From Frankiales bacterium (GTDB lineage Bacteria > Actinomycetota > Actinomycetes > Mycobacteriales > SCTD01), in contig JAOPWV010000179.1 of the NCBI GenBank assembly GCA_025965475.1, forward strand, positions 1 through 61,133: 61,133 nt of DNA, given 5' to 3'. Positions 1-61,133 of this stretch are shown in pieces; positions within the stretch are counted from its first letter, which is position 1; every line of letters starts with the position of its first letter. Both the position numbers and the translations under genes were made by a program. The notes under the pieces are model-generated. The model was not told the origin of the DNA, made no database searches, and saw only the letters and a program-made list of their open reading frames with translations.

Positions 1-1
1 C

Positions 2-118
2 ACGATGACAGCGACCGGTTCCGGCACCACGACGACAACAACTGCGGGTGCCGGTGGTGATGACGAACCGGCATGGTGGGACGCCACCGCCGGGCCGACG
101 ATCATCCTAGGAGGATGA
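2..118 (+). CDS. C-terminal end of an unidentified protein (partial)
   Basis: An open frame enters from the left edge and ends at TGA 116-118. The 38 visible residues are rich in Thr, Gly and Ala, with a run of six threonines, then an acidic DDE stretch, two tryptophans and the end PTIILGG. Such a tail is low complexity and could be a linker or a flexible terminus, but it does not identify a family. A strong terminator hairpin starts 26 bp after the stop, which supports this being a genuine gene end. The function is unknown. Confidence 0.5.
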   Translation, partial: TMTATGSGTTTTTTAGAGGDDEPAWWDATAGPTIILGG

Positions 119-144
119 CCCACAGCCACACGGGTCCGTCCCTG

Positions 145-179
145 AAGCGGGCTAGCAGCGATGCGGCTAGCCCGCTTTT
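145..179 (+). terminator. Intrinsic terminator
   Basis: A perfect 12-bp stem (145-156 with 166-177, AAGCGGGCTAGC and its complement) encloses a 9-nt loop and ends in TTTT. It closes the gene that ends at 118. Confidence 0.85.
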
Positions 180-451
180 CGGTGGCTGGGCTCGGCCTCC
201 TCGGAAGACGGGGAGCGGATCCGATGCGGCGTCTGGCTTGCCGTGAACAAGGCGCGTCTCTTCCAGCTGCTCGACAGGCCGGATCCGACCGCGTGGATGA
301 GGCCCGACTCCTCAATCTGCGGGCTGGACGTCACGCTGGGCGAGCGATCCGGCGAAGGAGGCCCGACGTCCACGTCGGCGTCTGTCTCTTGACGCTACAC
401 AGCGCCCGCGAGCGTGCCGTTGCTCGCCAACCGGGTAAGCCCCCCGTGAAA

Positions 452-1813
452 ATGCGCATGCGCCAGCTGCTCCGGAACGCGCAGGCACCACGCGGAGGTG
501 TCATCGCGCGGGTGGCTGGGGCTGTGCCGTCTGTCATGTGGACGGCGGCGCCCTTCGTCCTCGTGCTGCGGTGGGCGGTTCCACTGGCCCGCAGGGGTGG
601 GTCGCGCTCCGTAGCGCTGGTGGCCGCGTGGATCGTGATCGTCGCCGCCCCGTTTCACGGGCTGTTCCTCTGGCGACGCCAGGACCGCCGGGAGCAGTCC
701 GAACGCCTGCTCGAACTGGCGCAGCGCCGTCTGTCGGCGGTGGTGCAGACCGGTGACGAGCTGCTCTGGGAAATGGACGCGCTGGGCAATATCAGCTACC
801 TCTCGCCGATCGTCCGTGACTATCTCGGCTATCGGCCGGAAGAGCTGCTCGGCCAGCACGTGGGCGTCTTGCTGCCCGAGCGTGAGCGGGAGCGGGCCAT
901 GCGCCTGCTCACGGACAGCGCGAGCCGCATCACCGGCTGGACCAACGAGCACTTCACGTTTCTGACCAAGGCGGGACGGCCGCGGGTGCTGGTGAGCAGC
1001 GGCGTCACCCATGTCGGCTCCCAGGGGGTCGTGGGGTTCACCGGCACGGTGCGGCGGGCCGAAGCAGACTGGGCCGAGGCGCGCCGGCAGCAGATGCGCC
1101 GGGATCGGGTCGCGGACGTGATCGAACGCCGCGCCGTACAGCCGGTCTTTCAGCCGATCATCGACCTGGCTACGGGAGCCGTCGTCGGCGCGGAGGCGCT
1201 CTCCCGGTTCCCCGACGAGCCGGAGCAAGATCCAGAGCACTGGTTCAACGCCGCCGCCGCGGTGGGGCTCGGCCAGGCCTTGGAGCTGCTGGCCGTCCGG
1301 GCGTCGTTGGAGGCTGCCCGCCGGCTCCCGCCGGACATCTACGTATCGATCAACGTCTCGCCCGCCACGTTGCGCTCCGCAGACTTCCTGGCCCATCTCC
1401 AAGCGTCACCGCTTCCCGCGACGCGACTGGTCATCGAGGTCACCGAGCACGCGTCCGTGGCGGACTACCCGGCGCTCAGTAGCCGGATCGGCGAGCTCCG
1501 CGCACGCGGGCTTCGCCTCGCCGTAGACGACGCCGGCTCCGGGTACGCAAGTTTCCAGCACATCCTGCAACTGGTCCCGGACTACATCAAGCTCGACCGG
1601 ACGTTGGTCGGTGGGCTTGACCGCGATCCGGCCCGGCACGCCCTCGTGAGTGCGGTGTCCGCGTTCGCCCGGGACGCCGGCTTCAACGCGATCGCCGAGG
1701 GGATCGAGACCTCGAGCGAGTTGGACGCGGTCCGGGTGCTGGGCTTGGCCGGGGCGCAGGGCTTCTACCTCGGCCGGCCCGCTCCGGCCGAGGCCCTGTC
1801 CGGCACTCCGTGA
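452..1813 (+). CDS. Membrane PAS-EAL protein (probable c-di-GMP phosphodiesterase)
   Basis: The predicted protein of about 453 residues has two hydrophobic segments (about 26-46 and 52-73), a PAS domain (about 95-190) and a C-terminal EAL domain. Catalytic-type motifs are visible: GAEALSRF with EAL near residue 248, VDDAGSGYASF (DDAG in place of the commoner DDFG), IKLDRTL, and AEGIET followed by QGFYLG. There is no GGDEF domain, so it would hydrolyse rather than make c-di-GMP at the inner membrane, with the PAS domain as sensor. The open frame runs back to 161 but that overlaps the terminator. GTG 446, ATG 452 and ATG 458 are all possible starts and none has a clear ribosome site, so the start is uncertain. 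Confidence 0.85.
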   Translation: MRMRQLLRNAQAPRGGVIARVAGAVPSVMWTAAPFVLVLRWAVPLARRGGSRSVALVAAWIVIVAAPFHGLFLWRRQDRREQSERLLELAQRRLSAVVQTGDELLWEMDALGNISYLSPIVRDYLGYRPEELLGQHVGVLLPERERERAMRLLTDSASRITGWTNEHFTFLTKAGRPRVLVSSGVTHVGSQGVVGFTGTVRRAEADWAEARRQQMRRDRVADVIERRAVQPVFQPIIDLATGAVVGAEALSRFPDEPEQDPEHWFNAAAAVGLGQALELLAVRASLEAARRLPPDIYVSINVSPATLRSADFLAHLQASPLPATRLVIEVTEHASVADYPALSSRIGELRARGLRLAVDDAGSGYASFQHILQLVPDYIKLDRTLVGGLDRDPARHALVSAVSAFARDAGFNAIAEGIETSSELDAVRVLGLAGAQGFYLGRPAPAEALSGTP

Positions 1814-2318
1814 TGCACCAGTTGCTCGGCCGGCTCGTCGAGGAGCCGCGGCTTCGAAGAGGCTTCACGAGCCGGCTTCCGACCGGGGGGCCGAGTGACC
1901 CTTTGCGCTGTGGATGCGGCAGACGCGATCCAGCAGGGTGGAGTCGCTGCTCGGACGCTTGGGGCCGAGAACGGGCGCGCCAACGGTGGCCGGCGGCACC
2001 ATGGCGGAGCCAGGTGCCGTCGAGCGGTAGGGGCCTCCGCCCCGGCGTAGTGCAGTAGCGCGGCCGCGCCCCGGCTCCGGCCGGCGCGTCGCTCACGGCC
2101 TCTCACCGGCATGACCGGCGGAGGGGCGCTCCCCAAATGCGGGCACCCTTCGCCGCAACGACCCCCGTTTCCCGACCACACGGTTTCCTGGCTGCACAGC
2201 GCTTTCCGCCTCCTCATCACGCGGGGACCGACGATGCTCCGCGTCACGCTGCGCGTCCCATCCGCATCGCTGGGACGGCACCGTCGCCGGCACCGTCCGT
2301 CCGCAGCCTGTCCTCGGG
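1814..2318. other. 505-bp region with no convincing gene
   Basis: This lies between the ends of two convergent genes. Open frames exist on both strands, but their translations are Arg/Pro/Ala-rich and resemble no family. I see no strong terminator, tRNA or repeat. Confidence 0.5.
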
Positions 2319-2870
2319 TCACAGCGACGGAGGTGTCTTGTCCTGGATGGGCGCGCCCAACTGGGACGACTGCTGCTTCAGCTTGCTGACGGCCCCCTCC
2401 AGGCCAGTGACGTCCGCAGGGTTGAGCTGGCCGGCCTTGGCCTTGTCCCCGAAGGACTGCAGAGAGGCTGCCAGGGAGTCGAGGGGGGTGGCCAGGTGGC
2501 ACAACGTCGGGTCGGCGGCAATGTCCCGGGCTGCCACCCGGAGCTCGTGGACCGCGAACAGTGCGGCCGCCCCGGCCTTGAGCAGCGCCTTGGTGCGGCC
2601 TTGGGCGCCGGCCTTCAGCGCACCGGCCTGGTAGGGCTTGTAGATGTAGCGGTGGAAGGCGCCGAAGGCCAGGCCCGCATGCAGCAGCAGCTTCGCCTTC
2701 GTGAACCTGATCGTCCCGGCTTTCGCGCAGGCGCCGGAGGTGCTCGCCGTAGGCGCCACCGCCGCGCCAGCGGACGAGCCCGGAGCGGAAGAGGCGCCGC
2801 TCGGAGTGCCCTTCCCGCAGCCGGCGATCAGGGTCAGCAGGAGCAGCGTGCAGACAACCCACCGGCGCAT
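2319..2870 (-). CDS. Secreted lipoprotein of unknown function
   Basis: The 183-residue protein starts with an Arg-Arg n-region, a leucine-rich core and the lipobox LIAGC with the lipidation cysteine at residue 18, followed by a Ser/Gly/Ala-rich spacer typical of a lipoprotein tether. The mature part is mostly helical-looking with several Lys and two further cysteines, and has no recognisable domain. It should be anchored on the outer face of the cytoplasmic membrane. It is divergent from the glucokinase gene, sharing the 136-bp intergenic region, which suggests no functional link beyond position. Confidence 0.75.
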   Translation of the reverse strand: MRRWVVCTLLLLTLIAGCGKGTPSGASSAPGSSAGAAVAPTASTSGACAKAGTIRFTKAKLLLHAGLAFGAFHRYIYKPYQAGALKAGAQGRTKALLKAGAAALFAVHELRVAARDIAADPTLCHLATPLDSLAASLQSFGDKAKAGQLNPADVTGLEGAVSKLKQQSSQLGAPIQDKTPPSL

Positions 2871-2994
2871 GGCGGCCTCCCGGGTCCGTCTTTCCTGGGT
2901 ACCACGGGCCCGGCGGCACCGCTACCGCGTGGCGCCCGCGGGCCTGAAGCCAGCCGACCCGAATTGGGTGTCGCCGCGAACGGCAGGCTGGTTC

Positions 2995-3000
2995 TAACCT
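2995..3000 (+). promoter_or_regulatory. -10 element giving a probable leaderless glucokinase mRNA
   Basis: TAACCT lies exactly 6 nt before ATG 3007. Transcription from such a -10 would start at or within a base or two of the start codon, as in many actinobacterial leaderless mRNAs. No Shine-Dalgarno sequence is visible before the ATG, which agrees with this reading. Confidence 0.5.
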
Positions 3001-3006
3001 TCGTAC

Positions 3007-3954
3007 ATGACCCTGACGATCGGGGTTGACATCGGGGGCACGAAGGTCGCCGCCGGGCTGGTCGATGCGTCCGGACACGTACTCACCACGACGCGCCGGA
3101 GCACCCCGTCCAGGGTTGCCTCGGCGGTCGAGGATGTCGTTGCTGACGTGATCCGCGAGCTGGCCGCCGGACGCGATGTCCGAGCGGTCGGGATCGGCGC
3201 CGCCGGCCTGGTGGACGCGAGCCGATCCCGCGTGCTGTTCGCCCCGAACCTGGCCTGGCGCGACGAACCGCTGAGGCTCGGTGTGCAGGAGCGCGTCGGC
3301 CTGCCCGTCATCGTGGAGAACGACGCCAATGCGGCCGCCTGGGCTGAGGCCAAGTTCGGAGCCGGCCGCGGCGAAAGCTTCGTCATCATGCTGACGGTCG
3401 GTACGGGCCTGGGTGGCGGCATCGTCTTGAACGGCCAGCTCTACCGCGGGCGGCTCGGTATAGCCGCAGAGATCGGGCACATGATCCTGGCGCCGTTCGG
3501 TCGCCCATGTGGCTGTGGCAACCGCGGGTGCTGGGAGTGCTACGCAAGCGGTACGGCCCTGGTTCAGGAGGCACAGGAGTTGGCGTCGACCGCGCCAGCT
3601 ACAGCTTTGAGGCTGCTGGAGCTCGCTGGGGGCGAGGCCCGCGGGATCACCGGCGCTTGCGTGACCCAGGCGGCTCTGGAAGGCGACCAGGCGGCGCTGC
3701 AAGCGTTCCGCGCCATCGGCGAGTGGCTGGGGCACGGCATGGCCTCGCTCGCAGCCGTGCTCGATGCGGGCGTGTTCATCATCGGCGGCGGTGTGAGCGA
3801 GGCGGGCGAGCTGCTGCGTGAACCCGCAATGAAGATCTTCGAGGACCAGCTGACGGCCCGCAGCTACCGCGACGTGCCCGACGTGCGCATCGCCGAGCTG
3901 GGCACCACCGCAGGTCTGATCGGCGCCGCCGACCTGGCCCGCTACGTGGATTGA
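3007..3954 (+). CDS. glk: ROK-family glucokinase
   Basis: A 315-residue cytoplasmic sugar kinase that should phosphorylate glucose to glucose 6-phosphate. The N-terminus carries the phosphate-1 loop of the ASKHA fold (GVDIGGTKVAAGLVD), and ENDANAAAWAE and GTGLGGGIV mark the sugar and nucleotide sites. The ROK zinc motif is intact (CGCGNRGCWE, Cys spacing C-x-C-x4-C). Length matches actinobacterial glucokinases of about 313-320 residues. ATP rather than polyphosphate is the likely donor, because the family is the Streptomyces GlkA type, but this is inference. Its product is a substrate for Pgi and Fgd encoded further along the window. Confidence 0.9.
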   Translation: MTLTIGVDIGGTKVAAGLVDASGHVLTTTRRSTPSRVASAVEDVVADVIRELAAGRDVRAVGIGAAGLVDASRSRVLFAPNLAWRDEPLRLGVQERVGLPVIVENDANAAAWAEAKFGAGRGESFVIMLTVGTGLGGGIVLNGQLYRGRLGIAAEIGHMILAPFGRPCGCGNRGCWECYASGTALVQEAQELASTAPATALRLLELAGGEARGITGACVTQAALEGDQAALQAFRAIGEWLGHGMASLAAVLDAGVFIIGGGVSEAGELLREPAMKIFEDQLTARSYRDVPDVRIAELGTTAGLIGAADLARYVD

Positions 3955-4000
3955 CCGGGCAGGGGCAGGGGCATGGTCTCGAGTCGGAAGGGGGCACGCT

Positions 4001-4052
4001 GTTGACATCCCCTTATGTGCCGTCCACTCCGCCGACCTGGAAGATTGTCAAC
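4001..4052. promoter_or_regulatory. Inverted GTTGACA / TGTCAAC pair
   Basis: GTTGACA at 4001-4007 and its exact complement TGTCAAC at 4046-4052 are separated by 38 bp. Each half contains a TTGACA -35-like hexamer, one on each strand. It may be a pair of divergent -35 boxes or half-sites of a repressor; no matching -10 sequence is obvious. Confidence 0.25.
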
Positions 4053-4329
4053 AAGACCTCCGCCCACGTGGACGGGGGACCGCCTCCCGAGTAGGGCGGC
4101 GTGAAGCGGGCGGGGACGCAGGTACGCCAAGACGGCCTGGCAACGCCGCCCGTGTGGCGCCCTTGTGCCGGGAGAGCACCGGCGACGCCCCGCCCGCGAC
4201 TGGGTGAGCATGATCCAGCCGTCATGATGCAGATGAGGTTGATCCTGGCCGGGAGCACGTCGCGGCCCGCACGAGCGGGGTCGAGCGCCCTCCCGGTGTT
4301 AGCGCCCGGCAAGGATTTCGCAACGCTGC

Positions 4330-4345
4330 GTTAGAGACCCGTTAG
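4330..4345 (+). promoter_or_regulatory. Candidate KdpE-type tandem-repeat box before the kdp operon
   Basis: GTTAGAGACCCGTTAG is a GTTAG repeat with 11-bp period, the layout used by OmpR/PhoB-type regulators such as KdpE. It ends 41 bp before the first start codon of the operon. A close copy (13 of 16 positions) lies upstream of the APC transporter on the opposite strand at 14860-14875. Binding by KdpE is inference. Confidence 0.4.
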
Positions 4346-4386
4346 CAGGGGTCCACAGCGGCGCCCGATGGTCGTTCACTCCTCCT

Positions 4387-4770
4387 GTGTCGGTCATTGC
4401 CACGTACCCGAGGATCGCCGATGAGCCGGGCCTGCGGCTCGGCATCGGGTCCGCCCTCCTGATCACGAGTCTGCTCGCAGCAGGGGGCCTGCAGATGGAC
4501 CCGCATCGGACGCTCGTGTTGCTCCTGCTCGTCGTCGGCGGCTCCAGCGCGCGCACCACTGTCGCCGTCGGCGCTGCGCTGGGCGGGCTCGGCTGGGGGC
4601 TGTACACGGGCTTTGTCGTGAACCGGTACGGCGAACTCACATTCGGCGCCGCCGACCTGACCCACCTGCTTCTGCTGGTCGCTGCCGGCGTCGGTACCGC
4701 CACTGTCACCGCCCAGGCAACTCGCATTCGGGCAAACCGCCCTCGCGCAAGGACAGGAGTCACTCGATGA
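4387..4770 (+). CDS. Small membrane protein at the head of the kdp operon
   Basis: A 127-residue protein with three to four hydrophobic stretches (IGSALLITSLLAAGGL, TLVLLLLVVGG, TVAVGAALGGLGWGLYTGF and LLLLVAAGVGTATVTA) and a basic C-terminal tail. It resembles the compact helical sensor modules (DUF4118-like) found near kdp genes, though I cannot prove that match by eye. Its stop overlaps the next start as ATGA, so it is co-translated with the following peptides. A role in K+ sensing or Kdp assembly is inference. The GTG start has no good ribosome site. Confidence 0.65.
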   Translation: MSVIATYPRIADEPGLRLGIGSALLITSLLAAGGLQMDPHRTLVLLLLVVGGSSARTTVAVGAALGGLGWGLYTGFVVNRYGELTFGAADLTHLLLLVAAGVGTATVTAQATRIRANRPRARTGVTR

Positions 4771-4850
4771 TCGATCTCGTCTTCATCGCCTTGACGGGCG
4801 TGTTCTTCGGCCTGGCGGCGCTGCTCCTCAAGGGGCTGGAACGGCTGTGA
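4767..4850 (+). CDS. 27-residue membrane peptide in the kdp operon
   Basis: This is too short for routine gene calling. The peptide begins [12 protein letters not shown], forms one hydrophobic helix and ends with a basic/acidic LKGLERL tail. A good ribosome site (GGACAGGAG, 4751-4759) precedes ATG 4767. The start overlaps the upstream stop (ATGA), and its own stop overlaps the GTG of kdpF (GTGA). This tight packing strongly suggests it is expressed. It is not KdpF itself but sits exactly where a second small Kdp-associated peptide would be made. Confidence 0.65.
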
Positions 4851-4936
4851 GCGTCGAGAACGCCGTGGGCCTGGTCGCCTCGATCCTGCTCGTCGGCTAC
4901 CTGCTCGTGGCCCTGGTGTTCGCAGAGCGGTTCTAG
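4847..4936 (+). CDS. kdpF: KdpF, small subunit of the Kdp potassium ATPase
   Basis: A 29-residue single-helix peptide (starts [13 protein letters not shown], ends VFAERF) matching the size and the ERF-like end of KdpF proteins. KdpF stabilises the KdpABC complex in the membrane. It overlaps the preceding peptide stop (GTGA) and ends 2 nt before the kdpA start, as expected in kdpFABC operons. Confidence 0.85.
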
Positions 4937-4938
4937 CC

Positions 4939-6597
4939 ATGTCGGACACGACCGCCGGTCTGTTGCAGACCGCCGTCCTGATCGCCGCCCTGGCCGTCTG
5001 CTACCGCCCGCTGGGCACCTACATGGCCCGCGTCTACACCAGTACGCGCCACCTGCGGGCCGAGCGCGGGATGTACCGCCTGATGGGGGTGGACCCCGAC
5101 GCCGATCAGCGGTGGCCGGTCTACGCCCGGTCCCTGCTGGCCTTCTCTGCGGTCAGCGTGCTCGGGCTCTATGCGCTGCAGCGTCTGCAACCGCACTTGC
5201 CGCTCTCGCTGGGCTTCCCCGGCGTCGCACCGCCGCAGGCGTGGAACACGGCGGCGTCTTTCGTGACCAACACGAACTGGCAGTCGTACTCCGGTGAGTC
5301 GACGATGGGGCACGTGACCCAGATGGCGGGGTTGGCGGTGCAGAACTTCGCCTCCGCCGCGGTCGGCATGGCCGTCGCCATCGCGGTCGTCCGCGGGCTC
5401 GTCCGTAGCCGCACCGACCGGTTGGGCAACTTCTGGGTGGACCTGGTGCGCGGCACGCTGCGCATCCTGCTGCCCCTGTCGGTTGCCGCGACGATCCTGC
5501 TCGTGGCGCTCGGGGTGGTGCAGAACTTCTCGTCCGGCACGGCGGTGCGCACGCTGGCCGGGCATGCACAGATGATCACGGGCGGTCCGGTGGCCTCGCA
5601 GGAGGCGATCAAGGAGCTTGGCACGAACGGCGGCGGGTTCTACAACGCCAACTCGGCGCACCCGTTCGAGAACCCGACCGCCGTCAGCAACCTGCTGGAG
5701 ATCTTCCTGCTACTGCTCATCCCGGTCGCCCTGACCCGCACGTTCGGGTTGATGGTCAAGGACCGGCGGCAGGGCTACGCCATCCTCGCGGCGATGTGGG
5801 TCCTGTGGGCGATGATCCTGGGCGGCGTCTGGGCGATGGAGACGTTCCATCCCGGGACGGCGTACCAGTTGGCCGGTGCCTCGCTGGAGGGCAAAGAGAC
5901 CCGGTTCGGCGTGCCCGCCTCCTCCCTGTTCGCCACCTCCACGACCGGTACGTCGACGGGCGCGGTGAACTCGTTCCACTCCTCGTTCACGGCGCTCGGC
6001 GGCGGTTTGCTGATCTTCAACATGGGGCTCGGGGAGGTGGCGCCCGGCGGCGTCGGCTCCGGGCTCTACGGCATCCTCGTGCTCGCGACGATCACCGTGT
6101 TCGTGGCCGGCCTGATGGTCGGGCGCACCCCCGAGTATCTGGGAAAGAAGGTCACGGCCCGCGAGATCAAGCTGGTGTCGCTGTACATCCTGACCATGCC
6201 GGTCGTCGTCCTCGCGCTGGCCGGTGTCGCCATCACCCTGCGCACAGCCAGGGCATCCATTCTCAATCCCGGCCCGCACGGCCTGTCCGAGGTGCTCTAC
6301 GCCTTCATGTCCGGCACCAACAACAACGGCTCGGCGTTCGCCGGGCTGAATGCCAACACCGACTTCTACAACAGCGCTCTCGGCGTCGCGATGCTGGCCG
6401 GCCGGTTCCTGCCCATCCTGTTCGTGCTGGCGCTGGCCGGATCGCTGGCCCGCCAGCAGCCGGTGCCCGCCACCCTCGGCACGCTGCCCACCCACCGGCC
6501 GCTGTTCGTGGGGATGCTCGTCGGCGTGATCATCATCGTGGCAGGTCTGACGTTCTTCCCGGCACTCGCACTCGGCCCCATGGCGGAGGGACTCTGA
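4939..6597 (+). CDS. kdpA: KdpA, potassium-binding channel subunit of KdpFABC
   Basis: A 552-residue polytopic membrane protein forming the K+ pore of the high-affinity P-type ATPase. The pore-loop signatures of the four repeats are visible: [41 protein letters not shown] and [12 protein letters not shown]. Length and order of about ten helices fit KdpA. The stop overlaps the kdpB start (ATGA at 6595-6598 region), so the subunits are translationally coupled. Confidence 0.97.
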
Positions 6598-8705
6598 TGC
6601 CTGTCACGACGCCCCCGCCGTCGGCCCGTCCGGCCGCGGCGGAAGAGACCCGTACGAGTCCGGCTGGAGCCTTGCGCATCCAAGCTGGACTCCTCGATCC
6701 GAAGATGCTCCTGACCGAGCTGCCGGAGGCCGTCCGCAAGCTGGAGCCCCGCGTCATGGCGCACAACCCGGTCATGTTCGTGGTCGAGGTCGGCGCCGTC
6801 CTCTCCACGGCGCTGGCCGCCACGCGCCCGACCCTGTTCGCCTGGGCGGTGGTGTTCTGGCTGTGGTTGACCGTGGTGGCCGCGAACCTTGCCGAGGCCG
6901 TGGCCGAGGGCCGCGGCAAGGCGCAAGCCGAGTCGCTGCGCCGCGCCAAGACCGACACGATCGCCCGCCGTGTCCGTGAGGACGGCAGGGAGGAGCAGGT
7001 GCCTGCCCCGCAGCTGCGGCTCGGCGACCGGGTGGTGGTCGAGGCGCGGGAGATCATCCCGGGCGACGGCGACGTCGTGGAGGGCGTCGCAAGCGTGGAC
7101 GAGTCCGCGATCACCGGTGAGTCCGCGCCGGTGATCCGGGAGTCCGGCGGGGACCGGAGCTCGGTCACCGGAGGCACGAGGGTGCTCTCGGACCGCATCG
7201 TCGTGCAGATCACCGCGCGGCCCGGGGAGAGCTTCATCGACCGCATGATCGCGCTGGTCGAAGGGGCCTCGCGGCAGAAGACGCCGAACGAGATCGCCCT
7301 GAACATCCTGCTCGCCAGCCTGACCGTCGTGTTCCTGATGGCCACCGTCACGCTCCAGCCGTTTGCCGTCTACTCGGGCGCCGAACAGTCACTGATCGTG
7401 CTGGTCGCGCTGCTGGTCTGCCTCATTCCGACCACCATCGGCGCCCTGCTGTCCGCGATCGGCATCGCCGGAATGGACCGCCTGGTGCAGCACAACGTCC
7501 TCGCCATGTCCGGCCGGGCGGTCGAGGCCGCCGGCGACGTCAACACGCTGCTGCTGGACAAGACAGGCACCATCACCCTCGGCGACCGGCAGGCCTCGGA
7601 GTTCGTCCCGGCCGACGGCGTCGAGCCGCGGGAGGTCGCGGACGCCGCTCAGCTGTCGAGCCTGGCCGACGAAACTCCGGAGGGCCGCTCGATCGTGGTG
7701 CTGGCCAAGCGCGACTACGGGCTGCGCGAGCGCGCACCCGGCGAACTGGCCGGTGCACAGTTCATCCCGTTCACCGCGCAGACCAGGATGAGCGGGGTCG
7801 ACGTCGACGGCCGCCGCCTGCGCAAGGGTGCCGCCGCAGCCGTCATGAAGTGGGTCCGGGAGAACGGCGGCCGGCCCAGCGAAGAGGTCGGGGCGTTCGT
7901 CGACGGCATCTCCGCCAGCGGCGGCACCCCGCTCGTCGTCGCCGAGCACGTCGACGGACAGCCGGCCCGCACGCTCGGCGTGATCCATCTCAAGGACGTC
8001 GTCAAGTCGGGTATGCGCGAGCGCTTCGACGAGATGCGCCGCATGGGCATCCGTACCGTGATGATCACTGGCGACAACCCGCTGACTGCCCGGGCCATCG
8101 CCGAGGAGGCCGGCGTCGACGACTTCCTGGCCGAGGCCACGCCCGAGGACAAGATGGCGCTGATCAAACGTGAGCAGCAGGGCGGCCGGCTCGTCGCCAT
8201 GACCGGCGACGGCACCAACGACGCCCCCGCGCTGGCCCAGGCGGACGTCGGGGTGGCCATGAATACCGGCACGTCGGCGGCGAAGGAAGCAGGCAACATG
8301 GTCGACCTCGACAGCAACCCCACCAAGCTCATCGAGATCGTCGAGATCGGCAAGCAGCTGCTGATCACCCGCGGTGCGCTGACCACGTTCTCCATCGCCA
8401 ACGACATCGCGAAGTACTTCGCGATCATCCCTGCCATGTTCGCGGTCTACGCCGGACTCGGCACGCTGAACATCATGCGACTCGCCACACCACACTCGGC
8501 GATCCTGTCTGCCGTCATCTTCAACGCCCTCATCATCGTCGTTCTGATCCCGTTGGCCCTGCGCGGCGTGCGCTACCGCCCGGCGTCGGCCGATGCCATG
8601 TTGCGCCGCAACCTGCTCGTCTACGGGCTCGGCGGGATCGTCCTTCCGTTCCTCGGCATCAAGCTCATAGACCTGATCGTGTCCCGGCTTCCGGGCCTCG
8701 GCTGA
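6597..8705 (+). CDS. kdpB: KdpB, catalytic P-type ATPase subunit
   Basis: A 702-residue P-type ATPase. The start is the ATG overlapping the kdpA stop; the frame is open further upstream inside kdpA but that extension is a shadow. Visible motifs: TGES in the actuator domain, the phosphorylation site DKTGT with Asp near residue 321, and [19 protein letters not shown] in the hinge region. It hydrolyses ATP to drive K+ uptake through KdpA. A Pro/Ala-rich N-terminal tail precedes the first helices. Confidence 0.97.
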
Positions 8706-8721
8706 AACCCGGAGACGGCTC

Positions 8722-9336
8722 ATGACAACACGCATCCCTGCTGCAGTGCGCCAGTCCGGGGCGGCCCTGCGTACGTTCCTCGTCCTGACCGTCATCGTCG
8801 GGATCGCCTATCCACTGGCCATGACCGCCATCGCACAGGCCGCGTTCCGGGGGAACGCCGGCGGCTCGCTCGTACAGGGGCACGGCGGCGCTACGGTCGG
8901 TTCGGTGCTCATCGGGCAGTCGTTCACCGACACCAACGGTCAGCCGTTGCCGCAGTACTTCCAGTCCCGACCGTCCGCCGCCGGCAACGGCTACGACCCA
9001 CTTGCCAGCGGTGCGTCGAACCTCAGCCCCACCAACCCCAAGCTCATCGAGGAGGTACGGCAGCGGCGCGCGTCGGACGCACAGCTGAACGGCGCGCCGA
9101 CAGGCCTCGTACCTCCCGACGCACTGCTCGCCAGCGGCTCGGGGCTCGACCCTCACATCAGCCCGGCCTACGCCGCCCTGCAGGTGGACCGCGTCGCCCG
9201 GAGCCGTCACCTCGCGCCTGCTCGTGTCCGTGCCGTCGTCGCCGACCATACGCAGGGGCGCGTGCTCGGGTTCCTGGGTGAGCCGCGGGTCAACGTGCTG
9301 GAGCTCAACCTGGCGCTCGACCACCTCGTCCGGTGA
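8722..9336 (+). CDS. kdpC: KdpC, accessory subunit of KdpFABC
   Basis: A 204-residue protein with one N-terminal helix ([19 protein letters not shown]) and an extracytoplasmic domain. Conserved KdpC features are present: [36 protein letters not shown] and QVDRVARSR. It contacts KdpA and KdpB and is required for ATP affinity and assembly. A gap of 16 bp after kdpB keeps it in the same operon. Confidence 0.96.
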
Positions 9337-9371
9337 CCGGACGAGGCACACTCACGAGGTGAGGAGGCGAC

Positions 9372-11975
9372 ATGGGCCGCGGGAGCTTGCGGGTCTATCT
9401 CGGCGCGGCACCGGGCGTCGGGAAGACGTACGCGATGCTGGACGAGGCCCAGCGCCGTGTCGCGCGCGGCACTGACGTCGCCGTCGGGTTCGTCGAGACC
9501 TACCGCCGCAAGCACACAGCGGCGATGCTTCAAGGACTCGAGGTGGTGCCCCGCCGGAATCTGAGGTACCGGGGCGCCACCTTCTCCGAGATGGACGTCG
9601 ACGCAGTGCTCGCCCGCCGCCCGCAGGTGGCGCTGATCGACGAGCTTGCCCACACCAACGTGCCCGGGTCGCGCAACGGGAAGCGGTGGCAGGACGTCGA
9701 GGAACTCCTCGACGCCGGCATCGACGTGATCTCCACGGTGAACATCCAGCACCTGGAGTCCCTCAACGACGTCGTGGCGAAGATCACCGGCGTGCCGCAG
9801 CGGGAGACCATCCCGGACGCCGTGGTCCGCGCCGCTGACCAGGTCGAGCTGATCGACATGGCCGCCGAAGCGCTGCGGCGCCGCCTCGCGCACGGCAACG
9901 TCTACGCCCCGGAGAAGGTCGACGCCGCTCTCGCCAACTACTTCCGGGTGGGCAACCTGACTGCGCTGCGCGAGCTGGCTCTGCTGTGGACCGCGGACAA
10001 GGTCGACGAGGGGCTGCAGCACTACCGCGCCCAGCACGACATCACCGGCACGTGGGAGACCCGGGAACGGGTCGTCGTCGCGATCACCGGCGGCCCGGAG
10101 GGCGAAACGCTCATCCGCCGAGCTGCCCGCATCGCGGCCCGTTCCGGGGGCGGGGAACTGCTCGCCGTACACGTGACCCGGTCCGACGGGCTGACCGGCG
10201 CGGACCCCGCCGCCCTCGCACATCAGCGGCAACTCACCGAGAGCCTCGGTGGCAGCTACCACCACGTCGTGGGTGACGAGATCCCCGAGGCGCTGCTGGA
10301 GTTCGCCCGGGCGGAGAACGCCACCCAGCTCGTGCTCGGCGGCAGCCGCCGGTCCTGGCTCTCGGCGATCCTGACCGGTCCCGGCATCGGCGCCACCACG
10401 ATCCGGGACAGCGGCGACATCGACGTGCACATCGTCACGCACGCCGAGATGGGCCGCGGTCGGGGAATCCCGCACCTGCGCGGCAACCTGACCCGGCGTC
10501 GTCAGGTACGTGGCTTCGCGCTGGCCGTGGGGCTTCCCGTCGCGCTGACCCTCGGGCTGGTCCATCAGCGCACGGCGCTGAACCTGGTCAGCGACGTTCT
10601 GCTGTTCCTGCTCGCGGTGGTGGTGGTGGCGCTGGTCGGGGGGTGGCTGCCGGCGGTGGTCGCCGCCGTCGGCGGTTCGATCCTGCTCAACTACTACTTC
10701 GCCGAACCGCTGCACACCCTCTCGATCAGGGACGCGAACAACGCGCTGGCGCTCGCCGTGTTCGTCGTCGTCGCCGCCCTGGTGAGCTCGGTCGTCGACC
10801 TCGCGTCGCGACGCACCCGGCAGGCGGCCCGCGCCACCGTCGAGTCGACGACGCTGGCTACGCTGGCCGGGAGCGTGCTCAGCGGCGACGCCGCGTTGCC
10901 TGCGTTGCTCGAACGCGTCCGAGAGGCCTTCGGTCTGAACTCCGTCGCCATGCTGGAGAAGACGCCGTCCGGCGGGGTGGTTGCTGCGGAGATGCGCGGT
11001 CCGGCCGCTGCCTGGACAACCGTTGCCGCCGCCGGCCCGGATCCGTGCCGCCGGCCCGAGGAGGGAGACATCGTGGTCCCCGCCGGCGATCGTTTCTCGC
11101 TCGTGCTGCGAGGCAAGCCGTTGCGCGCCGACGACCAACGGCTCGTTGGCGCTTTCGCGGCGCAGGCGGCCGGCCTCGTGGACCGGGCGCACCTCGAGGC
11201 GGCGGCCGCCAGCGCCGCCTCGCTCGGTGAGGCGGACCGCATGCGGACCGCCCTGCTCGCCGCGGTCGGACACGACCTGCGCAGCCCCCTGGCCTCCGCC
11301 AAGGCGGCCGTCACGAGTTTGCGGAGCGGGGACATCACCTGGTCGCAACAGGACACCGGCGACCTGCTGGCCACCGCCGACGAGTCTCTCGACCGTCTCA
11401 GCCGGCTGGTGGACAACCTGCTGGACATGAGCCGTCTGCAAGCCGGTGCGCTGTCGGTTCTGCCTCGTCCGGTGGCCCTCGCGGAGATGGTCGCCCTCGC
11501 GCTGGACGACCTGGGTCCCGCCGGACGCTCCGTCGTCGTCGATGTGCCGGACGACCTGCCGGAGGTGGTCGCGGACCCGGGGCTGCTCGAGCGGGTGCTG
11601 GTCAACGTGCTGTCCAATGCCCTGCGTTACGCGCCGTCGCAGACGCCGCCGAGGCTGAGCGGCAGCAGCCTGCACGACCGGGTCGAGCTGCGGATCATCG
11701 ACCGTGGCCCCGGTATCCCAGCGGAGGCGCGTGACCGGGTCTTCGCGCCGTTCCAGCGTCTCGGCGACACCGACAACACCTCCGGCGTCGGGCTCGGCCT
11801 CGCTCTGGGCAGGGGCCTGATGGAGGCGATGGGGGGTGCGCTGAGCCCGGAGGAGACGCCCGGTGGTGGCCTGACCATGGTCATCTCCCTTCCGACAGCG
11901 GACGTCGCGCTCGGAGCGAGCGAGCCCGGTCAGCGTGAGCGGGCGGCACGCAGCGGCCATCCGGTGGTGTCATGA
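9372..11975 (+). CDS. kdpD: KdpD, K+-responsive sensor histidine kinase
   Basis: An 867-residue sensor. The N-terminal KdpD domain holds a Walker A sequence (GAAPGVGKTYAML); a USP-like domain follows (VVVAITGGPEGETLIRRAARIA), then four membrane helices (about 380-480), a GAF-like linker, and a HisKA/HATPase module. The phosphoacceptor is His634 in AVGHDLRSPLASAKA, and the ATP lid motifs NVLSNALRYAP, DRGPGIP and GVGLGLALGRG are present. It controls KdpE and overlaps it by 4 nt. Confidence 0.96.
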   Translation: MGRGSLRVYLGAAPGVGKTYAMLDEAQRRVARGTDVAVGFVETYRRKHTAAMLQGLEVVPRRNLRYRGATFSEMDVDAVLARRPQVALIDELAHTNVPGSRNGKRWQDVEELLDAGIDVISTVNIQHLESLNDVVAKITGVPQRETIPDAVVRAADQVELIDMAAEALRRRLAHGNVYAPEKVDAALANYFRVGNLTALRELALLWTADKVDEGLQHYRAQHDITGTWETRERVVVAITGGPEGETLIRRAARIAARSGGGELLAVHVTRSDGLTGADPAALAHQRQLTESLGGSYHHVVGDEIPEALLEFARAENATQLVLGGSRRSWLSAILTGPGIGATTIRDSGDIDVHIVTHAEMGRGRGIPHLRGNLTRRRQVRGFALAVGLPVALTLGLVHQRTALNLVSDVLLFLLAVVVVALVGGWLPAVVAAVGGSILLNYYFAEPLHTLSIRDANNALALAVFVVVAALVSSVVDLASRRTRQAARATVESTTLATLAGSVLSGDAALPALLERVREAFGLNSVAMLEKTPSGGVVAAEMRGPAAAWTTVAAAGPDPCRRPEEGDIVVPAGDRFSLVLRGKPLRADDQRLVGAFAAQAAGLVDRAHLEAAAASAASLGEADRMRTALLAAVGHDLRSPLASAKAAVTSLRSGDITWSQQDTGDLLATADESLDRLSRLVDNLLDMSRLQAGALSVLPRPVALAEMVALALDDLGPAGRSVVVDVPDDLPEVVADPGLLERVLVNVLSNALRYAPSQTPPRLSGSSLHDRVELRIIDRGPGIPAEARDRVFAPFQRLGDTDNTSGVGLGLALGRGLMEAMGGALSPEETPGGGLTMVISLPTADVALGASEPGQRERAARSGHPVVS

Positions 11976-12706
11976 CCCGGGTGCTGGTGGTCGACGACGA
12001 GCCGCAGATCATCCGTGCTCTCGGCATCAACCTGCGCGCTCGTGACTACGACGTCCTCACCGCCGCCACCGGACGTGAGGCGCTCGCCGTGGCGGCGCGG
12101 CATCGGCCGGACGTGGTCATCCTCGATCTGGGACTACCGGATCTGGACGGCGTCGACGTCATCCGCGGGCTGCGTGGCTGGTGCAGCACGCCGATCATCG
12201 TGCTGTCGGGACGCAGTGACAGCGGCGACAAGGTCGAGGCGTTGGACGCCGGCGCGGACGACTACCTGACCAAGCCGTTCGGGGTGGACGAGCTGCTGGC
12301 GAGGATGCGCGCCGTCTCACGACGAACCACCGCGGAGGACGCGACACCGACGTACACCTTCGGGCCCACGACCGTCGATCTCGCCGCTCGCCGCGTCACC
12401 GTCGAGGATGACAGCCGGCTGAGCGAGGTCCGCCTGACACCCACGGAGTGGCATCTGCTGGAGGTGCTCCTGCGCCATCCGGGCAAGCTGCTGACCCAGC
12501 GACAGTTGCTCGCCGAGGTGTGGGGGCCCGGCTACGAGAACGCCGGCGGCAACCTGCGCGTCTACATGGGCCAACTCCGGCGCAAGCTCGAGGTGGACCC
12601 CGCCCGCCCCCGGCACCTGCTGACCGAGCCCGGGATGGGATACCGCTTCGAGCCACGGGAACGCAGCAGCGCGGGACAGGAGGACCCCCTGGCGGGTCGG
12701 CGTTGA
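11972..12706 (+). CDS. kdpE: KdpE, OmpR-family response regulator
   Basis: A 244-residue response regulator. The receiver domain carries the acidic pair in VDDEPQ, the phosphoacceptor Asp52 (VVILDLGLPDLDG) and the switch Lys (YLTKPFG). The C-terminal winged helix includes RLTPTEWHLLEVLLRHPG and ends with the GYRFEP hairpin. It is expected to activate the kdp operon. GTGA overlap with kdpD makes the pair one transcription unit. Confidence 0.96.
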   Translation: MTRVLVVDDEPQIIRALGINLRARDYDVLTAATGREALAVAARHRPDVVILDLGLPDLDGVDVIRGLRGWCSTPIIVLSGRSDSGDKVEALDAGADDYLTKPFGVDELLARMRAVSRRTTAEDATPTYTFGPTTVDLAARRVTVEDDSRLSEVRLTPTEWHLLEVLLRHPGKLLTQRQLLAEVWGPGYENAGGNLRVYMGQLRRKLEVDPARPRHLLTEPGMGYRFEPRERSSAGQEDPLAGRR

Positions 12707-12736
12707 GGATCAGGCGGTACGCCGGCTGCAGTGCTG

Positions 12737-14719
12737 TCAGCCCACGTGCACGTGTGGGCGGCGCCTGCGGTCCGGTTCGGCCTCGCGCAGCACCTCGCGC
12801 GTGATCGGGGCGACCTCGCCGACGCCGAAGGCCAGGAAACGCAGCATGTTGACCGCCGGATTGCCCTCGGTCCACTCGAAGTAGATGTGCGGCTGCTGCC
12901 GGGTGACGTCGCGGATGTGCAGGAGCAACGCGGCGAGTGCGTTCGGCACGGTCGAGCTCTCCATCGTGAGCAACCGGAAGTTGTGCCGGATCTCGCCCCG
13001 CACGTGCAGTTCGGTGGCGAACTCCGATGGGTCTGTGACGGTGACCTCGACGAAGATGACGTCGGCCTCCGGGGGGATGTCGTGCTCCTCCCGCTCGTGT
13101 CGGATCTTGGTCTGGTACTCCGCGAGGTCCCGGGCATCGGGCTCGTTCGCGATCAGCCGGATCCTGCGGGTGGCGCAGTCGCGGACGAACCGCTGGGCCA
13201 GGTCGTCCAGCACCACATCGGTGACCCGGAGTTCGAAGGCGCGGTTCAGCCGGGACGCGAACGACACGATGATGATGGCGGCGATGAAGCAGGCTCCGAT
13301 CTTCACGCCGTCCGGCCGCTCGACCACATTCGCGATGGTCGTGTAGACGAAGATGGCGGCGATGGTGCCGAAGGCGACGGTCAGGGTGTGCTGACCGGCG
13401 CGCCGTGCGGCGAGCGTGACTGCGACGGCCGCTGAGGTGATGAGGACGAGGACGCCGGTGGCGTAGGCGCCGCCCTGCGCGTCGACGTTGGCCTTGAAGA
13501 TCCATGTGATCACGAAGGCGATCGCGGTCAGGACCAGCACCATCGGGCGGACCGCGCGTGCCCAGTCGGGGGCCATCCCGTAGCGAGGTAGGTAGCGGGG
13601 CATCAGGTTCAGCAGGCCGGCCATCGCGGAGGCGCCGGCGAACCACAGGATGGCGATGGTGGACAGGTCGTAGACCGTCCCGAACGTGCTGCCGAGATGC
13701 TCGTGGGCGAGGTACGCGAGGGCGCGGCCGTTCGCTGGGCCGCCGGGTTTGAAGGCGCTGTGCGGGATGAGCAGGGTGGTGATGATGCTGCTGGTGACGA
13801 GGAAGACGCTCATGATCAGCGCGGCGGTGGTGAGCAGTTTCTTGGTGTCGCGGATGCGGCCCACCGGGCGCCCTTCGCTGTCGCTCGCGTCGCCCTCCAC
13901 ATGTGGCATGACCGCCACCCCGGTCTCGAACCCGGACAGGCCGAGCGCGAGTTTGGGGAACACCAGCAGCGCCAGCCCGACCAGCAGCAGGGGGTTGCTG
14001 CCATGCTGGGCCGTGAGGGCCGTCGTCCATCCGGACACCACAAGGGGGGAGCTCACGACCTGCCAGAGCCCCATGGCCACGACGACGACGTTCAGGGCCA
14101 GGTAGATCCCGACCAGGACGACCGCGATACCGATCGCTTCGGTGAAACCCTTGAGGAACACCGCGCCGAGCAGGCCCACCAGCACCAGAGTGATCGCGAC
14201 CTCGTGCCCGTGCAGGCCAGCGGGCACGTTCGGGTTCTCCACCACGTGCGCGGTCGCGTCCGCTGCGGACAGGGTGATCGTGATCATGAAGTCGGTGGCC
14301 GCGAACCCGAGCAGCACCAGGACGAACAACTTCCCCTTCCAGTACGGCAGGAGCCGCTCGAGCATGGCGATCGAGCCCTCGCCGTGCGGGCTCTCCTCAG
14401 CGACCCGCCGGTAGACCGGCAATGCTCCGCACAGCGTCAGGACAACGAGAACGAGCGTGGCGATCGGGGACAGCAGCCCGGCGGCCAGTGCGGCGATCCC
14501 CGGCTGGTAGCCCAGCGTGGAGAAGTAGTCCACGCCGGTCAGGCACATGACCTTCCACCACCGGTGGCGGTGCTGCGGCGCGACCTGCTCGGCGTGCGGG
14601 CCCTCGATCTGCCCAGGACGTCCGCCCAGTCCGTTCAGGAGCCAGCCGCGCAGCCCGGCCTGGGCCACCCGGGCGGTCGTCATCCCGGGCTGCGGTGCCG
14701 TGGACGTCGAAGTGGTCAC
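12737..14719 (-). CDS. APC-superfamily transporter with a large cytosolic C-terminal domain
   Basis: A 660-residue permease with about 12 hydrophobic segments in residues 55-490 and a soluble tail of roughly 160 residues that begins after [15 protein letters not shown]. The first helix region ([19 protein letters not shown]) is the amino-acid-permease type. The size and soluble C-terminal domain resemble KimA/KUP-like potassium importers more than classical amino acid permeases. Lying tail-to-tail with kdpDE and sharing a candidate regulatory box with the kdp operon, it may move K+. The substrate is inference. GTG 14719 overlaps the stop of a 30-codon leader ORF. Confidence 0.75.
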
Positions 14720-14808
14720 CGCTGTAGGCGCCGCGAGTCTGACGTTGGCGGGCCCAGGCGGTGGAGCAGCGCGCTCGACCGCACCGGCAGCGGGCGCGAG
14801 GTGACCAT
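14716..14808 (-). CDS. 30-residue leader ORF coupled to the APC transporter
   Basis: ATG 14808 opens a 30-codon frame that is Arg/Leu/Ser-rich and ends in RRLQR. Its TGA (14718-14716) overlaps the GTG start of the transporter as GTGA. A TAGCTT -10-like hexamer (14820-14815) lies exactly 6 nt before the ATG, so the mRNA could be leaderless. Translation of the transporter would then depend on ribosomes finishing this ORF. No family is recognised; the layout is what supports it. Confidence 0.4.
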
Positions 14809-14859
14809 GCGGCGAAGCTAGGTCTCGAACCTGCGCGAGAGCAGCTCTGGCCCGAAACC

Positions 14860-14875
14860 CTAACGGGATCCCAAC
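14860..14875 (-). promoter_or_regulatory. Candidate KdpE-type box upstream of the APC transporter
   Basis: On the minus strand this reads GTTGGGATCCCGTTAG, a GTTRG repeat with 11-bp period. It matches the box before the kdp operon (4330-4345) at 13 of 16 positions, including the shared core CCCGTTAG. It lies 39 bp upstream of the TAGCTT hexamer that would serve the transporter, and 119 bp upstream of the divergent hemerythrin-like gene. Confidence 0.4.
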
Positions 14876-14994
14876 GCCCGGGACCGACGCACGTCGCGTT
14901 CCCGGTGTCCATCAGCCGGTCGGCTAGCGTGTCCGGGTTCTGTGCGTCGACGTGTCCGGACGCAGCGAGTCCGTCGACTGCAGGGAGAGAGCCC

Positions 14995-15549
14995 GTGACG
15001 ACGCCGTTCGACGAGGCGCTGCGCCCACGCGCGCCCCGCCATCCCGAGGCACCGGTCACCGCGGTCGGCCGGCACGGGCAGCAGACCCTGGTTGCGATCC
15101 ACGGGCACCTGCGCCAGGAGATGGCGCAGGTCGTGCGAGCCGTCACGGATGCGCTGGCCGACGAGGGGCGCGCGGCTGACGCGCGCGCGTTGATCAACGA
15201 CGCCAGCATGACCGTGAACTACCGGGCACTGGGCTCGTTCTGCGGCCGATACTGCCAGGTCGTCGCCGTGCACCACCGGATCGAGGACCAGGCGATGTTC
15301 GTCGACCTGGCGGGCGCCGACCCCGAGCTGCGACCGGTGCTCGACCGGCTGTCAGAGGAACACGACCTCATCCACGCGACGCTGGTCGGCCTCGACAGCG
15401 CCCTGGTCGCCATGATCGAGCAGGAGCCCGGCGCACTGGCCAGGGTGACCTCCGCCGTGACGGAGCTGCAGGCCGGGCTGCTCAGCCACCTCGACTACGA
15501 GGAGGCCGAGCTGCTCGGACCCATCGGACGTCTCGGCATCTACATCTGA
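14995..15549 (+). CDS. Hemerythrin-like domain protein
   Basis: A 184-residue cytoplasmic protein. The His/Glu pattern of a di-iron four-helix bundle is visible: HGHLRQEM, HHRIEDQAMF, EEHDLIH and HLDYEEAELL. Such proteins bind O2 or sense iron or nitric oxide; the exact role here is not shown. GTG 14995 is chosen because AGGGAGAGA lies just upstream; the open frame extends back to 14761 without support. It is divergent from the APC transporter. Confidence 0.85.
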   Translation: MTTPFDEALRPRAPRHPEAPVTAVGRHGQQTLVAIHGHLRQEMAQVVRAVTDALADEGRAADARALINDASMTVNYRALGSFCGRYCQVVAVHHRIEDQAMFVDLAGADPELRPVLDRLSEEHDLIHATLVGLDSALVAMIEQEPGALARVTSAVTELQAGLLSHLDYEEAELLGPIGRLGIYI

Positions 15550-15568
15550 CGACGCCGCGGCGTCGGGC

Positions 15569-17785
15569 TCAGTCGACGCGTACGACGCCGGAAGGCGCGG
15601 GTTCGCGGCCGTCCAGGTGCCGGCGCAGGCTCTCCCCTTCGATGTCGACGTTCGGCAGGACCCGCCCGAGCCACGCCGGTAGGTACCAGGCGCGGTCCCC
15701 CAGGAGGGACATCACCGCAGGCACGAGCGTCATCCGGACGACGAAGGCGTCGATGAGTACGCCGATGGCCAGGGCGAACCCGATCGACTTGATCACCGGG
15801 TCGTCGATCAGCACGAATCCGCCGAACACCGACGCCATGATGATGGCCGCAGCTGTGACCACGCGGGCGCCGTGCCCCATGCCGTTGAGGGTGGCCTGCT
15901 GCGCCGTGTCGCCGTGCACGTAGTCCTCCCTCATCCGGGAGACGAGGAAGACCTGGTAGTCCATGGCCAGCCCGAACAGGATGCCGGTAAGCAGGATCGG
16001 CAGGAAGCTGATCAGCGGGCCAGGGGTGTCGACGCCGATCAGCCCGGCGAGCCAGCCCCACTGGAACACCGCGACGGTGATGCCGAAGGTGGCGGCGAAG
16101 GTGAGCAGGAAGCCGAGCGCGGCCTTGATCGGCACGAGGATCGACCGGAACACCAACATCAGCAGGACGACGGACAGGCCGACCACGAGCAGCAGGTAGA
16201 CGGGCAGGGCGCTCGACAGCTTCTCCGACACGTCGATGCCGACAGCGGTGACGCCGGTGAGGAGGACCTGGTTGCCCCCGGTGTTCAGCGACTTGACGCT
16301 GTCCCGGATGGAGTGCACGAGCGCCTCGGTCGCCCGATCGGTCGGAGCACTGTTCGGAATGACGGCGACCACGGCCGTCGTACCCGCCGCATTGGGCATG
16401 GCCGGTGCGACGCCGACGACACCGGCGAGTTTCTGGATGCGCGCGGCCGCCTCGGTGGCGACCTGGGCGGTGTGCTGCCTGGTGTCGGCTGACACGGCCA
16501 GGATGAGGCGGCCGTTGAAACCGGGGCCGAAGCCCTCGGCGGTCAGATCGGCAGCGGCGCGGGCGCTGGTGCCGTGCGGAGCGGTGCTCGAGTCGGGCAG
16601 CGCGAGCCGCATGCCGGTGGCGGGCAGGGCGAGGGCGAGCAGGCCGAGCACCCCGACGACCAGGACCGCGATGCGGTGCCGCGTCATGAGGCGGCCCCAG
16701 CGGAAGCCGAACGCCTCCGGCTCGTCGACCTTGCCCGCAACGACAGCGGCGAGCTTCGACTCGTCCCGGGACCCGCGGAGCCGGCGGGGCAGGACGCGGT
16801 CCCCGGCAAAGCCGAGCAGCGCGGGCTGCAGCGTGAGGGCGACCAGGACGGCGACGGCGACTGTCCCCGCCGCGGCAAGACCCATCGTGGTCAAGAACGG
16901 GATACCGACCACGGACAGCCCGGCCAGCGCAATGACGACGGTGGCGCCGGCGAACACGACGGCTGACCCGGCGGTGCCGACCGCGCGGGCGGCTGCCTCC
17001 TCGTCGTCCATGCCCTCGAGCACGTGCTGCCGGTGCCGCGACGTGATGAACAGCGAGTAGTCGATCCCGACCGCGAGGCCCAGCATCAGGGCGAGGATCG
17101 GCGCTGTGGTCGTCATCTGGAACAGGCTGCTGGCGGCGAACAGGCCCGCCATTCCGACCATGACACCGATGAGGGCGGTGAGCAGCGTCATCCCGGCGGC
17201 CACCAGGGAGCCGAAGGTGACGACCAGGACGACCGCAGCCACCACGACCCCGATCGCCTCGGTGGAGCCGACCGCGGGTTCGGCTGCGGTGACTTCGCCG
17301 CCGTGCGCCACGCGGATGCCGAGCTTCTCCGTGGCAGCGCCGACCCTGTCGTAGGCGGCGCGCTGCGCAGCGGTCACGTCACTGGCGGGGCTCTTGAACT
17401 GCACGGTGATCAAGGCGTATCGACCGTCCGGCGTGAGGGCCCGCGCCTGGTACGGATCGACCGCTCCGATCACGCCGGGCAGGTGGGCTGCCTCGGCGGT
17501 GACCGCCAGGACCGCCTGGCGGGCCGGTCCCGAGGTCAGCTGCTGGCCCTTCGGGGCGGCCAACACGATCGTGCCGGTGGCGCCGCTCGCCTGCGGGAAC
17601 TCCGTCGCCAGGGTGTTCAGCGCGCGCTGTGACTCGGTACCCGGGATGGTGATGCTGGTCGACGCGGCGCTGCTGTAGGCCGCGGCGCCGGCGCCCAGCG
17701 CGGCGAGCAGCAGCAGCCACACGACGACGACCAGCCGTCGGCGGCGGAAGGAGCTCCGGCCTAGCCGGTAGAGGAAGATGGCCAT
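15569..17785 (-). CDS. MMPL-family (RND superfamily) exporter
   Basis: A 738-residue membrane protein with the MMPL layout: one N-terminal helix, an extracytoplasmic loop (about 40-160), five helices, a second large loop (about 370-500) and five more helices. The helix-4 type motif GLAVGIDYSLFITSRHR and its partner GLAMDYQVFLVSRMRED, with the conserved Asp-Tyr pair used for proton relay, are present. It probably exports a lipid or a hydrophobic drug. ATG 17785 is preceded by AAGGA; the frame extends to 17947 without a better start. It lies 109 bp downstream of its likely regulator gene. Confidence 0.9.
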   Translation of the reverse strand: MAIFLYRLGRSSFRRRRLVVVVWLLLLAALGAGAAAYSSAASTSITIPGTESQRALNTLATEFPQASGATGTIVLAAPKGQQLTSGPARQAVLAVTAEAAHLPGVIGAVDPYQARALTPDGRYALITVQFKSPASDVTAAQRAAYDRVGAATEKLGIRVAHGGEVTAAEPAVGSTEAIGVVVAAVVLVVTFGSLVAAGMTLLTALIGVMVGMAGLFAASSLFQMTTTAPILALMLGLAVGIDYSLFITSRHRQHVLEGMDDEEAAARAVGTAGSAVVFAGATVVIALAGLSVVGIPFLTTMGLAAAGTVAVAVLVALTLQPALLGFAGDRVLPRRLRGSRDESKLAAVVAGKVDEPEAFGFRWGRLMTRHRIAVLVVGVLGLLALALPATGMRLALPDSSTAPHGTSARAAADLTAEGFGPGFNGRLILAVSADTRQHTAQVATEAAARIQKLAGVVGVAPAMPNAAGTTAVVAVIPNSAPTDRATEALVHSIRDSVKSLNTGGNQVLLTGVTAVGIDVSEKLSSALPVYLLLVVGLSVVLLMLVFRSILVPIKAALGFLLTFAATFGITVAVFQWGWLAGLIGVDTPGPLISFLPILLTGILFGLAMDYQVFLVSRMREDYVHGDTAQQATLNGMGHGARVVTAAAIIMASVFGGFVLIDDPVIKSIGFALAIGVLIDAFVVRMTLVPAVMSLLGDRAWYLPAWLGRVLPNVDIEGESLRRHLDGREPAPSGVVRVD

Positions 17786-17894
17786 CGGTTGCTCGTCCTT
17801 CGAAAGGAGTGACGGGGGGCCGCCACAGGTGCGTACGTGGGATGCCGTGGGTGGGAGCTGGAACGCGGCTCTGCCGGCGTGCGGCTGAGACTGC

Positions 17895-18434
17895 TCAGTT
17901 GAGGGCCGCGCGCGTGACCGGCAGCAGCGCTGCCCGTAGCGCGTCATCGGGGAGATCGGGCAGCTGGGCGCAGGCGCCGGACACGCCCGCGAGCACGACC
18001 TGCGCTGCCACCCGGGCCTTGACCTCGTCCGACCGGCCGGCCAGCGCGTCGGCCAGCCGTTCGGAGATCGGGAGCAGGTGGTTGAAGCCGGGTTGGTTCA
18101 GCAGGCTCGGCAGCTCGGCATTGAGCATCGTCAGGTGTCCCCGGAACCGGACCGCCAGGTCCACGAAGGCCTCGATCGCGGCCTCCTGGGCCTCACGACC
18201 GTCGAGACCGGCCAGCTGTCGGTCCATCTCCTCCACTGCGGACAGGGCAGGCGCGAGCATCTCGAACAGCAGCGCGTCCTTCGTCGCGAAATGGTACAAA
18301 AGCGTCGCCTTAGAGCAGCCTACGTCAGCAGCGATGTCCTGCAGCGACGCACCTTTGAAGCCGACCGCCGTGAAACGTGCGGCGGCCGCCGTGAGGATCG
18401 CCTCACGGGTACGAGACCGGATGGGTCGGGTCAA
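17895..18434 (-). CDS. TetR-family transcriptional repressor
   Basis: A 179-residue regulator. The N-terminal helix-turn-helix is intact (ILTAAAARFTAVGFKGASL, then DIAADVGCSKATLLYHF). The TTG start at 18434 is chosen because GGAGGT lies in good position upstream. It precedes the MMPL exporter gene on the same strand, and two copies of a palindrome lie directly upstream, so it very likely represses its own operon and is released by a ligand that the exporter handles. The ligand is unknown. Confidence 0.9.
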   Translation of the reverse strand: MTRPIRSRTREAILTAAAARFTAVGFKGASLQDIAADVGCSKATLLYHFATKDALLFEMLAPALSAVEEMDRQLAGLDGREAQEAAIEAFVDLAVRFRGHLTMLNAELPSLLNQPGFNHLLPISERLADALAGRSDEVKARVAAQVVLAGVSGACAQLPDLPDDALRAALLPVTRAALN

Positions 18435-18460
18435 GGGGTACCTCCGGCACCCAGCGTGCC

Positions 18461-18493
18461 TGACCGATCGGTCAATGTCTAACCGATCGGTCA
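18461..18493. promoter_or_regulatory. Double palindromic operator for the TetR regulator
   Basis: TGACCGATCGGTCA at 18461-18474 is a perfect 14-bp palindrome. A second copy with one change (TAACCGATCGGTCA) occupies 18480-18493, 19 bp further on, about two helical turns. Both lie upstream of the tetR start at 18434. This arrangement fits two dimers bound side by side. Confidence 0.8.
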
Positions 18494-18549
18494 GTTCCGT
18501 GCGGTGACCTCCACCACGTGCCGACCGTCGTCAGCGCTAGATGGGACAG

Positions 18550-18975
18550 CTAGACGCCGGCGACCGGCACGCCCAGTTCGGCGAGCAGTGCGCGCACCCG
18601 GGCATCCACGTCGTCGAGGATCCGGCGCACGATCTCGACCTCCTGGCCGGCGGGGTCGTCGATCTGCCAGTCCTCGTACCGCTTGCCGGGGAAGACCGGG
18701 CACGTCTCCCCGCAGCCCATCGTGACCACGACGTCGCTGCCCTGGACGGACTCGGGGGTCAGCAGGGACGGCAGGTGCCCCTCGGTCGACAGGCCCCACT
18801 CGGCAAGCACCGCTGACACCCCGGGGTTGACGCCGGAACCAGGGTCCGAACCCGCGCTGCGGACGTCGACGGCGCCGCCCGCGTAGTGCTCGGTGAGCAC
18901 CTTGGCAGCCACCGAGCGGCCCCCGTTGTGGATGCAGGCATACAGGATCGTGGGGCGACGGTCGGGTGCGCTCAC
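18550..18975 (-). CDS. arsC: Low-molecular-weight phosphatase-type arsenate reductase
   Basis: A 141-residue cytoplasmic protein reducing arsenate to arsenite. The P-loop is CIHNGGRS (C-x5-R), with the later cysteine in MGCGETCPVFPG serving as resolving cysteine and the DDPAG motif typical of the family. GTG 18975 overlaps the acr3 stop by 4 nt. The usual loop is CVHNAGRS, so Ile and Gly are mild changes. It forms one operon with arsR and acr3. Confidence 0.9.
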   Translation of the reverse strand: MSAPDRRPTILYACIHNGGRSVAAKVLTEHYAGGAVDVRSAGSDPGSGVNPGVSAVLAEWGLSTEGHLPSLLTPESVQGSDVVVTMGCGETCPVFPGKRYEDWQIDDPAGQEVEIVRRILDDVDARVRALLAELGVPVAGV

Positions 18976-20066
18976 GCCCGGACCCCGTAGAAGCGGCGGC
19001 GGGCCCACAGTGCGACGTACACCAGGGCGACCAGGACCGGCACCTCGATGAGCGGGCCGACGACGCCGGCGAGGGCCTGCCCGCTGGTCACGCCGAACAC
19101 CCCGATGCAGACGGCGATGGCGAGTTCGAAGTTGTTGCCCGCCGCGGTGAAGGACAGCGTCGCGGTCCGCGGGTAGCCGAGCCCGAGCTTCCTGCCGAGC
19201 AGGAACGAGCCGCCGAACATGATCGCGAAGTAGGCGAGCAGAGGGAGGGCGATGCGGGCGACGTCCCACGGCCGGCGGGTGATGGTGTCGCCCTGCAGGG
19301 CGAACAGCACGACGATGGTGAACAGCAACCCGTACAGGGCGATCGGGCCGATCCGCGGCAGCAGCCGGGTCTCGTACCAGTCACGGCCGCGGGCCCGCTC
19401 GCCGTACGTGCGGGTGAGGAACCCGGCGAGCAACGGGATGCCGAGGAAGATCAGGACCGACTTCGCGATGGTCCACATGCTCACGTCGAGCGCGGTCTGC
19501 GACAGCCCGATCCAGCTGGGCAGCAGCTCGAGGTAGAACCAGCCGAGAGCGGCGAACGCGACGATCTGGAACACCGAGTTGATGGCCACGAGGACGGCTG
19601 CGGCCTCCCGGTCGCCGCAGCTCAGGTCGTTCCAGATGAGCACCATCGCGATGCAGCGGGCCAGCCCGACGATGATCAGGCCGGTGCGGTAGGCGGGTAG
19701 GTCGGGCAGCAGCAGCCAGGCCAGCGCGAACATGACGGCCGGCCCGACCAGCCAGTTGATGACGAGTGAGCTGATGAGCAGCTTGCGGTCGCCGGTGACC
19801 GTCTGCAGCTCGCCGTACCGGACCTTGGCCAGCACGGGATACATCATCAGCAGCAGCCCGACCGCGATCGGCAGGCTGACGTTCCCCACCTTCACCGCAT
19901 CCAGCGCGTCGTTCAGGCCCGGGATGGCCCGGCCAAGAACCAGACCGACCACCATGGCGGCGACGATCCACACGGGCAGGAACCGGTCCAGGCTGGACAG
20001 GCGCTGCAGTACCGGGGTGTCGAGATCTGTGCCGGAGACGGGGGTCTGCGCGATGGTGTCGCTCAT
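18972..20066 (-). CDS. acr3: ACR3-family arsenite efflux transporter
   Basis: A 364-residue protein with ten hydrophobic helices. The family signature ARCIAMVLIWNDLSCGD carries the cysteine needed for arsenite transport. Cytoplasmic N-terminal tail of about 30 residues. It exports As(III) made by ArsC. Upstream arsR and downstream overlapping arsC make a compact arsR-acr3-arsC operon. Confidence 0.93.
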   Translation of the reverse strand: MSDTIAQTPVSGTDLDTPVLQRLSSLDRFLPVWIVAAMVVGLVLGRAIPGLNDALDAVKVGNVSLPIAVGLLLMMYPVLAKVRYGELQTVTGDRKLLISSLVINWLVGPAVMFALAWLLLPDLPAYRTGLIIVGLARCIAMVLIWNDLSCGDREAAAVLVAINSVFQIVAFAALGWFYLELLPSWIGLSQTALDVSMWTIAKSVLIFLGIPLLAGFLTRTYGERARGRDWYETRLLPRIGPIALYGLLFTIVVLFALQGDTITRRPWDVARIALPLLAYFAIMFGGSFLLGRKLGLGYPRTATLSFTAAGNNFELAIAVCIGVFGVTSGQALAGVVGPLIEVPVLVALVYVALWARRRFYGVRA

Positions 20067-20117
20067 GGCTCCTACGAGGGACGGGACAGGACGGGTCGGT
20101 TGTGCCGGTGGACGAGG

Positions 20118-20447
20118 TCAGCAGGGGCGGCGGCGCGTCGTAGCCGTCTCTGCGGTCCGGGCGAGCTCGACGAGTTGGCCCCCCAGCGCGGCCAGCGCCT
20201 CCGGTTCCAGCCGGTAGTACGTGTACCGGCCGCACGGTTCGGCGCTGACCAGTCCCGCCTCGCGCAGGGCCCGGAGGTGGTTGCTGATGTTGGTCTGCCG
20301 CGCGCCGGTGAGTCCGACGAGGTGGCAGGTGCACAGCTCCTCGACCGCGAGCAGCTGCACGATCCTGGCGCGCAAGGGATCCGACAGCAGGCGCACGACC
20401 GTCAGGTCGAGGACGGCCGCGGTCGCGTCACGCACGGCTGATGTCAT
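20118..20447 (-). CDS. arsR: ArsR-family arsenite-responsive repressor
   Basis: A 109-residue winged-helix repressor. The helix-turn-helix (TGARQTNISNHLRALREAGLV) and the metalloid-binding ELCTCHL motif in the alpha3 helix are present. A tail RRRPC adds a third cysteine near the end. Arsenite binding should release it from the operon promoter. ATG 20447 is used; ATG 20462, five codons upstream, is an alternative. Confidence 0.9.
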   Translation of the reverse strand: MTSAVRDATAAVLDLTVVRLLSDPLRARIVQLLAVEELCTCHLVGLTGARQTNISNHLRALREAGLVSAEPCGRYTYYRLEPEALAALGGQLVELARTAETATTRRRPC

Positions 20448-20551
20448 CGAACAATGATGCATCAGCGGAGGCCGCGGCGAAACACCGGGCAGGTGGGCGT
20501 TCGGTGTCCGGATTGATGGCCGTCGGGGGAACCGGCCGTTGCTCGGGCAGG

Positions 20552-21133
20552 TCAGCTGCCGGACGCGGACGGGGCAGCCGCCGGCGTGGGGCGGTCGGCG
20601 GTCTGTCCCGACGGGTACGCCGGCTGGCTCGCCAGAGCCTGGCGCCGGCGCCACACGACGAACGCCGACCCGGCGGACGACAGGAGCAGCCCGGCCACGG
20701 CCATCCACGGACGGTTGAGCCGGTTGCCCAGGGCGGCGTCGAGGGACCAGTCCCCGGGCCCGGTGAAGGACAGCGCGGCGGCCGACATGCCCAGCAGGGC
20801 CGGCAACTCGTACCCGCCCTGGGCCGCGAAGAAGCCGTTCGGCGCGTGCACCGACGAGGCGGCGATCATGGTCCCGGCGGCGACCGAACCGGCGACGGGT
20901 GTGGCCAGGCCCATGGCGAGCAGCGACCCGCCGCCGGTCTCGCTGAGGCCTGCCGCCAGCACGCTCTGGCGTCCGGGCCGAAAGCCCATCTGCTCGAAGG
21001 CGGCGGCCATGCCCTCGAGTCCGGGACCCCCGAACCAGCCGAAGAGCTTCTGGGTGCCGTGGGCGAACAACACACCACCCACGCCGAGCCGGAGAGTGAG
21101 CAGTCCGGTGTTCTGCGCTCCTGTCAGCGTCAT
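20552..21133 (-). CDS. DoxX-family membrane protein
   Basis: A 193-residue protein with four hydrophobic helices. The DoxX pattern is clear: LRLGVGGVLFAHGTQKLFGWFGG, Phe-Glu in AAAFEQMGF, and GLSETGGGSLLAMG. A Pro/Ala/Ser-rich tail follows. ATG 21133 is preceded by GGAGAT; the frame runs to 21256 without support. DoxX proteins are linked to oxidative or disulfide stress systems; no specific partner is next to it. Confidence 0.85.
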   Translation of the reverse strand: MTLTGAQNTGLLTLRLGVGGVLFAHGTQKLFGWFGGPGLEGMAAAFEQMGFRPGRQSVLAAGLSETGGGSLLAMGLATPVAGSVAAGTMIAASSVHAPNGFFAAQGGYELPALLGMSAAALSFTGPGDWSLDAALGNRLNRPWMAVAGLLLSSAGSAFVVWRRRQALASQPAYPSGQTADRPTPAAAPSASGS

Positions 21134-21313
21134 GCCATCTCCTGCGGACGGGCCTGGTGACCGCCACGGGATCACGGGCGGCCGCGGCCGTTCCTGTGGT
21201 GGCGGGGGGACGAGGCGGGAAGGGTGGCAACGTCGGTTGCCGCCCTGGTGGACCACCTGCGCGGGTCCTGTCCCCGCGACCGGACGACCAACACGGACGG
21301 CGGGGGCGCGAGC

Positions 21314-22348
21314 TCAGTCCGGCCACTCCGCGATGACGAGCAGCACCGCAGACTCCGACGGCGACAGGTGGTCGCGTGCGCGGGCCCGTACGAAGGCCTC
21401 GGCCAGCCTGCCCTGGAGGTAGGAGGTCAGCACCTGGGGGCTCACGTAGCTGCTCCGACAGACGGCCCGGGTGTTGTTGAGCCGGTTCGCGGCCGCATCG
21501 ATGGCCGCCACGATCTTGTGTTGGGCGTCCCGGTCGGACCGGGGCGGCCCGAGGTCGACGAGGGCCTCTGCGGCGGTCACCGAGCCGCCCCAGGTACGGA
21601 AGTCCTTGGCCGTGAACCAGCCGTGCGTGATCGCCTGCAGGTAGGCGTTGACGTCCCCCGACCCGACGTCGACGACCCGGCCGTCGTCGGTCACGTACGC
21701 GAACAACTCCTGTCCGGGAAGTTCATGGCAGGCATGCACGACGGTCGCCAGCCGGGGGTCGCTGAGCAGCACCCGCTGTTCCTTGCCGGCCTTGGCGCGG
21801 AACTCGAACCGGATGGTCGCCGCGTCCTCGAGGCTGGCGTGTTCGTGTCGCAGCGTGGTCAGACCGAAGTGCCCGTTCCGGCGGGCGTACTCCTCGTTGC
21901 CGATCCGGATGAGGGTCTCGTCCATCAGCCGGATCACGGCGCCGAGCACCTTCTCCCGCGGCAGACCAGGACGATCGAGGTCCGCCTCGAGGTGGCGGCG
22001 CAGCCCGGGCAGCGCGCCGCCGAAGTCGCTCATCCGGTGGTACTTGGTCCCGTCGCGCACGTCCCGCCAGCGCGGGTGGTACCGGTACTGCTTACGGCCG
22101 CGGCCGTCGCGGCCGGTGGCCAGGATGTGCCCGTCGGGCGTCGGGCTGATCCAGACGTCCGTCCAGGCCGGAGGAATGCCGATGGCGTCGATCCAGGCCC
22201 GCGTCTCCGGATCGGCGATGACACTGCCGTCCGGCCGGCGGTACGCCCAGCCGTGGGCCCCGGGTTCGCGCGTGATGCCCCGGGCGGCGTCGTTGACGTA
22301 GACCAGCCCGGCCTGCGTGGCCATGGCGAGGGGGTCGGGCTGCGTCAC
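21314..22348 (-). CDS. DNA topoisomerase IB
   Basis: A 344-residue poxvirus-type topoisomerase that relaxes supercoils through a 3'-phosphotyrosyl intermediate. Visible elements: the N-terminal DNA clamp (DVWISPTPDGHILATGRDGRGRKQY in part), Arg/Lys residues in RFEFRAKAGKEQ, KDFRTWGGS with the catalytic Arg, and the active-site Tyr in SYVSPQVL near the C-terminus. Start is GTG 22348. This enzyme is scattered among bacteria and is accessory to topoisomerase I and gyrase. Confidence 0.9.
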   Translation of the reverse strand: MTQPDPLAMATQAGLVYVNDAARGITREPGAHGWAYRRPDGSVIADPETRAWIDAIGIPPAWTDVWISPTPDGHILATGRDGRGRKQYRYHPRWRDVRDGTKYHRMSDFGGALPGLRRHLEADLDRPGLPREKVLGAVIRLMDETLIRIGNEEYARRNGHFGLTTLRHEHASLEDAATIRFEFRAKAGKEQRVLLSDPRLATVVHACHELPGQELFAYVTDDGRVVDVGSGDVNAYLQAITHGWFTAKDFRTWGGSVTAAEALVDLGPPRSDRDAQHKIVAAIDAAANRLNNTRAVCRSSYVSPQVLTSYLQGRLAEAFVRARARDHLSPSESAVLLVIAEWPD

Positions 22349-22422
22349 GCTCGCCTCCGCACCGGCACCCCCGGCCCAGCGTGAGCGGCGCGGTGGCCGG
22401 CCGCAAGGGTTTCGGTACGGCG

Positions 22423-24048
22423 TCAGGAGCGCCGGTCCTTCGGCCGGGTGTCGCGATCGGTCTCACATCTGGTCGCCTCGCGTCGAGGTTGGGGCGCGGC
22501 ATCCGGTTCGGCCTCGGCGGCCCGTCCTCCGCCCGCCCGCTTCACGGCGTAGAGGGCCGTGTCGGCGCGGGTCTGCAGCATCGCGGCGTCCTCTGATCCG
22601 TCCCAGCACGCGACCCCCGCCGAGCAGCCGCCGCCTGGGGGCAGTGCCGCGAGGAGGGCGTCCGCCACGCGCAGGGCGGTGCTCGCGGTGCAGCCGGGAA
22701 GGACGGCGACGAACTCGTCGCCTCCGTAGCGTGCGAGGACGTCCGTCGGGCGCAGCCGGCCGAGCCAGGCCTGCGCGGTGGCGGAGAGCAGGCGGTCGCC
22801 GGCCTGGTGGCCGTAGGTGTCGTTGAAGGACTTCAGGCCGTCGAGGTCGAGCATGAGCACCGAGACCGGTGCGCCGGTCCGGGCCGACCTGTCGAGCTCG
22901 ATGTCCAGCGCCTCTTCCCAGCCGCGCCGGTTGGCGAGCCCGGTCAGCGGGTCCCGGCGGGCCTGTTCGGCCAGCTGCAGTGCTGCATCCGCACGCGTGA
23001 TGGCGACCGCGGCCTCCTCCGCGAGCACCTCGAGTGCCACGGCCACCCGCGTCGGCAGCTGCTCGATGCGGCTGTCGAAGGTCAGGGCCAGCGCCCCGAT
23101 CGGACGCTGGTCACGCAGGACGGGTACGAAGACGGCGGAGGCGGCGTCGGCGGCCTTGACCAGGTGCGGAGACGTGGTGAAGGCCTGCGGCGGATCGGCC
23201 TCTGCCACGAGCGTCAGGAGGGCCGTGCGGTAGGCACGGACGGTCCCCGACGTCTCGTCATCGAGCCGCAGAGCCGGGAGTGCGCCGGCGGGGCAGCCGG
23301 CCGCGGCTGTTCCCCGCAACAGGTTGCCGACGGGCTCGTAGAGCATGACGAGGTCGGCGCCGGTGAGTTCGGCCACGGCCCGGCAGACCTCGCCCCGTGC
23401 CTCCGGTCCGGCCGCGATGGCCCGGCTCACCCGGCCGATCAGCCGGAGGTCGGCGCACTGCTCGGCGAGCGCGATCTCGCTCGCACGATGGCGCCCGACC
23501 GCCGCCTGCAGCTGAGAGGCGAGCGAGCCCGCCACGACGGCGACCAGGCCGGTGACCACGGCCCGGAAGACGATCGCCCCGGCATCGAGCGGGGCGGTGG
23601 CCGGGTAGGCCGAGGCGGCCGCGACCTGGATGCCGACGAAGGCTGTGCCGGTCGCCGCCCACACGACCAGAGCCCCACCGAGTCCCTCGCGGAAGGCTCC
23701 CTCGAGCACCACGATGACGAGTACCGTCCAGATCGAGGAGAACTGGTCGAACGCGAAGGTCTGGAGGACCGCCAGCACGATCGCGGCGTCCGTCGCCAGC
23801 TCCACCCTCGCCCAGCGGATCAGCGTCGGAGCGTCCTTCGCACGCCGGTGCACGGCGGCTGACGAGACGGTGAGCAGCAGGAGGGACGCCACGACGAACG
23901 CCGCCGAGCGAACCGGGTCGAGGGCGCCGGGGATACTCCGGGGTGGGACGTAGAGCAGCATCTCCAGCGGGATGAGGATCCCCATGACCGCGCGCACGCG
24001 TCGCATGACCAGTGCGCGCCGGGTCAGCTCCTCCACGAGGGCCGTCAC
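22423..24048 (-). CDS. Membrane GAF-GGDEF diguanylate cyclase
   Basis: A protein of about 541 residues with five to six helices in the first 200 residues (a MASE-like membrane sensor), a GAF domain (about 210-370) and a C-terminal GGDEF domain. The active site is intact (RYGGDEFVAVLPG near residue 440), and an allosteric I-site RxxD lies five residues upstream (RPTD), so product inhibition is expected. It should make c-di-GMP from two GTP. GTG 24048 is chosen; the frame reaches 24108. Confidence 0.9.
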   Translation of the reverse strand: MTALVEELTRRALVMRRVRAVMGILIPLEMLLYVPPRSIPGALDPVRSAAFVVASLLLLTVSSAAVHRRAKDAPTLIRWARVELATDAAIVLAVLQTFAFDQFSSIWTVLVIVVLEGAFREGLGGALVVWAATGTAFVGIQVAAASAYPATAPLDAGAIVFRAVVTGLVAVVAGSLASQLQAAVGRHRASEIALAEQCADLRLIGRVSRAIAAGPEARGEVCRAVAELTGADLVMLYEPVGNLLRGTAAAGCPAGALPALRLDDETSGTVRAYRTALLTLVAEADPPQAFTTSPHLVKAADAASAVFVPVLRDQRPIGALALTFDSRIEQLPTRVAVALEVLAEEAAVAITRADAALQLAEQARRDPLTGLANRRGWEEALDIELDRSARTGAPVSVLMLDLDGLKSFNDTYGHQAGDRLLSATAQAWLGRLRPTDVLARYGGDEFVAVLPGCTASTALRVADALLAALPPGGGCSAGVACWDGSEDAAMLQTRADTALYAVKRAGGGRAAEAEPDAAPQPRREATRCETDRDTRPKDRRS

Positions 24049-24842
24049 GGGGCAGCGTCCAGCACCGCATCCTCGCTGGATGCGGTGAGCAGGGCCCGCG
24101 GCGCGCACGCCGGGGCCGAGACGTCCGCCACCTGTGCTGCATCGGCTGCGGGAGCCCCGATCTCGTCACCCGTTCGGGTGATTCCCGTCGTCGGGTTCCG
24201 CGCCGGGACTTGTGGCAACGCCCGGCGCGACCCGCGCATTCTGGTTTTCCGGCCACCTGTCGTCGGGATGGAGAGTTCGTCGTGCAGGGCGCCCCGAATA
24301 AGCCTTTTGGGCCGCGAAACAGTCGGTGCCGTCCACCCGTTCGGGCGGACTCTTCGTACTCCCACTGTGTGCTCGGGCTCGGCTGCGCGGTTCGTCGACT
24401 GCGCGGATGCGCGGGTGCGAACGGAGATTGAAACCGTTCTTGCATGTTGGGGTGCCGTCGCGGTGAGCGCAGGTCCCTTCCAGGGCGTCGTACGAGGTCG
24501 GCACGCTCGCGTGGTCTCGTCATCAGCTGCAGCCCTGGGTGCCGTCTTCGCGCCTGTCGAGCCCGCCTGGCAGCCGATTCGTTTACCTGCCAATGCCTTT
24601 GCGATGACCTCATTGCGAGCTGGCCGCCGGGAGCGCCGGCTGTTTCGCGGTCGGCTCCGGCGTGTTCCTTCCCTGCATCGCGGCCCTCAGGCGCTCGCAG
24701 CGGGCCCTTGACAGGGCGTTCGGCAGGAACATAATCCGTTCCAGCCCGCGGCCAGCGGGAGATCATCTCGCGTGCGCCATCGGGGCGCCCGGGGCTGAGG
24801 TCGGTCGTCGACTGACGTCAACCACAAGAAAGAGGAAGCGGC
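24049..24842. other. 794-bp divergent intergenic region
   Basis: This separates the diguanylate cyclase from the Amt-like gene. Open frames here look non-coding. It contains a small hairpin (GAACGG 24419-24424 with CCGTTC 24434-24439) and a good promoter at 24708-24735. No known riboswitch is recognised. Confidence 0.5.
24708..24735 (+). promoter_or_regulatory. Housekeeping-type promoter for the Amt-like gene
   Basis: A perfect TTGACA (24708-24713) and CATAAT (24730-24735) are separated by 16 bp. Predicted start near 24742 leaves a leader of about 100 nt before ATG 24843. Confidence 0.65.
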
Positions 24843-26270
24843 ATGCTTTCGCTCATTGCGCCGACCGAGATCTTCAAAGATCAGGTCACCAGCGACATGT
24901 TTATGCTCGCCATCTTCTATGGCGTGGCAACGGTCTGCCTGCTCTTCGTCGTCGGTGCCGTAGGCCTCATCGACGCGGGGCTGGTGCGCCGCAAGAACCT
25001 CCTGGACACGTGGATCCAGAAGCTGGCCTGCGCGCTGATCGCGGGCGGCGCGCTGACGTTCATCGGCTACGGGATCTGGGAGATCCAGTACTACCAAGCG
25101 CTCGGCATCCCGAGCCCGGTCAGCCAGGCGATCAAGGACTGGTGGCTGTTCGGTAGCAACGTCACGACGTTCTCGCACCGGCTCGACCCGAAGATCTCGC
25201 CCGAGGCCGACGTCTACCAGGTGTTCATGGCCTTCTTCGTCGCGTACGCCATGGTGGCCGGCGCCCTGCTGCACTCGGCCGGCCTCGAGCGCGTCAAGGC
25301 CAAGCCGATGTACATCATCTGCGCGGTCGCGGGTGGCCTGATCGTCCCGATCAACCTCTACCTGACCTGGGGCTCGGTCAGCCCGCTCACCAACCGCGGT
25401 GTGCACGACTACATCGGGATCTACTCGCTGTACATCACCGTCGGCGTCTGGGCGCTCATCATCGCGTGGCGGGCCAAGCCGCGGCTGGGAGCCTTCACGG
25501 CGGACGCACGCACCATGGGCCCGGTTCCGCACAACCTCGGGCTCAGCGCCGTCGGCGTCATGATCCTCATGTTCGCGGCGCCGTTCGCCTTCCTCGGCTG
25601 TGGCTACATCATCCCGGGCACGGGCTACTTCGGGATCTCGCTCACCGAGAGCGGCTTCGGCATCGTCGTGCTGAACGTCTTCATGTCCTACGTCGGCGGC
25701 GGGCTGGGCGGCGCGATCATCGCCTACCGGACCCGTAACCCGATCATGGGGCTCATCGGCGTGGCCGCCGGCTACATCGGCGCCGGCGCCTGCCTGGACA
25801 TCGGCAAGCCCTGGCAGGTGCTGATCGTCTCGTTCATCGCGCCGTTCGTCGTCTGGAGCACGTACCTGGTGCTCTCCCGTCGGGGCATCGACGACAAGAA
25901 GATCGTCCCGCTGGCACTCGGCGGCGGTCTGTACGGCGCTCTCGTCGCGGGCATCGTCGGCTGGGGCGACAAGACCGGTGGCTTCTTCGGCCTCACCGGC
26001 ACCTACGCGCCGCAGCACGCCACCATCAACCTCGGCTGGCAGGCCATCGGCGTGGTGGTCATCGTGGCCATCTCGGCCGTCAGCGGCCTGGTGGTCATCG
26101 TCGGCCTGGAGAAGACGATCGGCCTGCGCGTGAGCGAGGACGACGAGATCCGCGGGCTCGACGCGGCCTACTGGGGCGCGCCGCCGCCGCCGTACGCCGA
26201 CCACGAGCTGGGCGCCCCGGCTCAGGCCGGTAGCGGAAACGGCCAGGCGGTCGGAGCGGGGATCGACTAG
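24843..26270 (+). CDS. Divergent Amt/Rh-family membrane protein lacking the pore histidines
   Basis: A 475-residue protein with about eleven helices and a soluble tail rich in Pro and Gly. The fold resemblance to ammonium transporters is clear: HDYIGIYSLYITVGVWALI corresponds to the AmtB stretch around DFAGGTVVHINAG, and PHNLGLSAVGVMILMF to HNLPLAVLG. In this alignment the first pore histidine is Tyr197 and the second is Ala358. It may therefore be a sensor or carry another substrate. A ribosome site (AGAGGAAG) precedes the ATG. No glnK gene is adjacent. Confidence 0.75.
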   Translation: MLSLIAPTEIFKDQVTSDMFMLAIFYGVATVCLLFVVGAVGLIDAGLVRRKNLLDTWIQKLACALIAGGALTFIGYGIWEIQYYQALGIPSPVSQAIKDWWLFGSNVTTFSHRLDPKISPEADVYQVFMAFFVAYAMVAGALLHSAGLERVKAKPMYIICAVAGGLIVPINLYLTWGSVSPLTNRGVHDYIGIYSLYITVGVWALIIAWRAKPRLGAFTADARTMGPVPHNLGLSAVGVMILMFAAPFAFLGCGYIIPGTGYFGISLTESGFGIVVLNVFMSYVGGGLGGAIIAYRTRNPIMGLIGVAAGYIGAGACLDIGKPWQVLIVSFIAPFVVWSTYLVLSRRGIDDKKIVPLALGGGLYGALVAGIVGWGDKTGGFFGLTGTYAPQHATINLGWQAIGVVVIVAISAVSGLVVIVGLEKTIGLRVSEDDEIRGLDAAYWGAPPPPYADHELGAPAQAGSGNGQAVGAGID

Positions 26271-26296
26271 GACCGACCTGGTCCGACAACCGGACG

Positions 26297-26330
26297 GCGG
26301 GGGAGGCTGCGAGGTCGCAGCCTCCCCCGC
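26297..26330 (+). terminator. Strong hairpin terminator after the Amt-like gene
   Basis: A perfect 16-bp GC-rich stem (26297-26312 with 26315-26330) begins 27 bp after the stop codon. No long T-run follows, as is common in high-GC genomes. Confidence 0.8.
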
Positions 26331-26461
26331 TCCTGTGTGTGCCGCCCCGGACCCCCCGCGTCGAGTAGAACGCGCCGCGACAGGATGGATTCGTCACCCG
26401 GTGCGACCGGCTCCGGCTCGCACCGCCCCGATGTCCGCCCCTTCACCCGCACTGGAGCACC

Positions 26462-27328
26462 GTGTTTCTCCCTTCTTCGACCGTCGGCATCGTCGGCTGC
26501 GGCCTCATGGGCTCCGGCATCGCCGAGGTCTTCGCGCGGGCCGGCTACACCGTCGCGGTCCATGAGATCGACAACGACGCAGCGGCGCGCGGACGAGCGC
26601 GGATCGCGGCCTCCGTGGAGCGGGCTGCCCGCAGCGGCAAGATCACCGAGGCGGCCGCCGAGCAGTGCGCCTCACTGATCAGCGTCGGCACCGACCTCGA
26701 TGCCCTCGCCGACGCGAGCCTGGTCATCGAGGCGGCGAGCGAGGAGCAGTCGATCAAGACCTCGCTCTTCGCACGGCTCGACGAGGTCCTCGTCCGGGAC
26801 GACGCCATCCTCGCGTCCAACACCTCGTCCATCCCGATCATGAAGCTGGGAACGGTGACGCGCCGTCCGGAGCAGGTGATCGGCATGCACTTCTTCAACC
26901 CGGTGCCGGTGCTGCCCCTGGTCGAGATCGTGCCGTCGCTGCTGACCTCCCCCGAGACCGTGCAGAAGGTCCAGGACCTCGCGGAGACCGATCTCGGCAA
27001 GACCGTCATCCGCTCGCAGGACCGGGCCGGCTTCATCGTCAACGCCCTGCTCGTGCCCTACCTGCTCTCCGGCGTGCGCATGCTCGAGTCGGGTTTCGCC
27101 TCGGCACACGACATCGACGCCGGGATGGTGCAGGGCTGCGCACATCCCATGGGTCCGCTGCAGCTGACGGACCTCATCGGGCTCGATACGACCAAGGCCA
27201 TCGCCGAGTCGTTGTACGCGGAGTTCAAGGAGCCGCTCTTCTCCCCACCGCCGATGCTGCTACGCATGGTCGACGCGGGGCTGCTGGGTCGCAAGAGTGG
27301 TCGTGGCTTCTACGAGTACCGGACCTGA
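26462..27328 (+). CDS. 3-hydroxybutyryl-CoA dehydrogenase
   Basis: A 288-residue NAD(P)-dependent dehydrogenase of the HAD family of fatty acid metabolism. The Rossmann motif is at the N-terminus (VGIVGCGLMGSGIAEVFAR), followed by EAASEEQSIK, the catalytic His in GMHFFNPVPVL, and DRAGFIVNALLVPYL in the C-terminal domain. It interconverts acetoacetyl-CoA and 3-hydroxybutyryl-CoA in butyrate, PHB or fatty acid pathways. The GTG start at 26462 places the Rossmann strand correctly. It resembles the FadB2/Hbd type. Confidence 0.92.
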   Translation: MFLPSSTVGIVGCGLMGSGIAEVFARAGYTVAVHEIDNDAAARGRARIAASVERAARSGKITEAAAEQCASLISVGTDLDALADASLVIEAASEEQSIKTSLFARLDEVLVRDDAILASNTSSIPIMKLGTVTRRPEQVIGMHFFNPVPVLPLVEIVPSLLTSPETVQKVQDLAETDLGKTVIRSQDRAGFIVNALLVPYLLSGVRMLESGFASAHDIDAGMVQGCAHPMGPLQLTDLIGLDTTKAIAESLYAEFKEPLFSPPPMLLRMVDAGLLGRKSGRGFYEYRT

Positions 27329-27397
27329 CGCACGCACAGCGAGAACGGCACGGCGTTCGACGCACACCGATCCACATCCACCAGGAGGAACGACCGC

Positions 27398-28524
27398 ATG
27401 ACCGAGGGCTCAGCAGGACCACTGGCCGCACTGTCCGCCGCCGGTGTCGCGGTGTGGCTGGACGACCTGTCGCGGGAGCGGTTGCGCTCGGGCAACCTGG
27501 CGGAGCTGGTCCGTTCGTCCCACGTGGTCGGTGTCACGACCAACCCCTCGATCTTCGAGAAGGCCCTGTCCGACGGGGCGGCGTACGACACCCAGGTGCG
27601 GGACCTGGCGTTGCGCGGGGTCGACGTCGGTGAGGCGGTGCGCGCACTGACGACGTACGACGTGCGCTGGGCGTGCGACGTCTTGCGCGAGGTCTACGAC
27701 ACGAGCGGCACCGTCGACGGCCGGGTCAGCATCGAGGTCGACCCGCGGATCTCCCAGGACACCGCGCGCACGGTCGCCGAGGCCAAGGCGCTGTGGTGGC
27801 TCGTCGACCGGCCGAACCTGTACATCAAGATCCCGGCCACCATGGAAGGGCTGCCGGCCATCACCGCGGTGCTCGCAGCCGGCATCAGCGTCAACGTCAC
27901 CCTGATCTTCTCCCTGGACCGGTACGACGCGGTCATGGAGGCCTACCTGGCCGGGATGGAGGCAGCCCGGGACAACGGGCACGACCTGTCCACGATCGGC
28001 TCCGTCGCCTCGTTCTTCGTCAGCCGTGTCGACACCGAGATCGACAAGCGGCTGGACAAGGCCGGCGTCGTCTCCGGGGTCAGGGGCAAGGCCGCGATCG
28101 CGAACGCCCGCCTCGCCTATCAGCACTACGAGGCGGTCTTCTCCTCCGACCGCTGGAACCAGCTGGAGCGCGCCGGCGCCAGGCCGCAACGCCCGCTCTG
28201 GGCGTCCACCGGCGTGAAGGACCCGGCGTACGACGACACGCAGTACGTCGTGGAGCTGGTGGCCCCCGGCACCGTCAACACGATGCCGGAAGGCACCCTG
28301 CAGGCGGTTGCCGACCACGGGGTCGTCCGCGGCGACACGGTGACGTCGGAGTACGCCGGCGCCGAGCGGGCGCTCGCCGAGATCGCGGCGACCGGGGTCG
28401 ACCTGGCCGAGGTGACCGAGCTGCTCGAGGTCGAGGGCGTGCAGAAGTTCGAGGACGCCTGGAACAGTCTGATCGAGTCGGTCACGCAGCAGCTGGCCGA
28501 GGCGACGACGGACGGAGACGGCAG

Positions 28525-28528
<4 letters not shown>
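27398..28528 (+). CDS. tal: Transaldolase
   Basis: A 376-residue cytoplasmic enzyme of the non-oxidative pentose phosphate pathway that moves a dihydroxyacetone unit between sugar phosphates. Motifs: [16 protein letters not shown] near the N-terminus and the Schiff-base lysine in [23 protein letters not shown]-like VNTMPEGTL near the C-terminus. Ribosome site CAGGAGGAACG precedes the ATG. Its stop overlaps the pgi start (ATGA). Confidence 0.95.
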
Positions 28529-30168
<1,640 letters not shown>

Positions 30169-30174
30169 TCTACG

Positions 30175-30203
30175 GGCCGCCGCGACGTGAGGCCGCGGCG
30201 GCC
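30175..30203 (+). terminator. Hairpin after pgi
   Basis: A perfect 10-bp stem (30175-30184 with 30194-30203) with a 9-nt loop starts 7 bp after the stop codon. No T-run. Confidence 0.6.
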
Positions 30204-30312
30204 TCGAGGGCCGTGGGTGCTTCGAGCCGTGCTGCCTTCCAGGCGTCGGTGCGTCCGGTCCGGTTCGCCCTGGCCCGTAGGTGCCGCGTGCTGCTCCCCT
30301 CCGGGTGGAGCC

Positions 30313-31278
30313 TCAGCCGATCCGCGCGAGAAGCAGCTCGCGGAAGCGGGCCGCGTCCACCTCGACGGCAACCTGGGCCCGCGGCCGCAGGGCCGGGGCC
30401 ACGTCCGGCGCGGGAATCCCGAGGATCACGCCCTTGCCCTTGGGCGGCTCGAAGAAGCAGACGGTCTGACCCCGCGCGACGCCGACGCCGGTGTCGACCT
30501 CGATCGTGGCCCCCCGCGTCTCGATCAGGGTCGGATCCACGACCGCCGCGATGGCGAGGGCATCGTGCAGGGGCCAGCCGGCCGGCCCGTGGTCGCCGTA
30601 CCCGTCGATCATGTCGGCCAGCAGGCCGCCGCGGGTGGATGCCGTCCGCAGGGTGGCAAGGTCCGGCTCGTCCAGCGTGGCCCGCCGCGTGACGTCGAGT
30701 CCGACGAGGCACACGTCGAGCCCGGACCCGGCCAGCACGCGCTGTGCCGCTTCGGGATCGGTCCAGATGTTGAACTCGGCGACCGGGGTGATGTTGCCCC
30801 GGGTCGTGCTCCCACCCATGATCACGAGCCGGTCGATCCGCTCCGCCAGCTCCGGGTGGAGGGCGAGGAGCAGGGCGATGTTGGTCAGCGGCCCGATCGC
30901 GGCGATGGTCACGGAGCGTGGTGCCGCCTCGCTCAGCACACGGGCGAGCAGCTCGACCGCGTGGTCCTTGGCCGCGGGTCGTGTGCCTACCGGGAGGTCC
31001 ACACCACCGAGTCCGTTCTGGCCGTGCGGAGGCTGCAGGTTGTGCACGGCGATGCGGACGAGGGCCCGGTCGGCGCCGGCCGCAACGGGGATGTCCTCCC
31101 GGCCGAAGGCCCGCAGCAGCCGCAGGGCATTGGCGGTCGTGAGCTCGAGCGGGGCGTTGCCCGCAACCGTGGTCACCGCGAGCAGGTCCACCTCGGGGCT
31201 GGCCAGGGCGAGCGCCAGCCCCACCGCATCATCGATCCCCGGATCACAGTCGATGACCAGTGGCGTCGGCGCGGCCAT
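30313..31278 (-). CDS. Inosine-uridine-type nucleoside hydrolase
   Basis: A 321-residue enzyme that cleaves ribonucleosides to base and ribose. The Ca2+-binding signature VIDCDPGIDDAVGLAL is at the N-terminus, with supporting motifs VTTVAGNAPLELTT, AEFNIWTDPEAAQ and the catalytic HDALAIAAVVDP. ATG 31278 is chosen because AAGGGGAA lies in place; an ATG six codons earlier is weaker. Ribose released here could be used by the ribokinase 4 kb away. Confidence 0.9.
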   Translation of the reverse strand: MAAPTPLVIDCDPGIDDAVGLALALASPEVDLLAVTTVAGNAPLELTTANALRLLRAFGREDIPVAAGADRALVRIAVHNLQPPHGQNGLGGVDLPVGTRPAAKDHAVELLARVLSEAAPRSVTIAAIGPLTNIALLLALHPELAERIDRLVIMGGSTTRGNITPVAEFNIWTDPEAAQRVLAGSGLDVCLVGLDVTRRATLDEPDLATLRTASTRGGLLADMIDGYGDHGPAGWPLHDALAIAAVVDPTLIETRGATIEVDTGVGVARGQTVCFFEPPKGKGVILGIPAPDVAPALRPRAQVAVEVDAARFRELLLARIG

Positions 31279-31735
31279 GTGTTCCCCTTCGATCACCGTG
31301 GCAAGACTCTGCTGAATCTCGCCCGTGCAGCCTGACCTGCGTGGCGGCGGCTTCTACGCCCCCGGGCAGTCACGGCCGGGACAGCCCGCGCCGTGGTCGA
31401 TCCTCAGGACGTCGTTCCCCGCCTCGTGTCTGTTCGCCTCTTGTCCACCGGCGGCCGGGACAGCACGATGGGCTGCGCGGCGACCTGAAACGATCAAAGC
31501 ATGTGCGCGGGCCGTGGGAAACACCTGTTGATCAGACACGCGCGGTCGGGACTGTTCCGGGGCGCTGGCCCGGCTCTACCATCCGCGCATGCCCTCCTGG
31601 ACCGCCTGGTTCCGCGGGCGGACGCGGCGCCGGAGGCGTCGGACGGGCGCGGTGCGAAGGCTTGACGCTCTCGCGAGAGCGTGTGTACGGTAGAAACGAG
31701 TCAAGTTGCCGCAGAGGGCGTCCGGAGGAGCTGAA
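31279..31735. other. 457-bp intergenic region with a palindrome-bearing promoter
   Basis: There is no convincing gene. The right-hand end holds a promoter whose spacer contains an 18-bp palindrome (31662-31691). Confidence 0.5.
31662..31691 (+). promoter_or_regulatory. Promoter with LacI-like operator in the spacer
   Basis: TTGACG (31662-31667) and TACGGT (31686-31691) are 18 bp apart. The perfect palindrome ACGCTCTCGCGAGAGCGT (31665-31682) overlaps the -35 and fills the spacer, so a bound repressor would block polymerase. The central CG and odd-free symmetry are typical of LacI-family operators, and a LacI gene lies 2.3 kb downstream. Confidence 0.65.
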
Positions 31736-31861
31736 TTGTCCATCGATGCGAATCGTTTCGACTATGCCGCGCCGCCAGGCACCTTCACCGTGATCTCCGA
31801 CCGGCGGACCAGCCGGCCGGCCGTGGTGGCGGCTCTCGACCTCGGGAACCGCCGTTCGTGA
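31736..31861 (+). CDS. 41-residue ORF at the head of the cupin block
   Basis: A TTG start at 31736 is preceded by GGAGGAG at ideal spacing and lies about 38 bp after the predicted transcription start. The peptide has a beta-like stretch (TFTVISDRRTS) and ends LGNRRS. I do not recognise it. It is too short for usual gene calling. It could be a leader peptide or the remnant of a longer gene. Confidence 0.4.
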   Translation: MSIDANRFDYAAPPGTFTVISDRRTSRPAVVAALDLGNRRS

Positions 31862-31939
31862 CCGTCCCGCGCGGCGGCAGCACGGCACGTGAACGAACCG
31901 ATTTCCCAGCCGACCACCAGTCCTGAAGGGAAGGACCAC

Positions 31940-32395
31940 ATGCCCGACTACGACCCGGAAGCGCCGAACGCGCGTCGCTACCCCCGTGTGATCACCATGG
32001 ACGAGATCACGGAGATGCCCCGCCTGCACTTCAACACGGGCATCGAGACCGCGATCTTCTTGTCGCGCGAGGCCGACGACGCCCGGTACTTCCGGCAGGG
32101 TGTGTGCTTCCAGGAACCGGACCACCTGCCCTACAACTGGGACCAGACGAACTTCGACGAGACGCACTACGTCCTCAAGGGCAAGATCCGCCTGCGGGTG
32201 AAGGACGCCGACGGCCGTGAGGTGGTCATGGAGGCCGGCCCGGGTGAGCACATCTATCTGCCGGCCGGTTACGACTACACGCTCGAGGCGACCGGCGTGG
32301 AATCCGCGTTCTTCTGGACGAGTGGTCCCTCGCCGCGCGTGGGCCTGGTGGAAGTCCCCGAATTCAGTGCAGCGCTCAAGTCGATGAGGAAGTGA
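31940..32395 (+). CDS. Cupin-domain protein
   Basis: A 151-residue single-domain cupin. The beta-barrel motifs are visible: DETHYVLKGKIRLRVKDADGR (first motif, with a His and Glu that could bind metal) and AGPGEHIYLPAGYDYTLEAT (second motif). ATG 31940 follows GAAGGGAAGGA. Activity is not shown; small cupins of this kind act as isomerases, dioxygenases or ligand-binding proteins. It precedes a PPOX-fold protein by 7 nt, so they are one operon. Confidence 0.8.
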   Translation: MPDYDPEAPNARRYPRVITMDEITEMPRLHFNTGIETAIFLSREADDARYFRQGVCFQEPDHLPYNWDQTNFDETHYVLKGKIRLRVKDADGREVVMEAGPGEHIYLPAGYDYTLEATGVESAFFWTSGPSPRVGLVEVPEFSAALKSMRK

Positions 32396-32402
32396 GAAGA
32401 CG

Positions 32403-32921
32403 GTGGCCGTGACTGCGAGCATGACCGCGCCTCTGCGGGGCGAGAAGCGCTGGGCGTACTTGGCCCGGGCCAAGACGATCCGCCTGGCGAGCACCAACGG
32501 GGACGGCTCGATCTACCTGTCACCGCTGTGGTTCGTGGTGGACGAGGAGCGCATCCTCATCCCGATCGACGCGGCGAGCCGCCACGGCGCCAACTCCGAC
32601 GCCGGGCGTCCGGTGGCGGCGCTGGTCGACAGCGGCGACGAGTTCACCACGGTCAGTGGTGTCCGCATCATGGGAAAGATGGTCGAGGCGGGCGACAAGG
32701 CTCTCTTCGACCGCGTCCAGCAGCTCGTCATGGACAAGTACTTCCACGTGGGGCACCCCTACGCCGAGGCCTACGCCGAGTTCGGCGAGTTCGCCAGCCG
32801 GCGGATCTTCGAACTCGTACCCGACAAGATGATCGGGTGGGACTCGCGCGAGACCACCATGCCGCAGTCCCCTGAGTCCCGGGTGCTGCCCCCGCACGTC
32901 GGGGACCGGCTCCTGCCGTAG
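32403..32921 (+). CDS. PPOX-fold flavin or F420-binding protein
   Basis: A 172-residue split-barrel protein. TIRLASTNGDGSIYLSPLWFV and the later VSGVRIMGKMVEAGD match the pyridoxamine-phosphate-oxidase-like family, which binds FMN, heme or F420. F420 use is plausible because the organism encodes Fgd and FbiD, but the cofactor is inference. GTG 32403 is the annotated start; ATG 32424 six codons later is an alternative that puts TAPLRGEKRWAYLA at the N-terminus. Confidence 0.75.
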   Translation: MAVTASMTAPLRGEKRWAYLARAKTIRLASTNGDGSIYLSPLWFVVDEERILIPIDAASRHGANSDAGRPVAALVDSGDEFTTVSGVRIMGKMVEAGDKALFDRVQQLVMDKYFHVGHPYAEAYAEFGEFASRRIFELVPDKMIGWDSRETTMPQSPESRVLPPHVGDRLLP

Positions 32922-33211
32922 GCCGCCCGGCTCCAGGACTGTCCGTTCGAGCCGGTCACCGGCCGGTCCGGTCGCGACCATCGCGTCACGGCTGGCCGGT
33001 GCCCGTCCCGGGTACGGCCTTCCAGGGCCTTCCTGAGCCTTTGTTCGTGGTGCTTGTCCGATATACGGACGGTGGCAATCACGGACCGGACCACCCCTTG
33101 TGAACTGTTTCCGGACGAGATTTCACCGGTGTTTTCCGATCTGCGGGAGAGGAATCTCCTGCTGTAAGGTCGGATACCGGTCGGTGCTTTTTGGACGACG
33201 TGGGAGTTCGT
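32922..33211. other. 290-bp intergenic region
   Basis: No gene is seen. It contains the inverted repeat GTCCG-ATATA-CGGAC at 33056-33070 and a possible -10 (TAAGGT, 33165-33170) before the GATase-like gene. Confidence 0.45.
33056..33070. promoter_or_regulatory. Inverted repeat GTCCG-ATATA-CGGAC
   Basis: Five-base arms flank an ATATA centre, about 142 bp before the GATase-like start. This AT-centred symmetry resembles operators of small dimeric regulators such as IclR or GntR proteins. The binding protein is unknown. Confidence 0.35.
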
Positions 33212-34018
33212 ATGGGTACGAGTGAAGAGGCGACGCTGCGGGTTCTTGTCGTCGGCGAGTCGTGGATCAAGCACACGATTCACATGAAGGGCTTCGACCA
33301 GTTCCACAGCACCGAGTACGAGGAGGGGGCCGGGGTTTTCCTCGACTCCCTGGTGACCTCCGGCTTCGACGTCACCTATCTGCGTGCGCACGAGATCTCG
33401 GGCCGGTTCCCCACCACCCGTGAAGAGCTGGACGAGTTCGACGTCGTCGTGCTCAGTGACGTCGGCGCGAACTCGTTCCTGCTGACGGACGAGACGTTCC
33501 TGCGCTCCGAGCGCAGCGTCAACCGACTGTCTCTGCTCGTCGACTACGTCGAGCGGGGCGGCGGGCTGATCATGGTCGGCGGCTACATGTCCTTCTCGGG
33601 CATCGACGGCCGGGCCCGGTTCGGCATGAGCCCGCTGGCCTCGGTGTTGCCGGTCGACATGCTCAACCACGACGACCGGATCGAAGTCCCCGAGGGCCTG
33701 GTCGCGACCTTCGACGTGCCCGAGCACGACGCCCTCGCGGGCACGCCGGCCGAGTGGCCGATCCTGCTCGGTTACAACCGGGTGGTCGCGAAGCCGGACA
33801 GCACGGTCATCGCCCGCAGCGGCGCGGACCCCCTCTTGGTCGTCGGCCGCGCCGGCGCGGGCCACACGGTCGCCTTCATGTCCGACCTCGCCCCCCACTG
33901 GGCGCCGCCGGAGTTCGTCCACTGGCAGCATTACCCTCAGTTGTGGGCATCGATCATCAGCTGGGCCGGTCAGGGCAGGTTCGCCATCACCCCGCGCTCC
34001 GTCGCACTGGCGGACTGA
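33212..34018 (+). CDS. Class I glutamine-amidotransferase-like protein without cysteine
   Basis: A 268-residue protein with the flavodoxin-like GATase fold (VLVVGESWIKHTI at the N-terminus; VVVLSDVGANSFL; GGGLIMVGGYMSFSG at the position of the nucleophile elbow). It resembles the GATase1-like family related to ThuA. The sequence contains no cysteine at all, so amidotransferase chemistry is excluded. It more likely binds a sugar or derivative. ATG 33212 follows GGGAG. The LacI gene starts 7 nt after its stop. Confidence 0.7.
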   Translation: MGTSEEATLRVLVVGESWIKHTIHMKGFDQFHSTEYEEGAGVFLDSLVTSGFDVTYLRAHEISGRFPTTREELDEFDVVVLSDVGANSFLLTDETFLRSERSVNRLSLLVDYVERGGGLIMVGGYMSFSGIDGRARFGMSPLASVLPVDMLNHDDRIEVPEGLVATFDVPEHDALAGTPAEWPILLGYNRVVAKPDSTVIARSGADPLLVVGRAGAGHTVAFMSDLAPHWAPPEFVHWQHYPQLWASIISWAGQGRFAITPRSVALAD

Positions 34019-34025
34019 TGCCGGC

Positions 34026-35060
34026 GTGGTGACTCAGCGCTGGCCGACGATGAAGGACGTCGCGCGACATGCGGGCGTCTCTGTCAGCACGGTCAGTTAC
34101 GTGCTGAACAACAGCGGACCGGTTGCGGCTGATCGCCGTGCCCGCGTGCTGGATGCCGTCCAGGTGCTGAAGTACACGCCCAACGAGTCCGCCCGCAGCC
34201 TCAAGCGGCGTTCCGCCTCCACGATCGGCCTTGTCGTCCCCGATTTGGCGAACCCGTTCTACGCCCTGCTGGCCGAGGGCGTGGAGCGGGCCGCGTCCGC
34301 ACGCGACGTCCTCGTCGTGTTGTGCGCGCCGGAGGCGACCGGCGAGTCGGAGTCGCTGCACGGCCGGCTCCTGCGCAGCCAACGACTGGACGGCATCATC
34401 TACCTGTCCGGCGCCTCGACGTCGCCGGCGTCCCTGCTCGACCTCACGCGACTGGGGCCGGTCGTCCTCGTCGATGAGCAGATCCCGAGCTTCGACCTGC
34501 CGTCCGTCGTCTCGGACAACCGCCGAGGTGCCCGTGAGGTCGCCCAGCACGTGCTCGACCAGGGGCACGAGCGGGTTGCCGTCATCGCCGGGCCGCCGGG
34601 GCTGTGGACCGCGCAGCAGCGTCTCGCCGGCTATCGCGAGGCTTTCGCCGGCGCCGGGCTCGATCCGGACGCCATCCCGGTCCTGGTGGGCGACTACCAG
34701 CAGAGCACCGGCGGCAAGCTCGCGGCCCAGGCGCTGGCAGGTCCGGCGATGAAGCGTCCGACAGCGCTGCTGTGCGCCAACGACCTCATGGCCATCGGAG
34801 CCCTCGAGTACAGCCGCGAGGCCGGGATCAGCGTGCCTGAGCAGCTGAGCGTCGTCGGCTTCGACGACCTGCCGTTCGCGTCGCTGCTGACCCCGAGGTT
34901 GACCACGGTCCGGCAGGCGGCCGGCGACATGGGCTTCCAGGCCGCGTCGCTGCTTTTCGACCTGCTCGAGAACAAGGCCGATACCGAGCCCCACGGCCTG
35001 TTCCCGGTCACGGTGCAGATCCGGGACTCGGTCGCGCCGCCGGCCGGCGGGCGATCGTGA
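34026..35060 (+). CDS. LacI-family transcriptional regulator
   Basis: A 344-residue repressor. The N-terminal helix-turn-helix (MKDVARHAGVSVSTVSYVL) and hinge are followed by a periplasmic-binding-protein-like sugar domain (TIGLVVPDLANPFYALLAEG; LSVVGFDDLPFASLLTP). GTG 34026. Its stop overlaps the ribokinase start by 4 nt, suggesting it senses ribose or a related sugar. A matching palindromic operator lies at 31665-31682 in front of the block. Confidence 0.92.
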   Translation: MVTQRWPTMKDVARHAGVSVSTVSYVLNNSGPVAADRRARVLDAVQVLKYTPNESARSLKRRSASTIGLVVPDLANPFYALLAEGVERAASARDVLVVLCAPEATGESESLHGRLLRSQRLDGIIYLSGASTSPASLLDLTRLGPVVLVDEQIPSFDLPSVVSDNRRGAREVAQHVLDQGHERVAVIAGPPGLWTAQQRLAGYREAFAGAGLDPDAIPVLVGDYQQSTGGKLAAQALAGPAMKRPTALLCANDLMAIGALEYSREAGISVPEQLSVVGFDDLPFASLLTPRLTTVRQAAGDMGFQAASLLFDLLENKADTEPHGLFPVTVQIRDSVAPPAGGRS

Positions 35061-36067
35061 CGACGCCCTCACCGGTGGATGCCCAGGCTGACTCGGCGAG
35101 AGGTGTGAACCCGGGACCCGGTGTCGTGGTCGTCGGTGCCATCAATGTCGACCTCGTCGTCACCGCCGGTCGCCTGCCCGGTCCCGGCGAGACGGTGCTC
35201 GGTGGCCGACTCGCCACGCACGGTGGCGGCAAGGGTGCCAACGCGGCCGTGGCCGCTGCCCGGGCCGGGTCCTCGGTGGTCCTCGTCGGTGCGGTCGGTG
35301 CGGACGAGAACGGCCGCACCGCCCTTGACGAGCTCCGTGCGGAGGGGATCGACGTCAGCGCTGTCGCGGTGCTCGAGGACGCGGCAACGGGGGTCGCGCT
35401 GATCGTCGTGGACCCGGCCGGCGAGAACCAGATCGCGGTCGCGGCCGGCGCCAACATGGCCCTGACGGCCGAGCAGGTGCGGACCGCCCTGCGGGCAGCG
35501 CTGCCCAGCGCGGGCTGCGTCCTGGTCAGCACCGAGATCGCCGGTGAGGCCGTCACCGCGGCCGTCGAGGCGGCGACCGCGGCAGGAGTCCGGTGCGTGC
35601 TGAATCCGGCCCCCGTGACGGCAGAGGTCGCGGCGGCGCTCTCTTACGGCCCGCTGCTGACGCCCAACGCGACGGAGAGCATCGAGTTGGCGGCCCTTCT
35701 GGGCTCGCCGCACGCCCCGACCTCCTCTGCCGATGGCGACGTGGCGACCGCCGCGGCGCGGGGTATCGCCGCGCGCACCGGTGCCCCGGTGGTGGTCACG
35801 CTCGGTGGTGACGGCGCCCTGGTCCTCGAGGCCGGTAGGGACGTGGAGCACGTCCCGCCGCGTCCGGCCGCCGTTCGGGACACGACCGGCGCCGGTGACA
35901 CCTTCAACGGCGTGCTGGCAACGCGGCTGGCGCGGGGGGACCGGCTGGCCGACGCCGTGCGCCTGGCCACGGTCGCGGCGTCCCTGTCCGTCGCTCACGC
36001 GGGCGCCCGCGATGGCATGCCCGCGGCCGCTGCGATCGACGCCGCCGTGAGCACCGCCCGACCGTGA
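35057..36067 (+). CDS. rbsK: Ribokinase (PfkB family)
   Basis: A 336-residue sugar kinase converting ribose to ribose 5-phosphate. PfkB signatures: VVGAINVDLVV at the N-terminus, GGKGANAAVAAARAG for sugar binding, NPAPVTAEV, TPNATE, and DTTGAGDTFNGVLA with the catalytic Asp. Longer N-terminal tail than E. coli RbsK. GTG 35057 overlaps the lacI stop. Together with nucleoside hydrolase and PRPP synthetase it forms a plausible ribose salvage route. Confidence 0.9.
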   Translation: MTTPSPVDAQADSARGVNPGPGVVVVGAINVDLVVTAGRLPGPGETVLGGRLATHGGGKGANAAVAAARAGSSVVLVGAVGADENGRTALDELRAEGIDVSAVAVLEDAATGVALIVVDPAGENQIAVAAGANMALTAEQVRTALRAALPSAGCVLVSTEIAGEAVTAAVEAATAAGVRCVLNPAPVTAEVAAALSYGPLLTPNATESIELAALLGSPHAPTSSADGDVATAAARGIAARTGAPVVVTLGGDGALVLEAGRDVEHVPPRPAAVRDTTGAGDTFNGVLATRLARGDRLADAVRLATVAASLSVAHAGARDGMPAAAAIDAAVSTARP

Positions 36068-36198
36068 GTACCGCCTGACACGGCGGTGGCCCGTAGTCCC
36101 CGCCCCCGGTGGCCCCCTGACCCGGCGCCTCTCGATTCGAACCGTTTGGATCCGCGCAGGTGGTGCGGCTCCGCTTTCGTGACCTGGCAGGAGAAGGA

Positions 36199-36594
36199 AT
36201 GCAGGACACCGACCGCGTCGCCTTGATCGAGGCCTTCACGCTCGCCTGGACCGCGAAGGACCTCGAGGCCGTGATGGAGCTCATGGCGGACGACTGCACG
36301 TTCCGGTCGTCGGTGGGTCCGGAGCCCGGGGCCAGCTTCGTCGGCCGCGACGAGGTCCGGCGCGGCTTCCAGCTCTACCTCGGCGGCGGTACCGACCTGC
36401 CGCCACCGGAGACCAAGACCGAGCCTGTGCTGGCGAGCGCGGACTTCGCCGTGACCCGGTGGACGACGTACCTCCCCCAGCCGGACGGTCCGACGGTGGA
36501 GGTCCGCGCCTGCGACATCTTCGAGTTCGCCGGTGACCGCATCGCGGTCAAGGACACCTACCGCAAGGTCGTCGGTCAGCTTCCGCCCGCCTGA
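36199..36594 (+). CDS. SnoaL/NTF2-like protein
   Basis: A 131-residue alpha+beta cone protein: RVALIEAFTLAWTAKDLEAV at the N-terminus followed by MADDCTFRSS and a run of beta strands ending DRIAVKDTYRKV, as in SnoaL-like polyketide cyclase relatives. AGGAGAAGGA precedes ATG 36199. These proteins range from enzymes to ligand binders, and no function is claimed. Confidence 0.8.
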   Translation: MQDTDRVALIEAFTLAWTAKDLEAVMELMADDCTFRSSVGPEPGASFVGRDEVRRGFQLYLGGGTDLPPPETKTEPVLASADFAVTRWTTYLPQPDGPTVEVRACDIFEFAGDRIAVKDTYRKVVGQLPPA

Positions 36595-36741
36595 GCCACG
36601 TCGGATGGGTTCGACGAACGTCTGTGCGGCGACGCCCGAGACCCGGGTGAAACCGCTCCGACATGTACCGACGGTGGGCAGGTCACTGTGCCCGCCGTTG
36701 CTCCGTCCTGCCCCCCATTCGGGGTCAAAGAGGGTCGTCCA

Positions 36742-36760
36742 GAGGGGTCCGAATCCCCTC
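36742..36760. repeat. Inverted repeat upstream of the NAMPT promoter
   Basis: GAGGGG (36742-36747) and CCCCTC (36755-36760) flank TCCGAAT and abut the -35 hexamer. It may be an operator. It resembles a tRNA T-arm, but no tRNA body is present. Confidence 0.4.
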
Positions 36761-36788
36761 TTGACGCGCAGAGTGGAATCGATAATAG
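36761..36788 (+). promoter_or_regulatory. Promoter of the NAMPT gene
   Basis: TTGACG (36761-36766) and TAATAG (36783-36788) are 16 bp apart. The predicted start near 36795 lies inside the inverted repeat TGTGG-N6-CCACA (36792-36807), a candidate repressor site. Confidence 0.65.
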
Positions 36789-36815
36789 TCGTGTGGCGTC
36801 GACCACAGGGGCACG

Positions 36816-36911
36816 ATGCCGGACGAACTGTGCCCGGCGTGGTGGATCAGGAGAGAGCCCTACAGGGCGAGCAGTCAGAGTTGGTCAGCGTGGGTCAGGT
36901 TCGACGGTTAG
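36816..36911 (+). CDS. Trp-rich 31-residue leader ORF before NAMPT
   Basis: ATG 36816 is preceded by AGGGG and lies about 20 nt after the predicted transcription start. The peptide has four tryptophans in 31 residues (positions 9, 10, 23, 26). Such composition is seen in attenuation leader peptides. The downstream gene makes NAD from nicotinamide, and tryptophan is the alternative NAD precursor in some bacteria. Expression and attenuation are inference. Confidence 0.4.
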   Translation: MPDELCPAWWIRREPYRASSQSWSAWVRFDG

Positions 36912-37070
36912 CACGAGCGCAGGCAACGGAGCCCGCGCCTCAGAAGCAGTGAGGCACACCCGAGCGCGTGGCGAGACGGTGCGCGAAGTCACGGTGGTAG
37001 TCACCCGGCCCGGCGCTCCTCATCGGCACCAACCCCAAGCTAGAAACGACCTCAAGGAAGGCTCTACCCG

Positions 37071-38579
37071 ATGGCTCTAGGCGCCGAGTTCGACAACATC
37101 ATCATCAACACCGACAACTACAAGCACTGCCACTACGCGCTGTACCCGCCGGGGACCGAGTACATCTCGAGCTACATCGAGTCGCGCGGTGGCGATTTCC
37201 CGGTGACGATGTTCGTCGGTCTGCAGGCCTTCATCAGGGACTACCTGATGCGGCCGATCACGCTGGAGGACATCGACCAGGCCGAGTACCTCGCCCGTGA
37301 GCAGGGCATGCACTTCAACCGCGAGAACTGGATGGGTGTCCTCAACGACTACGACGGCTACCTGCCCGTCGAGATCGAGGCGGTCCCCGAGGGCACCGTC
37401 CTGCCGGCCAGGAACGTCCTCGTCCAGCTGATCAACACGGACCCGAAGTACTTCTGGGTGACCAGCTTCTTCGAGACCGCCCTGTTGCGTGCCGTGTGGT
37501 ACCCGACCACGATCGGGACCATCAGCTGGCTGGCCAAGCAGGTCATCAAGAAGGCCCTCGAGCAGACCTCGGACCACCCGGAGATGCTGCGGCACTGCCT
37601 GCACGACTACGGCGCACGCGGTGTCAGCTCGCAGCAGTCGGCCGCCCTCGGCGGTATGGCGCACCTGGTCAACTTCAACCAGAGCGACACGACCCCCGGC
37701 ATCCTGGCGGCCAAGAAGTTCTACAACGCCGTGTCCCCGTCGAACTCGGGCCCGAACTCCGAGCATGCGGGCTTCACCGCCTGGGGCCGGGAGAACGAGG
37801 CCGCCGCCATGCGCAACATGCTGGAGACCTACCGCGACAGCGGCGTCGTCCTCCTGCTGACGGACACCTACGACCACGAGAACGCCGTCAAGAACATCCT
37901 CGGTGGCGAGCTCAAGGAGATGATCCAGAACTTCCCGGGTCTCGTCGGCGCCCGTCCCGACTCCGGTGACCCCGTGCAGGTGACGGCCGACACCACCGAG
38001 TGGCTGATGGACAGCTTCGGCTACGAGGTCAACAGCAAGGGCTACAAGGTCCTGCCGCCGTACATCCGCGTCGTGCAGGGCGACGGCATCACGCTGTCGA
38101 GCCTGCGGGACATCTACGTCGAGCTCGAGCGTCGCGGCCTCGCGGCGGACAACGCGCTGTTCGGTATGGGTGGCGGGCTGCTGCAGCACTGCAACCGCGA
38201 CACGATGAACTTCGGGCAGAAGGCCAACGCCGCCAAGATCAACGGCGAGTGGATCAACATCGCGAAGTCCCCGACGGGTGCCGGCTTCAAGAGCTCCAAG
38301 GCCGGCCGGCTGGCGCTGCGGATGGTCGACGGCGAGTACGAGACCGTTCTGCGGGACTCCATCCCGGCAGAGGAGAACCTCCTCGTGCCGGTGTTCCGCA
38401 ACGGCAAGCTGCTCAAGAAGTGGGACTTCACCGAGCTGATCGAGCGCAGCGAGCAGGAGGTCCCCGAGCACTACGTCGCGGACTGGCTCGCCCCGATGAT
38501 CGTCGGCGACGGCGCACGCGCCGCCGGTTCCGTCAACGGCAGCGCGATCCACGCGCAGGGCGTCCCGGTAGGGGCCTAG
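37071..38579 (+). CDS. nadV: Nicotinamide phosphoribosyltransferase
   Basis: A 502-residue enzyme forming nicotinamide mononucleotide from nicotinamide and PRPP. Typical NAMPT stretches: NTDNYKHCHYALYPPGTEY at the N-terminus, HDYGARGVSSQQSAALGG, the substrate loop GARPDSGDPVQVT, and QGDGITLSSLRDI. Length matches NAMPT (about 490) rather than nicotinate phosphoribosyltransferase. Ribosome site AAGGAAGG. PRPP synthetase is encoded just downstream, supplying the co-substrate. Confidence 0.95.
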   Translation: MALGAEFDNIIINTDNYKHCHYALYPPGTEYISSYIESRGGDFPVTMFVGLQAFIRDYLMRPITLEDIDQAEYLAREQGMHFNRENWMGVLNDYDGYLPVEIEAVPEGTVLPARNVLVQLINTDPKYFWVTSFFETALLRAVWYPTTIGTISWLAKQVIKKALEQTSDHPEMLRHCLHDYGARGVSSQQSAALGGMAHLVNFNQSDTTPGILAAKKFYNAVSPSNSGPNSEHAGFTAWGRENEAAAMRNMLETYRDSGVVLLLTDTYDHENAVKNILGGELKEMIQNFPGLVGARPDSGDPVQVTADTTEWLMDSFGYEVNSKGYKVLPPYIRVVQGDGITLSSLRDIYVELERRGLAADNALFGMGGGLLQHCNRDTMNFGQKANAAKINGEWINIAKSPTGAGFKSSKAGRLALRMVDGEYETVLRDSIPAEENLLVPVFRNGKLLKKWDFTELIERSEQEVPEHYVADWLAPMIVGDGARAAGSVNGSAIHAQGVPVGA

Positions 38580-38585
38580 ACGTCG

Positions 38586-38622
38586 GCGCTCGCCGCACCC
38601 GGGCTCCGGGTGCGGCGAGCGC
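38586..38622 (+). terminator. Terminator after NAMPT
   Basis: A perfect 17-bp stem (38586-38602 with 38606-38622) with a 3-nt loop starts 6 bp after the stop. It should separate NAMPT from the next operon, although partial read-through would link them. Confidence 0.8.
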
Positions 38623-38732
38623 GTCGTCGACCGCAAGTTCTCTCTGATCGTGTGCGAAAGGGTGCAGCCAGGTATGACGGAGTCGCTGAACGCCGACGGC
38701 GGAGCAGCCTTGCGACGGGTGTGGGCGGACCG

Positions 38733-39410
38733 ATGACCAAGCTGCACATCTTCGACATGGACGGCACTCTCCTGACCGGCTCCGCCTGTCTGGAGGTCTC
38801 CCGGCACATGGGCCAGATCGATGCGGTCAATCTCATCGAGGAAGCCTGGGGGCGGGGCGAGGTCGGCCACGTCGAGTTCTACGAGCTGTGCCTGCCCCTT
38901 TGGGAGGGGCTGACCGCGGCGGACATCGACGAGGTGTTCCGCGTGACGCCGTGGCTGGACGGCATCGAGGAGGTGTGGCGGGACATCGAGCGGCGCGGCG
39001 AGCACAGCGCGGTCATCTCTCTGTCCCCGCAGTTCTTCGTCGACAGGTTGCTGCCGTGGGGAGTCGTCTCCGCCCACGGGGCCCGGGTGGAGGCCGGTCT
39101 CGCACTGGACCCCACGCTCGTGCTGACGCCTGAAGCAAAGGTCGTGATCCTCGGCCAGTTGATGGAGCGTTACGGGATCTCCGAGGAGGACTGCGTGGCC
39201 TACGGCGACTCCGCGTCCGACCTTCCGTTGTTCAACCGGCTGCGCAACACCGTCGCCATCAACGGCAGCGAGGCGATCCGGGCGGCCGCCGCTGCCCGCT
39301 ACGACGGATCCGACCTACGCGAGGCCTATGCCCTCGGGCGGGCTCTCATCGACGGCACCGAGCCGTCCGCAGCACCCCGGGGCGACCAGCGGGCGGGCAC
39401 GGCGCGATGA
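38733..39410 (+). CDS. HAD-superfamily phosphatase (SerB-like)
   Basis: A 225-residue HAD-IB phosphatase. Motif I is DMDGTLLTGS, motif II is the SLSP segment, and motif III/IV appear as KVVILGQL and YGDSASDLPLF. The substrate is not shown; phosphoserine and other small phosphates are possible. ATG 38733 is chosen over an upstream extension with no support. Its stop overlaps prs by 4 nt, so a role in nucleotide or NAD metabolism is suggested by position. Confidence 0.85.
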   Translation: MTKLHIFDMDGTLLTGSACLEVSRHMGQIDAVNLIEEAWGRGEVGHVEFYELCLPLWEGLTAADIDEVFRVTPWLDGIEEVWRDIERRGEHSAVISLSPQFFVDRLLPWGVVSAHGARVEAGLALDPTLVLTPEAKVVILGQLMERYGISEEDCVAYGDSASDLPLFNRLRNTVAINGSEAIRAAAAARYDGSDLREAYALGRALIDGTEPSAAPRGDQRAGTAR

Positions 39411-40441
39411 CCCTGTCGGGGATGATGCTGCCGGCGGATGACGCGCTGATCACGCTGCCCTCCGCTGCAGACAAGCGCCTGATGCTGTTCAGCGGTCGGG
39501 CCAATCCGGATCTGGCGGAGGCCATCGGGCAGCGCCTCGGGACCGGGCTCAGCCCCGTGACCCTGAAGACGTTCTCGAACGGCGAGGTGTACTGCCGCTT
39601 CGAGGAGTCGATCCGCGGCGCGGACGTCTACCTGATTCAGCCGATGTGCGCGAACGCCGAGACCGGCATCAGTGCCAACGACGCCCTCGTCGAGCTGCTC
39701 GTCATGATCGACGCGGCCGTCGGCGCCAGCGCGCACCGGGTGATCGCCGTGACGCCCTGGTACGGCTACTCCCGGCAGGACAAGAAGAGCGCGCCCCGTG
39801 AGCCCATCTCGGCGCGCCTCGTCGCCCGGATGCTCGAGTCCGCCGGAGCGGACCGGGTGCTGACCATGGACCTGCACGCGGGTCAGATCCAGGGCATGTT
39901 CCAGGTGCCGGTCGACCACATGACAGCGCTCATGCTGCTCTCGCAGTACTTCATCGATCTCCAGCTCGGCAAGAAGCTGGTCGTGGTGGCGCCGGATGCC
40001 GGGCGGGTGAAGCTGAACAAGAAGTTCGCGGACCTGCTCGGCGCCGACCTGGCGATCCTCGACAAGGAGCGCCCGGCGCAGCAGGTCGCCGAGATCGGCT
40101 ACGTCATCGGTGACGTCGAGGGCAAGACCGCGCTGATCGTCGACGACATCATCGACACTGCCGGGACCCTGTGCGCCGGCGCCGACGCCGTCCTGCGCGC
40201 GGGTGCCGAGTCGGTCTACGCGGCGAGCACGCACCCGGTGTTCAGCGGGCGCGCCTACGAGAACCTCGCTACCGCGCCGTTCGAGCAGATCGTCGTCACG
40301 GACACCATCCCGCTGCGGCCGGGCGCGCCCGACAACGTCCGGGTCGTGTCCTGCGCCAAGCTGCTGGCCGACTCGATTCGCATGATCTTCACCGGCTGTT
40401 CGGTGAGTGAGGTCTTCGGGGGCCAGAACCAGGTCTTCTGA
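39407..40441 (+). CDS. prs: Ribose-phosphate pyrophosphokinase
   Basis: A 344-residue PRPP synthetase making PRPP from ribose 5-phosphate and ATP. Motifs: FSNGEVYCRFEESIRGADV, WYGYSRQDKKSAPREPIS, the PRPP/Mg site DLHAGQIQGMF, and the catalytic loop VDDIIDTAGTLC. About 20 residues longer than typical Prs at the N-terminus. It supplies PRPP to NAMPT encoded upstream. A second, housekeeping prs may exist elsewhere. Confidence 0.95.
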   Translation: MTLSGMMLPADDALITLPSAADKRLMLFSGRANPDLAEAIGQRLGTGLSPVTLKTFSNGEVYCRFEESIRGADVYLIQPMCANAETGISANDALVELLVMIDAAVGASAHRVIAVTPWYGYSRQDKKSAPREPISARLVARMLESAGADRVLTMDLHAGQIQGMFQVPVDHMTALMLLSQYFIDLQLGKKLVVVAPDAGRVKLNKKFADLLGADLAILDKERPAQQVAEIGYVIGDVEGKTALIVDDIIDTAGTLCAGADAVLRAGAESVYAASTHPVFSGRAYENLATAPFEQIVVTDTIPLRPGAPDNVRVVSCAKLLADSIRMIFTGCSVSEVFGGQNQVF

Positions 40442-40590
40442 CACCTGTACCCGGCGCCCTGCCCGGGGTCCCTGCCCGGATCGGCTCAGCAGCCCCGCGT
40501 CAGAATGGGGCTGGACAGTAGTTCCGTGCGCCGCTGTCCCGCGGCCCGAATCACGCTTTTCGGCACATTCCGAGAAAGAGGATGGAACAC

Positions 40591-41625
40591 ATGAGCGTCA
40601 GGATCGGCTACAAGGCGTCGGCTGAGCAGTTTGCTCCCCGGGAGCTGCTGGAGTTCTCCGTCGAGGCTGAGAGCCGTGGACTGGACATCGTCGCCGTCTC
40701 GGACCACTTCCAGCCATGGCGCCACCACGGCGGTCACGCCCCCGGCGCGCTGACCTGGCTCGGGGCACTCGGCCAGGCGACGAGCAGCGCGGTCATGGGC
40801 ACCAGCGTGCTCACCCCGACCCTGCGCTACCACCCGTCCATCGTGGCTCAGTCGTTCGGCACTCTCGGCGCGATGAGCCCGGGACGGGTGTTCCTGGGTG
40901 TCGGCTCGGGTGAGGCCATGAACGAGACCCCGGCCACGGGTCAGGCGTTCCCCCCGCCGAAGGAGCGTCGCCTGCGGCTCGCCGAGTCGATCGAGCTCAT
41001 CCGGCGGCTCTGGACCGAGGAGCGGGTGGACTTCCACGGCGAGTACTACCAGACGGAGAAGGCCACCATCTACGACCGCCCGGAGACGCCGATTCCGATC
41101 TTCGTCGCGGCGTCCGGTCCGCTCGCGGCAAAGCTGGCCGGACAGGTCGGCGACGGTTTCATCTGCACCAGCGGCAAGGACCCGGAGCTGTACAAGACGC
41201 TGGTCGCGAACGTCGAGGAGGGCGCGCTCGCGGCCGGCCGGGACGTCTCCCAGATCCGGCACATGATCGAGATCAAGGTGTCGTACGACCGCGACCTCGA
41301 CTACGCGTACAACGCCTGCCGGTGGTGGGCGGCGCTCGCGCTGACCTCGGACCAGAAGACGGGCATCGAGGACCCGATCGAGATGGAACGGGTCGCCGAC
41401 GAGAACGCGGACAAGGCCCACACCCGGTTCATCGTGTCCGACAACCCGCAGGACGTCGTGGACCGGATCAGCCCGTACCTCGACCTGGGTTTCCAGGACC
41501 TGGTCATCCACGGCCCGGGCAACGACCAGCACCGCTTCCTCGAGCAGTTCACGAGCGACGTCCTACCTGCGCTGCGCAAGCGCGCCGAGGCGGGCGTGAC
41601 GGTCACCGGCGCCGGCCAGAGCTGA
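40591..41625 (+). CDS. fgd: F420-dependent glucose-6-phosphate dehydrogenase
   Basis: A 344-residue luciferase-fold enzyme oxidising glucose 6-phosphate to 6-phosphogluconolactone with reduction of F420. The N-terminal IGYKASAEQFAPRELLEF and SDHFQPWRHHGGHAPG match Fgd; VGSGEAMNETP contributes the Glu and CRWWAAL the Trp region. ATG 40591 is preferred because AAAGAGG is well placed; ATG 40582 is possible. Followed by pgl, which hydrolyses its product. Confidence 0.93.
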   Translation: MSVRIGYKASAEQFAPRELLEFSVEAESRGLDIVAVSDHFQPWRHHGGHAPGALTWLGALGQATSSAVMGTSVLTPTLRYHPSIVAQSFGTLGAMSPGRVFLGVGSGEAMNETPATGQAFPPPKERRLRLAESIELIRRLWTEERVDFHGEYYQTEKATIYDRPETPIPIFVAASGPLAAKLAGQVGDGFICTSGKDPELYKTLVANVEEGALAAGRDVSQIRHMIEIKVSYDRDLDYAYNACRWWAALALTSDQKTGIEDPIEMERVADENADKAHTRFIVSDNPQDVVDRISPYLDLGFQDLVIHGPGNDQHRFLEQFTSDVLPALRKRAEAGVTVTGAGQS

Positions 41626-41631
41626 TCTCAG

Positions 41632-41647
41632 CCCGCCGTACGGCGGG
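41632..41647. repeat. 16-bp perfect palindrome after fgd
   Basis: CCCGCCGTACGGCGGG begins 7 bp after the fgd stop. It may form part of a bipartite terminator with the larger hairpin at 41685-41718. Confidence 0.5.
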
Positions 41648-41684
41648 TGAGGAGCCGGTCACCGGCGATCGCTCCTCGGTGCGA

Positions 41685-41718
41685 CCGGGCCGGCGCGGGT
41701 GATCCTGCGCCGGCCCGG
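41685..41718 (+). terminator. Hairpin between fgd and pgl
   Basis: A perfect 12-bp stem (41685-41696 with 41707-41718) with a 10-nt loop. It lies midway between the fgd stop and the pgl start, so these genes may be separate transcription units. Confidence 0.6.
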
Positions 41719-41829
41719 CCGCCGGCTCCCCTGTGAGGGAGGCTGCGCGCGCCTGCGTACTGCCGGCATGCCGCCACGCGCCGGAAACGAACTGTGTCCG
41801 CCCCTCTCGGCAGGAACGGAGAACCACCG

Positions 41830-42624
41830 GTGACGAACGTGGCCCCACCCGCGCGAACGACCTCCCCCGGCCTGGGGCCGAAAGTCCTCGTGTTTCCCGA
41901 CGCGGAGCGGCTGGTCGCGTCGGTGGCGACCCGGCTGGTGACCCGCCTGGTCGACCTGCAGGCGGAGAAGGGCACGGCGTCGCTGGTGCTCACTGGCGGC
42001 CGGACCGGGATCGGCGTCCTCGAGCAGCTGAGGACGAGCCGCTTCCGGGACGCGATCGACTGGTCGAACGTCGACGTCTTCTGGGGCGACGAGCGCTTCG
42101 TCCCGGTGGAGCACCCGGACCGCAACGAGCGGCAGGCCCGTGAGGCGCTGCTGGACCACCTGCCCCTGGATCCGCACCGGATCCGCGCGATGGCGCCGGC
42201 GGGGGGACGGTTCGGTGACGATGCCGAGGCGGCGGCCGCGGAGTACCGCGGCCTGCTGCTGGCCCGGGCCCGCGCCTCCCCCGGCGCTCCGCTGTTCGAC
42301 GTCTGCCTGCTGGGCGTAGGGGAGGAGGGCCACGTCGCCTCGATCTTCCCGGACTCGCCGGCGGTGCAGGAGAGCGAGCGGTTGGCCGTTGCCGTGCACG
42401 GCTGCCCCAAGCCCCCACCCACCCGGATCAGCCTGACGTTGCCGGCCGTGCGCCGGTCCAGCGAGGTCTGGCTGATGACGACCGGATCGGCCAAGGCGCA
42501 GGCTGTCGCATCCGCCCTCGCCGGCACCCACGCGTCTGCGCTGCCGGCGGCCGGAGCGCGCGGGCTGGACCGGACGCTGTGGTTCCTCGACACGGCCGCA
42601 GGGGCCGGACTGTCCGGCCGCTGA
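41830..42624 (+). CDS. pgl: 6-phosphogluconolactonase
   Basis: A 264-residue enzyme hydrolysing 6-phosphogluconolactone, the Fgd product. Motifs: VLTGGRTGIGVLE, VFWGDERFVPVEHPDRNE, LLGVGEEGHVASIFPDSPA with the catalytic His, and RISLTLPAV. GTG 41830 is chosen because GGAG lies upstream; GTG 41794 is possible. It ends 2 bp before the convergent fbiD stop. Confidence 0.94.
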   Translation: MTNVAPPARTTSPGLGPKVLVFPDAERLVASVATRLVTRLVDLQAEKGTASLVLTGGRTGIGVLEQLRTSRFRDAIDWSNVDVFWGDERFVPVEHPDRNERQAREALLDHLPLDPHRIRAMAPAGGRFGDDAEAAAAEYRGLLLARARASPGAPLFDVCLLGVGEEGHVASIFPDSPAVQESERLAVAVHGCPKPPPTRISLTLPAVRRSSEVWLMTTGSAKAQAVASALAGTHASALPAAGARGLDRTLWFLDTAAGAGLSGR

Positions 42625-42626
42625 GG

Positions 42627-43286
42627 TCAGCGCGCGGCGCCGGCCGCCATCAGGGCGGCGGAGCGTGGGCCCAGGCCGAGTTCGCCCACCAGCAGGAGGT
42701 CGCACTCGCGGTCGACGTCCGAGACGAGTGACGGCCACCGGCCGAGCATCAGCAGGGCACCCGTCGCCTGGTGGGCGTGGGCCGAGCCGGGACCGAACCG
42801 TGGTTGCAGCTCCCCGCCTGCCGCGGAGAGCAGCAGCGTGGTGCCGGAGCCCTGGCGGTCGGTGCAGAAAGCCCGCCTGCCCGCGGCGGCGGCGACGGCC
42901 GCCGACAACTCCGCCGGGCGGAGCGCCGGGAGGTCGGCCTGGAGGGCGCCCACCACCGACGCCGCGTCGTCGCGCCGCAGCGCCCGGGCGCCGTGTTCGA
43001 CGGCCGCGTTGAGACCACCGCCGGGTTCGTCCCGCAGGGACAGCGCGCCCTCGCGTTCGGCCATGAGGGCCACCACCGGGTCGGGCGTCACGACCAGGAC
43101 GCGGCGTACGCCGGTGGCCTCCAGGGCGGCCCTGATGGTGTCGCCGGCCATGGCCAGCACGAGGGCGGCGTGGGCATCGCGGTCACCGACACCGGCATCC
43201 GCGGCGCCGAGCAGCCGCGATTTCGCGGCGGCCAGCGACTTGACCGGGATCACCAGGTCGACCGCGGCCGCGGAACTGCGTGGCAC
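42627..43286 (-). CDS. fbiD: Phosphoenolpyruvate/phospholactate guanylyltransferase (F420 biosynthesis)
   Basis: A 219-residue nucleotidyltransferase of the CofC/FbiD family, making the guanylylated precursor of F420. VDLVIPVKSLAAAKSRLL is the N-terminal nucleotide-binding signature, followed by LRDEPGGGLNAAVEHG and the metal site ALQADLPALRP; DRQGSGTTLLL lies in the substrate lid. In mycobacteria the substrate is phosphoenolpyruvate. Location next to an F420-dependent enzyme agrees. Confidence 0.92.
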   Translation of the reverse strand: MPRSSAAAVDLVIPVKSLAAAKSRLLGAADAGVGDRDAHAALVLAMAGDTIRAALEATGVRRVLVVTPDPVVALMAEREGALSLRDEPGGGLNAAVEHGARALRRDDAASVVGALQADLPALRPAELSAAVAAAAGRRAFCTDRQGSGTTLLLSAAGGELQPRFGPGSAHAHQATGALLMLGRWPSLVSDVDRECDLLLVGELGLGPRSAALMAAGAAR

Positions 43287-43336
43287 TGCTGCACTCCTTG
43301 GCGGTAAGGGCTCTCGCAGGGGGCACGGCCCGTGAC

Positions 43337-43376
43337 ACAGGTCGAGCCCCCGTCCGAGGACGGAGGCTCGACCTGT
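43337..43376 (-). terminator. Hairpin after the aldehyde dehydrogenase operon
   Basis: A long stem (about 19 bp with one mismatch, ACAGGTCGAGCC paired with GGCTCGACCTGT at the base) lies 24 bp past the end of the minus-strand dehydrogenase gene and before fbiD. Confidence 0.7.
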
Positions 43377-43399
43377 TCAGGAACTGTCAGGCGGGACCG

Positions 43400-44833
43400 T
43401 CAGGCGTTGTCGCCGTAGACCGACTTGACCTCGAGGAACTCGCGCAGACCGAACTCGGCGTACTCGCGCCCGTTGCCGGACTGCTTGTAGCCGCCGAAGG
43501 GAGTGGCGAAGTCGAGGCCCGCGCCGTTGACGTGCACCATGCCGGTGCGCATGCGGCGCGCGACCGAGCGGGCCCGCTCCTGGTCGGCCGAGGACACGAA
43601 CCCGGACAGGCCGTAGACGGTGTCGTTCGCGATGCGGAGCGCGTCCTCCTCGTCCTGGTACGTCGTGATGGTGATGACCGGACCGAAGATCTCCTCCTGG
43701 GCGATCTGCATGTCGTTGGTGACGTTGGCCAGGACGGTCGTCTTGACGTAGTAACCGGTCTCGAGGCCCTCCGGCTTGCCCAGGCCACCGGCGACGACGG
43801 TCGCGCCCTGGTCGATGGCGGACTGGATCAGCCGCTGCACCTTGTCGTACTGGGCCTGCGAGACGACCGGGCCGATGACCGTGCCGTTGGCGTCCGGGGC
43901 GCCGACGACGATCTTCTCGGCGGCCTCCTTGGCGATGGCGACGGCCTCGTCCAGCCGTCCGGCCGGGACCAGGAAGCGCGAGCCGGCGTTGCAGGACTGG
44001 CCGGAGTTCGCGCAGACCGAGCCCATGTCGCGCGGGATGACCGTCGCGAAGTCGACATCGTCGAGCAGGATGTTGGCGGACTTCCCGCCGAGCTCCTGCG
44101 CGACGCGCTTCACCGTCGGGGCAGCGTTCTTCGCGACCTCGATGCCGGCCCGCGTCGAGCCGGTGAAGGACACCATGTCGACGCCCGGGTGGGAGGACAG
44201 CGCCGCGCCCGCGGTCGGACCGTCGCCGTTGACGAGGTTGAAGACACCGGCCGGGACGCCCGCCTCGTGCAGGATCTCGGCGAAGATCAGCGCGTTCAGG
44301 GGGGCGAGCTCCGACGGCTTGAGCACCATCGTGCAGCCGGCCGCGAGGGCCGGAGCGATCTTGGCCGCGATGAGCAGCGGCGGCCAGTTCCACGGCGTGA
44401 TGAGGCCGCACACGCCGATCGGCTCGTACACGACGGTCGAGGTGCCGACCTTCTCCTCGAAGGCGAACTTCTTGAGGGCGTCGAGCGCGAAGGCGAACTG
44501 CCCGGTGCCGCAGGGAACCTGGGCCTGCGCGGACAGCGCGGTGGGAGCACCCATCTCGTCGGTGAGGGCCTGGGCCAGGTCGTCCGCGCGGGACGCGTAC
44601 ACGTCCAGGATCCGCTCGAGCAGCGCGATGCGCTCCTCGACCGTCGTCCGCGAGAACGTCTCGAACGCGGTGCGGGCGGCGAGGACCGCGCGGTCGATGT
44701 CCGCCGCGCCGCCGAGGGCGATGGTGGCAACCGGCTTCTCGGTAGCGGGGTTGATGACGTCGAGTGTGTCCGACGTCGTCGGCTCCACCCACTCGCCGTT
44801 GATGTAGAACTTCCGGGTGTTGTCCATGACCAT
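43400..44833 (-). CDS. NAD(P)-dependent aldehyde dehydrogenase
   Basis: A 477-residue ALDH. The catalytic Glu is in AQELGGKSAN and the catalytic Cys in NSGQSCNAGSR; SFTGSTRAGIEV forms the cofactor site and TPWNWPPLL the oxyanion Asn region. Substrate unknown. ATG 44833 or 44827. It lies 57 bp downstream of a second aldehyde dehydrogenase gene on the same strand and with a CoA-transferase further upstream, so an acyl-semialdehyde substrate is plausible. Confidence 0.9.
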   Translation of the reverse strand: MVMDNTRKFYINGEWVEPTTSDTLDVINPATEKPVATIALGGAADIDRAVLAARTAFETFSRTTVEERIALLERILDVYASRADDLAQALTDEMGAPTALSAQAQVPCGTGQFAFALDALKKFAFEEKVGTSTVVYEPIGVCGLITPWNWPPLLIAAKIAPALAAGCTMVLKPSELAPLNALIFAEILHEAGVPAGVFNLVNGDGPTAGAALSSHPGVDMVSFTGSTRAGIEVAKNAAPTVKRVAQELGGKSANILLDDVDFATVIPRDMGSVCANSGQSCNAGSRFLVPAGRLDEAVAIAKEAAEKIVVGAPDANGTVIGPVVSQAQYDKVQRLIQSAIDQGATVVAGGLGKPEGLETGYYVKTTVLANVTNDMQIAQEEIFGPVITITTYQDEEDALRIANDTVYGLSGFVSSADQERARSVARRMRTGMVHVNGAGLDFATPFGGYKQSGNGREYAEFGLREFLEVKSVYGDNA

Positions 44834-44890
44834 CCTCTGAGTTGGGTCGACGTGCGGCGTGCTGGGGGTCTGCTCGTACTCCGGTCGCGG

Positions 44891-46357
44891 TTAGGTCGAC
44901 CGGAGGTAAACCGTCTTGGTGGTCGTGAAGAACAGTCTCGCGGCCTTGCCCTGTTCGCGACTCATGCTGCTGGAACCCTTGAGACCGCCGAACGGCACGT
45001 GCGGCTCGACGCTGGCAGTCTCGCGATTGATGTGCACCAGGCCGGACTGTGTCCGCTTGATGAAATCCATGGCGGTCGCGATGTCCTTCGTGAACAGCGC
45101 GGAGGACAGGCCGAACTCCGTGTCGTTCGCGGCGGTGATCGCGGCCTCGTAGCCGTCGACCTCCTGGACGACGAGCACCGGCCCGAAGATCTCGTCCCGC
45201 ATGAGGGCGCTGTCGGGGCCCACACCGGCCAGCACGGTGGGGGCCGCGAAGCAGCCACCCGCGTCGTCGATGGTGCCGCCGGTGATGACCTCCGCCTGCT
45301 CGTCGCGGGCGATCTGCAGGAAGCCCGCGACGGTGTCGCGCTGCTCGGCGGAAGCCAGCGGGCCGACGTCGGTCGCGTCGTCGAACGGGTCGCCGATGAC
45401 GAGTTTCTCCACCTGCTGCCGGAGCAGGTCCCGGAACATCGGGGCGACGGTGCGCTCGACGTACACCCGGCTGGTCGCCGTGCAGCGCTGACCCGTCGAG
45501 AACATCGCTCCGCGGGTCACCTGGACGGCCGCGTCCTCGAGGTCGGCGTCGGCGAGCACGACGGCCGGGTTCTTGCCGCCGAGTTCGAGCTGCACCTTCA
45601 CGTTGCGATCGGCCACCGCCTGGCGTAGCCGTACGCCGACGCCGCTGGACCCGGTGAACGTCAGCGCGCCCAGGCGCGGGTGCCCGGTCAGCCCGGCGGA
45701 CAGGGTCCGCCCCTTGCCGGTGACGAGGTTGAGCACCCCGGCGGGCAGACCGGCGGCGGCGAACGCCTCGGTCAGGAAGACCGCGCTGCCGGCGGCGGAC
45801 TCGGCCGGCTTCCAGACGACGGTGTTGCCGAAACCGAGGGCCGGGGCCAGCTTCCAGACCGGGATCGCGAACGGGAAGTTCCACGGGGTGATCGCGCAGA
45901 CCACGCCGAGCGGCTCCTCGACCGTCAGCAGCAGGACGCTGGGGTCGGAGCTCGGGTAGGTCTCACCGGCCGGCTGAAGCAGCTCGCCGGCGAAGTAGCG
46001 CAGGATCGCGACGCTGCGCAGGACCTCCCCGCGCGCGTCCCGGATGCACTTGCCCATGTCGGAGGTCAGGCGCCGCGCGCCTTCCTCGGCCTTGGCCTCC
46101 AGCAGGTCGGCCGTCTTGCGCAGCACCTCGGCGCGCTGCACCGCGGGGGTCGCGGCCCACGCGGCCTGGGCGCCGAGCGCCGCGTCGTACGCCGCATCGA
46201 CCTGTTCCAGCGAGGCCGCCGCGAAGGTGCCGGTCGGCCGGCTGAGGTCGGCCGGGTCGAACCGGTCGTAGGTGTCGTCGGCGGTGTGCCACGCGCCGCC
46301 GACGAACAGCGTGCGGCCGTCGGTGAGTGACGCGGACGAGGAGCCAGAGCTGACCAT
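44891..46357 (-). CDS. Aldehyde dehydrogenase of the succinate/glutarate-semialdehyde type
   Basis: A 488-residue ALDH that is distinct from its neighbour. TPWNFPFAIPVWKLAPAL, the Glu in QLELGGKNPAVV and the Cys in STGQRCTATSRVY are intact, and PHVPFGGLKGSSS with SREQG near the end resembles ketoglutarate- or succinate-semialdehyde dehydrogenases. Substrate by context is inference. Possibly co-transcribed with the upstream CoA-transferase (39-bp gap). Confidence 0.88.
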   Translation of the reverse strand: MVSSGSSSASLTDGRTLFVGGAWHTADDTYDRFDPADLSRPTGTFAAASLEQVDAAYDAALGAQAAWAATPAVQRAEVLRKTADLLEAKAEEGARRLTSDMGKCIRDARGEVLRSVAILRYFAGELLQPAGETYPSSDPSVLLLTVEEPLGVVCAITPWNFPFAIPVWKLAPALGFGNTVVWKPAESAAGSAVFLTEAFAAAGLPAGVLNLVTGKGRTLSAGLTGHPRLGALTFTGSSGVGVRLRQAVADRNVKVQLELGGKNPAVVLADADLEDAAVQVTRGAMFSTGQRCTATSRVYVERTVAPMFRDLLRQQVEKLVIGDPFDDATDVGPLASAEQRDTVAGFLQIARDEQAEVITGGTIDDAGGCFAAPTVLAGVGPDSALMRDEIFGPVLVVQEVDGYEAAITAANDTEFGLSSALFTKDIATAMDFIKRTQSGLVHINRETASVEPHVPFGGLKGSSSMSREQGKAARLFFTTTKTVYLRST

Positions 46358-46396
46358 GTGAGTACCTGTTCCAGGTGTCCTAGTTCCGAGGGAGGG

Positions 46397-47539
46397 TCAG
46401 GAGTGCGTGGTGCGGTGTGGGCGGTCCGACTCGCCGAGGCGGGGCGGTGCCGAGCGGTAGGTCGGCGGGGTCACCGACAGGCCGATCGGGTTGCGGGTCA
46501 GGTCGACCGCGGTCCCGTCCTCGCGGGGGACGCTGACGACCGGGTCCAGTCCGAGCTCGCCGGCCAGCGCAAACGCCCCCGCCACGTCGTTGACGACGCC
46601 GGCCGGGACGCGGGCCGCGGTCAGCGCCTTGGCCCAGTCACCGGCGGATCGGGTGGTCAGCTGCTCCTCGAGCGCCTCGCGCAGCGGCGACCGGTTCGTG
46701 ACGCGGGCCGTGTTGGTGGCGAACCGGGCGTCCTGCGCGAGCTCGGGTACCCCGAGCACCGTGCAGAGCGAGGCGAACTGGCCGTCGTTGCCGACCGCCA
46801 GGACGAGGTCGGTGTCGGCCGCGCGCATGACCTCGTACGGCGCGATGCTCGGGTGACCGTTGCCCATGCGCGCGGGGACCACGCCGCCCGCCGTGTAGGC
46901 CGCGCCCTGGTTGACGAGCGCGGCGAGCAGCGACGAGAGCAGGTTGACCTCGACGCGCTGGCCCTCGCCGGTGGCGCCCCGGTGCTGCAGCGCGGCCAGG
47001 ATGCCGACGGTGGAGAACAGCCCGGCCAGCACGTCGACCAGCGCCACGCCGGCCTTCTGCGGCTCGCCGCCCGGCGTACCGGTGATGCTCATCAGCCCGC
47101 CGACCGCCTGGACGAGCAGGTCGTAGCCGGGAAGCGCGGCGCCGCCCTCGCGGCCGAAGCCGGTGATCGAGCAGTAGACGAGCCCGGGGTTGGCCGCGCG
47201 CAGCTCGTCGTAGCCGAGGCCGAGCCGGTCCATGACGCCTGGACGGAAGTTCTCCACGACGACGTCCGCCTCGGCGGCGAGCCGGTGCGCGTGGGCCAGG
47301 CCCTCGGGCGAGGAGAGGTCGAGCACGAGGCTGTCCTTGTTGCGGTTGATCGCCTGGAAGTAGGTGGCTTCGCCGGCGGCGTCGTACGGCGGTCCCCAGC
47401 TGCGCGTGTCGTCGCCGGTGCCCGGACGCTCCACCTTGGTCACCGTCGCGCCGAGGTCTGCGAGCATCATGGTGGCGAAGGGACCCGCGAGGATGCGGGA
47501 GAAGTCCAGAACCCGCAGGTTGTCAAGCGCGGAAGCCAT
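46397..47539 (-). CDS. Class III (CaiB/BaiF) CoA-transferase
   Basis: A 380-residue CoA-transferase. The family motifs RVLDFSRILAGPFATMMLAD at the N-terminus, VVENFRPGVMDRLGLGY, and LPGYDLLVQAVGGLM with the catalytic-type Asp are visible. Next to a divergent glutaryl-CoA dehydrogenase, a role as succinyl-CoA:glutarate CoA-transferase is plausible. ATG 47539; the open frame extends to 47836 across the divergent promoter and is not used. Confidence 0.9.
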   Translation of the reverse strand: MASALDNLRVLDFSRILAGPFATMMLADLGATVTKVERPGTGDDTRSWGPPYDAAGEATYFQAINRNKDSLVLDLSSPEGLAHAHRLAAEADVVVENFRPGVMDRLGLGYDELRAANPGLVYCSITGFGREGGAALPGYDLLVQAVGGLMSITGTPGGEPQKAGVALVDVLAGLFSTVGILAALQHRGATGEGQRVEVNLLSSLLAALVNQGAAYTAGGVVPARMGNGHPSIAPYEVMRAADTDLVLAVGNDGQFASLCTVLGVPELAQDARFATNTARVTNRSPLREALEEQLTTRSAGDWAKALTAARVPAGVVNDVAGAFALAGELGLDPVVSVPREDGTAVDLTRNPIGLSVTPPTYRSAPPRLGESDRPHRTTHS

Positions 47540-47620
47540 GTGGTTCGATGACCCTTCGGTCTTAGAAACGATTCCAGTAAAGTAGATCCTCCACCCCGCG
47601 ACCGTCAAGGAGACCCCGGT
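47540..47620. promoter_or_regulatory. AT-rich divergent promoter region between the CoA-transferase and gcdH
   Basis: A short AT-rich island (about 47560-47590) inside GC-rich DNA, with TAAAGT (47576-47581) as a possible -10 for gcdH. It must carry promoters for both directions, so joint control by one regulator is likely. Confidence 0.45.
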
Positions 47621-48808
47621 ATGTCCGCCCGTACGGCAGCCCCGGACGCCATCCGCCCGACCGACTTCCTCGGCATCGACCACCTGCTGTCCGAGGAGGA
47701 ACGGGGCATCCGCGACACGGTCCGGGCCTTCGTCCGCGACCGCGTCCTCCCCAACGTCGGCGACTGGTTCGAGGAGGCGACCATCCCGCGCGAGCTCGCC
47801 AAGGAGCTCGGCGACCTGGGCGTGCTCGGCATGCACCTGGAGGGTTACGGCTGCGCCGGGACCAGCGCCACGGCGTACGGCCTCGCCTGCCTGGAGCTGG
47901 AGGCCGGGGACAGCGGCATCCGCAGCCTGGTGTCCGTCCAGGGCTCACTCGCGATGTACGCGATCCACCGCTGGGGCTCCGAGGAGCAGAAGCAGGAGTG
48001 GCTGCCCCGGATGGCGGCCGGCGAGGCGATCGGCTGCTTCGGCCTGACCGAGCCCGACGCCGGCTCCGACCCCGGCGCGATGCGGACGTACGCCAAACGC
48101 GACGGCGACGACTGGATCCTGCACGGACAGAAGATGTGGATCACCAACGGATCGCTCGCCGACGTAGCGGTCGTCTGGGCCAGCACCGACGAGGGTGTGC
48201 GCGGCTTCCTGGTGCCGAAGGGCACGAAGGGCTTCACGACCCAGGACATCCACAAGAAGATGTCGCTGCGCGCGTCGATCACCTCGGAGCTGCTGCTCGA
48301 CGAGGTCCGGCTGCCGGCGTCGGCCATGCTCCCCGAGGCGAACTCGCTGCGTGGCCCGCTGTCCTGCCTGAACGAGGCCCGCTACGGCATCCTCTGGGGC
48401 GCCGTCGGCGCCGCCCGGGCGTGCTTCGAGTCGGCGCTGGACTACAGCAAGACCCGGATGGCCTTCGGCAAGCCGATCGCGTCGTTCCAGATCCAGCAGC
48501 AGAAGCTGGCCAACATGGCACTCGAGGTCAACAGGGCGAACCTGCTGGCCCTGCACCTCGGCCGGATGAAGGACAACGGGCAGCTCCGCCCCGAGCACGT
48601 CAGCATGGGCAAGCTCGGCAACGTCAACGCCGCTCTCGACGTCGCGCGGACCGCGCGTCAGGTCCTCGGCGCCAACGGCATCACCCTCGAGTACCCGGTG
48701 ATCAGGCACATGAACAACCTGGAGTCGGTCGTCACCTACGAGGGGACCGCGGACGTGCACGCCCTGGTCGTGGGCGGCGCCCTGACGGGGATCCAGGCCT
48801 TCCGCTGA
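47621..48808 (+). CDS. gcdH: Glutaryl-CoA dehydrogenase-type acyl-CoA dehydrogenase
   Basis: A 395-residue flavoenzyme. CFGLTEPDAGSDPGAM and WITNGSLADVAVVWA form the FAD and substrate sites; the catalytic base Glu lies in VVTYEGTADVH near the C-terminus. The sequence LSCLNEARYGILWG with Arg is characteristic of glutaryl-CoA dehydrogenases, which also decarboxylate to crotonyl-CoA. AAGGAGA precedes the ATG. Pairs with the divergent CoA-transferase. Confidence 0.9.
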   Translation: MSARTAAPDAIRPTDFLGIDHLLSEEERGIRDTVRAFVRDRVLPNVGDWFEEATIPRELAKELGDLGVLGMHLEGYGCAGTSATAYGLACLELEAGDSGIRSLVSVQGSLAMYAIHRWGSEEQKQEWLPRMAAGEAIGCFGLTEPDAGSDPGAMRTYAKRDGDDWILHGQKMWITNGSLADVAVVWASTDEGVRGFLVPKGTKGFTTQDIHKKMSLRASITSELLLDEVRLPASAMLPEANSLRGPLSCLNEARYGILWGAVGAARACFESALDYSKTRMAFGKPIASFQIQQQKLANMALEVNRANLLALHLGRMKDNGQLRPEHVSMGKLGNVNAALDVARTARQVLGANGITLEYPVIRHMNNLESVVTYEGTADVHALVVGGALTGIQAFR

Positions 48809-48826
48809 CCGTCCCCTGACAGCAGT

Positions 48827-48857
48827 CGCGCCCGTGATCCACTGGATCACGGGCGCG
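48827..48857 (+). terminator. Terminator after gcdH
   Basis: A perfect 14-bp stem (48827-48840 with 48844-48857) with a 3-nt loop lies 18 bp after the stop. Confidence 0.75.
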
Positions 48858-49293
48858 GTGCGTTGTGGTGCCGGTGGATGGAGGGGTTTCCCCGCTTAGC
48901 CCCCTTTGAGCGCATTCGTCTCCGCACCGCGCTGGGGATGAGCCTCGACGGCTCCCTCGGATAGGGGCAAATCCTGGCGCTCAAGCAAAGAAGTCCTGGT
49001 CAGGGGCACTGTGCAAGAACTCGATGTCTCCTGTGCAGCGGGGTGACGCGTACAGCGTGTCGCACGCCTCCGCTCGTAGTTCGCAGCGGCCTGTCCTCCG
49101 GAGCTACCGCCCGACCGCACGAAGCAGCGCAGCTGCTCGTCAAGGCGTTTCGATCTGGCTGGCCAGCGCCACGAGCTCCGGCGCTGCTTCTCCCCGCCCG
49201 GACGAAGATCTGCTCCCTCAGCTCGGCCCCACTGCTGCAGGGAGCTGATCTGCCGACCGGACCCACCTGATGGCGCGTGGGAGTGTTCAGAAC
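48858..49293. other. 436-bp region without an intact gene
   Basis: Minus-strand reading frames show protein-like stretches interrupted by stops, which would fit a decayed gene, but no family is recognisable. It opens the gene-poor stretch that ends at tRNA-Gly. Confidence 0.4.
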
Positions 49294-49704
49294 TCAGTCG
49301 GGCAGATGTCGACCCACGTGTCCAACAACGAGCCGCTTGCGCTGCTCGTCGACGTACCAGTACACCCTCAAGCACTGATCGGGACTTGAGGCCTGGTCGA
49401 CCTTCAGGTGCGGCTGCATGGTGACCGTCTCGCCCGCGTACCGTCGTTGGTAGGCGGCCCTGGTCCGTCGGGCAAGCGCGGCCGGGTTCCGCTGGGAGTA
49501 CTCGTAGCCGCGCTCCGTGAAGTAGGCGCCGAAGCCGGGGCCCAAGGCCCCGCTCTGCCACGCCGCCGCCCCCTCGTTGAGGACGGTCAACGCCTCGTAG
49601 AGCCGGCGCGGGCTGGCGTAGTTGGCGAAGGCGTCAACCGACGCCTGTGCCTCGTCCAGGTAGACGCACAAGTCCAAGCCACAGGTGGCGGAGCTGAGCG
49701 GCAA
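49294..49704 (-). CDS. Hypothetical protein
   Basis: A 136-residue protein. The C-terminal part (LRVYWYVDEQRKRLVVGHVG, ending RHLPD) has a regular beta-strand pattern, and the centre is rich in Tyr and Arg. The start is weak (TTG 49704) with only a distant GGGGAAG. I do not recognise the family with confidence. It lies 23 bp downstream of the DUF3303-like gene and may share its mRNA. Confidence 0.55.
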   Translation of the reverse strand: MPLSSATCGLDLCVYLDEAQASVDAFANYASPRRLYEALTVLNEGAAAWQSGALGPGFGAYFTERGYEYSQRNPAALARRTRAAYQRRYAGETVTMQPHLKVDQASSPDQCLRVYWYVDEQRKRLVVGHVGRHLPD

Positions 49705-49727
49705 CTACGACGCCTAGCTTCCCCTGC

Positions 49728-50042
49728 TCAGGCCCGCGTCAGCTCATCGCGCCAGGATATCGCCTCGAGCTCGACCCGGACCGCATCCATGACCGGCACG
49801 ACGGGGCGGACCTCGAACGTGAAGGCCGGCAACGTCGAGCAGAACTTGTGCACCGTCAGCGGGTCGTCGCAGTCGACGTACATGTGGCCGCCCCAGTCGC
49901 CGACGCGCACGACGAACAGCTCGATGTGGAAGTTATCCGGCGCCGTCCACTGCGTGAACACCTCGAGGATCCGCTTCTGCGCGTTCTCGTACTCCATGGG
50001 CGTGCCCTGACCGCGCTCGGACCAGCTGATCATGTACTTCAT
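49728..50042 (-). CDS. DUF3303-like small protein
   Basis: A 104-residue protein beginning MKYMISWSERGQGTPMEYE, with a ferredoxin-like alternation of strands and helices (FHIELFVVRVGDWGGHMYVD) as in DUF3303 proteins. ATG 50042 follows GGGGTGA. Biochemical role unknown. It belongs to the accessory-looking stretch beside tRNA-Gly. Confidence 0.7.
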   Translation of the reverse strand: MKYMISWSERGQGTPMEYENAQKRILEVFTQWTAPDNFHIELFVVRVGDWGGHMYVDCDDPLTVHKFCSTLPAFTFEVRPVVPVMDAVRVELEAISWRDELTRA

Positions 50043-50368
50043 CTCGTCACCCCTCACGACTTCGGCCTTGCGTCGGAGGAGCCGATGACCCCGGGCATCA
50101 ATACGGGGTCAGGCGCCTACTGCGGTCGAGGAGGCGCACTCCTTGCACCGGTGCTCCTCGCTGACCTCGCGCCAGAACATGTCCGGCACCAGGACGGCAG
50201 GACCTGTTCGGGGTCGCCGCGACCCTTCGCCGGGCGCTCACCGTCGCCACTTCCGACTGACGAGCACACCCGCCATGCCGCTCGTCATCGCCGCATCGCG
50301 TCATCGCCGCGACGCCTCCCACCGGTTCTGGTGGGAGGCGTCGTCGTGTCCGTCGGGCAGGGTGGCTC
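50043..50368. other. 326-bp region without an intact gene
   Basis: A short minus-strand frame encodes a fragment ending WREVSEEHRCKECASSTAVG, protein-like but only about 26 codons. The rest holds a strong hairpin (50310-50343). Confidence 0.35.
50310..50343. terminator. Strong isolated hairpin
   Basis: A perfect 14-bp stem (50310-50323 with 50330-50343) with loop GGTTCT. It has terminator shape but no intact gene precedes it on either strand within 250 bp, which suggests it outlived the gene it served. Confidence 0.55.
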
Positions 50369-50581
50369 GATGCCGACCGTGACCTCGCCGCCGCGCGCAG
50401 TCACCAGCAGCGCAACTGGCAGGCACAGCACGGGCTCGGTGACCCCGAGCACCCGTTGTTCGCTCCGGACTCCGAGACGGTGGTCTTGCACCTGACGCCC
50501 GAGGAGTACGAGGGCTACGAGGAGTACAAGCAGTACCAGGCCGCACGAGGCCAGGAGCCCCCGCTGGCTGAGGCCGCCTAG
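50369..50581 (+). pseudogene. Orphan C-terminal reading-frame fragment
   Basis: A 70-codon frame ending TAG 50579-50581 reads like real protein: Gln/His-rich, then HLTPEEYEGYEEYKQYQAAR. It has no ATG or GTG at its 5' end (TTG 50456 is the only candidate for a 41-residue product). A 16-bp hairpin follows the stop, as for a true gene end. It is probably the tail of a gene truncated by deletion or insertion. Confidence 0.45.
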
Positions 50582-50594
50582 GCCGTGGAGGGAC

Positions 50595-50639
50595 ATAACA
50601 GGACGAGCGCAGCCCATCGGGCGGCGCTCGTTCTGTTAT
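50595..50639. terminator. Long terminator hairpin
   Basis: A 16-bp stem (50595-50610 with 50624-50639, one wobble pair) continues into an inner GCCC/GGGC stem. It ends TGTTATT. It follows the fragment ending at 50581 and precedes the tRNA terminator on the other strand. Confidence 0.7.
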
Positions 50640-50648
50640 TCGAGGGAG

Positions 50649-50673
50649 GGTGCCCTCGCTACGCGAGGACACC
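50649..50673 (-). terminator. Hairpin downstream of tRNA-Gly
   Basis: An 11-bp stem with one G-T pair (50649-50659 with 50663-50673) and a 3-nt loop starts 4 nt after the encoded CCA end of the tRNA. Confidence 0.6.
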
Positions 50674-50677
50674 CCTG

Positions 50678-50751
50678 TGGAGCGGGCGACGAGAATCGAA
50701 CTCGCGTTCTCAGCTTGGGAAGCTGATGTTCTGCCGCTGAACTACGCCCGC
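50678..50751 (-). tRNA. tRNA-Gly (CCC anticodon)
   Basis: Reading the minus strand, a 7-bp acceptor stem (GCGGGCG with CGCCCGC), a D-arm, an anticodon stem TCAGC/GCTGA with loop TTCCCAA, and a T-arm with GTTCGATT fold into a standard tRNA. The anticodon is CCC. The 3' CCA is encoded (50680-50678). Placement next to dcd is also seen in mycobacteria. Confidence 0.95.
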
Positions 50752-50901
50752 ATCGGTACGCGCAGCATCCTACGACAGGTGACCGTTCTGCCACAGGGTG
50801 CAGCCTGGAGGAGGCGCCGGACCCCCGCACGGATACGCCAACACGTCGCGGGGTCCGGCGTGGCCGCGGGAGGGCGCTCGCGCGGCCACGCGCATCTGGC
50901 T

Positions 50902-50907
50902 TATAGG
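50902..50907 (+). promoter_or_regulatory. -10 element of dcd, probably leaderless
   Basis: TATAGG lies 8 nt before ATG 50916 and no Shine-Dalgarno sequence is present, so the transcript may begin at or next to the start codon. Confidence 0.45.
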
Positions 50908-50915
50908 GTCCGGCC

Positions 50916-51500
50916 ATGCTGCTTTCCGACCGCGACCTCAAGGCGGCCATGGCCGAGGGCCGTCTGGGCCTCGCGCCGTACGACGAGGCGATGGTGCAGC
51001 CCAGCAGCATCGACGTCCGGCTGGACCGGTACTTCCGGGTCTTCGCGAACCACCGCTACACCCACATCGACCCCGCGGTGGCCCAGGACGACCTGACCGA
51101 CCAGGTCGAGCCCGAGGGGGAGGAACCGTTCATCCTGCATCCGGGCGAGTTCGTGCTCGGGTCGACCCTCGAAGTCATCTCCCTCGACGCCACCCTGGCC
51201 GCCCGCCTGGAGGGCAAGAGCTCGCTGGGCCGGCTCGGGCTGCTCACGCACTCGACGGCGGGCTTCATCGATCCGGGCTTCTCCGGCCACGTGACGCTGG
51301 AGCTGTCCAACGTCGCGAACCTGCCGATCAAGCTCTACCCGGGCATGAAGATCGGCCAGATCTGCGTGCTGCCGCTGACGTCGCCGGCCGAGCACCCGTA
51401 CGGGTCGAGCATCTACGGCTCGCGCTACCAGGACCAGCGGGGCCCGACGCCGTCCCGCTCGTACCTGCGGTTCAGCCGGACGCCGACCCAGGGCCTGTGA
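50916..51500 (+). CDS. dcd: dCTP deaminase (bifunctional dCTP deaminase/dUTPase type)
   Basis: A 194-residue enzyme converting dCTP towards d[34 protein letters not shown] and [19 protein letters not shown] (with the catalytic Glu) are present, and [10 protein letters not shown] closes the active site. The sequence closely follows the mycobacterial Dcd, which both deaminates dCTP and hydrolyses dUTP. Its 3' end overlaps the convergent MFS gene by 29 bp. Confidence 0.95.
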
Positions 51501-52695
51501 CCGGGGTCCGGAACTCCCGGACCCCGGGCACGCGCAGCACCAGCAAGGGCAGGACGACGGCGATGACGACGCCGAGGGCGAGTACGCCCGAGCGCCCGAA
51601 CGCGGCGACGGCGGGCCCGGTCAGCGCCAGGCCGAGCGGGAACAGCCCGAACGTCGCCATCCAGTCCAGCGAGATCACGCGCGCGAGCAGGTGACGTGGG
51701 ACGTCGGCCTGCAGGGCGGTCTCCCACTGGACGATGAAGGGGCCGAGGCCGAGCCCGGCAATCGCCCACGCCACGCAGAGCACCGGCAGCCCCGCCCCGA
51801 GCAGCAACGCCACGGGCTGCGCCACCAGCAGGGCCAGGCCGAGCGTGGCCCACCGGCCCCGGGCCGGTCCCTTCCAGCGGCCGGCGACCAGCGCGCCGAT
51901 CAGCCCCCCGAACGCGCCTGCCGCGAGGACGTAGCCGTACGACGCCGTCTCGCCGGTCTGCTCGCGGACCATCAGCGGCAGCAGGATGACCACCGGCGCG
52001 TACACGAGCATGAGGTTCAGGGCGAACACCCCCAGCAGCCAGGCGATCCACGGCCGCTCGCGGACGGCGCGGATGCCCTCGGCCATCTCGGCGACCACCC
52101 GGGTGCGCGGCGCCGGCAGGTGCTCGGGCTCGCGGACGCGCAGGAGGGTCACGAGGCTGATCGCGAACGTCGTGGCGTCCAGCACGAAGCCGGCCCGCGC
52201 CCCCGCCGCCGCCATGAGCAGCCCGCCCAGGCCCGGCCCGACGACCTGCGCCAGCTGGGCCGACGAGGCCGACAAGGCGTTGCCGGCGGCCAGCGACGGC
52301 GGCGGCAGGACGCTCGGCAGCAGAGCGCCGTACGCCGGCCGGAAGAACGCCTCGCCCGCCCCGACGAGGAAGACCAGCCCGGCCAGCACCGGCAGCGGGA
52401 CGGTCGAGACCGAGGTCGCCACCAGCAGACCGAGCACGGCGGCCAGCCGGAGCAGGTCCGCGGAGACGAGGACGCGCACCCGGGGCAGGCGGTCGGCCCA
52501 CACCCCGCCGAGCAGCGCGAACAGGACCAGCGCGGCGAACCGCGCGGCGAGGACGATCCCGAGGTCGGCCGCGCCGCCGCCGGTGTCGAGCACGAGGACC
52601 GAGACGGCGACGGGGAACACCTGGTCGCCGACGGCGCTGACCGCCTGGCCGGCGAACAGCAGCCGGAAGTCGCGGATCCGCAGGGCGTTTCTCAC
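51472..52695 (-). CDS. MFS transporter (TMS5-like efflux family)
   Basis: A 407-residue permease with about twelve helices. [24 protein letters not shown] at the N-terminus and [15 protein letters not shown] (loop 2-3 motif) are typical of MFS efflux proteins similar to enterobactin exporter or macrolide pumps. It overlaps the regulator gene by 4 nt, so they form an operon. Substrate unknown. Confidence 0.9.
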
Positions 52696-53207
52696 GGCGT
52701 CATCCCGAACAGCGCGACGGTCGCCCCGACGCGCCGGCTGCCCGGCTCCCGCAGCGGCCGGGCCGCCGCGTGCAGGTCGGTCATCGCGGCCCGGACCCGG
52801 TCACAGAGGTCCGCCCAGACCGCGGGATCGACCCAGAGCTCGGCGTCCGCCGTCGTACCGGGTGCGTCCGGGTCGGCGTACGTCGCGCGCCGCCGGAGCT
52901 CGGCGCCCAGCGCCTCGGCGAGCAGCGCCCGGTCGTCCGGCGCGGCCGCGGCCGGGATGCGCGCGGTCGGCCGCACCCGGTAGCGGCGCTCCTGCCCACC
53001 GCGGTGACTGCGCTCCTCGGCGACCTCGACGAGCCCGGCCTGCTCGAGCTGGCGCAGGTGGTAGCTGGCGCTCCCGTGCGCCACGTCCAGCTCGCGGGCC
53101 AGCTCGGCGGCGCTCATGACGGACCCGGTGAGCAGGGACAGCATCCTCAGCCGGAGCGGATGGGCGAGAGCGCGCAGGTATCCCCTGGACGCAACCCCCA
53201 AAGACAT
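52692..53207 (-). CDS. ArsR-like winged-helix regulator
   Basis: A 171-residue regulator. LAHPLRLRMLSLLTGSVMSA, followed by ELARELDVAHGSASYHLRQL, is an ArsR/HTH_20 DNA-binding domain; no metal-binding cysteines are seen, so it probably senses another ligand. The C-terminal part has a helical arm. Frame extends to 53414 inside the EAL gene; ATG 53207 is right because the winged helix begins there. It likely controls the coupled MFS gene. Confidence 0.85.
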   Translation of the reverse strand: MSLGVASRGYLRALAHPLRLRMLSLLTGSVMSAAELARELDVAHGSASYHLRQLEQAGLVEVAEERSHRGGQERRYRVRPTARIPAAAAPDDRALLAEALGAELRRRATYADPDAPGTTADAELWVDPAVWADLCDRVRAAMTDLHAAARPLREPGSRRVGATVALFGMTP

Positions 53208-53217
53208 GTTGGGGACT

Positions 53218-56121
53218 CTAGGCCGCCAACAGCCGCACGGCGTCGGCCGGCTGCGCCGGCGAGAACAGGAAGCCCTGCCCGCGATGGCAGCCCAGCTCGA
53301 GCAGCTGGTCGCGTTGCTGTCGCTGCTCGATGCCCTCCGCCACGACGTCGAGCTGAAGGGCGTGCGCCAGATCCACGATCGCGTGGACGAGCCGTTGGTC
53401 CTCCGGGCTCGCAAGGGCCTGCACGAATCCGCTGTCGATCTTCAAGCTGTCCAGGGGCAGATCCCGCAGGTAGGCGAACGACGAGTAGCCGACGCCGAAG
53501 TCGTCGATCGCGATGCATACCCCCATCTCGCGCAGCCGGCTCAGGACGTCGACGGCGACGGCCGGGTTGGCCATGACCGTGCGCTCCGTGAGTTCGAACG
53601 TCAGCGCCGTCAGCGGGTACCCCGTGGCCGCGCTCGCGTCCGCGACGACTCCGATCAGACCACGGTGGATCTGGGGGGGCGCCAGGTTCACCGACAGCGG
53701 CAGTACGGAGCCGTCCGTCCGCCGGAAGCTGACGCCGTCCGTGCAGGCCTGGTACAGCACCCAGCTGCCGATCCGGTCGATGAGGCCGGTCTCCTCGGCG
53801 AGCGCGACGGTCGACGCCGTGTCGAGCAGGACACCGTCGCCGTGGGCACGCAGTAGTGCCTCCGCCCCGAGGACGGTGCCGTCCTCCAGCTCGACGAGCG
53901 GCTGGTAGTGCAGCGTGAAGCGGTTGTCGTCGACCATGCGGCGCAGGGCGAGCGCCTCGTCCAGTCGCTTCCTGCTCCGCTGGTGGATCCCGGCGTCGAA
54001 CACGGCGTACTGGTTGCGACCCCGGGCCTTCGCCTCGAACATCGCCTGGTCGGCAGCCCGCAGCAACTCGTCCGGGGTGACCGTCTGCTCCTCCGCCACC
54101 ACGATGCCGATGCTGGCGCCCAGGGTCAGCTGGCTGTCGCCGACCGGGAAGGCCTCGGTGAGCGAGGCGAGCACACGCTCGGCGAGCCGGTACGCCTCGG
54201 TCACGTACGGCAGGTGCTCGCACAGGATCACGAACTCGTCGCCCGCCAGCCGGGCCACCGTGTCGGAGGGGCGGACGGCGGCGAGCAGGCGCCGCGCCAG
54301 TTCGTGCAACACCAGGTCGCCGGCGTCGTGGCCGTAGCCGTCGTTGACGAGCTTGAAGTGGTCGAGGTCGACGAACAGCAGGGCGACCGGCGCGGCCCGT
54401 CGGTCGGTCAGCAGGTGCTCGAGGCGGTCGAGCAGCAGGGCCCGGTTGGGCAGCCCCGTGAGCGCGTCGTGCGTGGCGCGGTGGGCCGCGCTCACCTCCA
54501 GCCGCTTGCGCTTGGTGATGTCCGTGTAGCCGACGATCGCCCCGCCGTCCGGGCTGCCGAGGGCGACGACGTGCAGCCAGAAGAACAGCGGCTCGTCCTC
54601 CCGCCACCTGCAGGTCACGTCCGTGTCGAACTCCGACGTCTCGCCGTCGAGCACGGCCCGTAGTCCCGCTGCCATCTCCTGGGCCTCGGCCTGCTCCCGG
54701 CCGCGCACCCGCTGGCACACGTCGAAGAAGTTCGCGCCGACCCCGCAGGCGTGCTGGGAACCGTCGCGCTCGGCCATGAACCGGGTCCAGGCGGCGTTCA
54801 CCGTCACGATCGTGCCCGTCGCGTCGACCACCGCGGTCTGCGCCGGCAGCGAGTCCAGGACCGCGCTCTGGAACAGGGCGAGGGCGGCCAGGCGGCGCTC
54901 GGCCCGCACCCGCTCGGACGCGTCGCTGAAGGTCAGGACGGCGCCTTCCGGCTCGTCGGTGCGCAGTGGCGTGGCACGGAAGTCGACCGGGACGGGGGTG
55001 CCGTCGCTGCGCCAGAAGATCTCACCGCTCCGTTCGGCAGGCAGGCCCTCGCGCGCCGCGCGGACGCACGGACAGTCCTCCACGGCGTACGGCGTTCCGT
55101 CGGGGTGGCTGTGGTGGTACAGCTCGTGCGCGCTCCGGCCGAGGGCTGTCGCCGGGTCGAGGCCGAGGATCTCCGCCGCTGCCGGGTTGAGGAAGGTCAC
55201 CCGGCCCTGGGTGTCCAGCCCGATCACGCCCTCGGCGGACGACTCGATGAGGAGGCGGAACCGCTCGGCGCTGCGGTGGCGCTCCTGCTCCAGGGAGCGC
55301 AGCTCCGTGACGTCCTGCAACGTCACCAGCGCCGCGGCCCGGTCGCCCCACTCGGTCGGCATCGCGGTGGCGGACACGAGGACGGCAGCGCCCCCAGCGT
55401 GCAGAACGCGGAACTCGGCCGGCTGGGTGACCATCTGCTCGCCGAGCACCTGCTGCAACTGCTGCGTGCACAGCTCCCGGTCCTGCTCCTCCACGAAGTC
55501 GGTGATGCGGCGGCCGAGCACCTGTTCCGGCGCACTGTGGCCCGACAGCTGGACGGCGGCCGGATTGGCGAACTGGATCAGCCCGTCGGCGTCCACGACG
55601 ATCATCCCGTGTGAGGCCCGGGACAGGAGCTCGCGGCGCCGCGGCTCGGGCAGCAGCGGCGCGGCCGGCGCGGGCTCGGCGCCGCTGGCCTCGCGGGTGG
55701 ACATGACGATGCCCCGCAGGGCCGGGTCGTCGAGACGGTTGCGGACGAGGGTCTCGAGCGGCCGCCAGCTGCCGTCCCGGTGCCGCACCCTCGCCCGAAG
55801 GGTGTGCACGCTCTCCGGTTCGCCGTACACCCGCAACAGGTCCTCGACGGCCCGGCTCTGGTCGTCGGGATGCACGAGCCGTAGCGGGTTGAGGCCCTCG
55901 AGTTCCTCCGGGGACAGGCCGAGCAGCCGCGCGGCAGCCGGACTGGCGAAGCGGACGGTGCCGTCCGCCTCGTGCACGCTCAACAGGTCGGGCGTCCAGG
56001 TGACCAGAAGGTCCCACGGGACCGCGGGTCGGGGACTGCCGGCTGAGCCGTCCACATGGTCCCCGGATCTGGCGTACGGACGTGGCTGCGCAGCGTGTTC
56101 CCCTCGCTGCGCGACAGACAC
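53218..56121 (-). CDS. PAS(x4)-GGDEF-EAL c-di-GMP signalling protein
   Basis: A soluble protein of about 967 residues with four PAS domains (first around WDLLVTWTPDLLSVHEADG; second SHGMIVVDADGL; third SAEGVIGLDTQGRV; fourth QTAVVDATGTIVTVNAAW), a GGDEF domain whose signature is AGDEF (near residue 624) and an EAL domain with GAEALLRAHG (near 751), IDDFGVGYSSF and AEGIEQ. The EAL half looks active and the GGDEF half may be degenerate or a GTP sensor. GTG 56121 is a guess; the frame is open to 56466. Confidence 0.85.
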   Translation of the reverse strand: MSVAQRGEHAAQPRPYARSGDHVDGSAGSPRPAVPWDLLVTWTPDLLSVHEADGTVRFASPAAARLLGLSPEELEGLNPLRLVHPDDQSRAVEDLLRVYGEPESVHTLRARVRHRDGSWRPLETLVRNRLDDPALRGIVMSTREASGAEPAPAAPLLPEPRRRELLSRASHGMIVVDADGLIQFANPAAVQLSGHSAPEQVLGRRITDFVEEQDRELCTQQLQQVLGEQMVTQPAEFRVLHAGGAAVLVSATAMPTEWGDRAAALVTLQDVTELRSLEQERHRSAERFRLLIESSAEGVIGLDTQGRVTFLNPAAAEILGLDPATALGRSAHELYHHSHPDGTPYAVEDCPCVRAAREGLPAERSGEIFWRSDGTPVPVDFRATPLRTDEPEGAVLTFSDASERVRAERRLAALALFQSAVLDSLPAQTAVVDATGTIVTVNAAWTRFMAERDGSQHACGVGANFFDVCQRVRGREQAEAQEMAAGLRAVLDGETSEFDTDVTCRWREDEPLFFWLHVVALGSPDGGAIVGYTDITKRKRLEVSAAHRATHDALTGLPNRALLLDRLEHLLTDRRAAPVALLFVDLDHFKLVNDGYGHDAGDLVLHELARRLLAAVRPSDTVARLAGDEFVILCEHLPYVTEAYRLAERVLASLTEAFPVGDSQLTLGASIGIVVAEEQTVTPDELLRAADQAMFEAKARGRNQYAVFDAGIHQRSRKRLDEALALRRMVDDNRFTLHYQPLVELEDGTVLGAEALLRAHGDGVLLDTASTVALAEETGLIDRIGSWVLYQACTDGVSFRRTDGSVLPLSVNLAPPQIHRGLIGVVADASAATGYPLTALTFELTERTVMANPAVAVDVLSRLREMGVCIAIDDFGVGYSSFAYLRDLPLDSLKIDSGFVQALASPEDQRLVHAIVDLAHALQLDVVAEGIEQRQQRDQLLELGCHRGQGFLFSPAQPADAVRLLAA

Positions 56122-56147
56122 CTTCAGCGCACTGCGTTCCGAGGTGG

Positions 56148-56707
56148 TCAGCGGTCCGTGACGGTGAGGGGCCGGCTCGTCAACGGCGTACCGCCGGCGG
56201 CGGGGAAGACGCTGACCGTGTGCTGACCCGGGGATACCTGAACGCCGAGCTGCCCGTTGGTGCGGCAGGCGGTGAACCGCTTTGCGACCTTCACCACCTG
56301 GGTGTCGGTCCGGCCGGGTAGCGGCACCGCGGCCAGATCCGGCAGCAGCCGCGCCGCGTCGAGGGCGACCACGATGGCGGTGTCGTTCGGGCCCACCGCG
56401 CTGTACTGGAGCAGGCCGCCGCGGCGTACGGACGTCGCCGACAGGGCCAGACCGGGGGTCGTGCACGACGCGGTCAGGGCAGGTGGGGTGCTGCCCCCGC
56501 CGCCGGAACGCACCGCCGCGCCGACGACCACCAGGAGCAGTACGCCGACGAGCAGCCGGACCGGCCCGACGCGCAGGTTGCCGATGCGCAGCTTGGGCAG
56601 CGGCGGCGGTGCGTCGTCCGGGGCACCGGCGTCGCCCTGGACGGCCTCGCTGCCCCGCAGGACGGCCAGCTCGTACAGGTCGGGCCCGGACCGTGACCGT
56701 CCGCCAC
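56148..56707 (-). pseudogene. Membrane-anchored protein with a probable frameshift
   Basis: The best open frame (GTG 56531 to the stop at 56148) starts in the middle of a transmembrane helix (RLLVGVLLLVVVGAAV). Protein-like sequence continues upstream in the same frame (LYELAVLRGSEAVQGDAGAP, then PPPLPKLRIGNLRVG) with no ATG, GTG or TTG. A GTG at 56707, 9 bp after the upstream gene, would join it if one base were added in the CCC run near 56685. The outer domain is Thr/Val-rich with two cysteines. Real frameshift and sequence error are both possible. Confidence 0.5.
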
Positions 56708-56715
56708 GGCGTGGC

Positions 56716-59088
56716 TCAGCCGTCGGACTTGCCCGGGCCGGTCGGACCGTCGAGGCGCGGCGTCCCCTCCTCCTGCGCGAGCTGGACCGTGTCCGCCGCC
56801 TCGGTGGCTGCCGGGGTGGGCCCGGCGGGGCCCTTGTCGACGACGTCCGGCGTCACGTCCGGTGCGCCGCCGGCCATCGCCGGAACCTTCGGCGCGACCA
56901 GCGAGCGGGCCAGGATCTGCGAGACGTCGAGGACCTGCACGCTCTCCTTCGCCGAGCCGTCCTGCTTCTTGGCCGTGACGGCGTCGGACAGCATGACGAT
57001 GCAGAACGGGCAGGCCGTCGAGATCAGGTCGGCGTCCGTGGCCAGGGCCTCGTCGGTGCGCTCCACGTTGATGCGCTTGCCGATCTTCTCCTCCATCCAC
57101 ATCCGGGCGCCGCCGGCGCCGCAGCAGAAGCCACGCTCCTTGCAGCGCGGCATCTCGGTGGTGGTGAAGCCCGCGATCGCGTCGAGGATCTCGCGCGGCG
57201 GCGTGTAGACCCGGTTGTGCCGACCCAGGTAGCACGGGTCGTGGTACGTGATCTTCTCGTCGATCGGCGTGACCGGGACCAGGTGCCCGTCGGCGACCAG
57301 CTTGCCGAGCAGCTGCGTGTGGTGGACGACGTCGTAGTGACCGCCGAGCTGTGGGTACTCGTTCGCCAGCGTGTTGAAGCAGTGCGGGCAGGTCGCCACG
57401 ATCTTCACGTCGTGCTCGCGGCCGGCACCCACGCCGTTGAGCAGCTCGACGTTCTGCTGGCCGAGCATCTGGAAGACGAACTCGTTGCCGAGGCGGCGCG
57501 CCGGATCACCGGTGCAGGACTCGCCGGAGCCGAGGATCGCGAACTCGACGCCGGCCGTGTGCAGCAGCTCGGCGAACGCGCGCGTGACCTTCTTCGCGCG
57601 GTCCTCCAGGGCACCGGCGCAGCCGACCCAGAACAGGTACTCCACGTCGGACGGGATGGAGTCGGTGACCCGCCTGACCTCGAACGGCAGGCCCTCGGTC
57701 CAGTCCTCGCGGGCGGTGTTGTTCAGGCCCCACGGGTTGCCCTTGTTCTCGAGGTTGCGCAGCATCACGCCGGCCTCGCTCGGAAACGCGCTCTCGATGA
57801 GCACCTGGTAGCGGCGCATGTCGAGGATGTGGTCGACGTGCTCGATGTCCACGGGGCACTGCTCGACGCAGGCGCCGCAGGTGGTGCAGGACCACAGGAC
57901 GTCGGGGTCGATGACGCCACCCTCGGCGGCGGTACCGACGAGCGGGCGGGTGGCCTGCTCGGGACGGGTGCCCTCGATGCGCGGGTAGCCGGCCTCGGGC
58001 ACGTGGTGCCCGGACTCGTCCTCGATGATCTCCGAGACGTGCCCCTCGGGGACCGTCCTCGAGCCGAGCATGTACGGCGCCTTCGCGAACAGGTGGTCGC
58101 GCAGGTCCATGATCAGCAGCTTCGGGGACAGCGGCTTGCCGGTGTTCCAGGCCGGGCACTGGGACTGGCAACGACCGCACTCGGTGCAGGTCGCCATGTC
58201 GAGCATGGCCTTCCAGGTGAAGTCCTCGACCTTCCCGACGCCGAACGTGTCCGTCTCCGGGTCGGCCTGCTCGAAGTCCAGGACCTTGCCCTTGCTCATC
58301 ATCGGCGGCAGGCCGCCCAGGGCGACGCCGTCCGGGTTGCGCTTGGTGGAGACATTGACCGGCGCGAGGAAGATGTGCAGGTGCTTGCTGTAGACGACGA
58401 GCACGAGGAAGCCGAACACGACCGCGATCTGCGCCAGGATGAAGAACGTCTCCAGGAAGGCGTTGACGCCGGTCCCGAGGGGGGCCAGAGCCTTGGCCAC
58501 CAGCCACGACGTGAACGTCCAGTGCGGGTGGTCGGCCCACGGGTAGTGGCCGGTGTTGATCTGCGGGCCGCGGTAGAGGAACAGCGTCACGACCACCATC
58601 GTGATCATGAACAGCACGAGCCAGGCGGCCCGCGTGTGCGAGCCGTAGAACCGGCTGCTGCGCTGCAGCCGCTGGGGGGCGTTGCGCCGCCGGATGAGGG
58701 CGAAGGTCAGCAGCGAGAGGAGCAGCAGCGTGCCGAACAGGTCCTCGAGGAACCCCAGCGCCCGGGTGTGCCCGATGATCGGGAACGCGAAGTCAGGGTT
58801 GAACAGCGCGCCGACCGCCTCGACGATCGTCGCGCCCAGCACGACGAACGCCCAGAACGTGATGAAGTGCGCGACACCCGGCACCGACCACTTGAGCAGG
58901 CGCTCCTGGCCGAAGACCTCGACGAGTTGCGTGCGCAGGCGCGCGCCGGCTCCGTCGAGGCGACCCGGTGCGGGCTGCCCGCTGCGGATCAGCCGGGCCA
59001 GGAAGACGATCCGGCGGCCGGCGATCGCCAGCGACACCACGATGATCAACAGGCCCAGAACCAGGCGGACGACCATGTCCGTCTCCAC
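56716..59088 (-). CDS. Membrane Fe-S oxidoreductase (HdrD/GlpC-like, Rv0338c type)
   Basis: A 790-residue protein: five N-terminal helices (residues about 5-300, NarI/heme-b-like), two [4Fe-4S] ferredoxin motifs (CTECGRCQSQCP and CTTCGACVEQCPV), and two CCG cysteine-rich domains (CPHCFNTLANEYP with HDPCYLGRHN; RGFCCGAGGARMWM with STACPFCIVML). A Pro/Ala-rich tail ends it. It should move electrons between a membrane carrier and a thiol or disulfide substrate. GTG 59088 follows GGAGGGA. Confidence 0.9.
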   Translation of the reverse strand: METDMVVRLVLGLLIIVVSLAIAGRRIVFLARLIRSGQPAPGRLDGAGARLRTQLVEVFGQERLLKWSVPGVAHFITFWAFVVLGATIVEAVGALFNPDFAFPIIGHTRALGFLEDLFGTLLLLSLLTFALIRRRNAPQRLQRSSRFYGSHTRAAWLVLFMITMVVVTLFLYRGPQINTGHYPWADHPHWTFTSWLVAKALAPLGTGVNAFLETFFILAQIAVVFGFLVLVVYSKHLHIFLAPVNVSTKRNPDGVALGGLPPMMSKGKVLDFEQADPETDTFGVGKVEDFTWKAMLDMATCTECGRCQSQCPAWNTGKPLSPKLLIMDLRDHLFAKAPYMLGSRTVPEGHVSEIIEDESGHHVPEAGYPRIEGTRPEQATRPLVGTAAEGGVIDPDVLWSCTTCGACVEQCPVDIEHVDHILDMRRYQVLIESAFPSEAGVMLRNLENKGNPWGLNNTAREDWTEGLPFEVRRVTDSIPSDVEYLFWVGCAGALEDRAKKVTRAFAELLHTAGVEFAILGSGESCTGDPARRLGNEFVFQMLGQQNVELLNGVGAGREHDVKIVATCPHCFNTLANEYPQLGGHYDVVHHTQLLGKLVADGHLVPVTPIDEKITYHDPCYLGRHNRVYTPPREILDAIAGFTTTEMPRCKERGFCCGAGGARMWMEEKIGKRINVERTDEALATDADLISTACPFCIVMLSDAVTAKKQDGSAKESVQVLDVSQILARSLVAPKVPAMAGGAPDVTPDVVDKGPAGPTPAATEAADTVQLAQEEGTPRLDGPTGPGKSDG

Positions 59089-59251
59089 GTGTCCCTCCAG
59101 GGGGTGCAGCCGGCGCGGCAGCGATCGTGCCCCGTGGCACGGGGAGCCTACGCACGCACGTCGCGGCCAGAGTACGGGCCACCCGTACGGCATCTACCCG
59201 CGGGTAACTCCAGGTGGGGGAATGCCGTGCCGTCCGCCGGCGCCGGTCGGC

Positions 59252-59395
59252 CTAGAAGCCGGGGGACAGCACGGCGGAGGCGATCCGCGAGAGGACGCGC
59301 AGGACGAGCAGGGTGAGCGGCAGGGCCAGCATCAGGGCCACGACGAGCGCGAGGAGGCGGATGGCGAGCCTCGGTCCACCCCGCCGGTCCCGCAT
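59252..59395 (-). CDS. Small membrane protein, 47 residues
   Basis: MRDRRGG at the N-terminus is followed by one long hydrophobic helix (LALVVALMLALPLTLLVLRV) and a short tail SAVLSPGF. A positively charged start and single helix fit a small inner-membrane protein. GTG 59407 is an alternative start. Function unknown. It is divergent from dnaK. Confidence 0.5.
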   Translation of the reverse strand: MRDRRGGPRLAIRLLALVVALMLALPLTLLVLRVLSRIASAVLSPGF

Positions 59396-59557
59396 CGCGC
59401 TCAGCACCCGACCAGCGTCGCACAGCAACCCCCCGGTCGTCGCCGCTCCGCGCCCTGGCTCGCAGCCACCCCCGCACCCACTCGGCAGGGCGGGGTCGCG
59501 CGGGCGACCCCCGGCAGGAGATGCCCGCGGTGGGATGCGGGGGATCTGAAGAAGTTC

Positions 59558-59578
59558 CTTGAGCCGGGAACGCTCAAG
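59558..59578 (+). promoter_or_regulatory. HAIR operator (HspR site) upstream of dnaK
   Basis: CTTGAGC-N7-GCTCAAG matches the HspR-associated inverted repeat CTTGAGT-N7-ACTCAAG and keeps perfect 7-bp arms. It lies 78 bp before the dnaK start. HspR would repress dnaK with DnaK as co-repressor. Confidence 0.85.
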
Positions 59579-59609
59579 GCGATTTGACGGTTGATCACAG
59601 AGGAGCCAC

Positions 59610-59630
59610 CATGAGTGGCAGTGGCTCAAC
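59610..59630 (+). promoter_or_regulatory. Second, degenerate HAIR-like element
   Basis: CATGAGT-N7-GCTCAAC keeps the exact 7-7-7 spacing of HAIR with two changes from the consensus arms. It lies 52 bp (about five helical turns) from the first copy, inside the leader. Confidence 0.4.
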
Positions 59631-59656
59631 CCTCCCCAGATTCAAGGAGCACCTCC

Positions 59657-61133
<1,477 letters not shown>

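Follow-up and report, generated by a model that had tools for sequence, protein, structure and literature searches.

A putative KdpE operator shared by the kdp operon and a KimA-like transporter gene in a Frankiales bacterium

Two direct repeats in the 61,133-nt stretch of DNA analysed here (the window) are probably both operators of KdpE, the response regulator whose gene occupies 11972-12706. Through them, the kdpFABC-DE operon and the gene of an APC-superfamily transporter, P0002, would be driven at low K+, with P0002 importing K+. We give this reading a probability of about 0.8. One site lies before the kdp operon and the other before a transporter with the K+ residues of KimA, so that both are probably under a single switch. 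The box before kdp belongs to a known type of element. Descriptions of KdpE control over P0002-type transporters, or of the Kdp-free module presented below, were absent from the literature searched, outside which most subscription journals fall. To our knowledge, E. coli is one of only a few bacteria in which a KdpDE regulon has been mapped to any extent, and a 2023 article stated that KdpDE had not been analysed in Streptomyces (PMC10117811).

RESULTS AND DISCUSSION

The kdp locus and its neighbours

The locus is an ordinary actinobacterial kdp operon with kdpF, kdpA, an ORF holding kdpB, kdpC, and the genes of a full-length KdpD and of KdpE. Its genes and those adjoining it are as follows.

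4387-4770, + strand: ORF P0006 (127 aa), with no other ORF between it and the kdp box; its product, a small membrane protein, resembles DUF4118, the membrane part of KdpD
4767-4850: 27-codon ORF just before kdpF and overlapping the kdpF start; no Pfam match
4847-4936, + strand: kdpF (Pfam PF09604)
4939-6597, + strand: kdpA (Pfam PF03814, E 2e-230)
5796-8705, + strand: mechanically called ORF holding kdpB (Pfam E1-E2 ATPase and HAD hydrolase); the true start is probably near the kdpA end
8722-9336, + strand: kdpC (Pfam PF02669, E 9e-68)
9372-11975, + strand: kdpD, full length (Pfam KdpD, Usp, DUF4118, HisKA, and HATPase)
11972-12706, + strand: kdpE, OmpR/PhoB-type response regulator (Pfam)
12737-14719, - strand: gene of the APC-superfamily transporter P0002, 660 aa, a probable K+ importer of KUP/KimA type
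14995-15549, + strand: divergent hemerythrin-domain gene (Pfam PF01814); probable GTG start at 14995, judged from AGGGAGAG; 119 bp from the APC box

P0006 matches Pfam PF13493 with an E value of 2.6e-5, under the curated cut-off, and is 32% identical to the ORF at the equivalent place in a Propionibacteriales locus (L004). The kdpE product has E. coli KdpE among its top PDB matches, and its closest NCBIfam model is KdpE, matched under the curated cut-off of that model. The APC gene lies tail-to-tail with kdpE, as the sequence-only reading of this DNA had described. Both kdpA and the APC gene are absent from the three same-genus genomes searched. With respect to an RNA leader, an Rfam search of the window returned tRNA only.

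Two direct repeats that are rare in the genome

The sites were scored with a position weight matrix trained on the 600 bp upstream of 80 other actinobacterial kdpA loci, the window being left out. The motif learned from these 80 loci is CGTNARRRNNNCGTCAARG. The elements discussed below are the following.

4298-4313, + strand: GTTAGCGCCCGGCAAG, possibly a second KdpE box in degenerate form, which precedes the 4330 box by exactly 32 bp
4330-4345, + strand: kdp-operon KdpE box, GTTAGAGACCCGTTAG, with GTTAG as the half-site at both 4330 and 4341; matrix score 21.1, the best in the window
4375-4380, + strand: TTCACT, a possible promoter element at +45 from the box start, its role suggested by the T-rich element of other kdp loci
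14860-14875, - strand: putative KdpE box before the APC gene, GTTGGGATCCCGTTAG, with the annotated GTG 141 bp away; matrix score 17.6, the second in the window

The sequence-only reading gave the coordinates and strands of the two 16-mers correctly, and its description of both as GTTRG direct repeats with an 11-bp period is borne out, the APC half-sites GTTGG and GTTAG being 11 bp apart within 14860-14875. It had counted 13 identities in 16 positions; the actual count is 12, with mismatches at positions 4, 6, 7, and 8. The genome search that it proposed, for GTTRGN6GTTAG, yields two matches in 3.89 Mb, and these are the two sites. The relaxed pattern CGTNRRRRNNNCGTYAR matches five times in the genome, and the three matches besides the two sites fall inside ORFs, which on reading are FUSC-like, GGDEF-EAL, and Usp genes. 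Within the 61-kb window, the number of one-mismatch matches to GTTRGN6GTTAG is ordinary, being equalled in 32 of 100 shuffles. The scan of the whole genome was made with sequence patterns, and the full matrix scan covered the 61-kb window. A direct-repeat model accounts for both putative operators.

Conservation of the kdp box

Upstream of kdp, 71 of the 80 regions exceed the 99th percentile of same-locus control windows on the coding strand, a proportion that is partly circular since these are the training regions. The two sites of the window are outside the training set, and rank first (21.1) and second (17.6) over 61 kb on both strands. Box pairs exactly 32 bp apart are found at 56 of the 80 kdp loci, every other spacing occurring at six or fewer. 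The window ranks, the 32-bp pairs, and the match to the mapped KdpE sites described below constitute three non-circular supports, and therefore the repeat at 4330 is, by its sequence, a KdpE box. Boxes upstream of kdp in the same family score 18.2 (L136), 15.2 (L138), and 13.7 (L137). The next matches in the window, at 35325 and 37876, were rejected as further targets, both lying within coding ORFs.

The copy at 4298 retains GTTAG in register while its remainder has decayed, and scores -3.6 on the 17-column model. An anchored profile of 62 loci reveals a T-rich element shared across kdp loci at positions +44 to +49 relative to the box (T44, T45, T46, C48, and T49); the TTCACT at 4375 lies near this position. 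Further KdpE box pairs with the 32-bp spacing occur several kb downstream of kdp in Streptomyces and related loci (L082 at 18637-18685, L068, L061, L041, L035, and L011). In L082 and L035, the two loci examined, these pairs adjoin a universal stress protein gene.

Likeness to mapped KdpE sites

KdpE binds two half-sites as a dimer. A 22-bp KdpE footprint in the M. smegmatis kdpFABC promoter, CCGTAAAGAAACCATCAAGGCC, is given in PMC5401905; it scores 23.6 on the matrix (17 columns), which none of 20,000 shuffles reaches, mycobacterial loci being included in the training set. On the same 17 columns, the kdp and APC sites of the window score 20.4 and 16.1, respectively. The M. smegmatis site, likewise actinobacterial, has the same 11-bp-period direct repeat and is located upstream of kdpF. 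The available part of that article deals with KdpE on the kdpF promoter and on the kdpD promoter, to which it does not bind, and reports no APC transporter target.

The E. coli kdpFABC operator consists of the half-sites TTTATA and TTTACA, 5 bp apart (PMC3264566). Its sequence, CATTTTTATACTTTTTTTACACC, taken from the same article, scores 16.1 on the reverse strand (17 columns), with both half-sites falling exactly in register, and one of 20,000 shuffles reaches this score. The reverse complement of this operator, TGTAAA-N5-TATAAA, has the pattern and spacing of the actinobacterial YRTNAR-N5-YRTNAR, whereas it differs from the actinobacterial kdp box in being A/T-rich and oriented opposite to transcription. 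PMC5401905 states that the A-rich mycobacterial motif is without noticeable similarity to the E. coli or other known KdpE motifs. The A-rich mycobacterial motif and the T-rich E. coli motif are one motif on opposite strands.

The 11-bp geometry is common to the OmpR/PhoB family, and a search of the genome with KdpE gives 53 matches, most of which are to different response regulators or to receiver domains, so to speak a supply of candidates for a different regulator of this type (e.g., PhoP or MtrA, with 11-bp direct repeats) that would bind both sites. We consider this very improbable, given that 71 of 80 kdp loci conserve the motif and that the KdpE sites footprinted in M. smegmatis and E. 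coli both fit it. The GTTCACC-type boxes of PhoP and the GTAAC-type sites of MtrA also differ from the KdpE motif.

P0002 resembles the K+/H+ symporter KimA

P0002 has no Pfam or NCBIfam family match. Since it matches neither K_trans nor AA_permease_2 of Pfam, the latter of which is matched by one actinobacterial KimA, we term it KUP/KimA-like and do not file it as a member. The closest solved structure by both profile and fold is KimA (PDB 6s3k, 8b70, and 8b71), a K+/H+ symporter of the KUP family. A profile of 24 P0002 homologues has KimA as its sole PDB match (E 0.006), and its alignment with actinobacterial KimA by hhalign has a probability of 94% and an E value of 1e-7, at only about 25% identity between P0002 and that protein. 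The top three Foldseek and VIA matches of a P0002 model are all KimA (E 1.8e-11; Z 21-22), the model being poor, with a mean pLDDT of 57, and the matches having a large rmsd. P0002 may share the APC/LeuT-type membrane fold and the cytosolic C-terminal domain of KimA.

The K+ site and proton-coupling residues of KimA are D36, Y43, T121, Y377, and E233 (PMC6994465). They correspond to D64, Y71, T147, Y419, and E265 of P0002, which are invariant in 24 of 24 sequences; T147, D64, Y71, and Y419 were placed by alignment, and E265 only by reading the motif SGFETG against TGVEAI. On this sequence and model evidence, P0002 is likely to be a K+/H+ symporter, the alternative being amino acid transport. 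The genome has no KUP (K_trans, PF02705), and no relatives of P0002 were found among viral contigs. A second APC copy, 78% identical, is encoded elsewhere in the genome (G000:C153:4174-6105; L209) beside NADH dehydrogenase-like subunit genes.

Boxes upstream of P0002 homologues

Homologues of P0002 are present in 90 of 394 actinobacterial genomes. Of these 90, 71 also have kdpA, as against 122 of the other 304 (Fisher 7e-11, uncorrected for phylogeny), and the APC copy is within about 7 kb of kdpA in the genome studied here and in about 16 others. A box scoring above 12 is found in the upstream 400 bp of 53% of 43 P0002 homologues, the window excluded. With column-permuted matrices the figure for these 43 regions falls to 0.5%, and none of 300 reaches 53%. 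Genes other than the APC gene that lie up to 10 kb from kdp have a box in 13% of cases, and some of these are probably real targets. The 43 homologues are not independent, many coming from one genus (Streptomyces, by likeness to named loci); in addition, a few of the 43 regions are shared with a divergent kdp operon. Boxes occur in other families as well.

Several observations count against the KdpE reading of the APC site. The upstream box is missing in 47% of the 43 homologues, the closest ones included: neither the paralogue in the same genome (C153; L096) nor a same-family copy (G018; L084) has a box on its upstream side. The APC box of the window has no 32-bp partner, and carries a G where 74% of the training boxes have A. 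Streptomyces genomes usually have the box before APC on the other strand, so that no single geometry fits every case.

In the Propionibacteriales locus L004, APC and kdp are divergent, and the shared region is boxed on both strands, with GTTAGGAACCTGTTAG facing APC. The KimA-homologue gene directly upstream of kdp in Streptomyces is also boxed (L082, at 7621 and 7544).

Box orientation varies, being forward at kdp in actinobacteria, reverse in E. coli, and mostly reverse before Streptomyces APC. Hence, orientation alone cannot say which divergent neighbour is controlled, and the box at 14860 might act on the hemerythrin gene at 14995 instead of, or besides, the APC gene. In keeping with such control, the hemerythrin gene starts 119 bp from the box, and other genomes have boxes in either orientation relative to APC, but the strand of the box agrees with the arrangement at kdp, and box enrichment tracks the APC gene despite differing neighbours. 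We regard hemerythrin control as unlikely to be the explanation of the site, the hemerythrin gene being a possible second target of the APC-side box.

KdpE and the transporter without kdpFABC

Three genomes (G274, G396, and G426; loci L207, L206, and L205) have the APC gene, while the Pfam KdpA and KdpD sensor-domain models match nothing in them. Each encodes a KdpE orthologue (58-72% identity) 1.2-1.7 kb from the APC gene, and the gene between the two encodes a kinase, 353-470 aa long, whose only domains are DUF4118, HisKA, and HATPase; one of these short kinases shares 43% identity with the C-terminal half of KdpD from the window. A box is located upstream of the APC gene in all three, scoring 20.1, 15.7, and 24.6. 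No other single line of evidence speaks as strongly as these Kdp-free modules for KdpE and the transporter belonging together.

Strong boxes of 20-26 are also present before APC in three genomes of one family (f18) that are without KdpA or KdpD (G062, G335, and G351; L211, L213, and L214), an observation that counts against the KdpE reading.

The comparative evidence also bears on the possibility that only the kdp site is a KdpE box, with the APC site matching by chance and the APC gene lying outside the regulon. For the kdp site, chance is rejected: in 20 Mb simulated at the dinucleotide content of the window, no position scores as high as 21.1. For the APC site, the same kind of simulation predicts about 3 sites scoring 17.6 per random genome of this size, and nearly half of the APC homologues, closest ones included, have no box. 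Against this, the expectation in the 276-bp APC/hemerythrin intergenic region is 2.2e-4, boxes are strongly enriched before APC homologues in several families, and APC, KdpE, and box remain together where kdpFABC is missing. From the genome patterns, the homologue enrichment, and the simulation, a chance origin of the APC site appears distinctly unlikely.

Proposed regulation

That a KdpE box defines a small K+ regulon, as the sequence-only reading had suggested, is supported by the comparison through the conservation at 71 of 80 loci, the mapped KdpE sites, the boxed homologues, the Kdp-free modules, and the KimA-like transporter. When K+ is scarce, KdpD would phosphorylate KdpE. A KdpE dimer would then sit head-to-tail on CGTNAR-N5-CGTNAR with its 11-bp period, presumably activating rather than repressing transcription. 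The box at 4330 would drive kdpFABC-DE, beginning with the small DUF4118-like membrane ORF, and the box at 14860 would drive the convergent P0002 gene, whose product is expected to import K+ by H+ symport. The single APC box, as opposed to the paired kdp boxes, suggests weaker or later induction of the APC gene, which is a guess.

On a wider scale, we favour, with less assurance than for the window itself, a picture in which KdpE controls a new family of KUP-like K+ importers across actinobacteria. Some lineages would have dispensed with the Kdp pump yet kept KdpE, with a KdpD reduced to DUF4118-HisKA-HATPase, to serve this transporter only, and the operator would be an ancestral motif shared with E. 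coli on the other strand.

With a sharp operator model, regulon prediction in actinobacteria becomes a direct test. The P0002 family is nominated as a new family of K+ transporters, and its key residues are named. The Kdp-free versions of KdpDE provide natural material for learning why the sensor needs KdpD and Usp domains at its N-terminus.
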